48,426 nucleotides of DNA from Candidatus Kapaibacterium sp. (lineage in GTDB: Bacteria; Bacteroidota; Ignavibacteria; Kapaibacteriales; UBA4661). Every line of letters starts with the position of its first letter. The first letter of the stretch is position 1. Below the pieces are notes generated by a model. The model had not been told where the DNA came from, searched no databases, and saw nothing but the letters and a program-made list of their open reading frames with translations. A program made the translations under genes and the position numbers. The DNA lies in assembly GCA_025055035.1 (NCBI GenBank), contig JANWZB010000008.1, positions 1 through 48,426 on the forward strand, in the 5' to 3' direction. Of this stretch, positions 1 through 48,426 are shown in pieces.

Positions 1-91
1 CATGCTGTGCTTGCGGTGCTGTGCCAAGAATCTCACAAATACGCTGAATATCGCTATCAGTAAAAATAAATGGTTCTGGAGAGTATTTCAT
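1..91 (-). CDS. Partial gene, N-terminus only, unknown function
   Basis: Reading the minus strand from an ATG at 91-89 gives an open frame of 30 codons that runs off the left edge. The residues begin MKYSPEPFIFTDSDIQRICE and end near TAPQAQH. The fragment is too short to assign to a family. It points away from thrS, so 92-374 is a divergent intergenic region. No clear Shine-Dalgarno sequence lies upstream, as for most genes here. Composition matches the neighbouring core genes. That it is a real gene is inferred from the open frame, its ATG and the otherwise empty space before thrS. Confidence 0.5.
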   Translation of the reverse strand, partial: MKYSPEPFIFTDSDIQRICEILGTAPQAQH

Positions 92-129
92 AGTAGCTAC
101 AGGCAATCGATGGAAATCACAATACAGGT

Positions 130-165
130 TTCGTAGAAAAATCTGTATTTTTGACGTTCTACGAA
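130..165. promoter_or_regulatory. Inverted repeat enclosing a TATTTTTG -7 box upstream of thrS
   Basis: TTCGTAGAA at 130-138 is repeated in inverse at 157-165 (TTCTACGAA), with an 18-base spacer. The spacer holds TATTTTTG at 146-153, which matches the Bacteroidota -7 consensus TAnnTTTG on the plus strand. No good TTTG -33 element is visible. A third half-site, TTCGTAG, lies at 293-299. The arrangement would suit an operator over a promoter driving thrS with a leader of about 210 bases. It could also be a hairpin in a transcript. Function is inference. Confidence 0.35.
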
Positions 166-374
166 TACACTGACAAAAAGTTTCTGGGATACTACGGCTC
201 AGCAGGACACAGCATAATGGTGGTAGTCGCTTAAGGACGTGGCAACATAAGAAAATTTTCCGACATAATCCAAAGAATGATGTGTTGTGAGGTTCGTAGT
301 GCAATCACTGTCAGAGATTGTGTGAAAATGAATTGTATCAGCATTGAGGTACTTGTCATCAATTGCACGACTAT

Positions 375-2309
375 ATGAACATTACGCTTACTTTCCCCGA
401 TGGCTCAACACGTCAATATAATCAGGGTGTAACAGGCTTGCACATTGCGGAATCTATTTCGCATAACTTAGCACGTAATGCACTAGGAATTTTCGTCGAT
501 GGCGTACCATACGATTTATCCACTCCTATTCGTGCGGATGCACATGTGCGGATTGTAACGTTCGATGACGATGAAGGCAAGCAAATCTTTTGGCATTCAA
601 GTGCGCATCTGATGGCAGAAGCACTGGAAGCGCTATACCCGGGAGTCAAATTTGGTATTGGTCCGGCGATTGAACAGGGCTTTTACTATGATGTGGACCT
701 TCCCAATGGCGTTAAGCTGTCGCTGGAAGATTTACCAAACATTGAGGCAAAAATGAAAGAGCTCGCACAGCGCGATGTACCGTTTCAGCGTGTAGAAATT
801 GCGTGGCGCGATGCAGTAGCCTACTTCCAGCAAAAAGGCGATGAGTATAAACTTGAACTGCTCGAAGGCTTACAAGGTCAAACAATTACCTTCTATACAC
901 AAGGTGGATTTACGGACTTGTGTCGCGGTACACATGTTCCTTCAACGGGTTTTCTCAAGTTTCCTAAGCTGCTATCGGTAGCAGGAGCATACTGGCGGGG
1001 TGATGAGAAACGCAAGATGCTGACACGCATCTACGGCATTGCATTCCCCAAAAAGCAGATGCTCGAAGAGTTCCTCAAACAGCGCGAAGAAGCAGAAAAG
1101 CGCGACCACAGAAAACTTGGTAAAGAACTAGAGTTGTTCATGATTACTCCAGCGATTGGAGGTGGTTTGCCTGTCTGGCTTCCAAATGGTACTGTCATTC
1201 GTCGGAAGCTGGAAGCATTTCTGCGTGAAGAGCAGCTTAAGCGCGGGTATCAAGAAGTCATCACCCCACACATTGGTAATTTATATCTCTATAAGACGTC
1301 GGGACATTATCCATACTATGCCGATTCCCAGTTTCCACCAATAACATTAACCGACGAAACTGGACGCGAAGAGCAGTACTTGCTGAAGCCGATGAATTGT
1401 CCACACCATCACCAAATATATGCATCAAAACCTCGAAGCTATCGCGACCTTCCTGTACGCTTGGCAGAGTTCGGTACGGTATATCGATATGAGCAATCGG
1501 GCGAACTTAATGGATTGAGTCGTGTACGGGGGTTTACACAAGATGACGCCCACATTTATTGCACAGAAGACCAGCTAAAAGATGAAATTACGAGCACTAT
1601 TGAACTAACACAGCATGTCTTCAAGACATTTGGTATGCAAGTAACAACGCGGTTATCATTCCGCGATGACAACACTGCAAAGTATGGAGGCGACATTGCC
1701 TTGTGGGAGCGTGCTCAGCGAGAAATTCAGGAAGTTGCTGATGAGATAGGTCTTGAATACTTTATTGGCAAGGGAGAGGCAGCATTTTACGGACCGAAAA
1801 TCGATTTTATTGTGCGTGATGCTATCGGGCGAAAGTGGCAGCTTGGAACGGTACAAGTGGACTACGTGATGCCAGAACGTTTCCAGCTTGAATATACCGG
1901 CGCCGATAACGCGAAGCATCGCCCTGTGATTATCCATCGAGCTCCATTTGGCTCAATGGAGCGCTTCCTTAGCATTATTATTGAACACTATGCAGGGAAC
2001 TTCCCATTTTGGCTTGCGCCTGTGCAAGTGAGTGTGCTCCCTATTACCGATGCGCAAATATCATACGCAACGATGATAGCACAACGCTTGGGTAATGCTG
2101 GCTACCGTGTGAAACTTGATGACCGCGCTGAGAAAGTCAATCGCAAAATTGCAGAGTCGGAGCAGAAGAAAATTCCGTTTGCGTTGATTGTGGGTAAAAA
2201 AGAGGTAGAGCAGGCGACGGTATCAGTACGCGAACACGGTGTGGGAGATAAGGGAATGCTGCGCGTTGAAGAAGTGCTGGAACTTTTTGCACGGTTAAAT
2301 AACGTTTAG
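375..2309 (+). CDS. thrS: Threonyl-tRNA synthetase
   Basis: This is a class II aminoacyl-tRNA synthetase that charges tRNA-Thr in the cytoplasm, 644 residues, the usual full length. An N-terminal TGS domain (about 1-60) comes first. It is followed by the editing domain with HSSAH (His74 and His78) and the catalytic core. The expected zinc ligands are visible as Cys342 (in MNCPHHH), His393 (in DDAHIYC) and His521 (in IIHRAPFGS). The anticodon-binding domain closes the protein. The frame extends four codons upstream to a TTG at 363, but the ATG at 375 gives the family-typical MNITLTFPDG start. A divergent region with a possible promoter and operator lies upstream, and a strong stem-loop follows the gene. 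Confidence 0.97.
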   Translation: MNITLTFPDGSTRQYNQGVTGLHIAESISHNLARNALGIFVDGVPYDLSTPIRADAHVRIVTFDDDEGKQIFWHSSAHLMAEALEALYPGVKFGIGPAIEQGFYYDVDLPNGVKLSLEDLPNIEAKMKELAQRDVPFQRVEIAWRDAVAYFQQKGDEYKLELLEGLQGQTITFYTQGGFTDLCRGTHVPSTGFLKFPKLLSVAGAYWRGDEKRKMLTRIYGIAFPKKQMLEEFLKQREEAEKRDHRKLGKELELFMITPAIGGGLPVWLPNGTVIRRKLEAFLREEQLKRGYQEVITPHIGNLYLYKTSGHYPYYADSQFPPITLTDETGREEQYLLKPMNCPHHHQIYASKPRSYRDLPVRLAEFGTVYRYEQSGELNGLSRVRGFTQDDAHIYCTEDQLKDEITSTIELTQHVFKTFGMQVTTRLSFRDDNTAKYGGDIALWERAQREIQEVADEIGLEYFIGKGEAAFYGPKIDFIVRDAIGRKWQLGTVQVDYVMPERFQLEYTGADNAKHRPVIIHRAPFGSMERFLSIIIEHYAGNFPFWLAPVQVSVLPITDAQISYATMIAQRLGNAGYRVKLDDRAEKVNRKIAESEQKKIPFALIVGKKEVEQATVSVREHGVGDKGMLRVEEVLELFARLNNV

Positions 2310-2335
2310 TGCAAAAGTACGGTTGTTATGGCAGG

Positions 2336-2374
2336 GCGCTCACGCATGAGTTGGAGGAATTTCTCATGTAGCGC
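2336..2374 (+). other. Stem-loop between thrS and recN
   Basis: GCGCT (2336-2340) and CATGAG (2345-2350) pair with CTCATG (2363-2368) and AGCGC (2370-2374), leaving a 12-base loop and a small asymmetric internal loop. No T-run follows, so it is not a standard intrinsic terminator. It may protect the thrS transcript 3' end or act in processing. The pairing is read directly from sequence; the role is unknown. Confidence 0.4.
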
Positions 2375-2461
2375 GTTTCCGCTATTGCAGATAGAACAAA
2401 ACTTTTCTTAAATTGCCTTTTATGGGCAGTGCATAGCATATCACGCTATTTTGATGCAATC

Positions 2462-4174
2462 ATGCTTGACCGCCTTACGATTCGCCAATTTACGCTTATC
2501 GAAGAACTAGATATTGAATTTGGGCGCGGCTTAAACATTATCACTGGTGAAACCGGTGCCGGCAAGTCTATTATTGTTGATGCACTACTTCTGCTGTTTG
2601 GTGAACGTGGTTCGGCAGAATATGTACGTAAAGGGGCAGCAAAGGCAATTATTGAAGGAAGCTTCCGCATCGCTGGAAATCAACAGATTAACACTATACT
2701 GCAAGAATACGAGATTGAACACAACGATAATGTGTTGCTTCTGCGCCGTGAAATTTCCGAGAAAGGAACGTCGCGCTCCTTTATCAATGATTCGCCTGTG
2801 CCGCTGGGGGTGATGCGGTTATTGGGTGAGCAGCTCGTTGATTTTCACGGACAGCACGAGCATCAATCGTTATTGCGTCCAGAAGCACATGTTCGCTTCT
2901 TGGATGCCTTCGAGGAAGTAGAACCTCATCTCAAGGCTTACGAGCACCTTTTCGCGACGCTGCGTGCACAACTGCACGAGGCTGAGGATTTAGCAGCTCG
3001 ACAGCAATCTCTGCGTGAGCAAGCCGAATTTCGGCGCTTTCAGCTTGAGGAAATCACGCAGATTAATCCCCAACCTCATGAAGAAGAACAGCTTGAGCAA
3101 GAACTTGCATTACGCGAGAATGCAGAACGCCTATATGACCTTACCTACCGTCTAGCAACACTCCTGTATGATGCAGAAGACTCGGTACACGATCGATTAG
3201 TGCATGCAAAACATCTGCTTGAGGAGCTTGCCCACATAGATAAGGAGTTCCTAGACTACCAACGCGAGTGCCAATCGGCAATTACGATGGTTGGCGAAAT
3301 TGCCAAGCATGCTCAGCGCTACCGAGATACCATTGAATTTCAGCCAGAGCGTCTTGAGGAAATCCGCTATCGCTTACAGCAGCTTGCGCGATTGCGCAAA
3401 AAATATGGTGGCACAGCAGAACTCTTTGCAAAGTGGGAAGAACTGAAAAACGATGTAATGTCAGCAGAAGATATTGAGCATGCACACGAGCGTATACAAC
3501 ATGCTATAGAGAATACACGTGTGCAGCTGGCAGAAGCGGCATATCGCTTGTCGGAGCAGCGCAAACGTGTTGCTGCGCGGGTAGAAAAAACCGTTGTTAC
3601 GACTCTTCAAACGCTTGGCATGCCGCATATACGTTTTGCTGTGAATTTTTCGCGCGAGGTTGCGGTAGGTTCAGGAATGAATGAAATGTTTGTATTGCTC
3701 GACGGAGAGCGTGTCGTGGCGTATCCAAACGGTGCAGAAAGAGTAGAATTTCTTATTGCTGCTAATCCCGGCGAAGATCTGAAGCCCCTTGCACGAATTG
3801 CCTCTGGAGGAGAAATTTCCCGTGTTATGCTCGCGCTCAAAGCAGCACTGGCAGAATCCGAACGCTTGCCAATGATGGTCTTTGATGAGATTGATACGGG
3901 GATCAGTGGGCGTATTGCACAAAAGGTTGGCAAAACAATGAAAGAGCTGTCGAAATACCCGCAAATTATTGCTATCACCCATCAGCCGCAAATTGCCGCT
4001 CTTGCTGACACACATATCATGGTGGAAAAGCGTCAAACTGCCACGAGTACACGCATTTCTGCTGTCGTACTGACAGCAGAAGAACGAGTCTATGAGGTAG
4101 CACGGTTGCTGAGTGGAGAAGAGATTACCAATGCAGCATTAGAAGGTGCGCGCGAGCTTGTACGTGCTGAATAA
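2462..4174 (+). CDS. recN: DNA repair protein RecN
   Basis: RecN is an SMC-like ATPase that acts at DNA double-strand breaks in recombinational repair. This copy has 570 residues, a normal family length. Walker A GETGAGKS (Lys35) is near the N-terminus. A long coiled-coil-rich middle region is rich in Glu, Gln and Arg. The ABC signature SGGE begins at about 448, and Walker B reads VFDEIDTGISG (Asp475-Glu476). The C-terminal ITHQPQIA matches the family H-loop region. A GTG at 2429 opens the frame, but the ATG at 2462 gives MLDRLTIRQFTLIEE, the usual RecN beginning. It lies 152 bases after thrS and 11 bases before the first kinase, so it may be cotranscribed with the latter. Confidence 0.97.
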   Translation: MLDRLTIRQFTLIEELDIEFGRGLNIITGETGAGKSIIVDALLLLFGERGSAEYVRKGAAKAIIEGSFRIAGNQQINTILQEYEIEHNDNVLLLRREISEKGTSRSFINDSPVPLGVMRLLGEQLVDFHGQHEHQSLLRPEAHVRFLDAFEEVEPHLKAYEHLFATLRAQLHEAEDLAARQQSLREQAEFRRFQLEEITQINPQPHEEEQLEQELALRENAERLYDLTYRLATLLYDAEDSVHDRLVHAKHLLEELAHIDKEFLDYQRECQSAITMVGEIAKHAQRYRDTIEFQPERLEEIRYRLQQLARLRKKYGGTAELFAKWEELKNDVMSAEDIEHAHERIQHAIENTRVQLAEAAYRLSEQRKRVAARVEKTVVTTLQTLGMPHIRFAVNFSREVAVGSGMNEMFVLLDGERVVAYPNGAERVEFLIAANPGEDLKPLARIASGGEISRVMLALKAALAESERLPMMVFDEIDTGISGRIAQKVGKTMKELSKYPQIIAITHQPQIAALADTHIMVEKRQTATSTRISAVVLTAEERVYEVARLLSGEEITNAALEGARELVRAE

Positions 4175-4185
4175 CTGTGTTGCTT

Positions 4186-6252
4186 ATGAAACACATATCT
4201 CTTCATTGTGCGACAATCCTTCTTGCTGGAAGCGTGTGGCTCTGCATTTCTGCCCTGACAGCTACTGCTCAGCGTAGAACAATAGATTCGCTACTTGAGG
4301 AGCTACATCGCCGAATGCTTACACAGCAGGAGTTTGTTGCTATTCTCAATAACTTGAGCTTTGTCTATAATCCTTACAAAGCTGACAGCGCGCTCTTCTA
4401 TGCCGAGCAAGCATTGCGCATTGCTGAACGAGCACAATACACACAAGGGGTTGCTGACGCATGCCGCAATCTGGGCTTTGCATACCAACGCATAGGGAAG
4501 CTTGCGGATGCAACAAAATACTACTTACGCGCTGTGCCACTATTTGAAAAACTTAATGACACGCTTGGTCTGGCGAATGTGTGGAACGGGCTGGGAATTT
4601 GCTACTTTGAGCAAGGAGACTATGAAAACGCCCTACATTTTTATCAGCGGGCTGAGTCAATGTTTTTAAGTATTCGCAGACTAGACCGCTACGCAGCAGC
4701 GCTTTCGAATATCGGATATACGTATCTTCAGCTTGGGAATATTAACCTAGCAAAGTTCTACGCAGAAAAAGCTCTAGCTTTGGCAGAGCGGCATAATGTT
4801 CCTATCATTCAAATTTTTGCATTGTCGCACTTGGGCGACATTGCTCGGCGCCAAAAGAAGTATGATGAATCGGAGCGTTGGTTTCAGAAGGGGTTAGAGC
4901 TTGTTCGTGTTACGCCAGCAAACACTGTCGCGACCTCACGGTTATACTATTTGCTTGGATTTTTGTACACTGATATTGGACGCTTTGACGAAGCACGGCA
5001 ATTTCTTGATTCTTCGCTCGCACTTTCTATGCGTGGAAATATGCGCTTTCGTATCAAAGATGCCTACGAAGGATATAGACATTTGTACGAAACAACCAAA
5101 AACTATGAACTAGCCTACAAATACCAGAGCCTTGCTGCACTGTATAAGGATAGCTTATTCAATCAGGAGAGTGCACGCCAGATTGCTGCAATGCAGCGTG
5201 AACTTGAATCGCGGGAAAAAGAAGCACAAATTGCACTGCTGGAAAAAGATAACGAAGTGCAACAAGTAACGCGTAATGCTCTGCTTGGAATAGTCGCTGT
5301 AGTCGTTATTGCAATTATTTTTGTTGGACGTGCATACTTCAACATACGTGCAGTAAATCGCCAGCTTGCCCTTCAAAACGAGCAGATTCTTGAACAAAGA
5401 GCAAAGCTAGAACAACAAACTAACGAGATTACGGCTATCAATGAAGAGCTTGAGAGAAAGAATCGTCATTTACTTGAACTCAACGAGGAAAAATCGCAGT
5501 TTATGCGCATTGCTGCACATGACTTGAAAAATCCTCTCACAGGTATCAGTGGTCTGTCGGAATACTTGATGATTCAAGGTAAGCAGCTTTCTCAAGAAGA
5601 AATCACCTTGCTTGCAGAGCGTATTCACGCAATGTCTCAGCGAATGTTCCAGCTTGTGAAAAATTTGCTCGACGTCAATGCTATCGAAAGTGGAAATATC
5701 ACTCTGGAGCGAGTCCCCGTTGATATTATCCCCATAGTTGAGACATCGGTGCAGAGTTACATGAACGCTGCAAAAGCAAAAAATATTACATTGTCTCTGT
5801 GTGTTATAGGAAAGCCTTCTGCTCATGGTGAATTTCAACTTTGTGCGATGGCAGATGAGCAAGCAGTATACCAGATTATCGACAATCTTGTCTCTAATGC
5901 TGTGAAGTACACTATTCCGGGAAAACGTGTATCTGTCCGAGTCTTGCGCGAAGACTTTTTGCATAGAACAAATAATACAGAGCAGTGTGATCATTCGTTT
6001 ATTCGTATGGAAGTGCACGACGAAGGACCAGGTCTAACGCCACAGGATAAAGCATTATTATTTGGGAAGTTTGTTCGTCTTTCAGCTCGTCCGACAGGAG
6101 GGGAAGATTCGACAGGTCTCGGATTATCTATTGTAAAACAGCTTGTAGAAATGATGCAAGGGCAAGTATGGTGCGAATCTGAATACGGCGCGGGCGCAAC
6201 GTTTATTGTCCGTTTGCCAAGTGCAGAGCCTGCATATGAGTATAATATATAG
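4186..6252 (+). CDS. TPR sensor histidine kinase (kinase 1 of cluster)
   Basis: This 688-residue protein looks like a membrane sensor kinase. An N-terminal signal segment (ending about CISALTATAQ) is followed by several TPR-like repeats (about 40-320), for example GDYENALHFYQRAESMF. These are presumably periplasmic. A transmembrane helix (about 364-385, ALLGIVAVVVIAIIFVGRAY) and a cytoplasmic coiled coil come next. The HisKA box IAAHDLKNPL has the phospho-accepting His445. The HATPase domain shows the N-box (DNLVSNAVKY, about 566), DEGPGL (about 612) and STGLGLSIVK. It starts at the ATG at 4186; a GTG at 4177 is also in frame. Its end overlaps the start of kinase 2. No receiver or DNA-binding domain is present. 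The signal sensed is unknown. Confidence 0.92.
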   Translation: MKHISLHCATILLAGSVWLCISALTATAQRRTIDSLLEELHRRMLTQQEFVAILNNLSFVYNPYKADSALFYAEQALRIAERAQYTQGVADACRNLGFAYQRIGKLADATKYYLRAVPLFEKLNDTLGLANVWNGLGICYFEQGDYENALHFYQRAESMFLSIRRLDRYAAALSNIGYTYLQLGNINLAKFYAEKALALAERHNVPIIQIFALSHLGDIARRQKKYDESERWFQKGLELVRVTPANTVATSRLYYLLGFLYTDIGRFDEARQFLDSSLALSMRGNMRFRIKDAYEGYRHLYETTKNYELAYKYQSLAALYKDSLFNQESARQIAAMQRELESREKEAQIALLEKDNEVQQVTRNALLGIVAVVVIAIIFVGRAYFNIRAVNRQLALQNEQILEQRAKLEQQTNEITAINEELERKNRHLLELNEEKSQFMRIAAHDLKNPLTGISGLSEYLMIQGKQLSQEEITLLAERIHAMSQRMFQLVKNLLDVNAIESGNITLERVPVDIIPIVETSVQSYMNAAKAKNITLSLCVIGKPSAHGEFQLCAMADEQAVYQIIDNLVSNAVKYTIPGKRVSVRVLREDFLHRTNNTEQCDHSFIRMEVHDEGPGLTPQDKALLFGKFVRLSARPTGGEDSTGLGLSIVKQLVEMMQGQVWCESEYGAGATFIVRLPSAEPAYEYNI

Positions 6253-8458
6253 TAACAACAAGTTCTGTGCAGCACGGTGGAGTGCTTTATGCTATGCGGT
6301 TGCTCTCGTTGTCGTGCTCTTCTATAATGAAGTATACGCGCATTCGTGCACTTCCGCTATTATTGTGCAAGAAACCATGAGCGTACAATCATTGGATAAG
6401 TATGTGGAGTGTCTCCAGGTACACGGGCACAGTATATCAGTGTATGAGATTGTGCGTGAGCGCTATGCACAGCAGTTTCGTCCTCTCCAAGAGCGCTATC
6501 GGAGTGGTGATGCTGGTAGCATATGGCTTCGATTGTGTCTGAAGAATATAACAACGGTGCCGATGGATCGAGTGTTCAGTATTGGCTCAATACTGATAGA
6601 CTCTGCCATGCTTTATGAATTGAAAAACAGCCATATTGTTCGTGCTCAATTCTCTGGGGGTATGGTGCAGAAAGAGCAGCGAGAACTCTCAGGCTATAAT
6701 ACTGCATTCTGGATACGACTCCAGCCACTAGAAGAGCAAACGCTCTATGTGCACATAGTCGGAAGAACCATACCGTTTATTCTGCATTGTGAGTTGCTTT
6801 CTTACAATGTCTTTCTCGAGCGGCAATGTATGCACGAGCGATACAATAGTATTGTATGGGGAATGATTATGTGCGTGATTCTTTTGAGCGTTGTGCAATA
6901 CAGTACAACGCGGAACATACTGTACGGTGTATTTGCGCTTCATGCTCTGGCTAGTCTGGGTGCTATGCTAAGTGTTCAGGGAGTGCTGCAGCAGTGGCTG
7001 ACTATTTTGGGTGCGGAAGTTCGGTGGAGAGAAGCGATTGTTGCTGTGGCAGTGGTACTATCTGTCGTGTATACGCGCTTCTTCTTAAGTCTTCGCGCGC
7101 TGTGGGCACAGCGTGTCCTCGATGCTACACTTGTTGTCTATGCCGTGCTAACTATTCTGTCTGCTATAGGTATGATGACCATATTGCATATCAGCATTGC
7201 TACGATGGTTGTAATCGGTGTAATGGTAGGCATCGCTCTTGGGCTGGTGCGAAGTAATTCACTACTGGGTATAATGTCGGTCATAGTGTTTGCTAGTGGC
7301 TGGATCGTGTGCGGAGCATCACTAGGAGTAGTGATAGTGATACTGTTGTCGAATGAGAGTATGCTTGCCAGTAATGGAATAGAGTATATACTAGTTATAG
7401 GGTCTGTTGGTGCTGGTGTGCAGATTGTGATGGCTGCCATAGCGCTTATACTGCGTATTGTTGAGGTAGAGCAGGAGTTTGTTGCTGTACAACAGGAGCG
7501 TGCATACCACATGCTGAAAAATCGCGAGCTTGTAGAAGCGAATGAGGCTATTCGTCGTCAAGCACAGCAGCTCGAAGAGCAGGCGCAATCACTGCGAATA
7601 GCAAATGCCGAAATGGAAAAGATTGCACAGGAGCTGATCGAACAGCGCGCATTGCTGCAACGAAAAAACGAGGAGCTAGATGCTGCTAATCAGGAAAAGA
7701 GCGAAATTCTGAGCATTGCAGCACATGATTTAAAAAATCCTCTGACGGGGCTTAAAGGTATCATAGAAATTCTGCGCAGTGGTGATAGTTTCAAACCATC
7801 GTATCTACAACAAATGTCGCTAACAATGCAGCAGTCTGTGGATAGAATGTTTAGCATTGTACAGAACCTTCTGGACATGCAAGCTTTAGAAGAAGGTGTT
7901 ATCAAGCCACAGTATGAAACCTTTGACATGGTGCTGGCGATTAAAACGCTTATTGATTCATATCGCGTGCCTGCTGCGAAAAAGCTGATTACGATAGATT
8001 TTAAGGCAAATGCCTCAGAAGTGCCCTGCTTTGCTGATAAGCAGCTTGTTGTGCAGATTGCGGACAACCTTATTTCCAATGCCTTGAAGTACTCGCCTTC
8101 GAGGACAACAGTGAGCATTCGCACGCTATTGTTTACTGGGTTTGATGAGCTGTGTCGGTATGCAGAACGCTATCGGGTGCAAGAGATGGAGCATGTTTCT
8201 AGATTTGACCCGAATAGTCCCATTATTGTACTTATTGTTCAGGATGAAGGTCCGGGCTTTACAGAAGAGGATAAAGCGCGTCTATTTCACAAATTTGCTC
8301 GTTTGTCTGCACGACCAACGGGAGGCGAGCATTCGACAGGGCTAGGGCTGTCTATTACAAAGCGTTTAGTAGAAAGTATGCACGGAGTAATTTGGTGTGA
8401 GTCTATGCATTTACATGGGGCACGGTTTATTGTTGCGTTTGGAACAACGATTGCCTAA
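6236..8458 (+). CDS. 7TMR-DISM sensor histidine kinase (kinase 2 of cluster)
   Basis: The 740-residue protein has an N-terminal signal helix and an extracytoplasmic domain (about 55-200) that resembles 7TMR-DISMED2, including the typical SIWLRLCLKN stretch. About seven hydrophobic helices follow (about 205-410), then a coiled coil. The histidine kinase has IAAHDLKNPLTG (His497), DNLISNALKYS, DEGPGF and STGLGLSI. DISMED2 domains are thought to bind carbohydrates or other small ligands; the ligand here is unknown. The ATG at 6236 overlaps the end of kinase 1 by 17 bases, which suggests translational coupling. Upstream codons of the same frame lie deeper in kinase 1 and give no better start. The C-terminal half is a close paralogue of kinases 1, 3 and 4. 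Confidence 0.9.
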   Translation: MSIIYSNNKFCAARWSALCYAVALVVVLFYNEVYAHSCTSAIIVQETMSVQSLDKYVECLQVHGHSISVYEIVRERYAQQFRPLQERYRSGDAGSIWLRLCLKNITTVPMDRVFSIGSILIDSAMLYELKNSHIVRAQFSGGMVQKEQRELSGYNTAFWIRLQPLEEQTLYVHIVGRTIPFILHCELLSYNVFLERQCMHERYNSIVWGMIMCVILLSVVQYSTTRNILYGVFALHALASLGAMLSVQGVLQQWLTILGAEVRWREAIVAVAVVLSVVYTRFFLSLRALWAQRVLDATLVVYAVLTILSAIGMMTILHISIATMVVIGVMVGIALGLVRSNSLLGIMSVIVFASGWIVCGASLGVVIVILLSNESMLASNGIEYILVIGSVGAGVQIVMAAIALILRIVEVEQEFVAVQQERAYHMLKNRELVEANEAIRRQAQQLEEQAQSLRIANAEMEKIAQELIEQRALLQRKNEELDAANQEKSEILSIAAHDLKNPLTGLKGIIEILRSGDSFKPSYLQQMSLTMQQSVDRMFSIVQNLLDMQALEEGVIKPQYETFDMVLAIKTLIDSYRVPAAKKLITIDFKANASEVPCFADKQLVVQIADNLISNALKYSPSRTTVSIRTLLFTGFDELCRYAERYRVQEMEHVSRFDPNSPIIVLIVQDEGPGFTEEDKARLFHKFARLSARPTGGEHSTGLGLSITKRLVESMHGVIWCESMHLHGARFIVAFGTTIA

Positions 8459-8521
8459 ATTGAGAAAACGCATGCTATCATAGCCTTGTACATGTATTCC
8501 TGTTATTACAGCATTGAGTGT

Positions 8522-10732
8522 ATGGTAAAGCTCACAAGCAGACAGAGTAGCACTGAGAGAGTATACGTGCAGTGCCGTACACTCCATGCAGCAGCCTACT
8601 GCTGCAGTATAATGCTTAGCTGTCTATGGGCTATGACTAGTCATACGAGACTGCTTCTAGCTCAAGAGATGGGAGTGTTGCAGCGTATTGATTCTTTAGA
8701 ACGTGTGCTTGCACAGCAGCACGGTGTAGAGCGTTATGAAACATTACTTCGCTTGTGCTGGGAATATTGCGTGCGCGACCCAAAGCGTGCTATTGAGTAT
8801 GGACGCCAAGCTGATGCTCTTGGGAAGCGATACGGCATACAACTCCATGCCTCGAGAGTGGAACGATTATTAGGTCTTGGATATTGCAATCTTGGGGACT
8901 ACGGCAAAGCCGTGGAACACTTTTTCGCAGCGCTTACAATCGATGAAGTACAAAATGCTCATTCGGCAGAAGCCGGACATTCTTTGAGTAGCATTGGGAG
9001 AGTATTTATCTTGCAGAGTAATCCTAGTGAAGCGCTCAAGTACCTTGAACAAGCACAAACTATCGCCGAAAAAAGTCATGATACGGCACTCCTAGCGCAC
9101 TGTCTGCTCTACAGGGGAGATGCTCTATACTTACAACATCAGTACAGTGAGTCTCTAGCAAGTTTGCTGCGCGCACTTCCCTTGTGGGAAAACCTTGATA
9201 TTCCAACGAGTACAGCAATCAACTTATCGAGTATTGGTCGTGTGTACAACGCTCAACAGCAGTGGAACAAAGCTCTAGAATACTACACACGAGCCCTCGA
9301 CCTAGCTGAGAAGAATCGGCAAGAACCAGAGGCGAGTGCAATACGCGTTCACATAGCTTCTGTTCTTCTTGTGTTGGGCAATATTGAGAAAGCGGAGTAT
9401 TATGCTGAACAAGCCTACATTTCTGCACAACACAATGGTTCATGGAAACACATACAGGGAGCTCTTCAAATATTGGCAGAAATTAGTATACACAAGCAAG
9501 AGCATGCAAAGGCGCTACGCTATCACCGCTTGCTTGCAATAGCAACAGATTCGGTATATAGCGAGGAAGCGATGCGGCAAACAGCAATTTATGCAGCACG
9601 CTATGATCACGAGCGTAAAGTGGCACAGCTCGCACAGCTTGAAAAAGACAAGCATATGCACGAGCACGTAAGGAACGTCTCGATTGCATGTGCTGCCTTG
9701 CTTGCTATATTGCTTGTTGTTGTTGCGAACCGTTACTATGTCAAGCAGAAAGCGGAGCATATGCTCGAACTTCGTGCAGCAGAACTTGTAGCAGCAAACG
9801 ATGAATTGCGTAAGGCACAGTTCGCGATAGAAGAACAAAACCGCATGCTACGCGACCTAGACATGGAGAGGAATGAACTACTGCGTGTAACTGCACAAGA
9901 CCTGAAAAATCTTGTTTCGTCGATGTACGGCGTTGCAGAAATGCTCCAGCACGGTGAGCATAAGCCAGAACAGATACACACACTGTCGTCGGTGATTTTG
10001 GATAATACTCGTCAGATGTTCGAGCTGATCACGAATATTGTTGATATTAATGCCATAGAGTCGGGAATGCTTGAACTCCAGCGAACGGTTGTTGACGCGA
10101 CGATGGTCGTGTATGCTGTCATAGACAGGCTCGAGCAGTCAGCTCACCTGAAAAATATTCGTCTGGAAGTTGTAGTGCCTGAAGAGCACTTATACATTAT
10201 CGCTGATAGCCAAGCGCTCATGCAGATCATCGAGAATCTAGTATCAAACGCAATTAAGTATTCAGATTTTGGGCAGAAGGTTGTTGTGCGATTGCAAGAA
10301 TCTCGCATTCTACAATCGAATCGTGTTTGGACTCGCGAAGAGTGGTTGCAAGCCTTGCAGCATCAAGCCGATGTAGAATCGGAGCAAGCAGCAGATGGAG
10401 AAGGTCTAGAGCACTGTGTCCGCTTTGAAGTACAAGATTCCGGTCCGGGACTGACAGAGGAGGATAAAGCATATCTTTTTACAAAATTTGCACGTCTTTC
10501 CGCTCGACCAACAGCTGGAGAACGCTCAACGGGTCTGGGACTTTCGATTGTTAAGAAACTCACAGAACTTCTCGGCGGACGTGTCTGGTGTGAATCTGTC
10601 TATGGTATAGGAGCAACATTCATCGTCGAATTACCACAGGCAACATTAGAACAGGTACAGAAAGCAAATCACAGTGTCATAGCTGTAAATGATGTGAACA
10701 ATCCAAAAGTTCATAAATCCCTACATGCGTAG
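8522..10732 (+). CDS. TPR sensor kinase paralogue lacking the phospho-accepting His (kinase 3)
   Basis: The 736-residue protein has a signal or anchor helix, TPR-like repeats (about 60-370), a transmembrane helix (SIACAALLAILLVVVANRYY) and a kinase module like its neighbours. The H-box reads VTAQDLKNLV: Gln459 (CAA at 9896-9898) stands where kinases 1, 2 and 4 have His, and the following Pro is Leu. The ATPase half is intact: ENLVSNAIKYS, DSGPGLTEEDK and STGLGLSIVK. It may therefore bind ATP without autophosphorylating, and could act as a regulator or heterodimer partner. The frame is uninterrupted, so it is not an obvious pseudogene. Several starts are possible (ATG at 8492, 8522 or 8611); 8522 keeps the hydrophobic segment near the N-terminus. 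Confidence 0.88.
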   Translation: MVKLTSRQSSTERVYVQCRTLHAAAYCCSIMLSCLWAMTSHTRLLLAQEMGVLQRIDSLERVLAQQHGVERYETLLRLCWEYCVRDPKRAIEYGRQADALGKRYGIQLHASRVERLLGLGYCNLGDYGKAVEHFFAALTIDEVQNAHSAEAGHSLSSIGRVFILQSNPSEALKYLEQAQTIAEKSHDTALLAHCLLYRGDALYLQHQYSESLASLLRALPLWENLDIPTSTAINLSSIGRVYNAQQQWNKALEYYTRALDLAEKNRQEPEASAIRVHIASVLLVLGNIEKAEYYAEQAYISAQHNGSWKHIQGALQILAEISIHKQEHAKALRYHRLLAIATDSVYSEEAMRQTAIYAARYDHERKVAQLAQLEKDKHMHEHVRNVSIACAALLAILLVVVANRYYVKQKAEHMLELRAAELVAANDELRKAQFAIEEQNRMLRDLDMERNELLRVTAQDLKNLVSSMYGVAEMLQHGEHKPEQIHTLSSVILDNTRQMFELITNIVDINAIESGMLELQRTVVDATMVVYAVIDRLEQSAHLKNIRLEVVVPEEHLYIIADSQALMQIIENLVSNAIKYSDFGQKVVVRLQESRILQSNRVWTREEWLQALQHQADVESEQAADGEGLEHCVRFEVQDSGPGLTEEDKAYLFTKFARLSARPTAGERSTGLGLSIVKKLTELLGGRVWCESVYGIGATFIVELPQATLEQVQKANHSVIAVNDVNNPKVHKSLHA

Positions 10733-10834
10733 AGACGTTGTGTACACGTACCTCTAATACAGATGCAGAAAAAGCAGCTTGTGTGCAATAGAACATAGAA
10801 CTACGTATTTTATGTATCATTCCAATGTGATTGC

Positions 10835-11977
10835 ATGGAAACAATTAGCAAGCGTATCTTAGTTGTAGATGACGTACAGGAAAACACCTACATTGTTTCT
10901 ACAATATTGAAAAATGCGGGCTACACAGCACTTGTGGCACATTCGGGGAAGCAGGCAATACAGATCGCCGAAAAGGAACACCCAGACTTAATGCTGCTCG
11001 ACATTAATATGCCCGAAATGAACGGCTACGATGTGTGCAAATACTTCAAAGAAACGCCAGGTATTGCAGATATCCCTATTGTTTTTCTTACTGTGCACAC
11101 CGATGCAGACTCAATAGCGCGGGCTTTTGACAACGGAGCAGTTGATTATCTGACCAAACCCTTCAAGAAGACAGAGCTTCTGGCTCGTGTGAAAGTGCAC
11201 CTAGCACTACGGCAAGCACAAGAGCAACTAGAAGAAAACAATGAACGTCTGCAGCGCTTGAATGAAGAAAAGAATGAATTTCTAGGTATTGCTGCGCACG
11301 ACCTGAAAAATCCTTTGAATACAATACGTGGTATGGCACAAATGATTCGTAAGCGTCATGAAATTGGCATGAGCACTGAAGAGCTAGACGATATAGCAAC
11401 ACAAATTGAGACTTCCTCAAATCTGATGTTTGAGATTATTAGAAACCTTCTGGATATCAACAGAATCGAGAATGGAAATCTCGTGGTTGAAGTAACAACA
11501 GTCAATCTGGGGCTATCGTTATACGCAGTATTGGAACGCTACCAAGGAGCTGCTGCAAAGAAGCATATCGCGCTGCACACACATATGCCAGAACACGATA
11601 TCTTCATATATGCCGATCCTACACTCACTGTGCAAATCCTTGATAATCTGGTCTCGAATGCTGTGAAATATTCTCCAATCAATACAAACGTTTGGATACG
11701 TGTGCAGCCCTATCCAGAGCGCCAGCGAGTGCGTGTGAGTGTGCAGGATGAAGGACCGGGCTTGAGCGAGGAGGATAAGCAAAAGCTCTTCCACAAGTTT
11801 GCGCGCCTATCAGCAAAGCCAACAGGTGGCGAGCACTCAACGGGACTTGGCTTGTCGATTGTTAAGCGTCTTGCTGAAGCGATTGGAGCAAACGTGTGGT
11901 GTGAGTCCGAGCTTGGAAAGGGAGCTACATTTATTATTGAATTCCTCGATGATACAGCTGCTTCGCTGCAAGAATAA
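10835..11977 (+). CDS. Receiver-histidine kinase hybrid (kinase 4)
   Basis: This soluble 380-residue protein starts with a receiver domain (about 5-125). Its phospho-acceptor is Asp56 in LLDINMPEMNGYD, and Lys108 sits in DYLTKPF. A short coiled coil leads to a HisKA box, IAAHDLKNPLNT (His155), and a HATPase domain (DNLVSNAVKYS, DEGPGLSEEDK, STGLGLSIVK). It has no signal peptide or membrane segment and no DNA-binding output. It lies 102 bases after kinase 3 on the same strand. The receiver could accept phosphate from kinases 1 and 2, with this kinase passing the signal on to an unlinked regulator. That wiring is inference from the layout. Confidence 0.92.
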   Translation: METISKRILVVDDVQENTYIVSTILKNAGYTALVAHSGKQAIQIAEKEHPDLMLLDINMPEMNGYDVCKYFKETPGIADIPIVFLTVHTDADSIARAFDNGAVDYLTKPFKKTELLARVKVHLALRQAQEQLEENNERLQRLNEEKNEFLGIAAHDLKNPLNTIRGMAQMIRKRHEIGMSTEELDDIATQIETSSNLMFEIIRNLLDINRIENGNLVVEVTTVNLGLSLYAVLERYQGAAAKKHIALHTHMPEHDIFIYADPTLTVQILDNLVSNAVKYSPINTNVWIRVQPYPERQRVRVSVQDEGPGLSEEDKQKLFHKFARLSAKPTGGEHSTGLGLSIVKRLAEAIGANVWCESELGKGATFIIEFLDDTAASLQE

Positions 11978-12060
11978 TGTATACACGAGCTAGCCGAGTA
12001 GTGTTCTTTGTGCTATAGACAAGCATATTCCGCATACAGCGAGAATACACTTGTGTCTTG

Positions 12061-12092
12061 TTTGTTCGGTTACAATGTTTTGTGTACTTTTG
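12061..12092 (+). promoter_or_regulatory. Putative Bacteroidota-type promoter upstream of ybjQ-like gene
   Basis: TTTG at 12061-12064 and TACTTTTG at 12085-12092 match the -33 (TTTG) and -7 (TAnnTTTG) elements, with a 20-base spacer within the usual range. The site lies in the 199-base gap after the kinase cluster and would give a leader of roughly 80 bases for the gene at 12177. The rest of this gap shows nothing else notable. Confidence 0.4.
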
Positions 12093-12176
12093 CCTGCGAA
12101 CGCTCAATACAGGATGAACCCTTTATATTCCTAGTCCTCAATCTGTGGTTTTGTTTCATTCTCATGTGCTGAAGCT

Positions 12177-12497
12177 ATGATTGTAACAACAACTGGAGAC
12201 ATACAAGGCTACCGCATCAAGCGCTATTTGGGCGTTGTTACGGGCGAAGCGATTGTCGGTGCAAATATGTTCAAAGATATGTTTGCAAGCATCCGCGATA
12301 TTGTAGGCGGTCGTTCAGGTGCATACGAGAACGAGCTGCGCAAAGCTCGCGAAATTGCCTTTCGTGAGATGGAAGACATTGCGATACAGCTTGGTGCAAA
12401 TGCTGTCGTTGGTGTCGATTTGGATTACGAAGTGTTAGGGCAAAACAACGGTATGCTGATGGTTAGCGTGAATGGTACTGCTGTGATTATTGAGTGA
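12177..12497 (+). CDS. YbjQ/UPF0145 family protein
   Basis: The 106-residue protein matches the small YbjQ/UPF0145 family: it begins [19 protein letters not shown], continues [20 protein letters not shown], and has the characteristic [16 protein letters not shown] near the C-terminus. Family members form oligomeric rings, and their biochemical role is not established. It has no signal peptide. It is the first of four small same-strand genes running to 13983, with a likely promoter about 85 bases upstream. A stress or metal-related role is sometimes suggested for the family, but nothing in this sequence proves it. Confidence 0.88.
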
Positions 12498-12521
12498 CAC
12501 TCGTCTGTATAGAATGTGCAT

Positions 12522-13007
12522 ATGAGAGAGAGTGCTGCATCCGAAGACCCTCTGAGCATGGTGCGGCAACTAGCACGGTTACTCGATGATGTATTGAGGA
12601 TTCCGGGAACGACCATACGCTTCGGACTAGATCCTATTGTAAACCTCGTTCCTATTTTTGGTGATGCAACAGGTGTACTCATGAGCTGTGCGCTGATAGT
12701 TGTTGCCATTAGGATACGTGTTCCTAAGCATGTGCTGGCACATATGCTTGTGAATATTGCTATTGATGCGCTTCTTGGTGCTCTTCCCGTGCTTGGGCAA
12801 ATTGCTGATTTTGTGTGGAAAGCAAACACGCGTAATATGGCGCTGTTGGAGCGTTATGCTATCCAGCCTCGCTCTACGGCGCTTATAAGTGGCTATAGTG
12901 TTGTTGGTGTGCTATGTATTGTGGTGGGAATTATTGGTGCTGCTGTAGGTGTAGGATGGTATACCATAGTGCTGATAGCATCAGTATTGAAGCTTCCTGT
13001 CATGTAA
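12522..13007 (+). CDS. DUF4112 domain membrane protein
   Basis: The 161-residue protein has the DUF4112 pattern: LARLLDDVLRIPGTTIRFGLDPIVNLVPIFGD, then a hydrophobic stretch, and ALPVLGQIADFVWKANTRN. Its last 40 residues form another membrane-like segment (GVLCIVVGIIGAAVGVGWYT). No biochemical function is known for the family. The frame opens with a GTG at 12516, but the ATG at 12522 is the more likely start, 24 bases after the ybjQ-like stop. It is probably cotranscribed with that gene. Confidence 0.85.
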   Translation: MRESAASEDPLSMVRQLARLLDDVLRIPGTTIRFGLDPIVNLVPIFGDATGVLMSCALIVVAIRIRVPKHVLAHMLVNIAIDALLGALPVLGQIADFVWKANTRNMALLERYAIQPRSTALISGYSVVGVLCIVVGIIGAAVGVGWYTIVLIASVLKLPVM

Positions 13008-13062
13008 CAAACCGTTGTGCAGAGGTAGCTAGACAACTAGAAATAGAATAGCGGGAGCTGTC

Positions 13063-13683
13063 ATGGATATTGGCGTTCATACAATGGCAATGGCGATGGG
13101 GTCTGCATGGCTTTCGGGAATTAATGTCTATGCAACTGTTGCAACACTAGGATTATTGGGGCGGTATGCGTATGTACAACTACCCGGAACACTCGACGCT
13201 CTGACAAATTGGTGGGTCATAGGTATAGCAGGGGTTATGTACTGTATAGAATGTGTTGCCGATAAGATTCCAGCAGTAGACACCGCATGGGATGCGGTGC
13301 ACACGTTCATCCGTGTGCCGGCAGGTGCTGTGCTTGCAGCATCGAGTGTAGCATCCATCGACCCGACTCTTCAGTTGATAGCATTCGTGCTTGGTGGGGG
13401 CTTGGCGCTTACATCGCATAGCACAAAAGCAACAGCACGAGCAGCAATGAATACAAGCCCTGAGCCTATAACAAATATCGCCGCGAGTACAGCTGAGGAT
13501 ATCCTTGCTGTTGGTGGTACTGTGCTGGCGGTATTGTATCCTGTAGCGATACTTGTGTTGGTTATTGCTGGTGTTATTGCATCATGTGTTATCATACCCA
13601 AGATGGTTAGTCATTTACGCCGCGTTATTGGCTTTGTAAGCCATTGGCGTGAGAAGCTACGCCATTGGCGGCATATGGAGTAA
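13063..13683 (+). CDS. DUF4126 domain membrane protein
   Basis: The 206-residue protein is strongly hydrophobic and fits DUF4126. The N-terminal AMGSAWLSGINVYATVATLG, the central YCIECVADKIPAVDTAWDAVHTFIR and the GGGLALTSHSTKATARAA stretch are typical. Several membrane helices are visible, with a basic C-terminus (HLRRVIGFVSHWREKLRHWR) that probably faces the cytoplasm. Function is unknown. A GGGAG element precedes the ATG at moderate spacing. It sits 55 bases after the DUF4112 gene and 51 bases before the GlsB-like gene, so the four small genes may form one operon. Confidence 0.85.
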   Translation: MDIGVHTMAMAMGSAWLSGINVYATVATLGLLGRYAYVQLPGTLDALTNWWVIGIAGVMYCIECVADKIPAVDTAWDAVHTFIRVPAGAVLAASSVASIDPTLQLIAFVLGGGLALTSHSTKATARAAMNTSPEPITNIAASTAEDILAVGGTVLAVLYPVAILVLVIAGVIASCVIIPKMVSHLRRVIGFVSHWREKLRHWRHME

Positions 13684-13721
13684 CGTTGGCCATGTGGTAG
13701 TATTTGTTTCATTATTTTTCT

Positions 13722-13728
13722 AAGGAGG
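13722..13728 (+). promoter_or_regulatory. Strong Shine-Dalgarno sequence before glsB-like gene
   Basis: AAGGAGG lies six bases before the ATG at 13735. It is the most complete anti-16S match I noticed in the window, where most genes have little or none. It fixes the start of the GlsB-like protein and suggests high translation. Confidence 0.65.
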
Positions 13729-13734
13729 CTCGTT

Positions 13735-13983
13735 ATGGGCATTATTTCGTGGATTGTGTTTGGCTTAGTTGCTGGTGCACTAGCAAAGCTCATTATGCCC
13801 GGCAAAGATCCGGGAGGGATTTTCGTAACGATTCTGATTGGTATTGCTGGTGGGATACTAGGAGGTTGGATAGGAACATTTCTGGGGTTTGGTGACGTGT
13901 CGGGGTTTAACCTCAAGAGCTTTGCATTGGCAATTGCTGGTTCACTTATTCTGCTGGGTGGATACCGCTTACTGAAGCGGTAG
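13735..13983 (+). CDS. GlsB/YeaQ/YmgE family stress-response membrane protein
   Basis: The 82-residue protein matches the small Gly-rich transglycosylase-associated/YeaQ family: MGIISWIVFGLVAGALAKLI, then MPGKDPGGIFVTILIGIAGG and a final helix ending LLKR. Three membrane helices fit the length. Relatives are induced in envelope or general stress, and their molecular role is unclear. A very good ribosome-binding site marks the start. It is the last gene before the AT-rich accessory block, 24 bases upstream of that block's first possible start codon. Confidence 0.93.
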   Translation: MGIISWIVFGLVAGALAKLIMPGKDPGGIFVTILIGIAGGILGGWIGTFLGFGDVSGFNLKSFALAIAGSLILLGGYRLLKR

Positions 13984-14007
13984 GAGCACTCCTGCGCTAA
14001 TGTAGCT

Positions 14008-17000
14008 ATGATGACAGTAGGAGAGTCAAGGATGCGTCTGGGGTACGTGTTCTTGACTTCCCTGTCGTTGGCTATCAAGTCTGCTCCGTATACTTTCCTA
14101 GCCATTCTAGTTTTATCAACTCTTAACGTATTTATGACGATGCAACTGCAAGCAGGCTATATTCTCGAATTTTTGGAGGAAAAACTTCTGAAAGACAACA
14201 ATCCTTTCGAAGTCTTATCACTTCTCGAATATTTATGTTACTTTGAGATTGATGGTCTAGACGAACAGAGTATATCCAATAAGCCTTATCTAGCAGTACT
14301 AAGCAATTTGATATCGCGGGGACTACCAACAAGACCAAGCCTATTTATTGAGAAAGCTTTTTTGTCTGCTTTACATATTGGTGAAATTTGGTTCAATAGT
14401 TTAGGAAGTATTGAGACTATTGTCAACGAGTCATTGAGTTCTCTTTCTCAGTATCTTTTCAGAGCTTTGCATATTATTGACCCAGCATTAGATTTGAAGG
14501 TACAATCAGATATGTGCCTGTATTCGAACTTGGAACTTGCAAGCGAGTATGAGAAAGAGTTTGTGTTGCTTCACGTACCAAAAATTTTGGGGAAAGAGTG
14601 GCTGCAAGTTTTAGAGCCACAAAGAATGATTACATCGATTGTTCATTCCGGCAGGTTTATAGAGCAGAGGGTGGATTTTGCCGTTGAGTTTCCATATCCA
14701 ATCTTTGACAAGAAGGGTGTTATTGTTGAAATAGACGGTCCGCAACACTGGGATGCTAATCATTCAGAGTATCTGAGGCAAAGAGGTTTAGATGGGAGTA
14801 GGGATGCTGCCACTGCTGAACATGGTTGGGAAACTGTGAGAATTAAAACAAAAAACTTTGACCAAATTGAGAGTCAGATTGCAGTTCTAAAAAATTTTGC
14901 TAAGCAGCCATACTTCAAAAACTTAAAGCTAAATTATCAAGAACCATTGTATAGTAGTGCCTATGGAATGAATGCCCTTGAGCTTGTACTTTCTCCGTTT
15001 GCTATTGCAAGGATTCAGAAGGCGTTAATTCACTTGCTCCTACAGGATACGCTGGATATCAATACTCAAGTGTGGAAAATTGCAGTAATTGAACGGGATG
15101 TACCTTGTGCTGTACTTGCAATTGCTGATTTGAGAGATCACCTTCGACATATACTGAATCTAGAGGGCAAAGTTTTCATTCCGGAAATTGAACTTTCAGT
15201 TTTCAGAAGAACTGAATTTCAGGAAGCCGCACTAAATAAACTCGACCTTTCAGGATATTTTAGGGCTGTACAGTACTATGAAATTGACGGTTGTCCACAA
15301 AACGACCAAATTGACAATATCTACGATGTGGTTCTTGACGTTGCTGTTCTGTGTCGCGCTGGTTTATTCAGAGATAATACTAACATAGTGCCACATGCGA
15401 AAAGTCTATGTACTATTCGTTCTGCTCATCACAGACGTTCCACAAGAAGATTCTTGACATCTGATGTCATCACCTATAAAAATTTTATAGCTTATAATTC
15501 TCATAATCCTGAGCAAACTACTTTTGATGTACAACCTATTCAAACGCTGCGATACTTTTTACAGAACATTTTTAGAAAAAACACATTTCGTGAAGGACAA
15601 ATTGAAATTTTGAATAAAGCTCTACAAGGAGAAAGCGTTATCGGACTTCTACCAACAGGTGCTGGTAAGTCACTAACGTATCAACTTGCTGCCATGCTGC
15701 AGCCCGGAGTATGCTTGGTGATTGATCCGATTAAGTCGCTCATGAAAGACCAAGTTGATGGTCTTAAAAAAAACAAAATAGATGCCTGCAATGTGATCAA
15801 TTCAAGTTTAACTAGGGAACAAAGGCAAAGAGAAATGTACAGATTTAGAGAGGGTGAAATACTGTTTACCTTTATTTCGCCAGAGCGCCTTCAGCTGAAA
15901 GAATTTAGAAATGTTTTGAAAGAGATGCAGAAAAAGCAAGTATATTTTAGCTACTGTGTAATCGATGAAGCACATTGCGTTTCTGAGTGGGGACATGATT
16001 TCCGTACTTCGTATTTGAGTTTGGGGAAAAATGCTATACGATTTTGCAAAACGAAAAACAAAGAAGCAATCCCACTATTTGGTTTGACAGCTACTGCCTC
16101 GTTTGATGTACTTTCGGATATTCAAAGAGAGCTTTCAGCGAATGATGAGAGATATAAACTGAGGGAAGATGCAGTTATTCGTCTTGATATACTAGACAGG
16201 AAAGAACTAAGTTTTGAGATAGTGTATGTGGATGCCAACCTGAAAAGTGATGACAGTGAAAAGGAAATAAAAAGGAAGCTAGGAGTTGAAAAACAGAAAA
16301 AAATTATTGAGCTTCTTAGAACATTTAAGTTTGATGCGGAAAATCAATTTTCAGGTATAATTTTTTGTCCTCATAGGAGCTGGTATTTTGGGGTAACGAG
16401 TCGATATAAGCAAAAACAAATAAGCGAGCAAAATGGACAAGATGGAGTGTATGACGCGATCATCAATGCTAATATACCACAGATAAGAGCAGGAACATTT
16501 ATGGGAGTTGATTCTGATGATTTTGATACAGCAAAAATAGCTGAAGCGGATTCTGTACAGGCCCAAGATGATTTTGTCAATAACAAATTGAACCTGCTTG
16601 TATCCACAAAAGCATTTGGAATGGGTATTGATAAGCCTAATGTTCGTTTTACAATTCATGTAAACTATCCAAATTCAATTGAAAGCTTTGTTCAAGAGGC
16701 AGGGAGAGCGGGTAGAGACAGAAATCCAGCTGCATGCTTTATTCTGTTTAACGACAGACAAGTTTACAAAGATGACAAAATAATTGAAGTTGATAGAGAC
16801 AATCTACTATACTTTCATCATGCTGCTTTTAAGGGTGTAGAGAAGGAAAAAACAATTTTGCTTGAGCTCCTAACAGAGATTTATCAACCTAATCAGCTAC
16901 ATGGTCTAAATCAAAAAGTTTGCGAAGAGTTTCAGCGAAAAATTAGCGTCAAACCTTGGCAAAGTACGAGAGGCGGAATGTACTTGTTTGTCGATGCAGA

Positions 17001-18396
17001 AGATTCTAGAGGAAAGTTCGGCGCAATAAAAATTCCTTCGATGAAAGTTGATACGTCAAAAGCGACAGAGCCAATAGAAGAATGTAAGAGGGTCTTGCAG
17101 TTCATCGTTGATCATATTATACAATTGTCTAGCGTAGATGCTGTCAATTTGCTAGAAGCTTCCACGATTCCCGGAATAGAGACTTTGCTACGAGAGAAGG
17201 AAAGAATTGAGCTGACTATTGGTTTTGAAAATAACACCGATGATCGGGTTAAAAAAATAGCTGAATGGTTGAATGCAGTGTGTAGGTTGAAAGAATTTGA
17301 TGCAAAAAAAGTAAAAGAGGCTGTTAGCTATTGTAACACGTTTGAAGATTTCAAAAGTCGCATAAGTCAATATTTTACGCGTGTAGAAGATGGTATTCAA
17401 AAGTTTGAGCAAGCTATGCGAGAACGAGATAGAACTATAAAAAAGCGAGTAGGGACATCAGAATATGAGCTTCAACAACTGTTTTATGGATATAGAACGA
17501 AATTGGATACAGAAAAAGCTCTGTATCGACTTGCGGCGATTGGAGTTATTGATGACTACACAGTTGATTTTAATTCCAAAACATATACAGTTTCTGCTTG
17601 CAGGAAAACCGAGCAGCAATATTTTAAAAATTTAGAAAATTACATCCGTAAGTATTATTCTGAAGTAAGAACCAAGCAAGAGATACAGAAAGCTAAGAAA
17701 TTTGAAGGGGCTACTACAATTCAAAAGTGTGTGTTTTTTCTTACTGATTTTATATATCGGGAGGTAGAAAAAAAACGGTTCGAAGCTATCTCTGTTATGA
17801 AAGAAGCATGCCTGATTGGAAAAGAAAGTGGAGGCAAAGAATTAAAAAACTTTATTGACCTGTATTTTAATTCAAAGTATGCTAGAAAAGGCTATGAAGT
17901 CGACGGACAAAATAAATCACTAACAGACAGGACTGAAGAGGGAAGAAAGCAAGATATAGAGTGGGTCTGGGAGTTTATTAAAGTAATCGACGAAGATAAG
18001 TCAGGTAGTCATATTGACAATCTTAAGCATCTACGAGGTGCATGTGCTAGACTGTTAACGCCGCAACCTGATAATGCGGTGTTCCATTTACTCAAGGCGT
18101 TTTCTATATTTATCTTAGAACCAGATAATGCAAGACTAATGGAAGAAGCATCCAATAGCTTTGTAAAAGGATTCGTTGAATTTCAGAAGGAAAAGGAATG
18201 GTCTTTTAGTGAGGTGCTAGAACAAGCAGTGAAATTCAGAGATTACGTTCTTCTGTTTTCGACTCACAAAGGAATACAAGAAAGAATGCAAAATCAAATT
18301 GACTTCTTGGCTATTAGAGTCCACTCTACATGGCTTGAATCGTTTAACAAAAAATTTCTACATCAATATGAACCAAGAAGTTCACATGTATCTTGA
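14008..18396 (+). CDS. DUF559/Vsr-like nuclease fused to RecQ-like helicase
   Basis: The 1462-residue protein has three parts. Residues about 180-300 resemble the DUF559/RAP/Vsr endonuclease-like fold: RVDFAVEF (Asp223), VIVEIDGPQHW (Glu241, Asp243, His247), then RDAATAEHGWETVRIK. Residues about 520-905 are a RecQ-like superfamily 2 helicase, with FREGQIEILNKAL, Walker A PTGAGKS (Lys554), DEAH (653-656), GLTATAS (about 692), AFGMGIDKPNV (about 869) and QEAGRAGRD (896-904). The C-terminal 550 residues include a winged-helix-like stretch near 1150-1200 and are otherwise unrecognised. Composition is AT-rich with many AGA Arg codons, unlike its CGC/CGT-using neighbours, so transfer is likely. The start is uncertain: AGGAG at 14019-14023 fits the ATG at 14032, while starts at 14134 or 14140 would remove a hydrophobic N-terminus. 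A role in defence against foreign DNA is inference. Confidence 0.85.
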   Translation: MMTVGESRMRLGYVFLTSLSLAIKSAPYTFLAILVLSTLNVFMTMQLQAGYILEFLEEKLLKDNNPFEVLSLLEYLCYFEIDGLDEQSISNKPYLAVLSNLISRGLPTRPSLFIEKAFLSALHIGEIWFNSLGSIETIVNESLSSLSQYLFRALHIIDPALDLKVQSDMCLYSNLELASEYEKEFVLLHVPKILGKEWLQVLEPQRMITSIVHSGRFIEQRVDFAVEFPYPIFDKKGVIVEIDGPQHWDANHSEYLRQRGLDGSRDAATAEHGWETVRIKTKNFDQIESQIAVLKNFAKQPYFKNLKLNYQEPLYSSAYGMNALELVLSPFAIARIQKALIHLLLQDTLDINTQVWKIAVIERDVPCAVLAIADLRDHLRHILNLEGKVFIPEIELSVFRRTEFQEAALNKLDLSGYFRAVQYYEIDGCPQNDQIDNIYDVVLDVAVLCRAGLFRDNTNIVPHAKSLCTIRSAHHRRSTRRFLTSDVITYKNFIAYNSHNPEQTTFDVQPIQTLRYFLQNIFRKNTFREGQIEILNKALQGESVIGLLPTGAGKSLTYQLAAMLQPGVCLVIDPIKSLMKDQVDGLKKNKIDACNVINSSLTREQRQREMYRFREGEILFTFISPERLQLKEFRNVLKEMQKKQVYFSYCVIDEAHCVSEWGHDFRTSYLSLGKNAIRFCKTKNKEAIPLFGLTATASFDVLSDIQRELSANDERYKLREDAVIRLDILDRKELSFEIVYVDANLKSDDSEKEIKRKLGVEKQKKIIELLRTFKFDAENQFSGIIFCPHRSWYFGVTSRYKQKQISEQNGQDGVYDAIINANIPQIRAGTFMGVDSDDFDTAKIAEADSVQAQDDFVNNKLNLLVSTKAFGMGIDKPNVRFTIHVNYPNSIESFVQEAGRAGRDRNPAACFILFNDRQVYKDDKIIEVDRDNLLYFHHAAFKGVEKEKTILLELLTEIYQPNQLHGLNQKVCEEFQRKISVKPWQSTRGGMYLFVDAEDSRGKFGAIKIPSMKVDTSKATEPIEECKRVLQFIVDHIIQLSSVDAVNLLEASTIPGIETLLREKERIELTIGFENNTDDRVKKIAEWLNAVCRLKEFDAKKVKEAVSYCNTFEDFKSRISQYFTRVEDGIQKFEQAMRERDRTIKKRVGTSEYELQQLFYGYRTKLDTEKALYRLAAIGVIDDYTVDFNSKTYTVSACRKTEQQYFKNLENYIRKYYSEVRTKQEIQKAKKFEGATTIQKCVFFLTDFIYREVEKKRFEAISVMKEACLIGKESGGKELKNFIDLYFNSKYARKGYEVDGQNKSLTDRTEEGRKQDIEWVWEFIKVIDEDKSGSHIDNLKHLRGACARLLTPQPDNAVFHLLKAFSIFILEPDNARLMEEASNSFVKGFVEFQKEKEWSFSEVLEQAVKFRDYVLLFSTHKGIQERMQNQIDFLAIRVHSTWLESFNKKFLHQYEPRSSHVS

Positions 18397-19045
18397 AAAA
18401 CTCAAGGTTGAGCTAGGTAGGCTCGAACCTGCTGTTAAACACTTGCAGCGAGCAGATGAGAATGTGAGTGCACTGGTTGCATCTTTCACAAATATTCATA
18501 ATGAGTTTGCCAAACATTTGGAGAGCGTTGAGAGATCTCTTGTTAAGGCGAATGAGCAACATCAAATACAGATTAGCACAGAAATTCAGAGTTCAACGAG
18601 AAAAATTACTGAAGCAGTAGACCAGTTCTCAAAATTAGCTTCAGAATTTGAGAATCAGATGAAAACTTTTCTTTTAGGATACGGGGGGTTAGTGCGCGAA
18701 ACAAAAAGACTTATCGACAAAATGAGTGAGGTTGACTTTATTTCAAGGTTTGATAATCTAGATGCGAAAATTGGTGTAATAAATTATGGGTTTCAGGGCA
18801 CGCAATCAAGAATCAACAACTTAGAGAAAAGTGTGAACACTATTCTTGATGCTAAGTCTAAAGAACTAGCTTCGAAGGTCGAAGCAATTGAGAGTGTACT
18901 AACACAGAAATTCCAGGCTTCAGAAAATAATATAGTGCGTCAGTTTGCAGGGATTGCTAGTGAGAATAAAACCACAAGAATCTTGCTTCTCATCACAATT
19001 GGGCTTAGTATAGTGGCATTGTCAGTACAGTTTGTCAAACTATGA
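18368..19045 (+). CDS. Coiled-coil protein with C-terminal membrane anchor
   Basis: The 225-residue protein is mostly predicted helix with heptad-like spacing of hydrophobics (LEKLKVELGRLEPAVKHLQR, and repeated VEAIESVLTQKF-type stretches). It ends in one hydrophobic segment, ILLLITIGLSIVALSVQFV, close to the C-terminus, so it looks tail-anchored with the coiled coil in the cytoplasm. I recognise no family. Its ATG at 18368 overlaps the helicase gene by 29 bases; another ATG at 18386 would overlap by 11. The overlap and shared AT-rich composition mark the two as one functional unit. It might tether or sense for the helicase-nuclease, but that is inference. Confidence 0.8.
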   Translation: MNQEVHMYLEKLKVELGRLEPAVKHLQRADENVSALVASFTNIHNEFAKHLESVERSLVKANEQHQIQISTEIQSSTRKITEAVDQFSKLASEFENQMKTFLLGYGGLVRETKRLIDKMSEVDFISRFDNLDAKIGVINYGFQGTQSRINNLEKSVNTILDAKSKELASKVEAIESVLTQKFQASENNIVRQFAGIASENKTTRILLLITIGLSIVALSVQFVKL

Positions 19046-19175
19046 ATTGAACAAAGATCTCTCGCTTGTGTGATATGGTAGAAAGAGTTCAAGTAGAGAT
19101 TGTAGCAGCAGAGTTTGTATAGACGCTGTAGTAATAATGTTTGGCTTGTAGAGGAGATGCTCAGTCAAGTGGATG

Positions 19176-20108
19176 TTACTTTAAGGACAATGAGTCATGT
19201 GTCAGTATAGAGTTAGAACGTACAGTTGCCTTAATATTCGAAGGTGCAGGATACATAAGGAAGTAGTCTTGTCGGGCATATGCTGCTGTAGTACTCATGC
19301 TTGCCGAACGCTGCTGTGGCATGACTAATGAGTCTCGGCTACCAACACTGTAGCCACCGGGGCGAAGCTGATACGCGCGCGGAATGTAGAGAGAAAAATT
19401 TTGATAAGCTATGCGTTCTCCGTTGTACAGCAAGTAAAGACGCTCTGTCATTAGCTTCTCCAAAGCCTTTGTCCGCGAGCCAAGGGGATAAGCATGTGTT
19501 GTGTCGAATAACAGAGTATCACTAAATGCGAGAATGCGAGCAGGATTACCCTCATGCACAATCACAGGGTCGCCCTCGCGGACGCGGTTGTATAGGTCAA
19601 GAATTGCTTCACGCCCCACGCGAATGCAACCATGCGACGACGGGCGCACACCTAAATGCCGATAGTAGGAGTGTATCTCCAAACCGTGAAATCCTACATT
19701 GTAGTTAAACCCTACCCACCAGAGCATAACTGTATTGCCGAACTGTCGAGAAATAGCTTTTGGGGTCTTGGTTTGAATAGAGAAGATGCCCGTCGGTGTT
19801 GGAATTCCACCATCAGGAGTAATGTGCCCGCTGGAAATCGGTATTGCGAGGGTATCACCATTGCGATAGCGCAAAACGGCTCGTTGTTTTGATAAATCAA
19901 CTTCGACAAATCGTTCGCCCAAGACGTAAACAGTATCAAGGATGCGAGCAAATTCTAAGTGATTCGCAAGGTGTAGAAGTTGATGTGCTGTGCGTACCGA
20001 GTCGAAGTGCAGGAATGGTGAAGAATCCGCGTGAATACTGCGCTGCGAGAAAACAAATAATAGCCCTACTGCACAACAAGCAATGCCGAGATGAACAAGG
20101 GTTTGCAT
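19176..20108 (-). CDS. L,D-transpeptidase (YkuD domain)
   Basis: The 310-residue exported protein has a YkuD catalytic domain. The diagnostic stretch HSYYRHLGV...SSHGCIRV places the catalytic Cys at residue 161. Upstream, ISSGHITPDGGIPTPTGIFS is also typical. These enzymes make 3-3 peptidoglycan cross-links or attach proteins to the wall, using the periplasmic stem peptides. The frame opens with a TTG at 20216, but the ATG at 20108 puts a signal segment (HLGIACCAVGLLFVFSQ) right at the N-terminus. The C-terminal 100 residues after the catalytic core are unassigned. It converges on the accessory block; the 130 bases between hold no clear terminator. Confidence 0.9.
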   Translation of the reverse strand: MQTLVHLGIACCAVGLLFVFSQRSIHADSSPFLHFDSVRTAHQLLHLANHLEFARILDTVYVLGERFVEVDLSKQRAVLRYRNGDTLAIPISSGHITPDGGIPTPTGIFSIQTKTPKAISRQFGNTVMLWWVGFNYNVGFHGLEIHSYYRHLGVRPSSHGCIRVGREAILDLYNRVREGDPVIVHEGNPARILAFSDTLLFDTTHAYPLGSRTKALEKLMTERLYLLYNGERIAYQNFSLYIPRAYQLRPGGYSVGSRDSLVMPQQRSASMSTTAAYARQDYFLMYPAPSNIKATVRSNSILTHDSLSLK

Positions 20109-20253
20109 ACAGCATGATACAAGAGTTGGATGAAAAAGTGCGATAAATCTAGTAAATTTTCGCGGCTTTGAGAAATGTTGCCTACCGTGCAAGGCGCTTG
20201 ACAATACATCGAGCAATGCAGCACTCTTTATCCACCCGGAATACTTGAATGCT

Positions 20254-20874
20254 ATGATATCCCTTGTGATTGCATCACATAACCCTCACAAAATACAAGA
20301 ACTTCAAACAGTACTGGAAGCCCAACATATCGCATGTGTTGTGCCGCCGAACACTGTACGAGAGTTTCCAAAGCACATACCCGAGACAGGTGCAACACTC
20401 GAAGAAAATGCTTATATCAAGGCTGTGGCGGTGTTTCATGCAACTGGGCAAGCGTGTATTGCCGATGACACAGGCTTAGAAGTTGATGTTCTAGGTGGTG
20501 CTCCAGGTGTATATACTGCACGCTATGCTGGCGAAAGTGCATCGTATGCTGAAAATCGTGCAAAGCTTCTCAAAGCGCTTGAAGGCGTAGCACCGGAGCA
20601 ACGTACAGCCCGATTTCGTACAGTGATTTGCTATCATGATGCTCTTCGTATAAGCTTTGCTGAAGGGGTGTGTGAAGGACGTATCGCTCAGGAGGAACGC
20701 GGGGAAGAAGGATTTGGCTACGATGCAGTATTTATACCCTCAGGTTACAATACGACATTTGCTGAGATGAGACCAGAAGCAAAACATGCAGTGAGCCATC
20801 GTGGGAAAGCACTACGTAAGTTGGCAGCAATGCTGCAGGCATATCAGTCTGGCGAGAATGATACACAGGTGTGA
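20254..20874 (+). CDS. rdgB: XTP/dITP diphosphatase (RdgB/HAM1 family)
   Basis: The 206-residue enzyme hydrolyses non-canonical purine nucleoside triphosphates (XTP, dITP, ITP) to monophosphates, cleansing the nucleotide pool. The N-terminal IASHNPHKIQEL, the metal and substrate motif ACIADDTGLEVDVLGGAPGV, TARYAG, GFGYDAVFIP and the C-terminal AVSHRGKALRKL are all family signatures. It is cytoplasmic. A TTG at 20245 is in frame, but the ATG at 20254 gives the usual start just before the first beta strand. It is divergent from the L,D-transpeptidase, with 145 bases between that hold no obvious motif. Confidence 0.96.
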   Translation: MISLVIASHNPHKIQELQTVLEAQHIACVVPPNTVREFPKHIPETGATLEENAYIKAVAVFHATGQACIADDTGLEVDVLGGAPGVYTARYAGESASYAENRAKLLKALEGVAPEQRTARFRTVICYHDALRISFAEGVCEGRIAQEERGEEGFGYDAVFIPSGYNTTFAEMRPEAKHAVSHRGKALRKLAAMLQAYQSGENDTQV

Positions 20875-21004
20875 GTATGGTAGGGAAGGGGTACGTAGTG
20901 CATGCCACAAGAAAAATGTTTGCTGTCATGATGCCTTTATGTAGATTGCTACGAAATGACGGTAGCATGCTACCCTCAATGTTCCACACAGTTCTATATG
21001 CTTT

Positions 21005-21535
21005 ATGAATACTCGCATAGTCGGTGTTGTAGTGCTTGCGTTTGTGCTATGCCTTGGCGTGAATGCATGCAAAAAAGACGATCCTCGGTGGTCTAATATT
21101 GATGCGAAAAGTAAAGAAGCGATTGAAGCCAAGAAACAAGCACAAGAGTCTGGTGCGCTACCTACACCTCAGGAAGGTGGTATATTCAATGCATTCTTCC
21201 CAAAGAATGAACCGGGTTTTGAACTGGTTGCAAGCCAAGAAAAAACAGGCTTTGCCGAATACAAACTCAAAAAGAATGGCACAGACCTTGCGATGATTGC
21301 CATTTCTGACATTGCTAATAACCCTCAGGCAGCAGAGAAATTTGCATCTGCTACCAAAACTATTGCAGGATTTCCAGTAGTAGAGCAGGGAAATACAGCA
21401 ACAGCACTGCTTGTTGGTGGGCGTTTTCAAGTCAAAGTGCTATCCCGTTCACTCTCATTTACAAAAGCCGACCGCGAAGCGTGGTTGCAGAAGGTAAACT
21501 TGGCAGGCTTGGCAGCATTATCGACTAGAAAGTAA
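21005..21535 (+). CDS. Putative lipoprotein, unknown function
   Basis: The 176-residue protein begins with a signal peptide (MNTRIVGVVVLAFVLCLG) and a lipobox-like VNAC at 19-22, so it is probably lipid-anchored. A charged linker (KSKEAIEAKKQAQESG) leads to a soluble region of about 110 residues with alternating hydrophobics. Parts such as GFAEYKLKKNGTDLAMIAIS and ATALLVGGRFQVKVLSRSL suggest a beta-rich domain. I recognise no family. The C-terminal part reads like a DUF-type domain for measuring change after modification, but this is not proven. It lies 130 bases after rdgB and 62 bases before the unknown gene at 21598, possibly as one unit. Confidence 0.75.
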   Translation: MNTRIVGVVVLAFVLCLGVNACKKDDPRWSNIDAKSKEAIEAKKQAQESGALPTPQEGGIFNAFFPKNEPGFELVASQEKTGFAEYKLKKNGTDLAMIAISDIANNPQAAEKFASATKTIAGFPVVEQGNTATALLVGGRFQVKVLSRSLSFTKADREAWLQKVNLAGLAALSTRK

Positions 21536-21597
21536 AGAAGAGCATCTGTACGATATGTACAAATCCACTGTACCTTTCACCCATAACTATCAATTCT

Positions 21598-22485
21598 ATG
21601 AGCAAGCCAATCTACGACCTTATCAATGAACTTCCGCAGAGCGGTCCGACAGTTCTTGCATTACAAGCACTAGATTACATCGTTCCGGGCGAATGGCAGA
21701 ATATCACGGGATTTGAGAATATGATTGTTGCAGTAACAGGAGAAATCGATCATGGCATGATTCAGCAGATTGGCGAACGCGCGATTACGTTGTATAATGA
21801 CCCTGCTGAAGGCTATCAGCGGGCTGTGTGGCTATATCAAACAGCCAATAGTATTGGTGGAAAGCTTGGAGCTGCAGCACTAGCAAATAAGCTTGGCGAG
21901 AGTATTTCATTCTTAAGTTTTCTTGAGCATCTGACTCCAAAAGCTGATAAACTGCAAGCAATTGATTTTGTTATCAAAGTTGCTGCGGAAATTATTGCCT
22001 ACGCAAAAATCAATGGCATTCCGGGTGATGGTGTCGCAGAATTTATGGGTGCTGTAGGAGATTATGGCAAGGAATCGCTCATGCGCCTTGCTGCACTTGT
22101 CTGTTTTGATGGTATAGTTCCTCTCGGACCTGACTTCCTACGGAAGATTGAAGAGTATATCGCTAGTCTAGTGCCGAACGACTTAGAAAGTAATCCTGCA
22201 TTTAGCGTTGTTTCTTCAATGATTCCGGGTGGTAGTATTGCTGGACAGTTAGGATTTGTGCAGCAAGGATTCCAGAGCATAAAAGGATGGATAGGAAACT
22301 TTGTATCGTCGAGAGGCATCACGCGCGAAGGAGTTGTTGGGAGCTTGAAGCAATATATCGATATATCGGACGATAAGCTCGACTACGTTGCTGCGTTTCT
22401 CGATGCAACAACGAACTACTTCGAGCACACGGGTATCCAGACTATAGGGCGGCGCTTGATTGAACGTGCTATAGCGGAGATTTAA
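21598..22485 (+). CDS. Conserved-looking soluble helical protein, unknown function
   Basis: The 295-residue protein has no signal peptide or clear membrane helix. It is rich in Ala, Gly and Ile and appears mostly helical. Visible stretches include ALQALDYIVPGEWQNITGFE, MVVAVT-like IVAVTGEIDHGMIQQIGERA and GIPGDGVAEFMGAVGDYGKE. A Gly-rich segment at about 205-225 (SMIPGGSIAGQLGFVQQGFQ) interrupts the helices. I do not recognise a family. An ATG at 21598 is the natural start, and a clear bidirectional terminator follows the stop. The lipoprotein gene upstream lies 62 bases away on the same strand. Confidence 0.75.
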   Translation: MSKPIYDLINELPQSGPTVLALQALDYIVPGEWQNITGFENMIVAVTGEIDHGMIQQIGERAITLYNDPAEGYQRAVWLYQTANSIGGKLGAAALANKLGESISFLSFLEHLTPKADKLQAIDFVIKVAAEIIAYAKINGIPGDGVAEFMGAVGDYGKESLMRLAALVCFDGIVPLGPDFLRKIEEYIASLVPNDLESNPAFSVVSSMIPGGSIAGQLGFVQQGFQSIKGWIGNFVSSRGITREGVVGSLKQYIDISDDKLDYVAAFLDATTNYFEHTGIQTIGRRLIERAIAEI

Positions 22486-22512
22486 TGAGTACAAAGTGCA
22501 TATATTATAGCG

Positions 22513-22549
22513 AAAGCCCACGGTGTGTAGGTTAGCAGTCGTGGGCTTT
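22513..22549. terminator. Bidirectional intrinsic terminator
   Basis: AAAGCCCACG (22513-22522) pairs perfectly with CGTGGGCTTT (22540-22549) across a 17-base loop, with T-rich sequence at the 3' side and A-rich sequence at the 5' side. It sits between the converging genes ending at 22485 (+) and 22585 (-) and can serve both. Confidence 0.8.
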
Positions 22550-22584
22550 TGTGTGCGTTCACCGACACCGGTACTTCAGCGCTG

Positions 22585-23046
22585 TTATTGTTTTCTGTCT
22601 TGCATCCGCTCGTTGTGTCGCTCTCCAATTCTTCTGCGTATAAGGTCAAATTTCGTTTGCTGCTCTGGAGTGAGAATGTCTCTGATTTCCTTGTCCGTAG
22701 CTTCGATATTTGCTCGTATCGCTTCTCTTATAGCGTTGTGCTGTCCTTTGAGTTCCTTACGAATCTTCTGGTGTGCCTCGATGCTGCGTGTAATAATTGG
22801 TTGAATGCTGCGTACCTGCTCGTCGTTCAGACGCAATACTTTTTGTAAGCGATTGATGCGGCGTTCGGCAAGGTCTTGTGCAGAAGGGCGTTGAGTTGTG
22901 CTGTGTGCAGGCTGTGCGTACATGGTAGCAGTGAGGACTGCCAAGCTCACAAGAAAGAGAACAGTGAGTGCAAGTACATAGTGTAGTGCGAGGTCGCGCT
23001 GTGTGGAGCGCCTCGTGACGATTGATGCAAAGATACCTGTATCCAT
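22585..23046 (-). CDS. Spy/CpxP-like periplasmic protein (LTxxQ type)
   Basis: The 153-residue protein has an N-terminal signal or anchor helix (HYVLALTVLFLVSLAVLTATMY) followed by a basic and acidic helical region. The segment ending RDILTPEQQTKFDLIRRRIG carries the LTPEQ motif typical of the Spy/CpxP/heavy-metal sensor family, and an earlier RLNDEQVRSIQPIITR is a second such repeat. Relatives are periplasmic helical chaperones or metal-stress sensors. The frame extends to an ATG at 23079; 23046 is chosen because it leaves the shorter lead before the hydrophobic helix, but the longer form is possible. A shared terminator follows its stop. Confidence 0.75.
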   Translation of the reverse strand: MDTGIFASIVTRRSTQRDLALHYVLALTVLFLVSLAVLTATMYAQPAHSTTQRPSAQDLAERRINRLQKVLRLNDEQVRSIQPIITRSIEAHQKIRKELKGQHNAIREAIRANIEATDKEIRDILTPEQQTKFDLIRRRIGERHNERMQDRKQ

Positions 23047-23235
23047 ATGGCTTTTGAAGATAGTGAAACAACACGACATCTACAGCGTGTATCGTTGTGC
23101 AAGGATGCGGGTGCATACTTGCTGCCTACTGTTAATGACTATGAGTGTACAGATTGCCAGCTGGTTTAAGAAAGCAGTGTTAATGATTGTTAAGAGAATA
23201 GCAGTTTCTGAGGTACGACTGTCGATGCGAAGTTT

Positions 23236-23277
23236 TCCTCTGCGAGAGGATAATTCCGTACGAGACGGGAATTTTTT
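23236..23277 (+). promoter_or_regulatory. Two consecutive hairpins and T-run upstream of fbaB
   Basis: TCCTC (23236-23240) pairs with GAGGA (23246-23250). Immediately after, AATTCCGT (23252-23259) pairs with ACGGGAATT (23265-23273) with one bulged G, and a T-run extends to 23277. This has the shape of an intrinsic terminator or attenuator on the plus strand, although no plus-strand gene lies just upstream. TATTTTTG at 23280-23287 directly after it matches a -7 box. The function is not established. Confidence 0.3.
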
Positions 23278-23345
23278 CGTATTTTTGCGGAGTTTCTGAA
23301 TCCAACAACTGTTTTTCCTAGTATGCACTGCAAAGGAGTGGAGCT

Positions 23346-24416
23346 ATGGCATTGATTGACCAGATTCAGCAGCATCTCGGCGACAACGCTGAGTACTATC
23401 TTAACCATGTATGCACGACGATACCTAAGGACCAACTGCATCTGCCACATAGAGACATGGTCGATAGAGTTTTTGCTAGTTCAGACCGCAACAATCGTGT
23501 GCTGCGAAACCTACAATGGATATTGAACACTGGTCGCCTTGCGGGCACAGGCTACACCTCAATTTTGCCTGTTGACCAAGGCATTGAGCATTCAGCTGGA
23601 GCAAGCTTTGCGAAAAACCCTGCATACTTCGACCCTGAAAATATCGTTAAACTTGCTCTCGAAGGGGGATGCAATGCTGTTGCTTCAACGTTTGGGGTTT
23701 TGGGGCTTGTTGCTCGCAAATACGCACATAAGATTCCGTTTATTGTGAAAATCAATCATAACGAGCTTCTCACCTATCCGAACAAATTTGACCAAATTCT
23801 TTTCGGTACAGTGAAGCAGTGCTACGATATGGGCGCTGCAGCTGTTGGGGCAACAATTTATTTTGGTTCACCGGAAAGTAGCCGCCAAATTATCGAGGTC
23901 TCTGAGGCATTTGCTGCTGCGCATGAATTTGGTATGGCAACAATTTTATGGTGCTACCTGCGGAATAGTGCATTCAAGGCTGACAAAGACTATCATGTAT
24001 CGGCTGACCTTACGGGGCAGGCAAATCATCTTGGAGTAACGATTCAAGCTGATATTGTGAAGCAAAAACTTCCAGAAAATAACGGAGGATACAAAGCACT
24101 GAACATCGGAAGTTCAAGTTACGGCAAGATAGATGAGCGCATGTACACGCAGCTTACCAGCGACCACCCAATAGACCTTTGTCGTTATCAGGTTGCAAAC
24201 TGCTATATGGGGCGTGTAGGGCTCATCAATAGTGGTGGTGCTTCTGGAAGCAATGATTTTGCCGAAGCAACAATGACCGCAGTAGTCAATAAGCGCGCTG
24301 GTGGCATGGGCTTGATTTCAGGGCGAAAAGCGTTCCAGCGCCCAATGGCAGAGGGAGTGAAACTGCTGAATGCTATCCAAGATGTTTATCTGTGTGATGA
24401 TGTAACGATCGCATAA
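23346..24416 (+). CDS. fbaB: Class I fructose-bisphosphate aldolase (FbaB/DhnA family)
   Basis: The 356-residue enzyme cleaves or forms fructose 1,6-bisphosphate from glyceraldehyde 3-phosphate and dihydroxyacetone phosphate in glycolysis and gluconeogenesis. It belongs to the Schiff-base DhnA/FbaB type: [20 protein letters not shown] near residue 70, [25 protein letters not shown] and the C-terminal [15 protein letters not shown] phosphate-binding region are characteristic. AAGGAG at 23333-23338 lies seven bases before the ATG, one of the few clear ribosome-binding sites here. It is likely expressed from its own promoter. It neighbours glycogen synthase on the same strand, 104 bases downstream. 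Confidence 0.94.
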
Positions 24417-24520
24417 CTACAATTCCCGATGCGCAGTGCAGTTGTCGAAAACGGCTTCTGCACTGCGCTCTATTGCCAAGAACCTATACAACACTCTCTG
24501 TGTACTTTTTCGCTGCTATT

Positions 24521-25996
24521 ATGAATATTATCCTTACTGCTGCTGAAGTGTTCCCGTTTGCAAAGGTTGGGGGACTAGGTGATGTCTGTGGTGCATTGCC
24601 GAAAGACTGGGAACGATTAGGGCATAACGTTATCGTAATTATGCCAAAATATGCGAATATTGATGTTCACCGATGGAACATTCAGCCCACTGACATTATT
24701 GTTGCTGTACCAATTGATTGGTGGACAGAATACGCACGCTTGTGGAAAGGGTATCTGCCAGGAACGGGTGTTCCAGTCTATTTTCTTGAGAATGCTGATT
24801 ACTACGACCGTTGGGGTATTTATGGGAATCCTGAGGGGTTCTATGATAATGACCGCCGCTTTATCTTTCTCTGCCGTGCAGTATTCGAGACTGCAAAGAC
24901 TCTCAATTTTCGCCCCGATGTGATTTTTGCTAATGACTATCACACAGCGTTTACTATGCCCATGCTGAAGATTCATTACCGCATGACGGAGTTTTTCGGG
25001 CGTACAGCAGGCGTATATGCAATCCATAACATGGTGTTTCAAGGGCATTTTGATCCGTATCGTGCTATGACGTTTGCAGGGTTCGGTATGCGTGAATTTT
25101 ATCAAGGTTCTTGGTTCGAGTCATATGGGGTTGTAAATTCTATGCAGGTCGGTATTATGTTTGCCGACAAAATCACGACTGTTAGCCCACGCTATGCTTA
25201 TGAAGTGCGTTATACTCACGAAGGGTATGGACTGCAAGGGGTTATCAATGCACGAGGTGCAGATTTTATTGGTATTCTCAATGGTGTGGATTATAGTGTG
25301 TGGAATCCTGAAACCGACGATAAAATCTATGCTCATTATTCGGTCAATGACCTTTCTGGCAAGCTCACAAACAAGTATCGCTTCTTGAAAGACTGGGGTA
25401 TACATGAGAACGACATGCGCGATGATATGCCAATTATCGGTATGGTAACAAGACTCACAGATCAGAAAGGTATGCCGCTTGTTGAACAGGCACTGGAAAG
25501 ACTGTTGTATCACTATCCAGTGCGCTTTGCGCTTGTTGGGAGTGGAGCAGAGCGCTACGAACGCTTTTTTCAGTATATTCGCCACAAATACGGTAATCGT
25601 GCGCTTGTGTATATTGGCTACAACGACGTGCTTGCACATCGTGTTGAGGCTGCCTCGGATATATATCTCATGCCTTCACTCTTTGAGCCATGTGGCTTGA
25701 ATCAGATGTATAGCTTGAAATACGGCACTGTTCCTGTTGTGCGAGCTGTTGGTGGTCTTGCTGATACCGTGAGCGAATATAATCCTCACACAGGCGAAGG
25801 AAATGGTTTTGTGTTCTATGAGTATAATGCTGGGGATATGGGCTATGCACTTCACCGCGCTATCGAGTACTATTTCCAAAAAGACCATTGGCTCCGTATC
25901 ATTCGCAACGGTATGCTGGCCAATCACTCATCGCTGCTCTGTGCTCAGCGGTATATTGATGTGTTCTATTGGGCACTTGAGAAAATTCCATGGTAA
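24521..25996 (+). CDS. glgA: Glycogen (starch) synthase, GT5 family
   Basis: The 491-residue enzyme transfers glucose from ADP-glucose (usual bacterial donor) to the growing alpha-1,4-glucan. The N-terminal AAEVFPFAKVGGLGDVCGALP has the Lys-x-Gly-Gly-Leu ADP-binding motif (Lys15). The C-terminal half shows MVTRLTDQKG and the conserved SLFEPCGLNQMYSLKYGT, then VVRAVGGLADTV. The length is typical. The frame can be opened 16 codons earlier at 24473, but MNIILTAAEVFPF from the ATG at 24521 is the family start. With glgP at 34556 and fbaB just upstream it indicates glycogen storage; no glgB or glgC lies in the window. Confidence 0.95.
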   Translation: MNIILTAAEVFPFAKVGGLGDVCGALPKDWERLGHNVIVIMPKYANIDVHRWNIQPTDIIVAVPIDWWTEYARLWKGYLPGTGVPVYFLENADYYDRWGIYGNPEGFYDNDRRFIFLCRAVFETAKTLNFRPDVIFANDYHTAFTMPMLKIHYRMTEFFGRTAGVYAIHNMVFQGHFDPYRAMTFAGFGMREFYQGSWFESYGVVNSMQVGIMFADKITTVSPRYAYEVRYTHEGYGLQGVINARGADFIGILNGVDYSVWNPETDDKIYAHYSVNDLSGKLTNKYRFLKDWGIHENDMRDDMPIIGMVTRLTDQKGMPLVEQALERLLYHYPVRFALVGSGAERYERFFQYIRHKYGNRALVYIGYNDVLAHRVEAASDIYLMPSLFEPCGLNQMYSLKYGTVPVVRAVGGLADTVSEYNPHTGEGNGFVFYEYNAGDMGYALHRAIEYYFQKDHWLRIIRNGMLANHSSLLCAQRYIDVFYWALEKIPW

Positions 25997-26029
25997 GTAA
26001 CAGTTGTTCGATGCATTCGGGTGTCTGCT

Positions 26030-26830
26030 ATGGTCAAATATCCTTTTGGGTCTATCCCTTCGGCTGAGGTCTGGAGCGTTGCTGTGGCTTCTGCTGCGGC
26101 ACTATTACTTGTACTGCTGAGCATTGTAGTGCTTATGGGCATTGCACAGGATACTCAGCGCTTGCTGGAGCAAATTGTTCTCGTAGCCTTTGTTGAGCCA
26201 CGCTTGAATACTAAAGAGCTTGAGCGTGTACAATACGATATACAAACGATACAGGGTATAGATTCTGTGCTGCTGCAATCAACAGCAGAGGTGAGAGAAG
26301 GATTTACAAAACGCTACACAGCAGGCATTGATGCTGTTCTTCCAGAGAATGCATTTCCAGCAGTGCTCACGCTACGACTCAAAAAAGCGTATCGCGCAAA
26401 AGAACGTATTGACTCGCTTGTTTCAATGGTACTTGGTGTTCAGCACGTTCAGAATGTCAGTTATCATGCGCCATTTCTTGAGGCTGTAGAGCAGCGTCAG
26501 CGGCAAGAGCATGTAGCACGCTGGATTGCAGGGAGTGTATGCTGTCTAGTTGTGCTAGTATTGCTGTGGCAGGCTATTAGCTGTACAAATCTGACGCTTC
26601 ATATGCGTGCTGCAGGAATCGTACTTGGTGTGGTGCTAGGTATATGTGTTAGTGGTACGGTATTCTTTGTGTGCAGCAAGTACTATGCGTGGTTGCATCA
26701 AGGTGGCGCACTGCTGTTTATGAAGCTTTCTGGAATAGGTAGTGCTGCTGTATGTGCCTGCGCAACAATTCTTATAGCTCTCAGGCTCATAACACGCAGC
26801 GTGCCTCGTGGTACGCTAGAACGGGTATGA
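26030..26830 (+). CDS. ftsX: FtsX-like cell division permease
   Basis: The 266-residue protein has the FtsX layout. One N-terminal membrane helix (VAVASAAALLLVLLSIVVLMG) is followed by an extracytoplasmic domain of about 110 residues. That domain contains EPRLNTKELERVQYDIQTIQ, VREGFTKRY, and ENAFPAVLTLRLKKAYRAKE, typical of FtsX. Three more helices complete the permease. FtsX pairs with the ATPase FtsE to control peptidoglycan hydrolases during division; ftsE is not in this window. A GTG at 26021 opens the frame, but the ATG at 26030 is preferred. It lies 33 bases after glgA. Sequence divergence in the C-terminal helices leaves some doubt. Confidence 0.82.
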   Translation: MVKYPFGSIPSAEVWSVAVASAAALLLVLLSIVVLMGIAQDTQRLLEQIVLVAFVEPRLNTKELERVQYDIQTIQGIDSVLLQSTAEVREGFTKRYTAGIDAVLPENAFPAVLTLRLKKAYRAKERIDSLVSMVLGVQHVQNVSYHAPFLEAVEQRQRQEHVARWIAGSVCCLVVLVLLWQAISCTNLTLHMRAAGIVLGVVLGICVSGTVFFVCSKYYAWLHQGGALLFMKLSGIGSAAVCACATILIALRLITRSVPRGTLERV

Positions 26831-26904
26831 GTTTCTGTAGCAGCGTGGCGTACAGGCTGCTGTAGGAAATAGAACAACAATGCAAGAACAATCAAGAACG
26901 AACT

Positions 26905-27552
26905 ATGAACAGAGAGGACATCGCCGGAATGCGGCGCAATTACACGCGTGGTGGACTTGTGGAAGAACATGCTCATGCTAACCCCTTTATTCAGTTTCGC
27001 TTGTGGTTCGAAGAGGCGAAAGCCGCGCAGATTCTTGAGCCCAATGCAATGACCCTTGCAACAGTTGACAGCGCGGGTCGTCCAGAAGCGCGAATTGTCC
27101 TGCTCAAGGATATAGACGAGAGTGGGTTTGTGTTCTACACAAACTATACAAGCGCTAAAGGACGCGCTCTTGAGTTGAATCCCAATGTATGTTTGCTCTT
27201 TTTTTGGTCAGAGATGGAACGGCAAGTCCGTATCAGTGGGATAGCGCGCAAGGTATCGCGTGAAGAATCGGAGGAGTATTTTCAATCTCGTCCGCGTGAG
27301 AGCCGCATTGGCGCATGGGTTTCGCAACAGAGTGCTGTTATCGCTAGTCGTTCAGTGCTTGAAGAGCGCTATCAGCAGCTTGTAGCAGAGTATGAGGGCA
27401 AGGATATACCGCTTCCCCCATATTGGGGCGGTTATCGTGTCGAGCCATATGCAATAGAGTTTTGGCAAGGGCGTCCGAGTAGATTGCACGACCGCTTGCT
27501 GTACCAGCGTACGCACGATGGAACGTGGAACCGTGTTCGTTTATCGCCTTGA
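26905..27552 (+). CDS. pdxH: Pyridoxamine 5'-phosphate oxidase
   Basis: The 215-residue flavoenzyme oxidises pyridoxine or pyridoxamine phosphate to pyridoxal phosphate using FMN, the last step of vitamin B6 synthesis and salvage. The signatures [54 protein letters not shown] and the C-terminal [16 protein letters not shown] are all present, and the length is normal. Pyridoxal phosphate is also the cofactor of the GlgP in this window. The gene begins with [18 protein letters not shown], a typical start. It is followed after 50 bases by leuS on the same strand. Confidence 0.97.
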
Positions 27553-27602
27553 AGCGTTTCTCATGTAACAAGGTATCCATTGAACAGTTTGCTCTATCGT
27601 TT

Positions 27603-30176
27603 ATGCCATACAATCATCAGCATATCGAAGCCAAATGGCAGAAATTCTGGGAAGAACACAACGTGTATCGTACAACAACTGATACCACAAAGCCAAAATA
27701 CTACGTGCTGGATATGTTCCCGTATCCTAGTGGTGCTGGGCTTCATGTGGGGCATCCCGAGGGCTATACAGCAACTGATATTGTTGCACGCTATAAACGC
27801 ATGAAAGGGTTTAACGTTCTACATCCTATGGGCTTTGATGCTTTCGGATTGCCAACCGAACGTTATGCAATGACGACAGGCATTCACCCAGCGAAAGTTA
27901 CAGAAGAGAATATTGCGAACTTTACGCGTCAGCTGAAGTCGCTAGGGTTTAGCTATGATTGGGAGCGTGTAATCAACACCACCGACCCCGAATATTATAA
28001 GTGGACGCAGTGGATTTTTCTACTGATATACAACTCGTGGTATGATGACGAGCAGCAGAGAGCTCGACCTATAGAAGAACTGCCTATTCCACCTGAATAT
28101 ACAACTCCGCTTGAGATTCAGCAATATCAAGATTCCAAGCGCCTTGCATACATTGCCGAGATACCGGTAAATTGGTGCGAGGAATTGGGAACGGTGCTTG
28201 CAAATGAGGAAGTTGATGAGTGGGTGTCGAAAGGCTATACTGTCGAACGTCGTCCTATGCGACAATGGATGCTGCGTATTACAGCCTATGCAGAGCGCTT
28301 GTTGCGCGACTTGTCGCTTGTGGATTGGCCTCATTCAACGATAGAAATGCAGAAAAACTGGATTGGAAAGTCTGAAGGTGCAGAAGTGATATTCCCACTT
28401 GTTGGGCATGATGACGGTATCACAGTGTACACAACACGTCCGGATACAATCTTCGGTGTTTCGTATATTGTGCTTGCACCTGAGCATCCGCTAGTTGATC
28501 GTATTACTACGCCAGAGCAGCGTAAGGCTGTGGAGGAGTACAAGAAGTCAGTAGCGTTGAAGAGTGATCTTGAGCGCACAGAGCTTGCGAAGGAAAAAAC
28601 AGGTGTTTTTACAGGTGCCTATGCTATAAATCCGGTCAATAACGCAACAGTACCAGTCTGGATTGCAGATTATGTTCTTGCTCACTATGGCACAGGTTCG
28701 GTGATGGGTGTACCTTCAGGCGACCAGCGCGACCATGATTTTGCACAAACATTTGGTCTGCCGATTCCTATTGTAGTTCAGCCAAAAGACCCAAAGCTGG
28801 CTGCTTCGTGGGACTTTTCGCGATATGCATTCGAGGACTACGACAATGCTATAGCCGTCAATTCGAAGACGGAAAATATCTCGCTTGATGGCATGGATTC
28901 TAACACCGCGAAGAAATGGATAACGCTGTGGTTAGAAAGCGAAGGGTTGGGAAAACTCAAAGTGCAGTATAAGCTTCGCGATTGGCTCTTCTCGCGCCAG
29001 CGATACTGGGGCGAACCTGTCCCAATTATGTTTTTTGACGATGGTACACGCAGAGCGTTGGAGCTTGATGAGTTACCACTGTGTTTACCTGATATTCATG
29101 ACTTTCAGCCTACGGGCACAGGGGAATCGCCTCTTGCGAAAGTAGAAGGATGGGTGAACTTTGTGGATAAAAAAACAGGCAAAAAAGCGCGCTTTGAGAC
29201 CAATACTATGCCACAATGGGCAGGTTCGTGCTGGTATTACTTGCGCTTTATAGACCCAAAGAACACGACAGCACTAGTCGATAAGGCACAGGAGCAATAC
29301 TGGATGGGAACAGGTGAGCATGGCGGCGTGGATTTGTATGTCGGTGGTGCTGAACATGCTGTCTTGCATTTGCTCTATGCACGGTTTTGGCATAAAGTTC
29401 TGTATGATTACGGGTATGTTTCCACGCCAGAGCCCTTCAAGAAACTCTTCCATCAAGGCCTGATTCTTGGTGAAGATGCGGTCAAGATGTCGAAGTCGCG
29501 TGGAAATGTCATCAATCCTGATGATGTTGTACAAGAGTACGGTGCTGATGCTCTGCGTGTATTTGAGATGTTCATGGGACCGCTAGAGGCAACAAAACCT
29601 TGGTCGACTAAGGGTGTAGAAGGTGTTGCGCGCTTTCTGCATCGCAGCTATCGCATGATTGCTGATGAAGACACAGGTACGCTTCTTCCCAATGTCCAAG
29701 ATGTTGAACTCACACCAGAACAATCCTTCCTACTGCATTCTACAATAAAAAAGGTGAGCGAGGATATTGAAAGCCTAAGCTTCAACACCGCTGTTGCACA
29801 AATGATGATTTTTGTTAATGAGTTCACAAAGGCGGAAATTCGCCCACGCATAGCAATGGAGCAGTTTGTTCTTTGTCTTGCGCCATTTGCGCCACACGTG
29901 AGCGAAGAGCTTTGGCATATTCTTGGGCATACACGTAGTGTAACTCAAGAGCCTTTCCCTGAATACGATCCTGCCTGTCTTGTGCAGCATGAGGTAGAGA
30001 TTGTATTGCAGGTGAATAGCAAAGTACGTGCAAAAGTTGTTGTGCCAGCCGATGCTGATGCTCTGGCGCTTGAAATGATTGCGCTACAGAATCCGACAAT
30101 ACAAAAGTTTCTCAACGGCAAAACACCAAAAAAGGTCATTGCTGTGCCGTCGAAGCTTGTGAATGTAATTGTGTAG
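27603..30176 (+). CDS. leuS: Leucyl-tRNA synthetase
   Basis: The 857-residue class I synthetase charges tRNA-Leu in the cytoplasm. The HIGH motif is HVGH at 48-51 (in [15 protein letters not shown]), and KMSKS begins at residue 628 ([15 protein letters not shown]). Between them lie the CP1 editing domain ([20 protein letters not shown], and [12 protein letters not shown]) and the leucine-specific region. The C-terminal [14 protein letters not shown] is typical. The frame opens at 27525 inside pdxH, but [19 protein letters not shown] from the ATG at 27603 is the family start. A short tandem repeat lies between its stop and the next gene. Confidence 0.97.
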
Positions 30177-30197
30177 CGCAGATGCTTCAGCGTTCAT

Positions 30198-30248
30198 GAG
30201 GATATGCGAAGGTAGGAGGATATAAGGTAGGAGGATATGCGAAGGTAG
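30198..30248 (+). repeat. Three tandem copies of an 18/15-base unit
   Basis: GAGGATATGCGAAGGTAG occurs at 30198-30215 and again at 30231-30248. Between them (30216-30230) stands GAGGATATAAGGTAG, the same unit lacking three bases (GCG). The copies are head to tail in the 120-base gap after leuS. They contain GGAGG-like segments but no start codon at proper spacing. Slipped-strand variation is a likely origin; no function is evident. Confidence 0.8.
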
Positions 30249-30296
30249 AAACCCATACTACTGTGTTGTGCTTCGCTACGGAAATGCTTCGCACTT

Positions 30297-32432
30297 ATGA
30301 GTCTGTATTCGTATCTTTCGCGTCGTGCGCAAATAAGTGTTGTGTGCATCGTTCCGATCCTGCTGTACGCTCAGACGCTTGGCTATGACTATGTCCTCGA
30401 TGATGGAGAGCTGGTTGTACGGCAGCCAAGTGTGAATAAAGGGGTAAAAGGGATATGGGAACTTCTCACGACAGCAACGACATTCACTGGGACATTTTCA
30501 GCCATACCAAACGAATCCGATAACAATACACTACTTGTACAGCGGCAAGCGCAGCAGCGGCGTAGTTCGTATAGACCTTTATCGTTCATAACGTTCGCTG
30601 TAGAGTATGAATTTGCTGGGCATAGCGCACTTGTACGCCATGCTGTGAATATTCTGCTGTATGTCGGGGTTGTTGTTCTTGTATTCTATGCTGCCGAGGA
30701 AATAGCAGCAATAGTGCATCCGCTTGTACCGTTCTGTGTTGCTCTTATGTTTGCTGTACACCCGTTGCACGTTGAGGTTGTGTGTAATATTAAAAGTCGT
30801 GATGAGCTTCTGGTTGCGCTATGTTCAATCGCAGCACTGGTACTAGCACTGCGATATGCTACAACAGGGAAGGTCTCTACGCTTATTGCAGCAGGTGTAG
30901 TGTTCTTTCTGGCATTGCTGTCGAAAGAGAATGCAATCACAATGGTACCGATATTCCCGCTTGTTGTATGGATTGTGCATCGTCGTGTGCCTATGCATCG
31001 TTGTGTTTGGGTAGCAGCTGTTATGGTGCTTGCCGCATGTCTATGGTTGGGGATAAGTGTGGTAAGAGCATCGTGGTGGATAGAAGATGCGAACTTTCGT
31101 TCTTTGCTCAATAATCCATATGCACGCGCCCTGCCTGAACAAGTATTCCCGACAAAGATAGCCGTTGTTGGTGAGTATGTGGGCAAGCTGTTGTATCCTT
31201 TGGTGCTTTCGTATGATTATGGCTATCGAGTCATTGAGCCGATACACTGGGGCTGGAAACCAATAGGTGCGCTTCTTGTGCTTATAGCGCTTGCTGCTCA
31301 TGCATTGTGGTATATTCGCTCGGTGAATGCGGTGGATAATCGTCCGGCACTTGGTCTTTTGTGGATGCTTGTAGCTATGTCGATTGTGTCGAACCTCGTG
31401 GTGTATGCTGGTGCGGCAATGGCAGATCGCTTCATGTTTCTTCCGTCAGTTGGATGGGTAGTAGCATTGAGTACGGGTATTCTGTGGGCTGGGGGGCGAT
31501 TAAGAATACAAGGTTGGGAAGGATTTGCATTTGTGCTATGGGGCTGTATCGTCATTGCCTATGCGGTACGCTCGCTGTTGTACATTCCTGCATGGCAAAA
31601 TTCATACCAGCTAGCGCGTGCTGCTGTGCAGAGTACTCCACAAAGTGTAAAGGCGCATGCGGGACTAGTAGTAGAGGCATCGCTCAAGGCAAAAGATACA
31701 CGAGATTCTCTAGAGCGTGCTATATACATACAGGAGGTATATCGCAGTGCTCATGCGCTTATAGAGCTTGCTCCTGCCTACAGTCGTGGCTATTACACGT
31801 TGGCGCTGTACTTCGAGCGCTATGCACCATACGAAGATACGCCCAATCGTGATTCTGCTCGTTTCTATTACTGTGAAGCTCTTGAGCGTGAGCCGGAAAA
31901 CCGCGAGTACCGATACGATTGGGCAATGTTTCGTGGGCATGCTATATCGGCGCATTTGCCAAATCTGCCAGACTCTGTATTAGATTCGGCTCTTGCATGC
32001 TATCGTGAGGCATTGCAGTATAACATCACACCACACCTTCCGCTTGCAAATATTGGCTCTCTTTATGCACGGCAGCAGCGCTATGCAGAAGCTTTACCAT
32101 ATCTGCAAAAAGCCGTTGCATTATATCCGTATGATGCAGAAATCAATAGGCGTTTAGCTTTATGTTCGGCACAAGAAGCACTGGAGCGTGGGAACGCAGC
32201 ACTACGCGCTCGTTTGCTCGATAGCGCACTTGCTGCTTATTATGAGGCGACGCGTTTTGGTGTAGCAGCCGATGCTGCATGGCTCAATATTGCTGTTGTG
32301 CAAAGCCAGCGAGGTAAGTACGGCGAGGCGAAGCAGGCTATTCAAGAAGCGCTACGCATCAACCCCGCCAACATGCTCGCACAGCGTATGGCTGAACAGC
32401 TAGAGCGCTACCTCTCGGTGCAGCCTCGCTAG
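30297..32432 (+). CDS. TMTC-like multi-pass membrane protein with C-terminal TPR repeats
   Basis: The 711-residue protein resembles bacterial O-mannosyltransferase-like TMTC/PMT-type proteins. An acidic YDYVLDDGELVV motif follows the first helix, where GT-C glycosyltransferases carry catalytic acids. YRPLSFITFAVEY, HPLHVEVVCNIKSRDELL and LLSKENAITM are conserved in that family. About ten membrane helices end near residue 430. TPR-like repeats follow (about 440-700), with LPYLQKAVALYPYDAEINRR and AKQAIQEALRINPANMLAQR. It may transfer a lipid-linked sugar to exported proteins, but the acceptor is unknown. It converges on htpG, with only five bases between the stops. Confidence 0.85.
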   Translation: MSLYSYLSRRAQISVVCIVPILLYAQTLGYDYVLDDGELVVRQPSVNKGVKGIWELLTTATTFTGTFSAIPNESDNNTLLVQRQAQQRRSSYRPLSFITFAVEYEFAGHSALVRHAVNILLYVGVVVLVFYAAEEIAAIVHPLVPFCVALMFAVHPLHVEVVCNIKSRDELLVALCSIAALVLALRYATTGKVSTLIAAGVVFFLALLSKENAITMVPIFPLVVWIVHRRVPMHRCVWVAAVMVLAACLWLGISVVRASWWIEDANFRSLLNNPYARALPEQVFPTKIAVVGEYVGKLLYPLVLSYDYGYRVIEPIHWGWKPIGALLVLIALAAHALWYIRSVNAVDNRPALGLLWMLVAMSIVSNLVVYAGAAMADRFMFLPSVGWVVALSTGILWAGGRLRIQGWEGFAFVLWGCIVIAYAVRSLLYIPAWQNSYQLARAAVQSTPQSVKAHAGLVVEASLKAKDTRDSLERAIYIQEVYRSAHALIELAPAYSRGYYTLALYFERYAPYEDTPNRDSARFYYCEALEREPENREYRYDWAMFRGHAISAHLPNLPDSVLDSALACYREALQYNITPHLPLANIGSLYARQQRYAEALPYLQKAVALYPYDAEINRRLALCSAQEALERGNAALRARLLDSALAAYYEATRFGVAADAAWLNIAVVQSQRGKYGEAKQAIQEALRINPANMLAQRMAEQLERYLSVQPR

Positions 32433-32437
32433 CTGCT

Positions 32438-34315
32438 TTACCTTGTGGCGTCGGTCATGATCTCAATCATGCGCCGTATAAAGATTGCTGGAGACGGCAG
32501 ATTCCCTTCGAGAAGAAGAGCACCTTCGTACAAATGAAGAATATATTGCCGTAAAAGTGGGCTCCCAGCTTGAGCAAGCTGCAAGCGTGAAAGATTGCGG
32601 ATGAGAGGATGCTCCATATTCACTTCGAGTATCTTGCGCCCACCTTTGAAGGTTTTATCAAGCATTTTCATCATGCGCTCTGTTTGAGCGTCCATGCCCT
32701 CTTTGCCAACAACGAGAGTAACTGGAGAATCGACAAGGCGCTTGGATGGTACGACGTCCTCGACTTTGTCGCCCAGAGCTTCTTTGAAGAGCGCAAGCAA
32801 TGCGGAATCAAGCATTGAAGGCTCTTTCTGTTCTTGTGATGATGCTGCAACAGTACGAATATCTGCTTTGTCGATAGAAACAAGCTTTTTCCCCTCAAAC
32901 TCGCCAATTGTTGGGATAATAATGATGTCGACAGGGTCTGTGAGAAGAAGAACCTCGATACTATGCTTCTGGAAGTACTCAAGGTTCGGGTTATTCAACA
33001 TCGTGTCCCGGTGCTCACCTGTCAGGAAGTATATTTCCTGTTGCTCGGGGTTCATGCGTTCTACGTATTCCTTCAACGAACGCAGTGAGCCATGAGCTGT
33101 GTGAGTTGTTTCGAAGCGTAGTAGCTGAACAATTTGGTCGCGGTTCGCAGTGTCTGTATTGATACCGAGTTTTAGCTGTTGCCCAAATGCTGTATAGAAG
33201 CGCTGATATTTGTCAGGGTCATGCGCTGACCAATCGTGAAGTAAACCCAGAATTTTGCTAGTCAGTACTTTATTGATTTTTGCCATCTGTGGGCTAGATT
33301 GTGTTACTTCGCGTGAAACGTTGAGCGGTAAATCGTCCGTATCGACAACACCACGCACAAAACGCAGGTACTCGGGGAGTAGGTGCTTGCAATGCTCTTC
33401 TATAAGCACTTTGTTGGTGTATAAGTGCAGAGACTTGTCATTGTCGAGGATAAATGGGCGTACAGGTGGTGTGGCGGGAATAAAGAGCAGGGCTTTGAAA
33501 TTGACTGACCCTTCGATGGCAAGATGCAGATAGCCTAAAGGACTTTGATAATCGTGTGTGAGAAATTTGTAAAACTCATGCGCTTCATCAGGATTAATAG
33601 TGTCTTTTGGTGCTTGCCATAGCGCACGAATGGTATTGACTTTCTGCAGCGTTGATCCCTGAGAAGCGATGAGAATCGGGAAGTCAACAAAATTCGAGTA
33701 TTTCTGGATAATCGAACGAACGCGATACTCTTCGCTAAATTCTGTTGCAGAATCTTTCAGTCGAAAGCTAATGCGTGTACCACGAGTTGGTTTATCGATG
33801 TCTTCAATAGTGAAACTGCCCTTGCCGTCGGACTTCCAGCGCAAGCCGATAGAATCCGGCTCGGCATGACGCGTTTCTACGACGACTTCGTCGGCAACCA
33901 TAAATACTGAATAGAATCCAACGCCAAATTGGCCAATCATGCTAACATCAAGCGTTTTCCCTTGTTCCTTTAGAGATTTGACAAATTCTAGCGTTCCTGA
34001 GCTCGCAACTGTACCTAGCCTATTGATAAGGTCGTCCTTTGTCATACCGATGCCTGTATCTTCGACAGTGATAGTGTGAGCGTTGCGGTCAAGCGTAATG
34101 CGAATTTCCAGCGGAGTGCCGCTATCGAGTACAGCCTGACCAGTCAGCTCACGAAAGCGTACTTTGTTCAGAGCATCAGAAGCATTAGAAATAAGTTCGC
34201 GCAGAAAGATTTCCGGGTGAGTGTAAAGAGAGTGAATGATAAGATGCAACAGCTGTTTCATTTCAGCTTTGTATTCATGAACCTCTGGTGCACGATGCAT
34301 GGTGGTGTTGCTCAT
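32438..34315 (-). CDS. htpG: Chaperone HtpG (Hsp90 family)
   Basis: The 625-residue cytoplasmic Hsp90 homologue uses ATP to remodel client proteins. The GHKL ATPase domain has FLRELISNASDALNKVRF, TITVEDTGIGMTKDDLINRLG and MIGQFGVGFYSVFMVAD. The middle domain (LPLNVSREVTQSSPQMAKI) and the C-terminal dimerisation domain follow in normal order. The frame opens at 34345, but MSNTTMHRAPEVHEYK from the ATG at 34315 is more family-like. It is divergent from glgP across 240 bases, which contain a TAGATTTG -7-like box on the minus strand at 34438-34445. I saw no CIRCE operator. Confidence 0.97.
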   Translation of the reverse strand: MSNTTMHRAPEVHEYKAEMKQLLHLIIHSLYTHPEIFLRELISNASDALNKVRFRELTGQAVLDSGTPLEIRITLDRNAHTITVEDTGIGMTKDDLINRLGTVASSGTLEFVKSLKEQGKTLDVSMIGQFGVGFYSVFMVADEVVVETRHAEPDSIGLRWKSDGKGSFTIEDIDKPTRGTRISFRLKDSATEFSEEYRVRSIIQKYSNFVDFPILIASQGSTLQKVNTIRALWQAPKDTINPDEAHEFYKFLTHDYQSPLGYLHLAIEGSVNFKALLFIPATPPVRPFILDNDKSLHLYTNKVLIEEHCKHLLPEYLRFVRGVVDTDDLPLNVSREVTQSSPQMAKINKVLTSKILGLLHDWSAHDPDKYQRFYTAFGQQLKLGINTDTANRDQIVQLLRFETTHTAHGSLRSLKEYVERMNPEQQEIYFLTGEHRDTMLNNPNLEYFQKHSIEVLLLTDPVDIIIIPTIGEFEGKKLVSIDKADIRTVAASSQEQKEPSMLDSALLALFKEALGDKVEDVVPSKRLVDSPVTLVVGKEGMDAQTERMMKMLDKTFKGGRKILEVNMEHPLIRNLSRLQLAQAGSPLLRQYILHLYEGALLLEGNLPSPAIFIRRMIEIMTDATR

Positions 34316-34555
34316 AGCTGTACCCTTTTCAATGGTGAAACACAAGGATTATTCTGTCGAGGTAGAGTATGGCGTGCCCAAGTGCGCCTCAATAAATAAT
34401 TAAGTAGGAGGGAAATGAGGTAGCAATGTACGTAACACAAATCTATCACTTTCGCCCGAATAATCACAGTGCTTTTTCTGCTTGTGCATTCATGTGCTTT
34501 GTGTATTTTCTTTGCGTTACAATGTCCTGTTGAACTATAATGCAGTGACAAAGTT

Positions 34556-37081
34556 ATGACAAAGCGTGGCAAGAGGCGGACAGAACGTGAAGAGATAGCT
34601 CAATCACAACCGCAGCCCTTATTTTTCACCGATAGTGAGGATCCTGAGTCGTACTCTTTGCGCAACCAGTTTGCCGAAAACATGGAATTTCGGCTTGTGC
34701 GAGATCGCGAGACTGTGACCCATGAAGATGCTTACAAAGCTCTTGCACTTTCGATACGCGACCGCATGATTCGTGATTGGATACGTACACAGCGCGAGTA
34801 TGATAAGCGCGATGTGAAAAAGGTGTATTATCTTTCACTGGAGTTTCTCATGGGGCGCCTACTGGGGAATGCACTTATAAATATGAATTTTCGCGACGAG
34901 TGCAAGGCTATTATGAAGTCGTTAGGATATGACCTTGATGAGATTCGGGAAATTGAGCATGACATGGGTTTGGGCAATGGAGGCTTAGGGCGCTTAGCTG
35001 CATGCTTCCTTGATTCTATGGCAACTCTCGAACTCCCTGCGTTTGGGTATGGTATTCGCTATGAATTTGGCATCTTTAAGCAGGAAATTGAACATGGCTA
35101 TCAAGTGGAGTATCCCGACAATTGGCTTCGATACGGCTCTCCGTGGGAAGTGCTGCGTGAAGATTTAACCTACCGTATAAAGTTTGGTGGGCGTGTAATA
35201 AGCTATACCGACGACCGAGGCAGGTTGCGCTTTTCATGGGTAGATACAGAAGATGTGCTCGCTGTTGCGTATGATGTGCCTGTGCCGGGGTATGGTACAA
35301 GCACTGTCAATAGCTTGCGGCTCTGGCAAGCAGCAGCAACACAGGACTTCGATTTTCGTGCATTCGATGCGGGCGATTATCTCGGTGCAGTAGAAAAAAA
35401 AGCAGAGACAGAGACTATTTCGAAAGTGCTATATCCTAACGATAATACCGTTGCTGGCAAGGTGCTACGCCTAAAACAGCAGTATTTCTTTGTATCGGCA
35501 AGCTTGCACGATATCATAGCATCATACAAAAAGCTCCATAAAACGTTCAGTGCGTTTCCGAACAAAGTTGCAATTCAGCTCAACGATACGCATCCCGCTA
35601 TTGCAATTCCTGAGCTTATGCGGATTTTGCTTGACGAAGAAGGCTTGTCGTGGGACGAAGCATGGTACATTACGACGAACACCTTTGCCTATACAAATCA
35701 CACTGTGCTCTCGGAAGCGCTCGAGCGCTGGTCTGTGAAGTTATTTGAGGAACTACTGCCGCGCCATTTGCAAATTATTTATGAAATCAATCACCGCTTT
35801 CTGGAGATGGTGCGTATGTTCTATGATGACAATGATCCGATTATCGCACGCGTCTCGATTATTCAAGAGGGGGAAGCGAAATACATTCGCATGGCGCATC
35901 TAGCAATTATTGGATCGCATTCTGTCAATGGCGTTGCAGAGCTTCATACAAAGATTCTGTGTAATGAGCTATTTCGGGACTTTTATCGCTTATACCCGCA
36001 TAAATTCAACAACAAAACAAATGGCATCACGCAACGGCGCTGGTTGAAATTAGCAAATCCTTTGCTCTCTGAGCTTATTTGCAGTCGTATTGGCGATGGA
36101 TGGGTAAAAGACTTAATGGAACTGCGCCGATTAGAAGAATTTGCAGACGACCCCGCATTTCTCGATGAGTGGCGTATCGCTAAAACTATAGCCAAGCAGA
36201 ATCTTATCGAGTATATCTATATTCAGAACGACTACGAAACCCGTATTAATCCTACTTCTCTATTCGATAGCCACATTAAGCGCATGCATGAGTACAAGCG
36301 CCAGCTGCTCAATGTGCTGCACTGTATCTGGTTCTACACGAGAATAAAGGATAACCCATCGGGAGATTTTGTACCACGCACGGTGTTTTTTTCTGGGAAG
36401 GCAGCACCGGGGTACTACATGGCAAAGCTCATTATCAAGCTCATCAACGCTGTGGCAGCAGTAGTGAATTGCGATCCAGATATTGGCAATCGCTTGAAGA
36501 TATTTTTCCTGAAAAACTACTCTGTTTCGCTTGCCGAGCGCATTATTCCTGCCACTGATGTATCGCAGCAGATTTCCACAGCGGGCTTTGAGGCGAGCGG
36601 GACGGGAAATATGAAGTTTCAACTGAACGGGGCAATTACGATTGGAACGATGGATGGTGCGAATGTAGAAATCCGCGAGGAAGTTGGGGATGAGAACATT
36701 ATTATCTTTGGGTTACTTGCTGAGGAGGTTGCTGCACTGCGTTCTTCCTACAATCCTTGGGAGTACTACACGAATAATCAAGACTTGCGCCGCGTGCTCG
36801 ATATGATACGTGATAATTACTTTTCGCGGCATGAGCCCGGTATTTTTCAGCCAATTATTGATTCGCTCTTGCATGGCGGAGACAGGTACTTTGTCTGTGC
36901 GGATTTTGCCTCGTACATCCAAGCACAGGAGCGTGTGAATGAGATATGGCGTCAGCGTGATGTATGGACGAGAATGTCTATCATTAACACAGCACGCAGT
37001 GGTAAGTTCTCTAGCGATCGCACAATACGCGAGTATGCAAATGACATATGGAAAGTGAAGCCTGTGCCAATTCGATTGTAA
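34556..37081 (+). CDS. glgP: Glycogen phosphorylase
   Basis: The 841-residue enzyme releases glucose 1-phosphate from alpha-1,4-glucan ends using pyridoxal phosphate. Hallmarks include VYYLSLEFLMGRLLGNALIN, GNGGLGRLAACFLDSMA, LNDTHPAIAIPELMRIL and the cofactor motif EASGTGNMKFQLNGA, where Lys687 should bind pyridoxal phosphate. The N-terminal 45 residues (KRGKRRTEREEIAQSQPQ) are charged and probably an extension without the allosteric phosphorylation site seen in animals. It starts at the ATG at 34556 and is followed after 34 bases by the convergent mrp gene. With GlgA it completes the storage and use of glycogen in this window. Confidence 0.97.
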   Translation: MTKRGKRRTEREEIAQSQPQPLFFTDSEDPESYSLRNQFAENMEFRLVRDRETVTHEDAYKALALSIRDRMIRDWIRTQREYDKRDVKKVYYLSLEFLMGRLLGNALINMNFRDECKAIMKSLGYDLDEIREIEHDMGLGNGGLGRLAACFLDSMATLELPAFGYGIRYEFGIFKQEIEHGYQVEYPDNWLRYGSPWEVLREDLTYRIKFGGRVISYTDDRGRLRFSWVDTEDVLAVAYDVPVPGYGTSTVNSLRLWQAAATQDFDFRAFDAGDYLGAVEKKAETETISKVLYPNDNTVAGKVLRLKQQYFFVSASLHDIIASYKKLHKTFSAFPNKVAIQLNDTHPAIAIPELMRILLDEEGLSWDEAWYITTNTFAYTNHTVLSEALERWSVKLFEELLPRHLQIIYEINHRFLEMVRMFYDDNDPIIARVSIIQEGEAKYIRMAHLAIIGSHSVNGVAELHTKILCNELFRDFYRLYPHKFNNKTNGITQRRWLKLANPLLSELICSRIGDGWVKDLMELRRLEEFADDPAFLDEWRIAKTIAKQNLIEYIYIQNDYETRINPTSLFDSHIKRMHEYKRQLLNVLHCIWFYTRIKDNPSGDFVPRTVFFSGKAAPGYYMAKLIIKLINAVAAVVNCDPDIGNRLKIFFLKNYSVSLAERIIPATDVSQQISTAGFEASGTGNMKFQLNGAITIGTMDGANVEIREEVGDENIIIFGLLAEEVAALRSSYNPWEYYTNNQDLRRVLDMIRDNYFSRHEPGIFQPIIDSLLHGGDRYFVCADFASYIQAQERVNEIWRQRDVWTRMSIINTARSGKFSSDRTIREYANDIWKVKPVPIRL

Positions 37082-37115
37082 AACGAATAGTAGAAACAGT
37101 GCCGTGCAAGCTGCC

Positions 37116-38258
37116 CTAGAGACTAATTTCCACTGTAGGGGATTGTTGCCCAGTAGCACTACGGCGACGAATTTCGGCAGCAATTTTCGCAGTCAGTTCC
37201 ATGAGTGCCTTCTGCTGCAGTGGTGCTTGGTCATTTAGAACAGCGGGCATGCCTTCATCGCTGCCTCTGCGGATATTGATATTCAGAGGGACTTCGCCAA
37301 GAAATGGGACGCTCATCTCTTGAGCGATACGTTCCCCACCCCCCTGACCAAAAATGTAGTCGCGCGAGCCATCAGGGAGAATGTAGTAGCTCATGTTCTC
37401 AATAACGCCGAGTGTAGGGATATTCACGCGATTGAACATAGAAATGCCACGCCGAACATCTGCAAGGGCAAGGTTTTGGGGCGTTGTAACAATTACTGCT
37501 CCTGTGAGAGGAACACGCTGTGCCATGGTAAGCTGAATATCGCCTGTGCCGGGAGGAAGGTCGAAGAGTAGATAGTCGAGCTCTCCCCATTCGATTTGCT
37601 CAATAAATGTACTCAGATATCCCGCTTGCATGGGTCCGCGCATAATTGCAGCTTGGTCGCGTCCCATAACAAACCCCATAGAAACTAGCTTTACACCGTA
37701 CTTTTCAAGTGGATAACCAATAAACTGCCCATGTTCATTCTTTCGTCCGTGCAATTCAGCATGTTCGAGACCAAACATGGTTGGCACACTCGGACCGTGA
37801 ATATCTGCGTCGAGAAGACCAACAGCAGCACCTTTGCGTGCAAGCGCTGTAGCAATGTTTGCCGCAATTGTAGATTTGCCAACACCACCTTTGCCCGAAG
37901 CAACGGCGATGATGTGTTTCACTTGAGGCAAAGGACGGTTGCTTGCTCGTTCGGGAAGGCGCTCTTGCACAAAAATTTCTACAGACGAAGCAGGAACGAC
38001 GCGTGATATTGCTTCCTTGCAAGCATAATTAATGCGTTCAGCAACAAAATGCAATGGTGCGTGCAGCAGTAAATATGCGTGCACAGTGTCATCGTGGACT
38101 TCAATACTATGGACAGCACCTAGTGCGCCTAGAGTTCTACCGATATCGGGATCAAGAACTTCTTCCAATGCTGTACGGATTGCTAAGGTATCGCGGTCGT
38201 CTACTCCATCGTGAGATAGAACCGATGCACTCTGAGAAAAGCCATTGAGCGTACCCAT
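37116..38258 (-). CDS. Mrp/ApbC-type iron-sulfur P-loop ATPase
   Basis: The 380-residue protein has an N-terminal MIP18/DUF59 domain (AIRTALEEVLDPDIGRTLGA, about 15-95) and a C-terminal P-loop ATPase. The deviant Walker A is SGKGGVGKSTIAANIATALA, followed by GLLDADIHGPSVPTMFG and LPPGTGDIQLTMAQ. Family members carry or insert Fe-S clusters. The CxxC pair that many Mrp proteins use is not visible at its usual place (ENMSYYILPDGSRDYIFG here), as in many Bacteroidota relatives. The frame opens at 38348; the ATG at 38258 (MGTLNGFSQSASV) is preferred. It lies 163 bases after the RlmI-like gene. Confidence 0.9.
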   Translation of the reverse strand: MGTLNGFSQSASVLSHDGVDDRDTLAIRTALEEVLDPDIGRTLGALGAVHSIEVHDDTVHAYLLLHAPLHFVAERINYACKEAISRVVPASSVEIFVQERLPERASNRPLPQVKHIIAVASGKGGVGKSTIAANIATALARKGAAVGLLDADIHGPSVPTMFGLEHAELHGRKNEHGQFIGYPLEKYGVKLVSMGFVMGRDQAAIMRGPMQAGYLSTFIEQIEWGELDYLLFDLPPGTGDIQLTMAQRVPLTGAVIVTTPQNLALADVRRGISMFNRVNIPTLGVIENMSYYILPDGSRDYIFGQGGGERIAQEMSVPFLGEVPLNINIRRGSDEGMPAVLNDQAPLQQKALMELTAKIAAEIRRRSATGQQSPTVEISL

Positions 38259-38421
38259 AAAGAACGGCAGGGGATGATGTTGCGAATGATTCTGTGAATT
38301 CAAGCCTAGTATTGTAAGCCATATCTCACTGAAAGACGAAGAAAACAAGCAGAAAATTGTATAGTGGGTGTATTATGATCATGCGAGAGAGTGCTCTTCA
38401 TTAGGAGAGGTAAGCATAAAG

Positions 38422-39636
38422 CTATATAACTTCGAAGATGAAGAATTTCAGATAGGATGTTTCAGGCATACTTGCTAGGATAGGATGGCAGGGGGATTGC
38501 CTTCCATGAAAGAGTAAGCGTAGTTGTCGGCGTTCGCGCTCTGCTTCCTGAAGGATGATATTGAATAGCATATCCTCGCTGATATGATGCGAACAGCTGC
38601 CTGTTGCGAGCAGACCACCACGTGGTAGGAGGCGAAGTGCCATGCGGTTAATTCTGGCATACCCGCGTTTTGCTTGAGGAATATGGTGTTTCGATTTGGC
38701 GAATGCAGGTGGGTCGAGAATAATCATGTCCCATGGACGCTCAGGTTCATTGCGGTAGTGTTCTACGGCATTTTGAAGATATCCTGTCACGTCTTCGCAG
38801 CGAAATGTAGCAATATCACTTAATCCATTGAGTTCGGCGTTGATGTGGCATCGTTGGATAGCTGTCTGCGATGAGTCTAGCCCCAGCACATAGTGTGCTC
38901 CACCACAAGCGGCGTGTAGTGCAAATCCCCCTTGATTGGTAAAGCAGTCCAGAACACGTAAGCCTGCAGCGAGTCCCTTGACCTTGAGGCGATTCAGTTT
39001 TTGGTCAAGAAAATAGCCTGTTTTTTGTCCCTCCAGTAGCGATACCGACGATAGAATGCCATGTTCTGCAATAGTAATAGCAGGTGGAATTGTGCCCCAC
39101 AATATCCCTTCACGCTTGTCTAGCCCATCGTGCTGGCGTAGAGCTGAAGTATTCTTTTCGAGAATACCATGAGTAGCTGGAAAGACGATGCGCAATGCCG
39201 TACAAATTTCGTCTTTTTTGTTATCCATGCCTGCTGAGAGTGTTTGAAGCACAAAATATTCATTGTTCTGGTGGCGTGTAATATCGTGGTACCGGTCAAT
39301 AATCAATCCAGGCAAGAAATCAGATTCGCCAAAAACAAGACGAAATGTTCGCTCTGAAGGTAGAACACGCTCGCGCAAGGCTAGCGCCTGACGAATGCGC
39401 TCAACGAAAAACTCTGCAGAAAGCTCGGATGTAGTGGACAAAAGAAGCCGTGCAGCAATAAGACTGGTCGGGTGAAAGAGTGCAGTGCCATACTGATGCC
39501 CACCAGCGCTTTGTACAGCCACAAGTTCTCCGGGAGCAAGCGAAGAAGGGATAGATTCAAGGTCATCGCGGAAAACCCACAAATGTCCAGAGCGTAAGCG
39601 CGCGTTATGGCGATTTTTCACGATGAGAGTGGTCAT
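38422..39636 (-). CDS. RlmI-like 23S rRNA (cytosine-5) methyltransferase, PUA plus SAM domains
   Basis: The 404-residue protein matches COG1092-type class I rRNA methyltransferases. An N-terminal PUA domain (IVKNRHNARLRSGHLWVFRD...) is followed by an EEHGD-like region and a Rossmann SAM-binding core: VLDCFTNQGGFALHAACGG. DMIILDPPAFAKSKHHI carries the DPPAF motif, and the central GQKTGYFLDQKLNR is diagnostic. It probably methylates a 23S rRNA cytosine, although the exact base is not determinable here. The frame opens at 39660; the ATG at 39636 is preferred. Upstream, a strong doxX terminator separates it from that gene, so it is likely expressed on its own or with mrp. Confidence 0.93.
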   Translation of the reverse strand: MTTLIVKNRHNARLRSGHLWVFRDDLESIPSSLAPGELVAVQSAGGHQYGTALFHPTSLIAARLLLSTTSELSAEFFVERIRQALALRERVLPSERTFRLVFGESDFLPGLIIDRYHDITRHQNNEYFVLQTLSAGMDNKKDEICTALRIVFPATHGILEKNTSALRQHDGLDKREGILWGTIPPAITIAEHGILSSVSLLEGQKTGYFLDQKLNRLKVKGLAAGLRVLDCFTNQGGFALHAACGGAHYVLGLDSSQTAIQRCHINAELNGLSDIATFRCEDVTGYLQNAVEHYRNEPERPWDMIILDPPAFAKSKHHIPQAKRGYARINRMALRLLPRGGLLATGSCSHHISEDMLFNIILQEAERERRQLRLLFHGRQSPCHPILASMPETSYLKFFIFEVI

Positions 39637-39666
39637 GCTTGTAGGTGCAATGTTAATCACTGCTCC

Positions 39667-39711
39667 ATAAAAAATGCACAGTCTGAGACGCAGAGCGTAA
39701 GCAGACTGTGC
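39667..39711 (-). terminator. Intrinsic terminator of doxX
   Basis: On the minus strand, GCACAGTCTG pairs perfectly with CAGACTGTGC (plus coordinates 39676-39685 and 39702-39711), with a 16-base loop. A run of six T's follows one A after the stem. It lies 62 bases past the doxX stop and 40 bases before the RlmI-like start, so it should end doxX transcription. Confidence 0.8.
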
Positions 39712-39772
39712 TTTAGAAGTACCAGTGTTCGATCAAACCCGAAGTTCTAACATATGCAAGGCACATTGTACG

Positions 39773-40261
39773 CTACGGAGCATGCTGACTCGGTTGTTCT
39801 GGGGTATTTGGAGAGGCAGGCTTACCCCAAACAAGATAGTCCACCGAAAGCTTCCCACCCCCATGAACAACAACAATGCCTAGCATAAGGAGTACCATGA
39901 GTGCGTATTCAAGTTGTTGTGGTTCATGGGCATTGAGCATTTGTGGTAGCTGGACGTAGAATACTGCTCCAAGGAGAATCGGTATTTGCAATAGAGCCGC
40001 AGCCCGCGAGAGTAAACCAACAATCAGCATTGCACCGCCAGCAAGATGCGCTAGAATAACATAGTGCGTAATTATTGCTGGAATAAACCATAAATCCTTT
40101 GCATTGGCAAACAAGTTGTTGAGGTATTCGCGATTTCCAATAAATTGGACTGCTTTGGACACCAAAATTATGCCGAGTACAATACGCATACAATCGAGTA
40201 CGTAACCAAGCCGTTCCTGCCATGCAGCAGGCAAATGATTCAAGCGATGAGCAAAATGCAT
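39773..40261 (-). CDS. DoxX family membrane protein
   Basis: The 162-residue protein has four hydrophobic helices and the DoxX pattern: DCMRIVLGIILVSKAVQF(IG), LAHLAGGAMLIVGLLSRAAALLQ, and a C-terminal LEYALMVLLMLGIVVVHGGG. DoxX proteins are small inner-membrane proteins linked to quinone-related electron flow or redox stress; the substrate here is unknown. The frame runs up to 40432, but the ATG at 40261 is preceded by a good ribosome-binding site (GGGAGGGAA on the minus strand), which decides the start. An intrinsic terminator follows. The AddA-like gene lies 231 bases upstream. Confidence 0.92.
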   Translation of the reverse strand: MHFAHRLNHLPAAWQERLGYVLDCMRIVLGIILVSKAVQFIGNREYLNNLFANAKDLWFIPAIITHYVILAHLAGGAMLIVGLLSRAAALLQIPILLGAVFYVQLPQMLNAHEPQQLEYALMVLLMLGIVVVHGGGKLSVDYLVWGKPASPNTPEQPSQHAP

Positions 40262-40492
40262 ACTGATTCCCTCCCTTCCGCGTACTTCCCATACGCTTTG
40301 ATTGTGAAAGAACACACAATGAGTGGTAGTACCACGCGGCAAGTGATACAGGCTGACGAAAGAATATAGCAATTTTATGCGGAGTTTCAAAGGTGAGAAA
40401 GCCCAAAGGTTTGATATATTCCTTCTACCCATAAATCCTGCAAACGAACAAATTGTTTATTGCAGTTAATCCCTGATTGCATAATCTCTGAA

Positions 40493-43400
40493 CTATGTAG
40501 TAGGCAATGAGGAAATATAGTAGCTTCTACATCGAATATCTTGTATGGTACGCTGAATACTTTCTCCAACACGAGCAAGACCTGAAGGGGTAAATTCCCG
40601 TGTGCGTGTCCAGTCATCGTCGCGGGCTAATGCTGAAGCTCGGCGTGTGAACAGAAGGCGTGTTATAATCGTGCTATCATGTGGCATAAGAAATGAAGCA
40701 ATATAGGCATATACTTCGAGCTGGAAGTGGTACTCATCGAGAAGAAAATCCATATCGCGCGATGAGCCGACGCGGTGTGTTTTCCAGTCCCATATTTCCA
40801 GTGTTGTGGGCGAAGCCCAGAACATAACATCTACTGTGCCGATAAGAAAATCGTTCCCAACGGGCAGAAGAAGGGGATACTCATACTGTGCTTGATGAAG
40901 AAGCTGGGCATAGCGCTGTACAAGGGGTGTCGCAGCTACAGCAAGAGGCTCTCGCTGCAGCCGAATGCGTAGTTCAGGTGGTATAATCTGTGGCTGACTA
41001 TCAACAATGCGCTCAAATACACGGTCAAATGCATTAGATTGGATATCGCCTCGACTATTCATCCAAACAGGAAGATGCTGCAGCAATGCATGAATACGTT
41101 CGCCAGCAGTTGTGCCACGGGTTATATCCCCATCATCGCCCGTACTGAAGGCACTACCATTAAGCAACCCGTGTTCATCGAGTGGAGGTAAGCCTAAGCG
41201 ATATAGGCGCTCATAGTCATCGGAATTGCGTCGGAAGAGTATAAGTTGCGACGCTGAGTACATATCCCCTTCAACATCTGCTGTGAGAGTGCCTATAAGA
41301 CGTGGTGGGGAGCTTTGTGTCAGTCGATACTTTCCTTCATGGGCAGAGGTGCTATCAGAATGTGAAGTTCTAGTATCCGTTAGCATAAACTGTTCACGCG
41401 CTCGGTAAATAGGCACTGAGAGTTCAATATCATGCGGAATTGTGTTACTGCCAGAAAGTATTGCTACGCGCTCTTGGAGATTATGTATAAGATATGGTTC
41501 ATGGAAGAGATCAAGTTTCTGGGCATCAAGGCTTTGCAATATCATACCAAGGAAACTTCGTACATCGACTTGGCGCATACCGCTGCGAGAAGCTTCTTTA
41601 GCAATCGATGCTGAAACAATGATGTGATCTTTCGCACGCGTAAGAGCAACATACAATAAGCGGCGAGCCTCTGCCCTTATAGCGAGATCTTCGTATATAG
41701 AAACGAGAGTGTGGAGTGGTGTTGTAATCGTTTCAACTGTACCGTCGCTGCATATGCGTGGCATTTTGAAAGAAATTCCTAATGCCGAATTTACAATCAG
41801 CGGTGTTCTGCCAAAATCTCTGGGAGTACCTGAAGCGTCATACAACGCTACAACAGGTGCTTCCAAGCCCTTAGCAGCGTGAATTGTCATAATCTGCACA
41901 CCCTGTGTTTCTGTGCTGATGTCTGCTTCTGCTTCGTCGGGTGCATACTCTGCTACAGTGCGGAGTTCTTCTGTAAAATCATACAAGTTGCGGAATCCTT
42001 TTTGTTCATACGCTCGCGCGAGCGTGAGAAGTTTTTCGAGATTTGCTTCAATTTGCTCGAAGCGCTCGTGTGCAGCAGCCATAGCACGCCACGATGTTTG
42101 CTCCAGAATAGTACGAAGGAGGGAGGGCAAAGACAATCGTGCTGCAAGCGGAAGTAGATTGTTGAGAGTAGTGTAGGCATACAGAGCACTGTCGCTGGGC
42201 TTCTGTGTAGAATTAGTATGGGGGGCAGTGCAGTATTCTCGGAATTGTTCCCAGAATGATGATGTACCGCCGCTGCGCGATACGCTAACCTCAGTACGAG
42301 AGATTGCGTAGAGTTCTGTATCACTGACACCAAAGAATGGAGAGCGCAGCACTGCTGCAAGGGCAATATCATTATGCGAATTCTGCAAGAACAGCAAAAA
42401 TGAGCGCATATCGAGGATTTCTTGCTGTTCGTAGAAGCCACGCCCACCAATTACCTTGAACGGAATACGGTATTGCCGCAGTGCTGCTACAAGGTCATCG
42501 ATGTGGTTGCGCGAGCGTAGCAGAATCATAATGTCGCTGTATGTTACTCGGCGTGGTGCTCCATCATGCGAGCGCACAAAAACAGGTTCATGACTTGTAC
42601 CCTCGACGATTGCATGGATGTACTCAGCAAGGAGTTGTGCTTCGGAGGGTAATTCTGCATCTGAGCTTTCTTCTTGCGAAAGGTCTATCTGCTGCTCTGG
42701 GTCTTCCAATATTGGGTATTCATCTGTGTTGTGCAATGCTGCATCTTCTGGAGCATTTGACTGTGCTATCAGCATAGTAATTGTTCCGCGTATTGGAGCG
42801 TTGCAGACGCCACAAATGATATCTTCGTATGCAACGCTAAAATCACTTGTGTCGGAACTCAGTTGCCGCCCGGCAACGCGATTAACGAATGCTGCGATTT
42901 CTGGCAGAAGACGAAAAGTAACTTGCAGACTAATCTTTCCGAACGCTTCTTCGGGTTTGTCAGGATGCGGTGTAATATATCCAAAAGCTGTAGCAAATGT
43001 GTGCTGTATGTGATGTGTCCGCAGTAAGTATGCATTGAGCTCTTCAATATCGCGCTGAGCCTTGCCAAATACTCGTACATCAGCACCACGAAAGCGATAA
43101 ATGCTCTGTTTTGGGTCGCCAACGATGAAGAGATTTGTAGAAGGCGATAGTATTGGTAGAGTAGTGTCATTGCCATGAGGTAGCTGACTGAGATAGGGAA
43201 CGATTTTTTTGATGATACGGTATTGCAGTTCGTTGGTATCCTGAAATTCGTCAATCATCAAGAACCGAATGGTCGTGCGCACTTTTTCGCAGACTTCTGG
43301 ATTGTTCAACAGTGCATCTGCACGAAGTTCAAGGTCATCGAAGTCGAGCGCGCTCAGGCGTTCTTTCTCAGCTTGAAAGAAAGCCCATGCATCGCGAGCA

Positions 43401-44539
43401 ATCTCTACAAGCGCATAGGCAATCTCCTGCATTGTACGGTGGTAGCGGTGATGTGGAAGAGCTTTCTGCATACTCTTGACCTTACCAAACAGAGCCTCTG
43501 CCTCATTATTGAGGTAGTCGTATCGTTCTTTGTCAAGAAAATATTTGTCGTTCCGTATGCTTATGGTGTTCTTGCTTAGAGATCCTTTTTTTGTTATAAG
43601 CTTATCTAGCGATAGTGCATGGTCTACATCTTGCGCTATGTCTTCAGCATGCTGCCACGTCAGCAGAGAAGAATCTAAGCATGTCCTATTGTCAAATGAT
43701 ATGATGTTTTCTAACTGACGCTGAGTGCTGATAAGGCATGTGCGGAGATAATCAAGTTGGGATTGAGATGATTGCTTCAGTGCTTTTAAATTTATTATGC
43801 TGATTGCTTGCTCAAGAGTTGATGTATAGCTGTATATCGTGGTAAAGAATTCCTTCACAAAGTGCTGCTCGTAGGTACGAAGCAGGGTATCGATGCTATT
43901 TTCTCGGTACAGCATATCAATGGTGTGAAATCGCTCAGCACTTTCAAGAAGAAAGGACAACATCTTCATAAGGTTTGTTTTTCCGAAGAGTAGCCATAGG
44001 CGACGTACAGTATCGCGCTTGTTAGGCATAGACTGAGGTGGAGTGCTGCGAGTAAGAGCATCTGGTGTTGCTTGTTCTACTGCTGGTGTTTCGAGCCATG
44101 CTTCGAGTGTTGCATCGATAGCACGTTCTTTGAGTCTTTGGCTTTCATATGGCTCAAGCTCTATAAAGTTTGGATTTATTCCTGCCTCAATAGGAAATTC
44201 TCGGAGCAATCGGGCGCAAAAGCTGTGGATAGTCGAAATATGCGCGCTAGAAAAGCGCTCTCGTACAGCTTTAATGCGCCGCCATTGGTGTTTGTAAGCG
44301 GGATTGGCAAGGCGCTGCTCAATTTCTTGGCTGATTCGCTGATGCATTTCAGCGGCAGCCTTGCGCGTAAAGGTAATAGCAGTGATATGGCGCACGTCGG
44401 CATAAATTCGTTCATCGAATAAAAGATGCAAAAAACGCTGTACGAGTACACTTGTTTTGCCAGCTCCCGCACCTGCTATTACAACAAGATGTCTATCGGC
44501 ACTTTGAGCAAGCTGTTGTTCGCGAGTATAGTGTGGCAT
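40493..44539 (-). CDS. AddA-like UvrD-family helicase with RecB-type nuclease domain
   Basis: The 1348-residue protein is a superfamily 1A helicase fused to a PD-(D/E)xK nuclease, the layout of AddA and RecB that resect double-strand breaks. Motifs seen: Walker A AGAGAGKTSVL (Lys28), FTRKAAAEM, LMIDEFQDTNELQ, VGDPKQSIYRFRGADV, IMTIHAAKGLEAPV and LLYVALTRAKDHI. Near the C-terminus, GTVDVMF followed by LEIWDWKTHR (Asp1251, Lys1253) is the nuclease core. No addB or recC partner is adjacent. The frame opens at 44584; MPHYTREQQLAQSAD from the ATG at 44539 matches the family start. It lies 55 bases after radA and probably shares its transcript. Confidence 0.92.
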   Translation of the reverse strand: MPHYTREQQLAQSADRHLVVIAGAGAGKTSVLVQRFLHLLFDERIYADVRHITAITFTRKAAAEMHQRISQEIEQRLANPAYKHQWRRIKAVRERFSSAHISTIHSFCARLLREFPIEAGINPNFIELEPYESQRLKERAIDATLEAWLETPAVEQATPDALTRSTPPQSMPNKRDTVRRLWLLFGKTNLMKMLSFLLESAERFHTIDMLYRENSIDTLLRTYEQHFVKEFFTTIYSYTSTLEQAISIINLKALKQSSQSQLDYLRTCLISTQRQLENIISFDNRTCLDSSLLTWQHAEDIAQDVDHALSLDKLITKKGSLSKNTISIRNDKYFLDKERYDYLNNEAEALFGKVKSMQKALPHHRYHRTMQEIAYALVEIARDAWAFFQAEKERLSALDFDDLELRADALLNNPEVCEKVRTTIRFLMIDEFQDTNELQYRIIKKIVPYLSQLPHGNDTTLPILSPSTNLFIVGDPKQSIYRFRGADVRVFGKAQRDIEELNAYLLRTHHIQHTFATAFGYITPHPDKPEEAFGKISLQVTFRLLPEIAAFVNRVAGRQLSSDTSDFSVAYEDIICGVCNAPIRGTITMLIAQSNAPEDAALHNTDEYPILEDPEQQIDLSQEESSDAELPSEAQLLAEYIHAIVEGTSHEPVFVRSHDGAPRRVTYSDIMILLRSRNHIDDLVAALRQYRIPFKVIGGRGFYEQQEILDMRSFLLFLQNSHNDIALAAVLRSPFFGVSDTELYAISRTEVSVSRSGGTSSFWEQFREYCTAPHTNSTQKPSDSALYAYTTLNNLLPLAARLSLPSLLRTILEQTSWRAMAAAHERFEQIEANLEKLLTLARAYEQKGFRNLYDFTEELRTVAEYAPDEAEADISTETQGVQIMTIHAAKGLEAPVVALYDASGTPRDFGRTPLIVNSALGISFKMPRICSDGTVETITTPLHTLVSIYEDLAIRAEARRLLYVALTRAKDHIIVSASIAKEASRSGMRQVDVRSFLGMILQSLDAQKLDLFHEPYLIHNLQERVAILSGSNTIPHDIELSVPIYRAREQFMLTDTRTSHSDSTSAHEGKYRLTQSSPPRLIGTLTADVEGDMYSASQLILFRRNSDDYERLYRLGLPPLDEHGLLNGSAFSTGDDGDITRGTTAGERIHALLQHLPVWMNSRGDIQSNAFDRVFERIVDSQPQIIPPELRIRLQREPLAVAATPLVQRYAQLLHQAQYEYPLLLPVGNDFLIGTVDVMFWASPTTLEIWDWKTHRVGSSRDMDFLLDEYHFQLEVYAYIASFLMPHDSTIITRLLFTRRASALARDDDWTRTREFTPSGLARVGESIQRTIQDIRCRSYYISSLPTT

Positions 44540-44594
44540 AGCTTTAGAAAGTAACGGTGCATAAGAAGTTACGAAAGTAGGCAAGCGTAAGCCC

Positions 44595-45983
44595 TTATGC
44601 TGTCGGTGTGCTTTCTCTAAGCGCGCTTAATAGTGCTGGGAGAATGCGGTTAGCAGGGCGAAGGGTACGCAATGGAGGGGTAGCAAAGCGCTTCATGTTA
44701 GCTTCAGGAAGAAGAATAGTCGTGAAGCCCAGCTTATGCGCTTCATTGACACGTTGTTCGATAGATGAGACTGCTCGGACTTCTCCGGTAAGACCGATCT
44801 CACCGATGAGAACTGTATCGGCATGTATAGGAATGTCGCGAAATGAGCTCACAATTGCTGCTGCGACGCCTAAGTCAATAGCTGGGTCATCGAGGCGTAG
44901 TCCACCAGCAATGTTAACAAAAACATCATGCTTGCCAAGTGCCACCCCGAGACGCTTCTCCAACACAGCAAGGATCATTTGCAAACGTCGATAATCAAGC
45001 CCTGTGGCGCTACGCTGGGGCACATTGTAGCTTGTTGGTGTTACAAGGGCTTGCACTTCGACAAGTAGTGGGCGAGAGCCTTCCATAGCAGCAACGACCG
45101 CCGTGCCGGGTTCGTCTGCGTGGCGTTGAGATAAAAAAACTTCTGATGGGTTGGAAACCTCACGCAATCCACGTTCGCTCATATCGAATACCCCAATTTC
45201 GTTCGTTGAGCCGTAGCGATTCTTTGTAGCACGTATGATGCGATAGGAATAAATTTGCTCTCCTTCGAACTGTAGAACCGTATCGACGATATGCTCCAGC
45301 ACTTTGGGTCCGGCGATTGTGCCATCTTTGGTAACATGCCCGATCAGAAAAATAGGTGTGTTCAGGGTTTTAGCAGCATTCATGAGTAGTGCAGCACACT
45401 CACGAATTTGTACAACGCTTCCGGGTACGGAATCTATTGTGGAGCGAAACAAGGTTTGGATGGAGTCAATTATAGCAACACCAATGCTTGACGTGCGAAT
45501 AACATCGATGATTGTTTCAACATTTGTTTCGGCAAGAGCACGAAGCCCTGAAGAATCAATGTTGAGACGGTGTGCACGGGACTTGATTTGCTGCAATGAC
45601 TCTTCGCCGGTGATGTATAAAGGAGCGTGGCTGGAAAGATGGGCACACATCTGAAGCATAAGGGTAGATTTCCCAATACCAGGGTCGCCGCCAACAAGCG
45701 TTATTGCGCCACGCATAATGCCCCCACCAAGCACGCGATCAAGCTCAGCTATTCCCGTATGTATGCGTTCTATGTCGTTGTGTTCAATATCACTCAGTGC
45801 TACAGGACTGGAACGCTGTGTCGCTTGGTTGTGAGGAAGAAGACGATGGGACGCACGCATAGTACCTGTATGCTGCACCTCCTGAATCATTGTGTTCCAC
45901 TCGCCGCAGGACGGACACTTTCCCGTCCAGCGTGGTGCAGTAAAACCACAGTGTTGACAAGCATAGATAGTTTTCGACTTCAT
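44595..45983 (-). CDS. radA: DNA repair protein RadA (Sms)
   Basis: The 462-residue protein processes recombination intermediates. Its N-terminal zinc finger has Cys9, Cys12, Cys23 and Cys26 (YACQHCGF...KCPSCGEW). The RecA-like ATPase follows, with GGDPGIGKSTLMLQ and the RadA-specific KNRYG motif in RATKNRYGSTNEIGVF. The C-terminal Lon-protease-like domain (LRLDDPAIDLGVAAAIVSSF and IGEIGLTGEVRAV) has no protease role in RadA. Length is normal and the ATG at 45983 is clear. It lies 81 bases after the M48 gene and 55 bases before the AddA-like gene, forming a repair pair on the minus strand. Confidence 0.97.
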   Translation of the reverse strand: MKSKTIYACQHCGFTAPRWTGKCPSCGEWNTMIQEVQHTGTMRASHRLLPHNQATQRSSPVALSDIEHNDIERIHTGIAELDRVLGGGIMRGAITLVGGDPGIGKSTLMLQMCAHLSSHAPLYITGEESLQQIKSRAHRLNIDSSGLRALAETNVETIIDVIRTSSIGVAIIDSIQTLFRSTIDSVPGSVVQIRECAALLMNAAKTLNTPIFLIGHVTKDGTIAGPKVLEHIVDTVLQFEGEQIYSYRIIRATKNRYGSTNEIGVFDMSERGLREVSNPSEVFLSQRHADEPGTAVVAAMEGSRPLLVEVQALVTPTSYNVPQRSATGLDYRRLQMILAVLEKRLGVALGKHDVFVNIAGGLRLDDPAIDLGVAAAIVSSFRDIPIHADTVLIGEIGLTGEVRAVSSIEQRVNEAHKLGFTTILLPEANMKRFATPPLRTLRPANRILPALLSALRESTPTA

Positions 45984-46064
45984 ATCCTCTTGTGTTTCAG
46001 CGCAGAGCGGGGAAAGGCGTAGTGTGCTTTAGGAATGTGTTTATGCGTCTATAGGACAGAATAG

Positions 46065-46928
46065 CTATGGCAGAAGTTGCCTAATGCGTCGGTATGGAAC
46101 CGAGCGGAGATTTGTTTCACTCGGTGGAGGAAGATTTGCTTCTGCAATGCGCCGATTGGTTGCGTCGATGCGGTCCTGAGGTAAAGGATGCGTTGAGAGT
46201 AGGCGTTCCACACTTGAAGAAATAGCCGAAAGAGTAGATTGTGAGCCCTGAGGTGCTCTCCCGCTTGCTGCCATGACCTTTTCGAAGAAAAACTTGATTG
46301 CTCCAGGATACCAAGGTGTTGATTGAAGGTATTTGAACGAATAGGCGTCTGCTTCTTCTTCGTCCATGCGACTGTTTTTCAAGAGTGCTAAGCCGCTGAA
46401 CAGATTTGCACCAATCGTAGCAAGTTGGCTTGGGTTTTGTCCTAGAGCAACCTGCAAGAGAATCTGTAAGCCGTACGCTTTTGTCATGCGTGATGTACCA
46501 TGACGGCGTTCCGCATGGGCAATTTCATGACCCATAACGCCTGCAAGCGTTGCTTCGTTGTCGACAGCTTTCATAAGACCTGTGTACACATAAATATACC
46601 CACCCGGTGTGCAGAATGCATTGATGGTGTTATCATCGTGAATAACTTCGACGATGTAAGGAAATATCCCGCGATACTGCACATGCTCCGAACGAATGAT
46701 AGTGTTTGTCATGTCCTGAAGATATTGCCGTATTGCGGGATTGCCGCGGAATATCGGGTATTCTTGGGGATTTCGACGGATTTGATCGTCCATTTGCTTG
46801 CCAAGCTGGGCATCGGTTTCGGTGCTGAACATATTGATGCCACCTGAGCAGTGCAGCGATACCAGCGATAGAGCGGTAATAACACTGAAGAGAAGACGAA
46901 AGCGTAAGGGTATGCGGTAGTGGTGCAT
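46065..46928 (-). CDS. M48 family metalloprotease, probable lipoprotein
   Basis: The 287-residue protein has a signal segment (FRLLFSVITALSLVSL) ending in HCSGG, so the Cys may be lipidated, although the lipobox is atypical. The zinc-protease HEIAH motif lies in GVMGHEIAHAERRHG, and the third ligand is probably the Glu in RMDEEEADAYSFKYL. Family relatives (BepA/LoiP-like) maintain outer-membrane proteins in the periplasm. The frame opens at 47072, but the ATG at 46928 puts the signal peptide at the N-terminus. It is divergent from the transporter gene at 47138, with 209 bases between. Confidence 0.92.
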   Translation of the reverse strand: MHHYRIPLRFRLLFSVITALSLVSLHCSGGINMFSTETDAQLGKQMDDQIRRNPQEYPIFRGNPAIRQYLQDMTNTIIRSEHVQYRGIFPYIVEVIHDDNTINAFCTPGGYIYVYTGLMKAVDNEATLAGVMGHEIAHAERRHGTSRMTKAYGLQILLQVALGQNPSQLATIGANLFSGLALLKNSRMDEEEADAYSFKYLQSTPWYPGAIKFFFEKVMAASGRAPQGSQSTLSAISSSVERLLSTHPLPQDRIDATNRRIAEANLPPPSETNLRSVPYRRIRQLLP

Positions 46929-47061
46929 GGGGTTAGAAGAGACAATGAATAAGTCGAAAAGTACTGCGGCGAAATTTACAAAATCGTGTGCGAAGCTGAG
47001 AGATTTTTTTTGTAGAGAGGTCTGAAAGTGCGTATTTTCCACGCATTTCTGTTGCAGCGTA

Positions 47062-47086
47062 CAGAGCAACACATTGCAATGCTCTG
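47062..47086. promoter_or_regulatory. Inverted repeat in the divergent M48/transporter region
   Basis: CAGAGCA at 47062-47068 is repeated in inverse as TGCTCTG at 47080-47086, with an 11-base spacer that carries most of the ATTGCAAT palindrome at 47073-47080. It lies about 50 bases upstream of the transporter ATG and could be an operator for either gene. Only the symmetry is seen; a function is inference. Confidence 0.35.
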
Positions 47087-47137
47087 CGCTCTCGCAATAA
47101 TGTTCCCTGTGTTTACTTTAAACTGCAAAGGTGTTGT

Positions 47138-48426
47138 ATGCTTGAAATGCAACGCAAGCTCACGCATGCATTTTACATTGTGCTGAGCCTGCCAGCAACA
47201 GCGATGGGTTTTGCTTTATGTGTACAAATCTCAGCATTAAGCTGGATTATGAGCACGAAGTATCACCTCAATATTGAAGAAGTTGGATTTGTCTGGGCTT
47301 CTGGTCCAATTGCTGGAATTGTAGGGCAAGTACTTGTTGGTTTTATTAGCGACAATGTGTGGTTTTGGGGTGGGCGCCGGCGACCATTTATTCTTGTTGG
47401 AGGAATTCTAGCTGCGCTGATGCTTTTGGCGCTACCAAATATAGATCTTGTGGCTCAAGCACTCGGTACAGCCAATCTTCTCTGGATTGGGATTGCTGTT
47501 GCGCTATTGCTAGACTTGTCTATTAACGTAAGCTTTAATCCAACCCGCTCGATTATTGCTGATGTCACCCCCGAAGGCGACCCACGCACGAAGGGCTATA
47601 CGTGGATGCAAACAATTTCTGGTATGTTTGGAGTGCTAGCATATATTATCGGTGCAATATGGGGCAACTATGCGCTCATTGCTGTTGGGATTGTCCTTGT
47701 GCTTGTATTCTCGATTATTCCGGTGTTGTTCGTTGTTGAGCCTCGCACACTATATTCCTCTAGTACTTCTTCAGCTGAACGGAGTCAGTCATCATCTTCA
47801 GGAAAACAAGCCGAAGCGGGGTTACCAACTGGTACAACAGATATTAGTCAATTTATTCGCATCTGTATTGCTCATGCATTCTCTTGGTTAGGAGTGCAAA
47901 CAATGTTTGTGTATATGTTTGCCTATGCCAAACAAATTCTTCCGCCAAATACCGACGATGCAAGTATTGGTCGAGTGATTGCGATTTCATTCGCTGTGCT
48001 TAATACTGTTGGATTTATTCTGCCGGTTACCGTATTAGAACCGTTTGCCGAGCGTTTTGGTCGTGTGCGAACCCACTTGCTTGCCCTTGCAATTATGGCG
48101 CTAGGGTATGTGAGTGTTGTCCTCGTTGGAAAGAGCGCTATAATACTATACAGTCTAATGGTAGTAATTGGTGTAGGATGGGCTGCTGTAGTGAGCCTAC
48201 CGTTTGCTATTATGACTGAGAAGGTAGATAAAAATCGTATGGGGCTATTTATGGGCATCTTTAATCTCTCGGTTGTTTTGCCGCAGCTTATGTCAAGCTT
48301 GGTTATCGGGAAGTTTATTCAAGATGCTGCCGATAAGTCCGTTATCTTTGTAATAGCTGGTGTTTCATTGGCAATTTCTTCTGCATTGTGGTTGCTAGTC
48401 AATGAAGTAGAAGGTGGATCTGCAGT
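47138..48426 (+). CDS. MFS transporter, SLC45/GPH-like sugar transporter, partial
   Basis: The open frame from the ATG at 47138 runs 429 codons to the window edge without a stop, so the C-terminus is missing. It is strongly hydrophobic, with about ten membrane helices. FISDNVWFWGGRRRPFILVG resembles the GRRRP loop of plant sucrose and SLC45 transporters (major facilitator superfamily, GPH-like), and YTWMQTISGMFGVLAYIIG and FNPTRSIIADVTPE also fit. A hydrophilic loop of about 45 residues (SSSTSSAERSQ...) separates helices 6 and 7. A disaccharide or glucose substrate is plausible beside the glycogen genes, but unproven. Confidence 0.85.
   Translation, partial: MLEMQRKLTHAFYIVLSLPATAMGFALCVQISALSWIMSTKYHLNIEEVGFVWASGPIAGIVGQVLVGFISDNVWFWGGRRRPFILVGGILAALMLLALPNIDLVAQALGTANLLWIGIAVALLLDLSINVSFNPTRSIIADVTPEGDPRTKGYTWMQTISGMFGVLAYIIGAIWGNYALIAVGIVLVLVFSIIPVLFVVEPRTLYSSSTSSAERSQSSSSGKQAEAGLPTGTTDISQFIRICIAHAFSWLGVQTMFVYMFAYAKQILPPNTDDASIGRVIAISFAVLNTVGFILPVTVLEPFAERFGRVRTHLLALAIMALGYVSVVLVGKSAIILYSLMVVIGVGWAAVVSLPFAIMTEKVDKNRMGLFMGIFNLSVVLPQLMSSLVIGKFIQDAADKSVIFVIAGVSLAISSALWLLVNEVEGGSA

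Follow-up and report, generated by a model that had tools for sequence, protein, structure and literature searches.

The window analysed here, a stretch of 48,426 nucleotides from a Candidatus Kapaibacterium genome, contains an AT-rich block of two overlapping genes (mechanical open reading frames at 14008−18396, 1462 aa, and 18299−19045, 248 aa). The features of this locus, with the residues of gene 1 counted throughout from the start codon at position 14008, are the following:

13735−13983, forward strand: left flank, gene for a GlsB/Transgly_assoc membrane protein, which adjoins the right-flank gene in empty-site relatives
14140−18396, forward strand: gene 1, predicted fusion of a DUF559/PD-(D/E)XK nuclease with a RecQ-type helicase (1418 aa, from the probable start)
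14512−14913, forward strand: nuclease domain of gene 1 with predicted PD-(D/E)XK fold (residues about 169−302; D223, E241, D243, H247)
15550−16797, forward strand: RecQ-type SF2 helicase core of gene 1 (residues 515−930; Walker A GAGKS, DEAH, QEAGRAGRD)
16798−18393, forward strand: family-specific C-terminal region of gene 1 (residues 931−1462), with conserved DTEKALYRL..GVIDDYTVD and NLKHLRGA motifs and a mostly helical model
18368−19045, forward strand: gene 2, tail-anchored coiled-coil partner (225 aa, from the probable start), overlapping gene 1 by 29 nt
18968−19042, forward strand: C-terminal transmembrane helix of the partner
19176−20216, reverse strand: right flank, gene for an L,D-transpeptidase (YkuD)

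For both genes, the start sites probably differ from those of the mechanical open reading frames. When gene 1 is read from the ATG at 14008, its alignment to close relatives begins only at residue 45; because these relatives align from that residue onward we moved the start to the ATG at 14140, which is probably the real one, and the hydrophobic stretch in residues 1−44 would therefore fall outside the gene 1 protein. This in-frame extension (14008−14139) encodes an apparent transmembrane segment that is absent from the relatives, and it may lead automatic gene calling to a wrong annotation of the gene 1 protein as membrane-bound. The mechanical frame of gene 2 opens with a TTG at 18299; the relatives at three loci (L035−L037) start at the equivalent of the ATG at 18368 (MNQEVH...), the probable start in the window as well. 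With the revised starts, the overlap between the two genes has an identical length in these three relatives. The GC content of gene 1 is 0.372 and that of gene 2 is 0.381, as compared to 0.470 ± 0.017 for the 24 other genes of the window (z-scores of −5.7 and −5.2, respectively). The AT-rich two-gene overlap described in the original prediction is therefore confirmed by the reading frames and by base composition, with both start sites corrected.

By both motif and fold, the N-terminal domain of gene 1 is predicted to be a DUF559/PD-(D/E)XK nuclease. The motif set previously read in this region as DUF559/RAP/Vsr-like (D223, E241-I-D243-G and H247) holds across 20 full-length relatives, where D223, E241, D243 and G244 are invariant and H247 is nearly so. 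Profile HMMs detected DUF559 in 11 of 16 family members, with a best E value of 4.9e-10; for the window protein alone the match to this profile is marginal (E 0.1). We modelled residues 45−515 with AlphaFold2 (mean pLDDT 88), and in a fold search model residues 125−258 matched restriction-endonuclease-like folds, among them TnsA (Z 6.8, rmsd 3.4, 101 aligned residues), VRR_NUC (Z 6.7, rmsd 3.8, 102 aligned) and a RAP module (Z 7.2, rmsd 4.5, 110 aligned), these Z scores of about 7 being in the middling range. Foldseek on its own returned no match under an E value of 0.001. The N-terminal model also matched methyltransferase-fold chains, the best of them with Z 9.7 and rmsd 4.7 over 223 aligned residues that run across the nuclease; because these matches span it, we tentatively suggest that a Rossmann-like region may contain the nuclease as an insertion. 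Two family members (L030 and L033) have no nuclease core, and nuclease activity is therefore not essential in every version of the system.

The helicase core that follows scores 248.8 bits against TIGR00614, exceeding the cut-off of that model, and all of its helicase motifs are intact. The region had been predicted to be a full RecQ-type helicase; the RecQ-type core is strongly supported, but the enzyme is not full, as a Pfam scan of the gene 1 protein found no Zn-binding, RQC or HRDC family. The protein also misses the RecQ equivalog cut-off (277.7 of 640.2 bits), and we therefore rejected gene 1 as a canonical or complete RecQ. A separate canonical RecQ (C182) is carried by the same genome. 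Neither residues 1150−1462 nor the C-terminal region generally has a Pfam match. The model of this region is confident (pLDDT 88), but a fold search with it yielded no convincing structural relative, the matches being TPR/14-3-3-like helical ones that all had Z below 7.

The protein encoded by gene 2 has significant heptad periodicity (p about 0.002 against shuffled sequences) and a single transmembrane helix predicted at its extreme C-terminus, in line with the tail-anchored coiled-coil protein proposed earlier. Many partners have in common a motif of the type [ND]FPxRLDKxD. The Pfam matches of the partner (apolipoprotein, Baculo_PEP and others) are below cut-off and were rejected as reflecting coiled-coil composition; its match to NCBIfam LA_3659, which passes the cut-off of 36 with 37.9 bits, probably has the same origin. 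When the partner sequence was used as a query against 395 genomes, only the partner itself was found.

The association between the two genes is far beyond chance. A tail-anchored open reading frame lies immediately downstream of gene 1 in all 15 testable homologues from the phylum sample and from plasmids, and in 24 of the 26 loci recovered when about 85,000 species genomes were scanned; in both sets, which have three genomes in common, it usually overlaps gene 1. One of the two exceptions is a fragment (L052), and in the other the partner has a weaker transmembrane score (L040). As a control we examined other open reading frames from the same neighbourhoods: a strict single C-terminal transmembrane helix was present in 35 of 37 partners, versus none of 202 neighbouring frames. 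Homologues regularly lacking gene 2 would have spoken against a two-gene system; the partner was found in essentially all intact homologues. On an E. coli plasmid (L076:9001−14543), the helicase gene carries an IS5 element in its 3' part, which separates it from the tail-anchored gene and leaves a natural broken copy.

The gene pair recurs in distantly related bacteria, including E. coli. Its distribution is patchy, with the gene 1 family present in 14 of 395 genomes of the phylum and in seven of 5,426 E. coli genomes (four copies on plasmids and three on the chromosome), and plasmid copies occur in Haliscomenobacter, Salinibacter, Rhodothermus and E. coli. For the scan of the collection, alignments of the whole family proved too divergent, and a five-sequence alignment of the C-terminal region served for genome contigs; this alignment gave no matches among viral contigs, and matches in phage records were confined to the generic RecQ core. 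Two family members (L059 and L056) are found on contigs binned as Nanoarchaeota and Clostridium, reflecting either wide transfer or mis-binning.

Within its own genus, the pair is a discrete horizontal acquisition that was inserted as a unit. In three genomes of the same genus (G283, G397 and G398) the GlsB-like and L,D-transpeptidase genes are adjacent and the pair is absent, with about 140−220 bp between the aligned parts of the flanks. The adjacency of the flanks in these three congeners therefore indicates a clean insertion. The low GC content of both genes, their patchy distribution and the plasmid copies likewise mark the pair as mobile. The closest relatives of the pair were found in Bacteroidales and Flavobacteriales metagenome-assembled genomes, at 60−62% identity over the full length; a relative from the same class is about 39% identical.

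Elsewhere, the neighbourhoods of the pair are those of defence islands. At one locus (L050, 134−17677) the pair lies between the BrxC-PglX and BrxHI-PglZ genes of a BREX system, and at another (L053) it is found directly upstream of BrxF-BrxC-PglX. Restriction-modification (RM) genes of type I, IIG or III adjoin the pair at L020, L037, L040, L049, L057, L061 and L076; at L061, on an E. coli chromosome, its neighbours are a type I RM system on one side and the Mza anti-phage system on the other, with an integrase close by. A DrmD-like (DISARM-like) gene occurs near the pair at L042 and a kinase at L039, and a tally of 160 neighbouring proteins also included the Azaca, DarTG, PifA and CARF families. 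As a raw count, at least ten loci lie individually beside known defence genes. In the window, no other defence gene was found beside the pair. The original prediction would have been weakened by a regular placement in housekeeping loci; the loci that we found are patchy and often in defence islands, and a defence role is well supported by this genomic context.

In a maximum-likelihood tree of helicase cores, 22 family members including an E. coli plasmid copy group in a single clade (support 100/100) that excludes canonical RecQ (that of the same genome included) and PsyrT. DpdF is not represented in this tree, as none scored above cut-off among 296 genomes of the phylum. We found no description of the gene pair in a literature search that covered mainly open-access texts, so that a recent naming is possible. 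Published helicases of non-RM defence systems include those of AbiR, Azaca, BREX, DISARM, Dpd, Druantia, Gabija, Hachiman, Hhe, Hna, Mokosh, Nhi, PsyrTA, Shango, Zorya and others (PMC12278908). We did not recognise the gene pair in any named system of that list, and neither PADLOC nor NCBIfam gave an exact match to a named system, which agrees with the view taken at the outset that the pair is not a named system. By these comparisons, no named system appears to have its composition.

Several systems nevertheless resemble it in part. PsyrTA and RqlHI likewise place a RecQ-type helicase in a two-gene unit, and the E. coli homologue of the pair has a DprA-like gene upstream. RqlH is a RecQ-like helicase with a phosphoribosyltransferase (PRTase) domain that is genotoxic unless restrained by the DprA-like RqlI (PMC4670107), and P2-like phages carry a DprA-PRTase defence pair (PMC9122126). 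The window protein, in contrast, has no PRTase domain in Pfam and PADLOC scans and no DprA-like gene beside it, its neighbours being the GlsB-like and YkuD genes; it differs further in its predicted N-terminal DUF559 nuclease, its C-terminus, its tail-anchored partner and the separate clade of its helicase core. The PsyrT model matches only this core (7e-42, as against about 1e-255 for full-length PsyrT). The E. coli homologue resembles ShosTA, a PRTase toxin with a DprA-like antitoxin, in its ShosA-like gene and its ShosT-like N-terminal region; the window version, unlike that homologue, has no ShosTA parts. We are not aware of any helicase, nuclease or membrane partner in ShosTA.

SNIPE is a membrane-bound nuclease, and we know of no RecQ-nuclease fusion with a tail-anchored coiled-coil partner in SNIPE, Zorya or Kiwa. 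The likeness of all three to the window pair is a DNA-targeting enzyme linked to a membrane protein (PMC12904381); they differ from it in that Zorya has a MotAB-like motor and Kiwa has KwaA/KwaB (PMC12904381). The MotAB-like ZorA/ZorB and the ZorD of Zorya were not found in the pair, the partner having only weak coiled-coil similarity to ZorA (E 7e-4) and one C-terminal transmembrane helix. Nor were SngA, SngB and SngC of Shango: SngC is matched by the helicase core only (7.7e-5), and there are no further defence genes. Hachiman (HamAB) also comprises a nuclease plus a helicase, of which the latter keeps the former in check up to the encounter with damaged DNA (PMC12278908), but its nuclease and helicase belong to other families, are two separate proteins and have no membrane anchor, and PADLOC gave no HamA or HamB match for either window protein. 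Nhi combines nuclease and helicase in one polypeptide (PMC12904381), a likeness by description only; it is a single gene with no membrane partner reported in that source. In ARMADA and other YprA-helicase systems an SF2 helicase is fused to a Vsr-type nuclease (PMC12458937), but the helicase is of the YprA rather than the RecQ family and the nuclease is C-terminal.

The family itself is modular. In the E. coli homologue (L021:9548−15692; L061:13075−19162) an additional N-terminal ShosT-like HAD/phosphoribosyltransferase region precedes the nuclease-helicase. Together with the ShosA-like DprA gene found upstream, the operon is thus a hybrid of three genes that has toxin-antitoxin features. At L030:7763−12888 the protein begins with a methyltransferase-like domain and has no DUF559 core, and the coiled-coil partner still follows. 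What stays constant in the family is the helicase with its C-terminal region, plus the anchor. Because some lineages carry such extra N-terminal modules, these arrangements suggest that helicase and membrane anchor form a shared chassis on which outputs or guards can be exchanged. We give even odds to the broader proposal that membrane-tethered RecQ-nuclease immune systems form a widespread but undescribed family whose chassis takes differing N-terminal modules, a ShosTA-type toxin-antitoxin in E. coli among them. If so, the E. coli operon could join DNA attack with a guarded suicide response.

The gene pair is probably an unnamed bacterial immune system. Specifically, we propose, with a probability of about 55%, that it is a horizontally acquired immune operon directed against phages or other invading DNA (anti-phage or anti-plasmid), in which a membrane-tethered helicase-nuclease destroys the invading DNA. 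There are precedents for membrane-localised DNA targeting in Zorya, Kiwa and SNIPE (PMC12904381), and for helicase-nuclease defence in Hachiman (PMC12278908) and Nhi (PMC12904381). From the operon structure and the predicted topology we infer that the mechanism would be localised at the membrane: the partner would anchor the enzyme, probably as an oligomer, on the cytoplasmic face of the inner membrane, and the tethered helicase would load, close to the site of entry, on foreign DNA that is incoming or replicating, unwind it and hand it to the nuclease for cleavage. The host chromosome would be partly protected by the tethering or by autoinhibition. It is plausible, as the original prediction suggested, that the large protein would sense and degrade DNA and that the small one would localise or trigger it. 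If this proposal is true, a compact two-gene immune system joins the DNA-targeting defences, along with a new way to confine a dangerous nuclease-helicase at the membrane. With the E. coli copies, the system can be tested directly in a standard laboratory strain; these copies also connect RecQ/DprA toxin pairs, helicase-nuclease defence and membrane-localised defence, which have hitherto been studied separately.

The main alternative to a membrane-tethered DNA-degrading system is abortive infection or a guarded toxin, in which the helicase-nuclease senses and the tail-anchored protein damages the membrane, or in which the large enzyme is itself toxic and is restrained by its partner. The E. 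coli version, with its ShosT-like region downstream of a ShosA/PsyrA-like DprA gene, favours this, as does the precedent of RqlH, a genotoxic RecQ-like helicase held back by RqlI (PMC4670107), and in several known systems the transmembrane protein is believed to act as a suicide effector (PMC9122126). However, most members, including that of the window, are without a DprA or phosphoribosyltransferase component, the helicase clade of the family is separate from PsyrT, and in our judgement one C-terminal transmembrane helix with a long coiled coil resembles an anchor more than a pore; we consider this alternative rather unlikely.

An accessory helicase for DNA repair or replication restart, with no part in immunity, seems improbable. 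The core is indeed RecQ-like, RecQ proteins are repair enzymes and some copies reside on plasmids, but the genome already possesses its canonical RecQ, congeners have a clean empty site in place of the pair, the family occurs in so few genomes of the phylum (14 of 395), and its copies often lie beside BREX, RM or Mza. Least probable of all, and already contradicted, is the identification of gene 1 as DpdF of the Dpd 7-deazaguanine DNA modification-restriction system. Among PADLOC models, those for DpdF match gene 1 best (2.8e-84), the alignment of one of them (PDLC02868) with the E. coli homologue spans most of that protein (8e-113), and the two helicase cores are related. Against this, gene 1 reaches 141 bits with the NCBIfam DpdF model, where the cut-off is 550, its own genome (99% complete) has no DpdA, and the best PADLOC DpdF stretches fall in the helicase core, which generic RecQ models match too. 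The partner is also a different one; to our knowledge, a tail-anchored partner is not a defining part of Dpd. Within the E. coli homologue, the stretch aligned by PDLC02868 ('DpdF') covers most of the nuclease-helicase at L021:10531−15204, and this model may in fact describe the gene 1 family, which it would then mislabel in automatic annotation.
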